DNA from: a virus
IMG/VR virus record: IMGVR_UViG_3300046479_000005
Span: 1 to 21,709 of that record
Direction: 5' to 3' (one strand)
Length of the DNA stretch: 21,709 bases
Shown: positions 1 to 21,709 of the stretch, in pieces
Numbering within the stretch: the stretch's first letter is position 1
Layout of the letters: each line of letters begins with the position of its first letter
Position numbers and translations under genes: made by a program
The notes under the pieces: generated by a model
Seen by the model: only the letters and a program-made list of their open reading frames with translations
Told to the model about the DNA's origin: nothing
Database searches by the model: none

Positions 1-1916
1 GGCCCGGCCGTGACGATGCCGTGGAGCCGGTCCAGCCCGGCACGCGGCCCAGCGGCGCCACCCGCAAGATGGCGGGCTCGGAGGTCATCTCGGTCGAGCG
101 CCCACTTTACAGCGTCTACGAGCTGAGCGAGTGGGCCGATCGCTATGGCATCGGCCTGGTCGAGCGGCCCGCCGTGACGGTCGCGATGATCGTGACGGCC
201 GGGCTGCTGTCGTGGCCGGTCGACCTCATGCTCAGCCCCGAGATGGCGCCGATGATCCTGGTGGAGCCCGGTCAGATCAAGGTAGAGGCGGATGCGACTG
301 GAGTTTGGCTGGCGCTTGAGTCCGATGAGCTGCGGCGCGAGATGGCCGCGTTTGACGGCTGGCTTGGTGACACGCCGCGGATGCTGGTTTCCCTCGACGT
401 TCCGGACGATGTCCCGCCGAACTTCCCCGGCATGCTGCTGTTCGGGTCGCCGGAGTATGGCGACGACGACTCCGGGCTCGCCAAGGTAACCCACGCCGAG
501 GTCGAGGAGGCCGCGGCCGAAACAGCCCGCGACCCGACCGAAGCCCAGCGTGCCTCCGGCAACTACAAGAAGGGCCATATCGAGATCCAAGGCCTCCCGA
601 TCGCGATCGAGAACGCCCAGGGTTCGATTCGCGAAAGCCGGCACGACGGCTGGCGCGCCGTGATGCCGACCGAGTACGGCTACATCGAGGACACGAAAGA
701 CGCCGACGGCGAGCCGGTCGATGTCTTTCTCGGACCGGATCCCGAAAGCGCCACCGTCTTCATCATCGATCAGGTGAAGGAAGATGGATCATTCGACGAG
801 CACAAGACATTCATCGGCTACCACCACTGGTCCGAGGCGCAGCACGATTTCATCGCCGCGTACCGGAACGCCGACACTCGCGGACCGGCACACCCCGGGC
901 ACCACTTCATCGGCTCGGTCCACGAATGGACCATGGCCCGGTTTAAGGAATGGCTGAAGAGCGGCAAGACCACGACTCCGATCTCGCCGGACGCGATGCG
1001 GAAGATGGAGGCAGCCGAAGGCGGCCCCGTCCCTTTCATCGCCACGACTGGTTCCGGTACTGATCCGCTCAGCAAGGCGGCGGCGCATCGCCTGCCGCCG
1101 GTGCGGCAGCCCCGAGATGCCGAGGTCCAGGCGATCGCCGACAAGGTCCACCGTGTCCTGACGGCGCTCCGCAACGAGGTTCTGAACGAGATCGGCGACC
1201 AGCTCGGCAAGGATGCAGCCAGCGCTGGTGCGCGGGCCAATACCGCTACGTCGCAGATCAGCCTGGACGCGCTCAAGAAGCTGATCGAGATCGAGCCCGA
1301 TCTCGGCCGGATCGCGGTCCAGGCCGGCAAGGCAGCGGCCGAGGCCGCCGTGGAGGCCGTGGCGCCGGAACAGCATGACGACTCCGCGGTCTTCGACGCC
1401 GTGGACGAAAAGGCGCTCGACCACGCCCGCCGGCGCGCCGCCGAGATGGTCGGGATGCGGTACGACGAGGACGGCAACCTGGTGCCGGCCAAACGAGCCG
1501 CGATGCGGATCGACGACACGACGCGCGAGATGCTGCGCGGCACGCTGGCCCAGGCGTACGAGGATGGCCTTTCAGCGGCCCAGACGCGCGATCTGCTGAG
1601 CGAGGACTATGCGTTCTCGCTGGCCCGTTCGCTGACCATCGCAAGGACCGAGGCAGCCGATGCCAGCATGGCCGGAGCCATGACGGGCTACCGCGAGGCC
1701 GCCAAGGAGTACGGGGCCAAGATGAAGAAGTCCTGGCTGGTGGGCGATGACCCTTGCGAAATCTGCCAAGCCAACGCGGACCAGGGGGAAATCGACATGG
1801 ACGACACGTTCCAGTCTGGTGATGACGCGCCCCCGGCGCATCCCAACGACCGCTGCGACATCGCGGTGACGATCGTCGAGGACGGCGGCGACCAAGGCAG
1901 CGAGAGCGAAGAGTAA
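1..1916 (+). CDS. MuF-type minor head protein with internal pyrophosphatase-like domain (5' end not resolved)
   Basis: The frame is open to the left edge, so the true start may lie upstream. GTG at 21 (631 residues) and ATG at 69 are in-frame candidates without a clear ribosome binding site; residue numbers here count from 21. Residues about 1-170 are unrecognised. Residues about 180-300 resemble the inorganic pyrophosphatase-like domain found in phage polyvalent proteins: a GNYKKGHI start, an EYGYIEDTKDADGEPVDVFL core with acidic metal-ligand-type residues D229, E231 and D234, and a downstream FDEHKTFIGY stretch. The C-terminal third is a Mu gpF/SPP1 gp7-like domain, with the IARTEAADAS helix, C579/C582, and a PAHPNDRCD end where the family usually has HPNCRC. 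MuF proteins sit with the portal and enter the capsid. The next gene, the protease, starts 5 bases after the stop. Domain assignments are from motifs, not a search. Confidence 0.82.
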   Translation, partial: PGRDDAVEPVQPGTRPSGATRKMAGSEVISVERPLYSVYELSEWADRYGIGLVERPAVTVAMIVTAGLLSWPVDLMLSPEMAPMILVEPGQIKVEADATGVWLALESDELRREMAAFDGWLGDTPRMLVSLDVPDDVPPNFPGMLLFGSPEYGDDDSGLAKVTHAEVEEAAAETARDPTEAQRASGNYKKGHIEIQGLPIAIENAQGSIRESRHDGWRAVMPTEYGYIEDTKDADGEPVDVFLGPDPESATVFIIDQVKEDGSFDEHKTFIGYHHWSEAQHDFIAAYRNADTRGPAHPGHHFIGSVHEWTMARFKEWLKSGKTTTPISPDAMRKMEAAEGGPVPFIATTGSGTDPLSKAAAHRLPPVRQPRDAEVQAIADKVHRVLTALRNEVLNEIGDQLGKDAASAGARANTATSQISLDALKKLIEIEPDLGRIAVQAGKAAAEAAVEAVAPEQHDDSAVFDAVDEKALDHARRRAAEMVGMRYDEDGNLVPAKRAAMRIDDTTREMLRGTLAQAYEDGLSAAQTRDLLSEDYAFSLARSLTIARTEAADASMAGAMTGYREAAKEYGAKMKKSWLVGDDPCEICQANADQGEIDMDDTFQSGDDAPPAHPNDRCDIAVTIVEDGGDQGSESEE

Positions 1917-1921
1917 TCGAT

Positions 1922-4867
1922 ATGTCTGGTGCAGTCTCGACCTCCGCAGGTGGCGTCACGCCCGTTCTGTTCGCGCCGATATGCAAGATCGACGAAGAGC
2001 AGCGCATGGTCTTCGGGTACGCGACGACGCCAACCCGCGACCAGAGCGGCGAGGTCATAACGCTCGACGCGGTCAAGAAAGCTCTTCCGGAATATCTTGA
2101 CTGGGGTTGCGTGCGCCAAATGCACCAGCCGTCCGCAGTTGGGACAGCGGTCGAAGCGACGATCGACGGCAAAGGTCTGTGGTTTGGCGCCTATGTCCAG
2201 GACGATCAGGCGTGGGCGAAATGCAAGCCGACAAAGCTTGCTGATGGAACCGAGCTGCCGGCCGTCTACAAAGGATTTTCGGTTGGCGGCCGCATCACGG
2301 ATCGCGACCCGGACGACAAGCGCACGGTGACCGGCATCGACCTGGTCGAAATCTCGCTTGTCGATCGGCCATGTAACCCTGACGCTCGGATCGATATCGT
2401 CAAGGCGGACGGTGCCGCCCCCGCGGAACCGCTGGCGAAGTTCCTGGGCTGCGGCCCGGAGCCGCTCGGGAAGGCCGGCCACCGCCTCTATGGCGGCACC
2501 TTCGCGACCCGTGACGCGCTGCGCCAGGAGGTGCTGACCCACGCCGCCGAGCACGACGCCGCGGCCGAAAAGGCCGAGCAGGCCGCCACGCATCACCGCA
2601 CCCGCCGCGCCGCCGCCGAAACCGGGGCCGACGCCGTGGGGATCACGGTTCACAGCCATCTGGCCGACGCCAACGCCGCGCTGGCCGAACACCACCGCAA
2701 CGCCGCCCGCAACTATCGCCGGCTGGCGGCCTCGCTGGCGTCCGGCGGTTCCAAGGAGGTTCAAATGCCTGACAACATCCTCGCCGAGGCCGAGGCCGCA
2801 CTCGCCAAGATGACGGCGGCGATCAGCTCGGCCAACATCGAGGGCATCACCGCGCTGACCGAGATCCAGGCCGCGCATGGCAGGGCTGTCGAGGAGGACG
2901 CCGCGGCCATCGCGGCCATCGCGGCCGCCACACAGGCCCGCGCCACCGCCAACGCGAAGCGCGCCGACGGCGACAAGGACCAGGCCAAGCACGCCGACGC
3001 CGAGGCCGAGGCGCACGAGACCGCGGCCCAGCATCACCACGACGCCGCCCAGAGCTACCACGATCTCGTGGCGGAGCGGATCAAGACGGTGCCGTCGGAC
3101 TCCGCGCACGGCGCCAACGAGGACGGCAATCTCGGCAAGGCGGCCGGCGGCGCTCGTATCGCGCTGTGCAAGGCCGCGGCCGATCACTGCACCGCCCACG
3201 CCGAGAAGTGCGGGAAGGCAGCCGGCGAGTACGACGCTTTCGCCGAACGGGCCAAGACCGACAGCCGCACCGAGGACGCCGCAGGCCATGCGAAGTTCGC
3301 CGGTACGCTGCGCCAGGTCGCGGATGCCCGCAAGGCGATGGCGAAGAGCTTCACCGATGCGGGGCTTCCGGATCTGGCGCAGCCGACGCAGAAGCGTGCC
3401 GTGAAGCCGCTCGCCAAGCTGACGAAGTCGGCCGACGGGACGTGGCTCGACAAGCACGGCGTGTACTTCGGCAAGCGCGACTTCACGGACAAGCAGCGCC
3501 AGGATGCGGCCGACGCTGGCCACGCCATGGAGGACGGCAGCTTCCCGATCGAGACCGAGGCCGATCTGGAGGACGCCGTCTCGGCGTTCGGCCGCGCCAA
3601 GGACAAGGACAAGGCGAAGGCCCACATCACCGCCCAGGCCAAGCGCCTGAAGGCCACCGACAAGCTGCCCGAGGACTGGCCCGGCAGCACCAAGAAGAAG
3701 GGCGGCACGGCGACCAAGGGTGCCGGCGTGACGGTCGATCAGGCCCATCCCGAGCCGCATCCCCAGCAGGATAACGCGGTGCTTCCTACCGGCGAGAGCG
3801 AGGCAGACCGACGCGCGCGCAAGCTCGCCAAGGCGGCCCGGAAGGCCAAGAAGCTGGCCAAGGCCGCGCGCTGGGTGGCCAGGGCCGATCGGCTTGTCAA
3901 GGTGCGGGCTGCGCAAGGTCAGTCGCAGCCGCTGGCCAAGGCTGCCAAGACCTGCCCGGCCTGCCATGCCGAGATCAAGGATGGCGACACCAAGTGCGCG
4001 GCCTGCGGCGGCGCCCTCACCAAGGCGGCGACGATGCACAAGAGCATGGGCTTCATCGCGTCTCTGGCCAGCACCCTGACTGGTATCCGATCGCTGCAGC
4101 ACGACTATCAGCGCGAGCAGTCCGCCGAGGGCGACACCGATCCAGACGCCGTCAAGCTGGTCGAGCAGCTTCACGAATGGCTGGCGTCCGGCATCAAGCT
4201 CCTGGAAGACGTCGTGGCCCGCGAGGCGACGGAGTTCGGCGAGGGCAAGGACGTCGAGCGCATCTGGACCGGCGACAGTAATGGCCCTCAGTACGTCACG
4301 CTCGCGGCCCCGACCTGGATGCGCGATCTCGCCGGCGTGCTGCGGGCCAGGGCCGAAAAGCCGGTCCCGAAGGACGTCCGCAAGCTCCGCAAGGCGCTGG
4401 CCGATTCGCTCGACAAGGCAGCGCCCGAGATGGAGCGCCTCGCGACGGCAGATCGTCCCACGGCAACCGGTACTGGTTCCGGCAGCCAGGCGCCTGCTGC
4501 CACGACCACGACCGATCCGCGATCCGAGAAGCTACTTCGCAGTATCGTGGGCCAGGTCGCGCCGCTGGTGAAGGCGACCCAGGACATGCGGGCCAGCCTG
4601 ACCACGGCCAACGTCGAGATCGCTACGCTCAAGAGCAAGATCGCCAAGCTCGAGGGCGAGCCCGTGGTGACGCCGCTCCGGCACGCCTCGCGGCCGGCCG
4701 GCAGCGCCGTCACCAAGACCGCGGACGGCGGCGCGATCAGCGCCGGTGGTGGTGCCACGGATCCCGCTCCGCAGTCGGCGCTGCTGCAGAAGGTGCTCGC
4801 GGTTCCGGCCGGCCCGGAACGCGCCGACGCGTTGCTGCGCGAAGCCTACCTGTCGACATCGAAATAG
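1922..4867 (+). CDS. XkdF-like prohead protease fused to scaffold-like region
   Basis: This 981-residue protein follows the minor head gene by 5 bases. Residues about 10-165 match the XkdF-type phage serine protease family: a GYATTPTRDQSGEVI opening, a candidate catalytic histidine at 68 (MHQPSAVG), a candidate serine at 120 (YKGFSVGG), and the VEISLVDRPCNPDA motif. Residues about 180-490 are Ala/His-rich helical segments, as expected for a scaffold. Residues about 520-588 hold a compact domain (FTDKQRQDAADAG, DGSFPIE, FGRAKDKDKAKAHI) seen in other phage proteins. C678, C681, C692 and C695 form a zinc ribbon, followed by a helical region and a coiled-coil tail. The protein is far longer than stand-alone prohead proteases. 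An in-frame internal start at 2765 probably yields a separate scaffold. Expected role: capsid assembly and cleavage of head proteins. Confidence 0.85.
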   Translation: MSGAVSTSAGGVTPVLFAPICKIDEEQRMVFGYATTPTRDQSGEVITLDAVKKALPEYLDWGCVRQMHQPSAVGTAVEATIDGKGLWFGAYVQDDQAWAKCKPTKLADGTELPAVYKGFSVGGRITDRDPDDKRTVTGIDLVEISLVDRPCNPDARIDIVKADGAAPAEPLAKFLGCGPEPLGKAGHRLYGGTFATRDALRQEVLTHAAEHDAAAEKAEQAATHHRTRRAAAETGADAVGITVHSHLADANAALAEHHRNAARNYRRLAASLASGGSKEVQMPDNILAEAEAALAKMTAAISSANIEGITALTEIQAAHGRAVEEDAAAIAAIAAATQARATANAKRADGDKDQAKHADAEAEAHETAAQHHHDAAQSYHDLVAERIKTVPSDSAHGANEDGNLGKAAGGARIALCKAAADHCTAHAEKCGKAAGEYDAFAERAKTDSRTEDAAGHAKFAGTLRQVADARKAMAKSFTDAGLPDLAQPTQKRAVKPLAKLTKSADGTWLDKHGVYFGKRDFTDKQRQDAADAGHAMEDGSFPIETEADLEDAVSAFGRAKDKDKAKAHITAQAKRLKATDKLPEDWPGSTKKKGGTATKGAGVTVDQAHPEPHPQQDNAVLPTGESEADRRARKLAKAARKAKKLAKAARWVARADRLVKVRAAQGQSQPLAKAAKTCPACHAEIKDGDTKCAACGGALTKAATMHKSMGFIASLASTLTGIRSLQHDYQREQSAEGDTDPDAVKLVEQLHEWLASGIKLLEDVVAREATEFGEGKDVERIWTGDSNGPQYVTLAAPTWMRDLAGVLRARAEKPVPKDVRKLRKALADSLDKAAPEMERLATADRPTATGTGSGSQAPAATTTTDPRSEKLLRSIVGQVAPLVKATQDMRASLTTANVEIATLKSKIAKLEGEPVVTPLRHASRPAGSAVTKTADGGAISAGGGATDPAPQSALLQKVLAVPAGPERADALLREAYLSTSK
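2753..2760 (+). promoter_or_regulatory. Strong internal ribosome binding site inside the protease gene
   Basis: AAGGAGGT is a near-perfect anti-Shine-Dalgarno complement. It ends 4 bases before an in-frame ATG at 2765 (Met282 of the long protein). It is stronger than the site in front of most other genes here. The position, between the protease domain and the helical scaffold region, fits a nested start like that of lambda Nu3 inside gene C. Confidence 0.75.
2765..4867 (+). CDS. Nested scaffold protein from internal in-frame start (predicted)
   Basis: Translation from ATG 2765 would give 700 residues (MPDNILAEAEAALAK onward) that share the C-terminal part of the protease fusion but lack the protease. 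The supporting signal is the AAGGAGGT site with ideal spacing. Content is Ala-, Glu-, His- and Lys-rich helix, then the DGSFPI/GRAK domain, the four-cysteine zinc ribbon and a coiled coil near the end. Lambda C/Nu3 is the established precedent for a protease gene that produces its scaffold from an internal start. Placement directly before the capsid gene supports a scaffolding role. That both products are made is an inference; the long form alone could also be the only product. Confidence 0.6.
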   Translation: MPDNILAEAEAALAKMTAAISSANIEGITALTEIQAAHGRAVEEDAAAIAAIAAATQARATANAKRADGDKDQAKHADAEAEAHETAAQHHHDAAQSYHDLVAERIKTVPSDSAHGANEDGNLGKAAGGARIALCKAAADHCTAHAEKCGKAAGEYDAFAERAKTDSRTEDAAGHAKFAGTLRQVADARKAMAKSFTDAGLPDLAQPTQKRAVKPLAKLTKSADGTWLDKHGVYFGKRDFTDKQRQDAADAGHAMEDGSFPIETEADLEDAVSAFGRAKDKDKAKAHITAQAKRLKATDKLPEDWPGSTKKKGGTATKGAGVTVDQAHPEPHPQQDNAVLPTGESEADRRARKLAKAARKAKKLAKAARWVARADRLVKVRAAQGQSQPLAKAAKTCPACHAEIKDGDTKCAACGGALTKAATMHKSMGFIASLASTLTGIRSLQHDYQREQSAEGDTDPDAVKLVEQLHEWLASGIKLLEDVVAREATEFGEGKDVERIWTGDSNGPQYVTLAAPTWMRDLAGVLRARAEKPVPKDVRKLRKALADSLDKAAPEMERLATADRPTATGTGSGSQAPAATTTTDPRSEKLLRSIVGQVAPLVKATQDMRASLTTANVEIATLKSKIAKLEGEPVVTPLRHASRPAGSAVTKTADGGAISAGGGATDPAPQSALLQKVLAVPAGPERADALLREAYLSTSK

Positions 4868-4869
4868 CT

Positions 4870-4950
4870 TCAGGCGCCAGCCTTCTTGTCCCACGCCGCG
4901 CGGTCGTGCTGGCGCACGCCCCGGCATTTGTCGGATCCGCTGACGCCTGA
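4870..4950 (+). other. Inverted repeats in the gap before the capsid gene
   Basis: The 110-base gap between the scaffold stop and the capsid start holds a perfect 8-bp inverted repeat (GCGCCAGC at 4874-4881 with GCTGGCGC at 4908-4915). An outer 7-bp pair overlaps it (TCAGGCG at 4870-4876 with CGCCTGA at 4944-4950). The two could be alternative folds. No T run follows, so a simple intrinsic terminator is not supported. I could not identify a convincing promoter here. An mRNA processing or attenuation role is only a guess. Confidence 0.35.
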
Positions 4951-4977
4951 GCGGCGGCGGTCATAGAGGAGTCTCGA

Positions 4978-6600
4978 ATGGCAACCCGCGTCGTCCAGCC
5001 CCGGGATGCGGTGATCGACCGCTTCCAGGCGACCATCAATGGCACGTCGGCCCCGGACAAGAACCGCATCGGCTACATGTCCCGCAAACGCGCCGCCCAT
5101 ACGCTCGATCTCTTCAAGGCGTCGTTCGGCAACCCGATGACCGACGACCAGATGTCGGACTCGCTGCGCAAGAGCGTGTCGGTCGCAACCGGCCTCACCT
5201 ACTACGATCTGCGGGCCCCGGCCATGAACCTGTTCCCGACCGTGACGCCGATCCGCAACAGCCTCGCCAGGATGCAGCGCGAGCATCCCGGCGAAGCCGC
5301 GCACTGGAAGGCGGTCGTGAACACGATCGGCTCCGGCCAGCCCTTCATGGGGTGGGTCCAGGAAGGCCGGCGCAGCGCCTCGATGTCCTACGTGACGTCC
5401 AACAAGTCCCTGTCCTACATGACGCTGGGCGAGGAAGACAGCATCACCGAGGAAGCCCGCTTCGCGGCCGATGGCTTCGAGGACGAGGATGCCCTCGTGC
5501 AGCTCCGGCTGCTGCTGCGTACCTTCATCAAGGAGGAGGCCGGGCTGATCGGCGGCGACAACTCCCTGCCGCTCGGCACTCCGTCCGCCCCGACCCTTGG
5601 CGCCTCCGGCTCCACGGCAACCCTTCCGGCCGGCACGTACAGCGTCATCGTGGTCGCGCTGACCCAGGAAGGCTACCTGAACTCCTCGCTCAGCGGCGGC
5701 ATCGCGCAGGCGCTGACGATCACCGGCAACGATGCCCGCACCTATGTCCTGAACGGCGGCTCCTCGAACAAGTCGCCGAACACGACGCAGCCCATCACCC
5801 TGGGCCAGGCGCTGACCGGCGCCGAGACGCCGGTCACGGGTGCCGTCGCCTATGCCTGGTTCGTCGGCGTGGCCGGTCAGGAGACCCTGCAGGCCATCAC
5901 CACGATCAACAGCGTCGTGTTCTCGGCGCCGCTGACCTCCGGCCTGCAGCCCGCCGCCGCCATCACCGCGGACTGCAGCACGAACCAGAGCTACGCCTTC
6001 GACGGCTTGCTGACCTGGGCGTTCAACCCGTCCAGCGGCGCCTACGTCAACACGCTCCCGACCGGTACGGCCGGCACCGGCACTTTCCTGACCAGCTCGG
6101 GCGCCGGCGGTGTCAACGAGATCGACACCATGAACAAGGCGATGTGGGACAACTCTCGCCTCAGCGCCACCGTGATCTACGTCAATAGCCAGGAACAAAA
6201 GAACATCACGGCGAAGACGCTGAACGGCGCCTCGGCCCCACTGCTGCGCTACAACCAGGAAGTCGATGCCGAGGGTGGTGCCGAATACAAGGTCACGGCC
6301 GGCGGTGTCGTCAGCTACTACTTCAACCCCTACACCCCGGACGGCGGCGTCAAGATTCCGATCAAGATCCATCCCAACCTGGCGGCCGGGACACTCCTCG
6401 GCTGGGCCGAGCATCTGCCGCCATGGTACGTGTCGAACGCCGTGCCGGAGTGCGCTGTCGTGCAGACCCGGCAGGATTACTACAGCGAAATCTGGCCGAA
6501 GGTTTCGCGCGAGCAGTATTACGGCTGCTACTCGCAAGAAGTTCTTGCCGTTTACGTGCCGTTCGCCATGGGCCTCCTGACCAACGTCGGCAACGGCTGA
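4978..6600 (+). CDS. Major capsid protein with Ig-like insertion
   Basis: This 540-residue protein has a GAGGAG ribosome binding site and sits directly after the protease/scaffold gene, the usual place for an HK97-fold major capsid protein. Residues 1-195 look like the N-terminal arm, E-loop and spine region (RKSVSVATGLTYYDL, NLFPTVTPIRNSLAR, a glycine-poor helix with many acidic residues). Residues about 198-336 (from GTPSAPTLGASGSTATLPAG to ITADCSTNQS) form a Ser/Thr/Gly-rich beta-type stretch with the look of an Ig-like domain. The fold resumes from about 340 to the C-terminus (EIDTMNKAMWDNSR, VSREQYYGCYSQEVLAVYVP). The insertion explains why it is longer than ordinary capsid proteins. The family call rests on order and general pattern rather than a single diagnostic motif. 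Confidence 0.82.
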   Translation: MATRVVQPRDAVIDRFQATINGTSAPDKNRIGYMSRKRAAHTLDLFKASFGNPMTDDQMSDSLRKSVSVATGLTYYDLRAPAMNLFPTVTPIRNSLARMQREHPGEAAHWKAVVNTIGSGQPFMGWVQEGRRSASMSYVTSNKSLSYMTLGEEDSITEEARFAADGFEDEDALVQLRLLLRTFIKEEAGLIGGDNSLPLGTPSAPTLGASGSTATLPAGTYSVIVVALTQEGYLNSSLSGGIAQALTITGNDARTYVLNGGSSNKSPNTTQPITLGQALTGAETPVTGAVAYAWFVGVAGQETLQAITTINSVVFSAPLTSGLQPAAAITADCSTNQSYAFDGLLTWAFNPSSGAYVNTLPTGTAGTGTFLTSSGAGGVNEIDTMNKAMWDNSRLSATVIYVNSQEQKNITAKTLNGASAPLLRYNQEVDAEGGAEYKVTAGGVVSYYFNPYTPDGGVKIPIKIHPNLAAGTLLGWAEHLPPWYVSNAVPECAVVQTRQDYYSEIWPKVSREQYYGCYSQEVLAVYVPFAMGLLTNVGNG

Positions 6601-6613
6601 CCTCTCCGCAACA

Positions 6614-6646
6614 TCGGCGGCCCCGGAACGATGCCGGGGCCGCCGA
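6614..6646 (+). terminator. Perfect 13-bp GC-rich hairpin after the capsid gene
   Basis: TCGGCGGCCCCGG at 6614-6626 pairs perfectly with CCGGGGCCGCCGA at 6634-6646 across a 7-base loop (AACGATG). It begins 14 bases after the capsid stop. No T tract follows, so a classical intrinsic terminator is not shown. It could be a partial terminator or a 3' mRNA stabiliser that raises capsid mRNA over downstream genes. Confidence 0.55.
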
Positions 6647-6668
6647 CCCAACACCACTGAAGGCGGAG

Positions 6669-6953
6669 ATGCTTCGCTTCATCAGGCGCCTTTGGCTATC
6701 CAACAAGGGAATTCCCCACAAAATGCAGATCCGTGTTGCTCCGCCGGCGCCAGGCGCCAGCATGTCCTTCGCGGTGGGCAAGCCCGACAAGTACGGAGCC
6801 GTGATGGTGGACCAGCGGATGCTGGAGCACGCCCTGGCCCACGGCTGGCGGGTCGAGCACGAGCCGCCCGACGAAGCTCCGGGCGCAAATGACGCCGCGA
6901 CTCCGGAGTCCGGCGCCGACAAACGCGGCGGGAAGCAAGCTCGCCGGTCATAG
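6669..6953 (+). CDS. Small protein of unknown function between capsid and connector
   Basis: This 94-residue frame starts at ATG 6669, with AAGG five bases upstream. An alternative ATG at 6723 would remove 18 residues (MLRFIRRLWLSNKGIPHK) and has AAGGGA 12 bases upstream. The reading frame stays open further upstream into the capsid gene, but that part is a shadow of the capsid frame. The middle (SFAVGKPDKYGAVMVDQRML, HALAHGWRVEH) looks like a small folded domain. The C-terminal 30 residues are a charged, low-complexity tail (DDAATPES-type, then KRGGKQARRS). I do not recognise the family. Placement suggests a head-associated or connector-associated protein. Confidence 0.6.
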   Translation: MLRFIRRLWLSNKGIPHKMQIRVAPPAPGASMSFAVGKPDKYGAVMVDQRMLEHALAHGWRVEHEPPDEAPGANDAATPESGADKRGGKQARRS

Positions 6954-6965
6954 GGCGCAGCCACC

Positions 6966-7826
6966 ATGGCCACTACCCGAGACCTCGCCGACCTGGCGAG
7001 CCTGAAAGCCTACATGGTGCCGCTCGCGGAGACGACGCGCGGCGACGTCGTGCTGGCCCGCATCCTGACCAGCGTGTCGCGCGGGATCGAGCAGTACCTG
7101 AGCCGCCACCTCGTCGCCGAGAGCTACACCGAGCTGCGGCACGGCAACGGCCTGGAGTCGATGCGCACCAAGAACTGGCCGATCATCTCCGTCGCGGCAG
7201 TCACGATCAACGGCCACACCGTCACGCCGGCGCAGGGACCCACGGGGCCCGGGTACATCAACGACGAGCAGTTCATCTACCTCCGGCCCGGCGGCGTTCC
7301 CGGCGGTGGCGGTGGCCGCTTCGCCCCTGGGATCAAGAACGTCGCGCTGTCCTACGCGGCCGGGTATCTGACGCCCGGGCAGGTTGCGCTGGCTGGCCTG
7401 CCGGAATGGACGGCCGAGAAGCCGACCGCCCCAGGGGCGCAAATTCTGCCCGGGAACGGCTGCGTCTACACGGCCAGCGGCGAGGGTGCCACCGGGGCAA
7501 CCGCTCCGGCATGGCCGACCACGATCGGCGCCGCCGTCGTGGACGGGCTGATCACCTGGCGCTGCACCGCGGCCTATGTGGCGCCGCCGGCTGGCGCCGA
7601 GCCGCTGCCCGATGACATCGTCGTGGCTTGCCTGGAACTGACCAGCTACGCCGCCACGATGCGGACCCGCATGGGCGATACCTCGGTCGGTGAAGGGCCG
7701 CAGCGGGTGAGCTTTATGCTCAAGAACATGCACCCCCGCACCAAGGAAGCGCTGGATCTGCATCGCGCCGTGGTGCCGATCGCCGACGTCGTGATGCCGG
7801 GCGCCGCCGGCGCAGGACGGTGGTGA
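6966..7826 (+). CDS. gp6-like head-tail connector protein with beta-rich insertion
   Basis: The 286-residue product opens with the pattern of the phage gp6-like connector/adaptor family: LADLASLKAYM, an ILTSVSRGIEQYLSRHL helix, the YTELRHGNG strand, then NWPIISVAAVTING. This family forms the ring beneath the portal. Residues about 160-205 carry an insertion ending in the AWPTTIGAAVVDGLITWRC pattern, a beta motif I associate with phage structural proteins. The C-terminal part (PDDIVVACLELTSYAATMRTR) resumes the connector helix. ATG 6966 follows the previous stop by 12 bases with only a weak ribosome binding site. Its stop is one base before the next gene's ATG. Confidence 0.78.
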   Translation: MATTRDLADLASLKAYMVPLAETTRGDVVLARILTSVSRGIEQYLSRHLVAESYTELRHGNGLESMRTKNWPIISVAAVTINGHTVTPAQGPTGPGYINDEQFIYLRPGGVPGGGGGRFAPGIKNVALSYAAGYLTPGQVALAGLPEWTAEKPTAPGAQILPGNGCVYTASGEGATGATAPAWPTTIGAAVVDGLITWRCTAAYVAPPAGAEPLPDDIVVACLELTSYAATMRTRMGDTSVGEGPQRVSFMLKNMHPRTKEALDLHRAVVPIADVVMPGAAGAGRW

Positions 7827-7827
7827 G

Positions 7828-8412
7828 ATGCCGCTCGACATCACCGTCACCGAGAACACCATCGCGGCGAAGATCAACCTTATCACGCCGGCGGTCATGA
7901 ATGCCGCGGCGCGCGAGATATCGCTCGTCACCATCATGCTGGTGGGACACATCAAGTCGGTGACGCTGCCGAAGTCCGGCCTGGAGCGCCGCACTGGCGC
8001 ACTGAGCCGCAGCATCGTGCCGGGCAAGGTGGAACGCGGGGCCGCCAGCGTGACGGGCCGCGTTCTGGCGGGCCAGGGGCTTCCTTATGCCCGCATCCAC
8101 GAGTACGGCGGCGAGATCAAGCCGGTCCACGGGCAGTTCCTCGCCATCCCGCTCGATGCCGTTAAGACGCAAGCCGGCGTGGCGCGATTCGGCCCGCGGC
8201 AGGCTGAGAGCCAAGGCTGGAAGACGTTCTTCGCCGGTGGCGCCATCATGGGCAAGCAGCCCGGTGACGCGGAGGCGACTCCGTTGTTTGCGCTCAAGCG
8301 CAGCGTCACGATGCCGGCCCGGCCATATTTCGCACCCGGCATCCGGGACAAGAAAACCGAGGTCCAGAACGCGCTGGCGCGCGCGCTCGGCGCCGCCATC
8401 GAAAAGCTCTGA
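7828..8412 (+). CDS. HK97 gp10-like head-tail joining / tail completion protein
   Basis: The ATG lies one base after the connector stop, so the genes are probably translationally coupled. The 194-residue protein matches the gp10-like / phage virion morphogenesis pattern: an N-terminal amphipathic helix, GLERRTGALSRSI, then GLPYARIHEYGGEIKP, and the characteristic PARPYFAPGI near the C-terminus followed by a final helix (VQNALARALGAAIEKL). Such proteins complete the neck or tail junction. A segment around residues 120-155 (GVARFGPRQAESQGWKTFF) is longer than I would expect and may be a small insertion. Confidence 0.75.
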   Translation: MPLDITVTENTIAAKINLITPAVMNAAAREISLVTIMLVGHIKSVTLPKSGLERRTGALSRSIVPGKVERGAASVTGRVLAGQGLPYARIHEYGGEIKPVHGQFLAIPLDAVKTQAGVARFGPRQAESQGWKTFFAGGAIMGKQPGDAEATPLFALKRSVTMPARPYFAPGIRDKKTEVQNALARALGAAIEKL

Positions 8413-8477
8413 CGCGTCACTACCGAGACAAGCCGGAGCGGCACGGGTTGGCAGCCCAGACCAGAGTCCGGACGAAA

Positions 8478-8520
8478 GGTGCCGGGCACGAGCCGTCCCG
8501 CCAAGGCGGCGCCCGGCACC
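8478..8520 (+). terminator. Branched GC-rich hairpin in the gap after the gp10-like gene
   Basis: GGTGCCGGGC at 8478-8487 pairs perfectly with GCCCGGCACC at 8511-8520. An inner GCCG/CGGC pair (8492-8495 with 8507-8510) could fold inside the loop. The 126-base gap (8413-8538) holds no other recognisable gene. No T run follows the stem. Possible attenuator or mRNA stability element. Confidence 0.45.
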
Positions 8521-8538
8521 CCAGAATAGGCAGGTCAG

Positions 8539-9006
8539 ATGTCGTCCCTGGGCCGCGAGGCCATCTACAGCGCGTTCTTTGAGCAGCTCCGCACCATGCT
8601 GCTGGCCCCGGCCGGGTCATTCGGCTACGCGGGCCGCCGCATGATCAATCTCGGGAAACTGCCGGCCGAGCAGTACCCGGCCTTCTTCTTCGTCGAGCTT
8701 GGCGAGGAGTATGACCGCGGCCAGCGTTTCGCGCCCGCCAAGGTGACCTTGAGGGCGCAAGGCATCATCCAGACCCTGCATGGCCAGATCGAGGATGATT
8801 CTGCCGTCGCGGACCTGAACAACCTTGCCGACGCGGTCGAGCATGCCGTCCAGATCGCGTGCGGCCGAACGGCGCAAAACACACTCGATGATCTCGTACA
8901 AGAGGCATGGATCAACGGCAGGCAAGTCACGACCCCGGCCACCATGCAGAACCGGTGGAGCGAGCAGATCCTCGGCATCGAGATGGTGCTGCCGCATTCG
9001 AGGTAA
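8539..9006 (+). CDS. Small neck/tail-completion protein (tail terminator candidate)
   Basis: This 155-residue protein starts at ATG 8539 after an AGGCAGG-type site. It begins with a helix (REAIYSAFFEQLRTML) and contains the NLGKLPAEQYPAFFFVELGEEYDRGQRF stretch, an alternating strand segment (KVTLRAQGIIQTL), and a long helix (DLNNLADAVEHAVQIA). This layout is what I expect of small tail-terminator or minor tail proteins. Its place between the gp10-like gene and the gp37-like gene supports that. No single diagnostic motif is visible. Its stop TAA shares a base with the next ATG (TAATG). Confidence 0.6.
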   Translation: MSSLGREAIYSAFFEQLRTMLLAPAGSFGYAGRRMINLGKLPAEQYPAFFFVELGEEYDRGQRFAPAKVTLRAQGIIQTLHGQIEDDSAVADLNNLADAVEHAVQIACGRTAQNTLDDLVQEAWINGRQVTTPATMQNRWSEQILGIEMVLPHSR

Positions 9007-9854
9007 TGTCGATGTCTGACAACGTGCCGACCTACGGTAGCCTCCCGGTCGAGATCGACCCTGTTGCTTGGTTCGGACGCCGATACACGCCGCCCTCGCC
9101 GATGGACGTCGGGGCGATCCAGGATCAGATCGCCGGGCAGCTTCGCAGCTTCCTGGCAAAGGCAAACCTCGCCTCGATCGGCGTCTACGAGTTTCCCAAC
9201 TACGATCTCGACAAGTGGTGGGCCAGCAAGTCGATCGCGTTCCTGCTGGTGGCGTATTCGAGCACGCGCCTAGGCCAGCCCATCAACTCCACCGCGATGC
9301 TGCAGGAACGCACCATCGAGTTCGAGATCCACATCTTGGCGCGCACGACTGCATGGGCGTTGCTTGGACCAGGATCCGTCTTCGCGCTGAATGATGCCGT
9401 CGAGGCGGCGCTGACCGGCTTCCGACCGACGGGATGCCGGAACGCCTACTTCACCGACGAGCGCTACACCCAGCAGGATCCCGAAGGTAAGGTCTGGGAC
9501 TACCGGATGACGCTCAACGTCGTGACGCTGCGGCCCCAGCAGGCACCCGAGATGCTGCTGGCGAACCTGAAGCAGATCACCGATCTGGTCTCGACATTCG
9601 CCGGCGCGGTCACGGCAACCATGACGATCGCGCAAGATGGCACGCTGACACTTCCGCCGAACACCATCGTGGTCTCGGTGATGGCTCCGGCCACCGAGGC
9701 GGCTCCAGGAGGCGTGCCGGCGCGCCTGGATCGCGATTACAATTTTGCCGCCGTGGTCGGGACTTTCAGCATCGTGCCGTCCGGCATCCTGGCGCCGGAC
9801 ATGACGGTGCAGATCACCACGGCGCCAGTCCTCGATACCGTCACGGCTCCCTGA
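9006..9854 (+). CDS. Mu gp37-like protein upstream of the sheath gene
   Basis: The ATG at 9006 overlaps the preceding TAA (TAATG). ATG 9012 is a close alternative start (MSDNVPTYG). The product is about 282 residues. Residues about 35-175 resemble the Mu gp37-type family of phage proteins next to the sheath: IQDQIAGQLRSFLAKANL, a FLLVAYSSTRLG strand, ERTIEFEIHILART, ALNDAVEAALTGF, and a C-terminal DYRMTLNVVTLR strand. The role is probably in the tail terminator/neck. The last 90 or so residues (TATMTIAQDGTLTLPPNTIV onward) look like an added beta domain. Family assignment is moderate. Confidence 0.6.
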   Translation: MSMSDNVPTYGSLPVEIDPVAWFGRRYTPPSPMDVGAIQDQIAGQLRSFLAKANLASIGVYEFPNYDLDKWWASKSIAFLLVAYSSTRLGQPINSTAMLQERTIEFEIHILARTTAWALLGPGSVFALNDAVEAALTGFRPTGCRNAYFTDERYTQQDPEGKVWDYRMTLNVVTLRPQQAPEMLLANLKQITDLVSTFAGAVTATMTIAQDGTLTLPPNTIVVSVMAPATEAAPGGVPARLDRDYNFAAVVGTFSIVPSGILAPDMTVQITTAPVLDTVTAP

Positions 9855-9878
9855 TCAACGCCACCCCTCGACCGATGA

Positions 9879-9898
9879 GCGCCGCGCTTTGCCGCGGC
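9879..9898 (+). other. Short GC hairpin before the sheath gene
   Basis: CGCCGCG at 9879-9885 pairs with CGCGGCG at 9892-9898 across a 6-base loop. It sits in the 90-base gap between the gp37-like gene and the sheath start, where head-type and tail-type genes meet. No T tract follows. In this GC-rich DNA a 7-bp match could arise by chance. Confidence 0.3.
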
Positions 9899-9944
9899 GT
9901 CGGGCAATCCGCGTAGCTGCGGCAGACAGAAATCGGAGGCTCCG

Positions 9945-12266
9945 ATGAGCTTTTTCCATGGCATCACGATCACCGAGACGCTGGCCGGTGGCGTGTCGAT
10001 CCAGTCCGTCAAGGCTGCGGTCATCGGCCTGGTCGGGTCGGCGCCAAGCTGGGACGTCCAGTCCGGCACCCCGCCCGCCCCCAACCAGCCCATCCTGGTC
10101 AACAGCAAGTCGGCCCAGAGCATGTTGGGGCCGATGATCGAGGGCTACTCGATCCCGTACGCGCTGCAGCACATCCTCGACCAGGCCGGCGCCAAGGGCG
10201 TTGGTCAGGTCATCGCCGTCAACGTCTTCAATCCGCTGATCCACAACACCCAGGTCAGTGGTCAGACGCTCGCGATGCCGGCCAGCGGGACCCAGTACGT
10301 CAGCGTCGGCCACATGGGCCTGATCGGCCCCGGACTGCCCAACACGCCGCTCAGCACCGCGGCCGTCGATGTCGTCGCGACACCGGGTGGCCAGACGAAC
10401 CACAGCTATGCCCACGGCGACACCGTGACGCTCGCGGGCGGGACCCCCAGCACCTCCATGATCCCGGCGACGGTCCTGACGGTAGCGTCCACGCAGATCG
10501 TCTCGCTCGGCCTCAACGCCCCGGGCGGCGCCGCCACCCACAGCTATGCGCCGGGCGCCGGGATCGTGCTCGCGGGCGGGACCTCGACGGTCGCGGGCCA
10601 GGTCACGGTCGATACCACTCAGGTCGTGTCCGCCACCATAGCGGCGGGCGGCACCGGTGGCACCAACGGCACCCAGACCGTCACGGGCACGACCGGCTCC
10701 GGCACGAAGTTCCAGGCCAGCGTGACCGTTTCCGGTGGCGCCATCACGGCGGTCGGGTCCATCTCGGTGGCCGGCGCCTATACGGTCAACCCGACCACGT
10801 TGACCGACGAGCCGGTGACCGGTGCGGGCCTGACCGGCGCCGCACTGTCGCTGGTCATGGGCGTCAACACCTTCTCGGTCGTCAATCCGGGCAAATACAC
10901 GGCCAACAGCGCCACCTTCACGCAGGCCAGCAGCAGCGGCGCGGGGACGGGCGCTACCTTCAACGCCGCCGTATTCGGCATCCTGGCCGCTACCGTGTCG
11001 ACCGCCGGCTCCTACACGGCAGTGCCAGCCAATCCGGTTGCGCAGGCCAGCAGCAGCGGCGCGGGGACGGGCGCTACCTTCAACATGACCTGGGCCGGCC
11101 CCCCCAGCACCGTCGTGGTGAAGGCGGCCGGCGGATCGCCGACCTACGTCGAGAACACCGACTATACGGTCGATTACGTCAACGGCCTGATCTATGCCGA
11201 GTCCGGCGGTGCCATCGCGCCGAGCCTGGCCCTCTCGGTTTCGTACGCGTACTGCGATCCCTCGCAAGTCCAAGACTCCGACCTGATCGGGGCCGTGACG
11301 GGCGGCCAATACACGGGCATGCAGGCGTGGCAGCTCGCAATGAGCAAGTTCGGCTTCACGCCGCGGATCCTGATCGCGCCCGGTTATGCCGGCAACGCCG
11401 GCTCGCAGGATCGGCCCGTAGCGTCCGCCCTGGAGGTGATTGCCAACACGCTGCGCGGGATCTCGCTCGATGATTCCGCGCCCAATGTCAGTGTCGCGAC
11501 AGCGCTGGCAAGTCGTTCGGACACGACCACAGCCTTCGGGATCACGGATTATCGGGTCGGCCACTGCTTCCCGTGCGAGAAATTCGAGGATCTGGGTATC
11601 GATCCGACCGCCACGATGATCAACGCCGCGGGCGTGGTCGTGAATCCCGTGGTCGACGCCACGGCCGAGGCCCCGTATTCCGCCCTCGTGGCTGGGGCCT
11701 GGTCGTCCAGGATCGTCAACAATGGGTTCTGGTACTCGCCCAGCAACACCGTGCTGACCGATCCGACCGGCCCCGACGTGCCGATCTACATGTCCGCGAC
11801 CGATCAGGACAGCGACACCAACAACCTGAACGCGGCCGGGATCATCACAGTCTTCAACGCCTTCGCGACCGGCTTGCGGACCTGGGGCAACCGGTCGTCC
11901 GCATACCCGACCTACACCGACGCCAGGACATTCCTGGCCGTCCGGATGGTGCTCGACGTCATCGAGGTATCGATCCAGCAGGCCAGCCTGCAGTTCGTCG
12001 ATCTGCCGATCACCAGCGGCTTGATCAACTCGGTGCTGGGCTCGGTGAACGCCTATCTGCGCGACGTCATCCGGCAGGGCGGCCTGCTGCCGGGCTCCAA
12101 GATCTCGTTCAACTCGGGCGATAACCCCGCGACCCAGCTCGCGGCCGGCATCATCGTCTTCGCGATCAACCTGATGCCGCCGCCCCCCGCCGAGGACATC
12201 ACCTACAACTTCACGGTCGACACCTCGCTGCTGAACAGCCTGACGTCCTCGCAGTCCTCCACGTAA
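9945..12266 (+). CDS. FI: Contractile tail sheath protein with large repeat-rich insertion
   Basis: A GGAGG site precedes ATG 9945. The 773-residue product is a P2 FI-like tail sheath subunit. The N-terminus (MSFFHGITITETLAGGVSIQ, then AVIGLVGSAPSWD) and VIAVNVFNPLIHNTQV are typical. The conserved C-terminal half includes YVENTDYTVDYVNGLIYAES, MQAWQLAMSKFGFTPRILIAPG, GLRTWGNRSSAYPTYTDART and the last subdomain. P2 FI itself is about half this length. Residues about 125-385 are an insertion rich in Gly, Ser, Thr and Val, with paired repeats: HSYAHGDTVTLAGG against HSYAPGAGIVLAGG, and QASSSGAGTGATFN twice. This part probably projects from the sheath surface. The next gene encodes the tube, as in P2. 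Confidence 0.93.
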   Translation: MSFFHGITITETLAGGVSIQSVKAAVIGLVGSAPSWDVQSGTPPAPNQPILVNSKSAQSMLGPMIEGYSIPYALQHILDQAGAKGVGQVIAVNVFNPLIHNTQVSGQTLAMPASGTQYVSVGHMGLIGPGLPNTPLSTAAVDVVATPGGQTNHSYAHGDTVTLAGGTPSTSMIPATVLTVASTQIVSLGLNAPGGAATHSYAPGAGIVLAGGTSTVAGQVTVDTTQVVSATIAAGGTGGTNGTQTVTGTTGSGTKFQASVTVSGGAITAVGSISVAGAYTVNPTTLTDEPVTGAGLTGAALSLVMGVNTFSVVNPGKYTANSATFTQASSSGAGTGATFNAAVFGILAATVSTAGSYTAVPANPVAQASSSGAGTGATFNMTWAGPPSTVVVKAAGGSPTYVENTDYTVDYVNGLIYAESGGAIAPSLALSVSYAYCDPSQVQDSDLIGAVTGGQYTGMQAWQLAMSKFGFTPRILIAPGYAGNAGSQDRPVASALEVIANTLRGISLDDSAPNVSVATALASRSDTTTAFGITDYRVGHCFPCEKFEDLGIDPTATMINAAGVVVNPVVDATAEAPYSALVAGAWSSRIVNNGFWYSPSNTVLTDPTGPDVPIYMSATDQDSDTNNLNAAGIITVFNAFATGLRTWGNRSSAYPTYTDARTFLAVRMVLDVIEVSIQQASLQFVDLPITSGLINSVLGSVNAYLRDVIRQGGLLPGSKISFNSGDNPATQLAAGIIVFAINLMPPPPAEDITYNFTVDTSLLNSLTSSQSST
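10921..11084 (+). repeat. 44-bp perfect direct repeat within the sheath insertion
   Basis: Bases 10921-10964 recur identically at 11041-11084, an offset of 120 bases (40 codons, in frame). Each copy encodes the end of a glycine-rich module (QASSSGAGTGATFN). Perfect identity at the DNA level, including third positions, suggests recent duplication or gene conversion rather than protein-level constraint. Confidence 0.9.
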
Positions 12267-12322
12267 CGCGCCAAGGAACGGTGGCACCCCGGCGCCACGC
12301 AACCCAGACATAGGAGAGTACG

Positions 12323-12847
12323 GTGGCGCAGCTCATTTCTGTGACCACGCTGTGGAACTGCAACGTGCTGCTGAACGGTACAGACCTGCTCGGCCGAATG
12401 GCGGAGTTCAAGATCCCACAGCCAAAGCGTGTCATGGTCGATTACAAGTCGCTCGGCATGGCCGGCCAGATCGAGGTGCCGGTCGGGTTCGAGAAGCTCG
12501 AGACGACCCTGAAGTGGACGTCATTCGATGCCGATGTCCTGACCAACATCAACAACACCAATGGCATGACGGCCCTCACGTTCATGGCCGACGCACAGGT
12601 CATCGCGTCAACGGGGCTGATCCAGGATCTGCCGGTCTCCGGCAACATGACCGTGATCTTCAAGGACCCCGGGCCGATCGACCTCAAGGCGCAGGCCAAC
12701 GCCGAGTACAGCAGCGTCGCGTCGGTCTACCACATCGACTACTCGCTCGCCGGCCAGCAGATCCTGCTCTTCGACTCGCTCTCGAATCAATACGTCGTCA
12801 ATGGCGTCGATCAGCTCGCACAGTATCGCGCGAACCTCGGCGCCTGA
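12323..12847 (+). CDS. FII: Major tail tube protein
   Basis: GTG at 12323 is chosen because a TAGGAGAG ribosome binding site sits just upstream; the next in-frame ATG is about 36 codons later and would remove the conserved start. The 174-residue product matches P2 FII-type tube proteins: WNCNVLLNGTDLLGRMAEFKIP, a GMAGQIEVPVGFEKLETTLKW segment, a beta region ending NMTVIFKDPGPIDLKAQANAEY, and a C-terminal VYHIDYSLAGQQILLFDSLSNQYVVNG. Length agrees with P2 FII (about 170 residues). It follows the sheath gene by 56 bases and precedes the assembly chaperone genes, exactly as in P2. Confidence 0.92.
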   Translation: MAQLISVTTLWNCNVLLNGTDLLGRMAEFKIPQPKRVMVDYKSLGMAGQIEVPVGFEKLETTLKWTSFDADVLTNINNTNGMTALTFMADAQVIASTGLIQDLPVSGNMTVIFKDPGPIDLKAQANAEYSSVASVYHIDYSLAGQQILLFDSLSNQYVVNGVDQLAQYRANLGA

Positions 12848-12871
12848 TCAGCAACACAAGGAAACTCCGCC

Positions 12872-13198
12872 ATGATGGTTGAAGTCCCCGATCCCACGGT
12901 CCCGACCACAAGGGTGCCGCTATCGCGCGGCCGTGTCGCGGTGATCCGCCAAGCCACCGGTGACGACAGCATCCAGGCCCTCAAGTCCGCCCCTGCCGAT
13001 GCCTCATCGGTTGAGCAGTACTATGCGCTGACGGCCCGCTGCGTCGCGATCGACGGCGTCCAGATGACCTACGACACATTCCGGCGCCTGCCGCTTGGAG
13101 TCATCACCCGGATCAGCAAGGTGTTCCAGAAGCTGAATGAAGACGACTCCCCCATGGAGGCTCCCGAGCCCCAAGCCGCGCCCTCCTCGGGAGTCTAG
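12872..13198 (+). CDS. E: Tail assembly chaperone (gpE-like)
   Basis: ATG 12872 follows AAGGA by 9 bases. The 108-residue product sits between tube and tape measure genes, where P2 E and its relatives lie. It has the expected form: a short N-terminal beta strand pair (TTRVPLSRGRVAVIRQATGDD), a helical core (ASSVEQYYALTARCVAIDG, YDTFRRLPLGVITRISKVFQKL), and a disordered Pro/Ala tail. These chaperones coat the tape measure during tail assembly. Its TAG stop overlaps GTG at 13198 of a short -1-frame reading frame, reproducing the E/E' layout of P2. Confidence 0.8.
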   Translation: MMVEVPDPTVPTTRVPLSRGRVAVIRQATGDDSIQALKSAPADASSVEQYYALTARCVAIDGVQMTYDTFRRLPLGVITRISKVFQKLNEDDSPMEAPEPQAAPSSGV

Positions 13199-13311
13199 TG
13201 CGGGCCAACATCCAGCCCAGTGAGTTGAGCCGCATGACGATCGGCGACATCTTCTTCTGGGCCGAGGCACTGCGGGACTGCGAAGCCAAACCAGGCACCC
13301 CCCATGGCTGA
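13198..13311 (+). CDS. E'-like short reading frame, -1 relative to E
   Basis: In the -1 frame relative to E there is no stop from 13141 to the TGA at 13309-13311, which overlaps the tape measure ATG at 13304. The C-terminal part (RMTIGDIFFWAEALRDCEAK) has a Trp/Ala helix resembling the end of P2 E' and related GT-type proteins. In P2 this frame is joined to E by -1 ribosomal frameshifting; a fusion here would be about 146 residues, close to P2 E+E'. Alternatively it starts independently at GTG 13198 (37 residues), with GGGAG 4 bases upstream and a TAGTG stop/start overlap. I found no canonical slippery heptamer in the overlap, so I give the coordinates of the independent start; either route is possible. 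Confidence 0.55.
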   Translation: MRANIQPSELSRMTIGDIFFWAEALRDCEAKPGTPHG

Positions 13312-15412
13312 CGAAAGCAATGCCGGCGTCCTGCAGTTCCTCGTCGAACTCCGGGACAAGTTCAGTGGGCCACTGAACGAGATCAAGGAGCATGCCGAGG
13401 GATTCAAGGAATCGGTCGGCAGGATCGGCAAGGCGGCCGCGGCGGCGTTCGTCGGCTACGAGGTGCTGGAGCACGTCATCGGGCCAGCCGAGGAAATGCA
13501 GCAGGCGCAGGTGCGGCTCGCACAGGCGACCGGCGCGACGGCCGACCAGCTCAAGGAGGCGCAGGAACAGGCAGATAGCCTTTCCACCACCTATGCCCGC
13601 AGCGCCGAGGACATCACGGCCGCCCAGACCGCGATGTCCAAGTACACGGGCTCGCTCGACGCCGCGAAAGAGACCATGGCCACGACGGCGCAGTTCGCCA
13701 ACGTGATCGGCACCTCGGCCGAGGGAGCTTCCAAGATCCTTGGCCCCGCCATGGAGACCATGGGCGACCAGGCCAAGCCAGTCGCCGAACGGATGCAGGA
13801 CGTCGCCGACAAGATCACCGCGATGGTGAAGGCGATGCCCAACGTCGGGGGCGCCCAGCAGATGGCGCGCGAGCTCGCCAACACCGCCGGTACCGCGAAG
13901 CAACTCGGCCTCAACATCGATCAGTCGCTGGCGGCGGTCGAGACGTTGAGCAAGTCCGGTGCCGCGCGCAACGCCGGCGTGAGTTTCGGCACGCTCGCGG
14001 AGGCGATGCTCAAGGCCGGCAAGGACGGCGTCCCGGCAATCCGCGAGGCGGGGTTCGCGCTCTATCACTTCCGCGACGGCACGATCGATCTGACCACGAC
14101 GATTGAGCATCTGCACGATCGCGGCCCGGCCGCCCTGGAGGCGTTTGAAAAGAAGCTCGGGCCGTCCGGCAGGCTCCTGGCCCTGATGGTCGATCATGTC
14201 GGGGACATCACCAAGGGCACGCAGGACCTGGCGAACGCTGCGGGCTCGACTGCCGCCGAAGCAGCGAAGCAACAGGAAACCCTCGCGGCACAGCTCGCCA
14301 ACCTCCATAACGCCGTGACGGACCTGGCGGTCGCGTTCGGGACGCCGCTGCTGGCTCCGATCGCCGACTTCGCCCACGGCCTGACCGACGTGCTCGGGGC
14401 AGTGCGGCAGTTCGCGGAGGAGCACCCTCACATCACCGAGTTCGCATCCGCGATCGCGGGTCTCGCATCGGGCGCCATCGCGCTCGGGGGCGCCTTCTAC
14501 ATCGTCCACTCGTCCCTCGTGGCGGTGAAGGCGGGCATGATGGCCGTCAAAGTCGCGATGACCGCGAACCCGATCGGGTTGCTGGTAACGGCCATCGCGG
14601 TTGCGGCTTTCGAGATCTACGAACATTGGGACAAGATCAAGCAATGGTTCGCGGAAGGCGTGGCCTGGTGCCGGGAGCACATCGAGGGGATCAGGACCGC
14701 GCTCGCGATCATGACCGGCGGCATCAGCGAGGCCGCGATCGCGATCTACAACCACTGGGAGGACATCAAGCGGTACTTCTCCGAGGCCGTGGACTGGATC
14801 AGGAACCATATGGCGATCGTGGCCGCCATCGCGGGGCCGTTCGGTTGGCTCGTCGATGCCGCGGTCCTGGTCTACGACCACTGGCAGGATATCAAGCGCT
14901 ACTTCGCTGAAGCCGCGACGGCGATCGTCGGGGCATGGCAACCCGTTTCGGACTTCTTCAAGACCATGTGGGACGCCGTGGTCGGGGTCTTCCAGGCCGC
15001 GTGGGACAAGATCAGACCCGTCATCGAAGATGTCCGGCAAGCGGCCGAGTGGATGGACAACAAGGTCAAGGCCATCTCGGAAGCCGCCAAGAGCGTCAAG
15101 AGCGCGGTGAGCGGGGCCGCGTCCTCGGCTGTCGGGGCCGTCACCGGCGCGGCGCGGTCCGTGCTGCCCACCTGGGCCGGCGGCACTCCGGCGGCCTCGC
15201 CGGCGCCGGTATCTGCCACGGTGAACAACTCGGTCAGCGCGCCGGCGAACATCACGATCAACCAGACCGTGACCGGCGCGACGGCCCCGCAGGCTGCTGC
15301 GGCGGCTGTGGCCGACGTGCACCGGAGCCTGATGCAGAGACTCAATCCGACTTCGGCCGACGAAGATGCGCGGCTGAACTTCGGCGACAGCCGCTTCAGC
15401 CCCGCCTACTGA
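13304..15412 (+). CDS. T: Tail tape measure protein
   Basis: The 702-residue protein starts at ATG 13304, overlapping the E' stop. It is the longest helical protein of the tail module. An N-terminal LRDKFSGPLNEIKEHAEGF segment and long Ala-rich coiled-coil stretches run to about residue 360. A hydrophobic region with the tape-measure-typical MTANPIGLLVTAIAVAAF follows at about 420-435. Three repeats (YEHWDKIKQWF, YNHWEDIKRYF, YDHWQDIKRYF) begin near residues 437, 480 and 522, spaced 42-43 residues. The C-terminal 150 residues are low-complexity Ala/Ser/Thr followed by a short helix. The protein sets tail length and may later reach the cell membrane. P2 T is of similar class. Confidence 0.93.
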   Translation: MADESNAGVLQFLVELRDKFSGPLNEIKEHAEGFKESVGRIGKAAAAAFVGYEVLEHVIGPAEEMQQAQVRLAQATGATADQLKEAQEQADSLSTTYARSAEDITAAQTAMSKYTGSLDAAKETMATTAQFANVIGTSAEGASKILGPAMETMGDQAKPVAERMQDVADKITAMVKAMPNVGGAQQMARELANTAGTAKQLGLNIDQSLAAVETLSKSGAARNAGVSFGTLAEAMLKAGKDGVPAIREAGFALYHFRDGTIDLTTTIEHLHDRGPAALEAFEKKLGPSGRLLALMVDHVGDITKGTQDLANAAGSTAAEAAKQQETLAAQLANLHNAVTDLAVAFGTPLLAPIADFAHGLTDVLGAVRQFAEEHPHITEFASAIAGLASGAIALGGAFYIVHSSLVAVKAGMMAVKVAMTANPIGLLVTAIAVAAFEIYEHWDKIKQWFAEGVAWCREHIEGIRTALAIMTGGISEAAIAIYNHWEDIKRYFSEAVDWIRNHMAIVAAIAGPFGWLVDAAVLVYDHWQDIKRYFAEAATAIVGAWQPVSDFFKTMWDAVVGVFQAAWDKIRPVIEDVRQAAEWMDNKVKAISEAAKSVKSAVSGAASSAVGAVTGAARSVLPTWAGGTPAASPAPVSATVNNSVSAPANITINQTVTGATAPQAAAAAVADVHRSLMQRLNPTSADEDARLNFGDSRFSPAY

Positions 15413-15430
15413 TCGCAGGGGAACCGGCAG

Positions 15431-15964
15431 ATGTTCGGCGCATTCGGCGGTATCGGGTTCACAGTTCTGGGCGGCCCGGACAAGCTGTCGTTTGAGGACG
15501 AGTCTCACTATGCCAAGATCGACGTCATCAAGGGCCCGCCCGTTCTGCAGTGGATTTTCGATGACCTGACCAGGATCGAGCTTGGCATCTATCTGCACCA
15601 GATGTGGTGCGATCCCACGTCCGCGATCGCCGACCTGCAGCAGCAGCGGACCCTGCATCAGCCCGCGCCCATGGTGATCGGGGTCGAGAACAAGGGCAAC
15701 TACGTGATCACCAACCTGCGGCAGCGGGACGTCTGGCGGGCCGATGACGGCACCCTGATCGCGGCGCGATGCGAACTGTCGCTGCTGCAATGGGCCGGTA
15801 CGCTGCCGGCCTCGGCTCCCACCGTCCAGACCAACGCCAACGCACTCGGAACCACGACGGCCGGCCCTGGTGCAACCCCGCTCCAGGCGCCAGCGCCCGC
15901 GTCGGCCCCGGTGGCCGGAGACTTCGCGGACGCGCCACTGTCCACAGCCACGAGGTCGGCATGA
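15431..15964 (+). CDS. U: Tail protein U (P2 gpU-like)
   Basis: ATG 15431 follows CAGGGGAA. The 177-residue product matches P2 GpU: MFGAFGGIGFTVLGGPDKLS, then YAKIDVIKGPPVLQWI, IELGIYLHQMW, and APMVIGVENKGNYVITNLRQ. GpU functions in tail completion near the head-proximal end. The final 50 residues (Thr/Ala/Pro-rich, from about 128) are an extension absent from the basic family pattern. The end overlaps the X gene by 4 bases (ATGA), indicating coupling. Confidence 0.9.
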   Translation: MFGAFGGIGFTVLGGPDKLSFEDESHYAKIDVIKGPPVLQWIFDDLTRIELGIYLHQMWCDPTSAIADLQQQRTLHQPAPMVIGVENKGNYVITNLRQRDVWRADDGTLIAARCELSLLQWAGTLPASAPTVQTNANALGTTTAGPGATPLQAPAPASAPVAGDFADAPLSTATRSA

Positions 15965-16245
15965 CCACACCCATGACGGCGGCCGAGTTCGCCCTCGCCT
16001 ACGGGCTGCTGCCAGCATCCGGCACGCCGGCGCCCGCGGCCCCGAACGCCGTCTACACGACCGGCCTGAATGAGCGATGGGACACCGTGGCGTGGAAGCT
16101 CTACGGCGATCCGACGCAGATCAACGTCCTGGTGATGGCCAACCCGGCCGTCCCGATCGTCTGCCAGATCCCGCAGGGCACCGTGATCCAGGGCGGAATT
16201 CTGCCGCCGCCAGCGGCGCCGGCCAGCACGACGCCTTGGGGCTAG
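15961..16245 (+). CDS. X: Tail protein X (LysM-like)
   Basis: The start ATG is shared with the U stop (ATGA), which decides the start despite an open frame further upstream. The 94-residue protein has the GpX/LysM-like core RWDTVAWKLYGDPTQINVLVMANP, followed by IPQGTVIQGGILPPP. P2 X is a small tail protein of this type (about 67 residues); here an N-terminal Ala/Pro segment of about 35 residues is added. Position between U and D is the arrangement seen in many P2-like prophages. Confidence 0.88.
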   Translation: MTTPMTAAEFALAYGLLPASGTPAPAAPNAVYTTGLNERWDTVAWKLYGDPTQINVLVMANPAVPIVCQIPQGTVIQGGILPPPAAPASTTPWG

Positions 16246-16313
16246 GCCCCGCGCCCGCCGACGCCTCAGCTTCAGAAACGCCTTCCCCCTCCCCTCAGAT
16301 CCAGGAGACCACG

Positions 16314-16853
16314 ATGCGCTTCCGCTTCCGCTTCCCCGCAGTGCTGAAACTCGCCGCCGCCGCGGTCCTGATTGGCTGCCTCGGCGGTGCCGTGGCGACG
16401 CAGGCACAGTCGCCCGCGACCGGGCAGCTGCGCGCCGTCATCTACCAGACCCCGCCGACCACCGCCAACACGGTGGGCATCGGGCTTGCCGGTAACAACG
16501 GCGTCACCAGCCCCGCCGCGCTCGCCGGCCAGGCGTTCGGCACCACGACCTCCGCCCCGGCCCACCTGGTCTCGGCCCAGAGCGCGGCCCCGACCCTGTC
16601 GAGCTGTGGCACCTCGCCCTCGATCGCCGGCACCGACACCGCCGGGATCGTGACCATGGGAACTTCCGCGACCGGCTGCGTCATCACCTTCGCCCAGCCC
16701 TACAACGCGGCCCCGTACTGCGTGGTGAGCTGGATCGCTACTCCGCTGGCCTCGCAGAGCTACGTGACCTCGGCGACCGCCATCTCGACGACCCAGACGT
16801 CCGCAAACGGCAACAAGCTGCAGTACGTCTGCATCGCGCAGAGCGGCGGCTGA
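16314..16853 (+). CDS. Secreted/tail-fibre-tip-like protein with signal peptide
   Basis: The 179-residue frame starts at ATG 16314 with GGAG upstream; the open frame before it is a shadow of X. The N-terminus is a Sec-type signal peptide: basic MRFRFRF, hydrophobic core LKLAAAAVLIGCLGGAVA, then an AxA-type site before QS (ATQAQS). LIGC also partly fits a lipobox, so lipoprotein processing is a second possibility. The mature region ends with CGTSPSIAGTDTAGIVTMG, CVITFAQPYNAAPYCVVSW and a C-terminal YVCIAQSGG. I have seen this kind of CGTSP...TAGxVTxG pattern at C-termini of phage fibre proteins, so it may be a detached fibre tip or adhesin. It lies between X and D, where P2 has no gene. Confidence 0.65.
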   Translation: MRFRFRFPAVLKLAAAAVLIGCLGGAVATQAQSPATGQLRAVIYQTPPTTANTVGIGLAGNNGVTSPAALAGQAFGTTTSAPAHLVSAQSAAPTLSSCGTSPSIAGTDTAGIVTMGTSATGCVITFAQPYNAAPYCVVSWIATPLASQSYVTSATAISTTQTSANGNKLQYVCIAQSGG

Positions 16854-16857
16854 TCGC

Positions 16858-17943
16858 ATGAGCGGCGCCGGGATATCCCTCGCGCTGCCGGTGCCGGACT
16901 GGCGCGTGCTGTACAACGGAACCGACATCACGCGCCGGCTCGCCACCTTCCTGAGCGAGATCACCTACGAGGAGGCCGTCGGCAAGCAGGCCAACTCGAT
17001 CGAGATCGTGCTGACCGATGCCCTGCAGCAGATGCAGGCCAATCCGCCCACCATCACGGATACGATCGACCTCTCGCTCGGTTACGCCGGCAGCGCCCTG
17101 AAGTCTGTCGGGACGTTCCAGATCGATGAGTTTGGCCTCAAGGGGCCGCCCGACCAGTTCCACATCAAAGCTATCCAGGCCGGCCTCACGCAGGCGCTCC
17201 GCACCCCGAATAGTGCCGCCTATGAGGGCCAGACCCTGTTGCAGATCGCCGGCACGGTGGCGGCCCGGCACGGCTTCACGGTGGTTGGCGATGCCGTCGA
17301 TCCGAATGTCCCCTACGGGCGCGTCACCCAGGCGCTGGAACCCGATCTTGCCTTCCTGCATCGTCTCGCCAGCACGCACAACTACGAGTTCAATGTGCGG
17401 GACAACAAGCTGGTCTTCTACAGCCACCCGGCACTGGAAGCGGTGGCGCCGGTCGGGACGATTTCCCGCACGGGAGTGATCAACTTCGACTTCAAGAACC
17501 AGACGCTCGGCCGGCAGACCTACAAGGCCGCGCAGGTCAGCTATTTCGATCCCGCGACCAAGGCGCTGGTGACCGGCCACGCGACCGCCACCAACGTGCC
17601 AACGGCCGACACCCTCAAGACGGTGGAGCGGGTCGAGAACGGCCAGCAGGCGCAACTGCGCGCGCAAGCCTACTTGCACGAGCACAACGCGAGCAAGGTC
17701 ACGGGCGAGATCTCGTTGCCTGGAACCATGACTTATCGGGCCGGCATGACAGTGAACGTCTCGGGCTTCGGTACGTACGACAGCAGCACTTACATGATTG
17801 AGCGAGCCAAACACCGGCTCGCCACCCAGGGGTGGGTCACGGCGCTGTCGCTGCATATCGTGGTGACCGGCACGGCGGCCCAGACCGTCGGGGCGGACAT
17901 TACCGAGGCCGCATCTTCGCCGGGCGTAACGCCGGGGACCTGA
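16858..17943 (+). CDS. D: Tail hub protein D (baseplate hub / gp27-like)
   Basis: The 361-residue product starts 4 bases after the previous stop with no clear ribosome binding site, so coupling is likely. It matches P2 gpD, the baseplate hub related to Mu gp44 and the gp27 part of VgrG: DWRVLYNGTDITRRLATFLSEITYEE, SIEIVLTDALQQMQ, VGTFQIDEFGLKGPPDQFHIKAIQAGL, EGQTLLQIAGTVAARHGFTV, and LEPDLAFLHRLASTHNYEFNVRDNKLVFY. The C-terminal part (GQQAQLRAQAYLHEHNASKVTGE, then a YMIERAKHRLATQGWVTALSL strand) completes the fold. It holds the spike encoded by the next gene. Length is close to P2 gpD. Confidence 0.93.
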   Translation: MSGAGISLALPVPDWRVLYNGTDITRRLATFLSEITYEEAVGKQANSIEIVLTDALQQMQANPPTITDTIDLSLGYAGSALKSVGTFQIDEFGLKGPPDQFHIKAIQAGLTQALRTPNSAAYEGQTLLQIAGTVAARHGFTVVGDAVDPNVPYGRVTQALEPDLAFLHRLASTHNYEFNVRDNKLVFYSHPALEAVAPVGTISRTGVINFDFKNQTLGRQTYKAAQVSYFDPATKALVTGHATATNVPTADTLKTVERVENGQQAQLRAQAYLHEHNASKVTGEISLPGTMTYRAGMTVNVSGFGTYDSSTYMIERAKHRLATQGWVTALSLHIVVTGTAAQTVGADITEAASSPGVTPGT

Positions 17944-17946
17944 GCG

Positions 17947-18564
17947 ATGGCAGATAAATACTGGGCACAATCGCGGAACGTCACGTTCCGAAGCGGCATC
18001 GTGAGCGCGCTCGGGACGGCCCAGTACAAAGGATTCGTGCGCGTCCGGTTCCCGGATCGCGACAACATCGAGAGCGGGTGGCTCCAGGTCCTGACCCGTG
18101 GCACCCAGGGCACGAAGCACTGGCACATACCGGAGATCGGCGCGCAGGTGAAGTGCTCGCTCGACGAGCACGACGAGAACGGCAGCATCGACGGCGAGCT
18201 GTGGTCGAGCGTCGACGCACCAGTCGAGGCCGCGACCAATACCCAGGACAGGACCGACTACAGCGACGGCACCAGCATCGTCTACGACACCGCGGCCCAC
18301 ACCCTCACGGTCCAGCTTGGTACCAGCGGAAGCGCCACGATCAATACCCCGCTCGGCAATGAAATTGCACTGGCCAGCGATGGCACCGTGCTGCTGCAGG
18401 ACAGGGCCGGCTCCTACATCAAGCTGAACGGCGACGGCACCATCAAGGTCCACGGCCAGATCGTCAGCGACAGCGACATGGTGGCCATCGGGATCAGCGC
18501 CACCCAGCACGTGCACGGCGATGTTCAGAGTGGCGGAGCGACGACTTCTGGTCCGCAGGGGTAA
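17947..18564 (+). CDS. V: Baseplate spike protein V
   Basis: This 205-residue protein begins 3 bases after the D stop. Residues about 10-90 form the OB-fold (FRSGIVSALGTAQYKGFVRVRFPDRD, SGWLQVLTRGTQGTKHWHIPEIGAQVKC). Residues about 105-170 are a beta-helical region (DGTSIVYDTAAHTLTVQL, ASDGTVLLQD, GDGTIKVHG). The tip carries HVHG with H188 and H190, the HxH motif that binds iron in the P2 gpV needle trimer, followed by a Gly/Ser/Pro-rich end typical of the family. It acts as the membrane-piercing spike at the centre of the baseplate. The length is similar to P2 V (about 211). Confidence 0.93.
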   Translation: MADKYWAQSRNVTFRSGIVSALGTAQYKGFVRVRFPDRDNIESGWLQVLTRGTQGTKHWHIPEIGAQVKCSLDEHDENGSIDGELWSSVDAPVEAATNTQDRTDYSDGTSIVYDTAAHTLTVQLGTSGSATINTPLGNEIALASDGTVLLQDRAGSYIKLNGDGTIKVHGQIVSDSDMVAIGISATQHVHGDVQSGGATTSGPQG

Positions 18565-18567
18565 GTG

Positions 18568-19077
18568 ATGTCCGGTACCGCCACCCTGGCCGACGTGACC
18601 TCGGCCGACTGGTCGCTGGAACTCGACGCCACGGCTGGCGGCGGGACCGGCTCCGGGATCGGCTCGATCGTCCAGGCGCTCGATGACGTCAACCAGTGCA
18701 TCGCCATCATCCTCACCACCATCCCCGGCGAGGACCCGTTCCGACCGACGTTCGGCTGCGACATCACCCAGTACCTCGACCAGCCAATCCAGGCCGCGCA
18801 GTCGGCGATCGCCGGGACGGTGACGAACGCGCTGGCGACCTGGGAACCCCGGATCACGGTGAAGTCTGTGACCAGCACCGTCAGTGCAGCAAGTCCGGGT
18901 GCCCTCGATGTCACGGTGAGCTGGGTCCTGAAGCTGGCCGGGACGGCACCGCAGATCGTGATCGGCAACACCGTGCAGAGCACGACGGTGACGGTCGGCG
19001 CCGCGGCAACAGCGGCGCCCAGTCGAGCCTCGGGATTCGTGTTCGGGGCAAGCGCCTTTGGGACAGGAGCATTCTGA
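18568..19077 (+). CDS. W: Baseplate wedge protein W (gp25-like)
   Basis: ATG 18568 is preferred because AGGGG lies 7 bases upstream; GTG at 18565 is one codon earlier. The 169-residue product shows the gp25/GpW lysozyme-like wedge pattern: a helix followed by VNQCIAIILTTIPGEDPFRPTFGCDITQYL, then AAQSAIAGTVTNALATWEPRITVKSV and a final strand pair (GALDVTVSWVLKL). The C-terminal 35 residues are an Ala/Ser/Thr-rich tail. In P2, W is followed directly by J; here two signal-peptide genes lie in between. Confidence 0.88.
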   Translation: MSGTATLADVTSADWSLELDATAGGGTGSGIGSIVQALDDVNQCIAIILTTIPGEDPFRPTFGCDITQYLDQPIQAAQSAIAGTVTNALATWEPRITVKSVTSTVSAASPGALDVTVSWVLKLAGTAPQIVIGNTVQSTTVTVGAAATAAPSRASGFVFGASAFGTGAF

Positions 19078-19079
19078 CC

Positions 19080-21182
19080 GTGCGCAAACTTCTCGCGATT
19101 TTCGCGATTCTGATCGGCCCGCTGCCGGCAGCAGCACAGTCAATACCGGCTCCCACAAACGGCTTCGGCATCGGACAGTCCCCGGCACAAGGGGCGATAT
19201 GGTCCATCTCGCAGTGGGACCATGCGTGGGCGTCCAAGCAGGACTACAACGCGGCCGGCGCGTTCACGGGGCTCGGGGTGAGCGGCACGACGCACCTCTA
19301 TGCCGCGGACTGGCTGACCAGCGGGTCGGCCTATCAGCTCGCCTGGCCCGTGACCGGCGCGAATGCCGCCGTTCTGTCGCCCAACGGGCAGATCGCCCTG
19401 ACGACAGCCTCCCGGGCCTCGCAGCTCAGCAACAGCTACGGCTCGCTGGAGACTACGATTGGCACTGCTGGTTTCGCGTTCAATGACGACGTGTTCGCCG
19501 CAAGCGGCCGCCACCTCTCGGTCTACGCGGGATACGATGAGGCGCAGACACTGTCGGGCTCCTCCGGGCTCGCGTTCGGGCGCGAGATCGATGCCGTGAA
19601 TTTCGGCCCGCAGGCCACGGCCACGTCTCCGGGCTCACCGGAGGTCTATGGTTCGACGATCGCCCTCTGGCTGGCCTCCGGCGGCTCGCATGCCGGCGTC
19701 ACCGATGCCACTGAGGCGATTGGCATCAAGGACAACGGGGCGCGCTTCCAGACCGGAATCATTGTCGGCGCCAACGCGCTCACCAACTACAGCGGCTTTG
19801 GGTATGCGATGCGGCTCGCCAAGGGCCACATCATCCAGTGGCATGACGCCTCTGACGTGGCCGGACCCAACATCACCAGTACCGTGGCGACAGCCGCGAA
19901 TTCCATCAGCATGCAGTTCCAGGACGGTGGCGTCTCGTTCGTGAACCAGGCCGGTGGCCTTGATGCCAGCATCCAGGCGATCGCCAACGCGGTCAATGGC
20001 GTGGCGCTGGTGCCAAGTGTTACCGGAGCGCCCACGCAAGTCGCGGCGATCGGGGCGGACACAAACGTCGAGCTGAACCTGACCGCCAAGGGAACGGCGG
20101 CCATCTATGCCGCCAGCCCGTTCGTCGCCGGCAGCACGTTCGAGGCGGGCGGCAACGCTGCGTTCCTCGGAACGGTCACCGTCTCGGCTGGCCTGACGTC
20201 TGTGCAGGCCCTGGCGATGACGTCAACGGCAGAGACGAATAGCGGAACCTATACAGGCGGAACCCGCTACGGTGGCGATATACTGACCGATTGGATAGGC
20301 AACGGCTCTGCGGGGGCCACGCTGTTCGTAAACAGCCTACAGGGCAGCTATTCGCCGAACAGCACGACCTACCCGAATGGCGTCGCCGGCTACGGCTGCG
20401 TAATGACACTGCCGCAGGCATCCGGCGGGATCTGCGTCTACGGGGCCACGACGGTGACGAATGCCGGCGGAGACGGGTACGGCGTCGCCGGCCTGGGCGT
20501 CAACGGCGTCAACGGCGCCCAATCATTCGGAGGGGTGTTCCAGGCGCAGACCATCGCGGGACAGACCAGCGGGGCGGCACACGGGGCCGTCGTGGCCGTC
20601 ACGAACTTGCATAGCGGGATCATCCCCGGCGACGCCTCGATCGAGGTGTCCACGATCGGGCCCAACGTAAGCAAGGCCATTGCCGCCGTCGAGATAACGA
20701 ATGAGGGAAGCACCGCGCTACCTGGCTACTACAAAGGCATTTGGTTCAATCTGCAGAATGCGGTTTCGGCCTCCACGCAACTGGCGACCTATGCGTTCAT
20801 AACGGACGACCACTACCCGACATCCAACACGGATACCGAACTCACCGTGTCGAACGGCATCCTGTGGGACGAGAGTTCCTTCACGACATCGGAATATGCT
20901 GGCCCCAGCTTCATGGTCGGTCCAACTGTCGCTAACTACAACTCCCGCGTCGAAATAGTGGGGAGTGCAGGCGCAGCCCCGGGCATAACCGTCGTTGGTG
21001 CCGGTGCGTCCCCCGCAACGAACGCGAACCTCAGCATTACCGCTCTGGGGACGGGAGTGGTCAATTTCCCCAACGGACTAACTTCTGCGTCGTTCACCTC
21101 CGGTACCAGCGCGGGCGTGTCCTGTTCCGGCACACCCACATCCAGCTTTGCTTCTGTCAAAGGCATTGTTACGCACTGTTGA
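19080..21182 (+). CDS. Tail-fibre-like protein with N-terminal signal peptide
   Basis: GTG 19080 is chosen because AGGAG lies 10 bases upstream and it begins directly after the W stop; the open frame before it overlaps W. The 700-residue product starts with a clear signal peptide (MRKLLAIFAILIGPLPAAA, cleavage before QS). SQWDHAWASKQDYNAAG resembles the W..AFASKQD motif near the start of phage fibre proteins. Two related modules (about 315-345, QVAAIGADTNVELNLTAKG; about 634-665, NANLSITALGTGVVNFPNG) are of the type repeated in fibres. The middle is Gly-rich beta sequence, and the end (GVSCSGTPTSSFASVKGIVT, then HC) is a fibre-like C-terminus. Virion fibres are normally built in the cytoplasm, so a signal peptide is unexpected. 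Bases about 20200-21180 look less GC-biased at third positions than the neighbours. Confidence 0.7.
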   Translation: MRKLLAIFAILIGPLPAAAQSIPAPTNGFGIGQSPAQGAIWSISQWDHAWASKQDYNAAGAFTGLGVSGTTHLYAADWLTSGSAYQLAWPVTGANAAVLSPNGQIALTTASRASQLSNSYGSLETTIGTAGFAFNDDVFAASGRHLSVYAGYDEAQTLSGSSGLAFGREIDAVNFGPQATATSPGSPEVYGSTIALWLASGGSHAGVTDATEAIGIKDNGARFQTGIIVGANALTNYSGFGYAMRLAKGHIIQWHDASDVAGPNITSTVATAANSISMQFQDGGVSFVNQAGGLDASIQAIANAVNGVALVPSVTGAPTQVAAIGADTNVELNLTAKGTAAIYAASPFVAGSTFEAGGNAAFLGTVTVSAGLTSVQALAMTSTAETNSGTYTGGTRYGGDILTDWIGNGSAGATLFVNSLQGSYSPNSTTYPNGVAGYGCVMTLPQASGGICVYGATTVTNAGGDGYGVAGLGVNGVNGAQSFGGVFQAQTIAGQTSGAAHGAVVAVTNLHSGIIPGDASIEVSTIGPNVSKAIAAVEITNEGSTALPGYYKGIWFNLQNAVSASTQLATYAFITDDHYPTSNTDTELTVSNGILWDESSFTTSEYAGPSFMVGPTVANYNSRVEIVGSAGAAPGITVVGAGASPATNANLSITALGTGVVNFPNGLTSASFTSGTSAGVSCSGTPTSSFASVKGIVTHC

Positions 21183-21191
21183 GGAGCCACC

Positions 21192-21428
21192 ATGCGTAGT
21201 TTCATCATCGCGTCCATCCTGTTCGTTCCCGTCATCGCGGCGGCGCAAACCGTCCCACAGCCCCCCTCTCCGCAGATGCAAGCGCTGGCCGCTACGGTCA
21301 TGCAGTTGACCCAGGAGACGGTCGAACTTCGCACGGAAATCTTTGCGCTCCGGGCCGAGAACGATACGCTCAAGGCCACAGCGAAGAAGGCTGACGCAGC
21401 CCCGCCCGCCGATGCGCCTGCGCACTGA
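21192..21428 (+). CDS. Small exported coiled-coil protein
   Basis: GAGGAG precedes ATG 21192, which lies 9 bases after the fibre-like gene's stop. The 78-residue protein has a signal peptide (MRSFIIASILFVPVIAAA, then QT), a short Pro-rich linker (VPQPPSPQ), and a heptad-type helix (MQALAATVMQLTQETVELRTE through LRAENDTLKA) with a final Ala/Pro/Asp tail. It has no cysteine, so it is not an outer-membrane lipoprotein such as an o-spanin. Its signal peptide ends like that of the preceding gene (AAAQ), suggesting a common export route and perhaps a partnership. I do not recognise a family. Confidence 0.65.
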   Translation: MRSFIIASILFVPVIAAAQTVPQPPSPQMQALAATVMQLTQETVELRTEIFALRAENDTLKATAKKADAAPPADAPAH

Positions 21429-21446
21429 CCGCGCGGAGACTCCCGC

Positions 21447-21709
21447 ATGAGCGCCTCGATCACCACGCTGCCGGCCCCGTCGTTCCTGACCGATTCTGAC
21501 GGTCTCGATCCGCTCGCGATCCTGAACGACATGATCGCGACGTTCGAGCAGGCCAGCGGCAAGACCCTCTACCCGGCCCAGGTCGAACGCCTGCTGATCA
21601 ACCTCTATGCCTACCGGGAGACACTGGTCCGGAACGCCATCCAATACACGGGCCAGCAGAACCTCTTGGCCTTCGCGTCCTACCCGGTGCTGGACTATAT
21701 CGGCCAGCT
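21447..21709 (+). CDS. J: Baseplate assembly protein J, 3' incomplete
   Basis: ATG 21447 follows GGAG by 8 bases. Only the first 87 codons are in the window. The opening (TTLPAPSFLTDSDGLDPLAILNDM) and the helix QVERLLINLYAYRETLVRNAIQYTGQQNLLAFASYPVLDYIG match the N-terminal part of P2 gpJ, in which the AYRE...R...N motif and the A...LD sequence are characteristic. It forms the baseplate wedge with W and I. The gene continues beyond the right edge. Confidence 0.88.
   Translation, partial: MSASITTLPAPSFLTDSDGLDPLAILNDMIATFEQASGKTLYPAQVERLLINLYAYRETLVRNAIQYTGQQNLLAFASYPVLDYIGQ

Follow-up and report, generated by a model that had tools for sequence, protein, structure and literature searches.

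The fused protease gene and its surroundings

The window, by which we mean the whole 21,709-nucleotide stretch of viral DNA analysed here, carries a 981-codon gene whose product begins with an S78 prohead protease domain and continues into a long scaffold-like part; the major capsid protein gene starts 110 nt 3' of this fused gene, and no separate scaffold gene was found between the two in the window (Table 1). The gene at 3-1916, upstream, whose start may fall outside the window, encodes a fusion of two domains, one of an inorganic pyrophosphatase (PF18823, E 8e-38) and one of the Mu F-like minor head type (PF04233). Further downstream, the tail sheath protein at 9945-12266 is 773 aa long, against 496 positions in the usual sheath family profile, contains repeat insertions and also matches a family of tail proteins that have an Ig-like domain.

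Table 1. Positions in the window of the fused gene, its parts and the capsid gene.
Feature	Positions	Strand	Basis
Fused gene, 981 aa, S78 prohead protease then scaffold	1922..4867	+	
Peptidase_S78 domain, residues 28-163	2003..2410	+	Pfam PF04586, E 2e-8
First helical hairpin, residues 197-272, 5' of the nested start	2510..2737	+	Structure model
Disordered interdomain linker, residues 273-286, bearing the nested start	2738..2779	+	pLDDT 33-50, without secondary structure
Shine-Dalgarno AAGGAGGT	2753..2760	+	Sequence and anti-SD duplex energy
Putative nested start codon, ATG, Met282	2765..2767	+	Sequence; homologue comparison
Putative nested scaffold ORF, 700 aa, frame and stop in common with the protease gene	2765..4867	+	Counterpart: separate L035 gene
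Conserved small domain within the nested ORF, residues 511-587	3452..3682	+	Sequence comparison
Zinc-ribbon-like CxxC..CxxC, residues 676-697	3947..4012	+	PF13248, 18.1 bits, sub-threshold
C-terminal coil and tail, residues 866-980	4517..4861	+	Aligned with L010, L013 and L053 ORF2
Major capsid protein gene	4978..6600	+	Position and homology, phrog_13692, E 3e-90

The protein matches the S78 profile PF04586 with 35 bits against a cut-off of 21, and its match to TIGR01543 reaches 25 bits against an equivalog cut-off of 59; of S78, S49 and PF10123, S78 is the sole protease family matched. His68 and Ser120 are invariant across the aligned homologues. The small domain (KRDFTDKxR...DGSFPI...GRAKD), for which no Pfam model was matched at 3452-3682, is common among the protease and scaffold proteins of phages. 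The C-terminal coil and tail are presumed to be the capsid-binding end of the scaffold. An earlier note on this DNA had proposed a nested product of 700 residues with a zinc ribbon and a further small domain; the length of the reading frame (700 codons) and the small domain hold, but the zinc ribbon stays below threshold in Pfam (about 18 bits against cut-offs of 25-27, that of PF13248 being 27), and a similar CxxC..CxxC motif is present in the related proteins L035, L170 and L171 and missing in L010 and L013.

From the AlphaFold2 model of the 981-residue protein, which is poor overall (mean pLDDT 57, pTM 0.25), the linker and hairpin boundaries alone were used. The model places the protease at 15-147, a disordered segment at 150-195, a confidently predicted helical hairpin at 197-272 (block pLDDT mostly 83-92), a disordered linker at 273-286 with Met282 inside it, behind the hairpin, and further helices after that. 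Since residues 208-270 and 322-384 also form an internal repeat (36.5% identity, E 2e-8), a start at Met282 would not directly follow the protease, and the protease side would keep one of the two helical copies. The first description, which put the start right at the junction of protease domain and helical region, is inexact, because the protease ends at about residue 163 and the hairpin precedes Met282.

The second in-frame start and its conservation

The region at 2745-2800 reads ...GGC GGT TCC AAG GAG GTT CAA ATG CCT GAC AAC..., in which the Shine-Dalgarno (SD) string AAGGAGGT is separated by the spacer TCAA from ATG 2765, codon 282 of 981, which is in frame with the start at 1922 and lies 281 codons downstream of it. 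The strong ribosome site reported inside the 981-codon gene is there as described: the string is an 8/8 SD match, and its anti-SD duplex of -11.9 kcal/mol ranks first among all 554 ATGs of the window, both strands counted, with other tested window starts being weaker (capsid -8.4, sheath -9.5). The outer start at 1922, located 5 nt past the upstream stop codon, has a duplex of only -2.4 and almost no ribosome-binding match. Among 1212 in-frame internal ATGs in 200 control phage genes taken from related loci, none reaches -11.9 or 8/8, and the RNA at the nested site is within the most open 2.6% of positions of the window gene. The AAGGAGGT string alone is weak evidence and no proof of selection, because Lys-Glu-Val forces it in a GC-rich gene: 66% of synonymous draws with the gene's codon usage yield an equally strong site (P 0.66). 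It therefore falls to the homologues to decide.

Direct searches returned near-identical copies only, including one in the MAG Acetobacteraceae bog_930, and the clonal copies L001-L004 give no test of conservation, since they have 0-2 differences in the gene and none at the site. Divergent relatives were obtained through capsid-gene and alignment searches; no closer homologues of the window were found among the 1186 genomes searched, and a PDB sequence search returned nothing useful. Four divergent homologues have the same fused architecture, namely L010 (41% identical to the window over the gene), L013 (38%), L170 and L171, and the five fused genes are about 33-50% identical to each other over the aligned parts. 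All four carry, behind the first hairpin, an in-frame ATG preceded by GGAG or GGAGG. The junction is AAGGAGGTTCAA-ATG in the window, TCGGAGAACCCT-ATG in L010 (GGAG only, SD rank 3 of 17 in-frame ATGs), ACGGAGGATGTG-ATG in L013 (rank 1 of 25), TCGGAGGATGAC-ATG in L170 (rank 1 of 21) and GAGGAGCACGTTGAC-ATG in L171 (rank 1 of 26), so that the nested ATG is the top in-frame ATG of its own gene in the window, L013, L170 and L171. The residues preceding the Met vary (SKEVQ, LSENP, PTEDV, GSEDD, EEHVD). The Met of L010 and L013 aligns exactly with Met282; in a mechanical multiple alignment the Met of these two other homologues, L170 and L171, is displaced by a few columns, but the flanking hairpin and following helix correspond by eye to those of the window. 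Loss of the SD-ATG pair in homologues, which the earlier note had named, for close ones, as an outcome that would speak against a nested gene, was not what this comparison found, the pair being kept in L010, L013, L170 and L171.

SD strength in the window, L010 and L013 exceeds that of GC-rich control ATGs (Fisher P 4e-5). The fraction of positions as open or more than the site is 2.6%, 5%, 5%, 42% and 17% in the five fused genes (combined P 0.006, or 0.027 without the window). A synonymous test across the homologues without the window is borderline (P 0.054), and because a Glu codon is common or nearly common to the homologues at the site, protein constraint could explain part of the GGAG-ATG pattern.

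In one relative, L035, protease and scaffold are separate genes. Its protease gene, of about 302 codons, ends in ...HHRSLATKPD* at the point matching ...YRRLAASLASGGSKEVQ in the window, and a second ORF begins about 150 nt past that end at ATG 3121, with the start ggaaggagaaaggact-ATG and the ribosome site GGAAGGAGAAAGGACT 5' of it. Because the second protein contains the small domain (34% identical to window residues 488-642, E 1e-21) and also a zinc ribbon, it is the counterpart of the putative nested product. As the split in L035 falls at the homologous point, the boundary at Met282 is a real module boundary, and the idea of a nested scaffold gene gains support both from this split and from the GGAG(G)-ATG found at the equivalent junction in divergent fused genes. 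L053 is likewise split, but later, behind the small domain.

Internal starts in other S78 protease genes

We then scored in-frame ATGs behind the protease in a wider set of 81 non-redundant S78 ORFs. SD matches of at least 6/8 occur before 20 of 592 post-protease ATGs, as compared with 8 of 1212 control ATGs (Fisher P 3e-5, with relatives counted as independent). ORFs with tails of at least 250 aa have an SD of at least 5/8 in 19 of 51 cases, and a strong internal start is found in none of the 15 ORFs with a tail below 150 aa. In an unrelated S78 family (L057, L066, L069, L077 and L082) AGGAGG-ATG lies 10-11 residues past the protease; L034, L036, L133 and L135 keep AGGAG or AAGGAG before an ATG ahead of a helical scaffold; and further unrelated families provide other clear cases (L107, L091, L089). 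We discounted the NPEAVFTM motif of many short S78 genes, which places GGAGG about 11 nt before an ATG, as forced by the protein.

Cultured phages show the same pattern, with a nested start at codon 255 in NootNoot (-12.5) and at codon 162 in Thermoanaerobacterium phage THSA-485A (8/8 SD); neither record has a nested gene annotated. The THSA-485A S78 gene (L147 2468-4453) has two full AAGGAGGT sites, one before codon 162 (ATG) and one before codon 343 (GTG). In a set of 12 Stanwilliamsviridae that share 58-100% identity with NootNoot, the SD is kept at -12.5 to -13.5, the nested start codon is ATG or GTG only, despite the Met-to-Val change, and in Sham AAGGAGGT stands in a different codon phase. 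Although these phages are distant from the window, their pattern speaks more strongly than any other for selection on a nested S78 start. In the Streptomyces phages of this family (L146 2459-3736, L149-L159) the nested start lies unannotated in the capsid maturation protease gene.

A dual-start reading, its alternatives and its precedents

We consider it probable that 1922-4867 is a nested, dual-start protease/scaffold gene that works like lambda C/Nu3 and Mu I/Z, and the phage very probably makes the scaffold on its own too. The inner frame shares its reading frame and stop with the outer one, has its own ribosome-binding site and a conserved start, and belongs to a gene with an N-terminal head protease 5' of the capsid gene. 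By analogy with lambda and Mu, the weak start at 1922, where initiation is perhaps re-initiation behind the upstream stop, would draw few ribosomes and give a small amount of the full-length S78 protease-scaffold fusion, and initiation at the strong AAGGAGGT-ATG 2765 would give much more of a protease-free, 700-residue scaffold ending at the same stop. Because both products would have the C-terminal coil, the fusion could co-assemble with the scaffold, recruiting the protease into the procapsid, where it would then degrade the scaffold.

The internal site might instead be a relic of gene fusion, in which once-separate genes lost the intervening stop and kept an old scaffold start that is left over, with mainly the fusion being used and cut by its own protease, as in P2 gpO. 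This we regard as unlikely. L035 does offer the two-gene form, split at the point equivalent to Met282, and the short-tailed S78 fusions without a strong internal start suggest that fusion-only forms are viable, but a relic should decay, whereas GGAG-ATG persists in five fused genes that share only about 33-50% identity and have changed the surrounding residues, and the Stanwilliamsviridae start swaps between ATG and GTG only.

Slightly less likely still is a coding coincidence, namely that the codons for Lys-Glu-Val and a following Met resemble a ribosome site by chance because the gene is GC-rich. The ease with which synonymous draws rebuild the site agrees with this, and so does the chance occurrence of SD-like strings upstream of internal ATGs elsewhere, both in other genes and within the small-domain motif DKERQxMA, which yields them in L013 and L029. 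Coincidence accounts poorly for a site that recurs at this position in four homologues whose residues differ there, first-ranked in three of them, for the open RNA structure at the site, for the equivalent gene boundary in L035 and for the absence of any equally strong site among the control ATGs. It is very improbable that the true free scaffold is a more usual one of 277 residues starting at Met705, which we rejected because this site, although the second best in the window gene (-6.7) and the start of a domain common to other alphaproteobacterial S78 fusions, matches only 4/8 SD bases, and the corresponding Met of L013, L053, L127, L129 and L130 lacks a canonical SD.

For the dual-start gene favoured here, the lambda C/Nu3 pair suggested at the outset is an apt precedent, and Mu I/Z is an equally good one. 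In lambda, gene C is overlapped by Nu3 (Shaw and Murialdo 1980, cited in PMC8508860). In the lambda GenBank record nu3 is annotated inside C, and, as in the window, the scaffold is encoded in frame by the 3' part of the protease gene, with the same stop and 5' of the capsid gene; lambda C, however, is an S49 protease and its scaffold has at most 201 aa, compared with an S78 protease and a 700-aa nested product with further domains in the window. The best in-frame internal site of lambda C (L143 419-1738) is at codon 309 (AGGAGG), and the annotated nu3 start, codon 239, scores poorly, which makes lambda a less clean positive control than Mu. There, Z is annotated as starting inside I, and its start is the best internal site (AGGAG). 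Pseudomonas Mu-like phages also have a scaffold start inside the protease gene, with a putative SD (PMC4378225). Mu I/Z resembles the window in its weak outer and stronger inner start, but Mu I belongs to PF10123 rather than S78, and Z has 183 aa and lacks both a small domain and any zinc ribbon. The three proteases thus fall into three Pfam families. HK97 has an S78-type protease, as does the window, but its scaffold is the delta domain of the capsid protein, and P2 gpO combines head protease and scaffold in one gene, as in the window. No nested start is described for P2 in the available text of PMC8508860.

With lambda and Mu as precedents, the kind of gene is known. The open-access papers searched do not describe a nested start for any S78 protease gene; the S78 setting, which looks unreported and is mostly unannotated, and the predicted 700-residue product, with its additional domains, are the variant aspects. 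We also lean, with more reserve, towards the broader view that nested scaffold starts are widespread and largely unannotated in long S78 (HK97-type) protease genes, that S78 is a third such family besides S49 and Mu I, and that fused, nested and split forms interconvert. If so, the scaffold would go unrecorded in many phage genomes that have a large gene labelled "capsid maturation protease", and the protease:scaffold ratio would be set by two ribosome sites within one gene. The presence of this arrangement in three protease families would mark the co-assembly of protease and scaffold, by way of a C-terminus common to both, as a solution that recurs. As Stanwilliamsviridae grow in laboratory Streptomyces hosts, the nested start would be directly testable there.

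A separate annotation matter concerns Brevundimonas phage Strzyga (L145 2441-4015), in which a CDS is annotated on the strand opposite an open S78 protease frame, probably in error.
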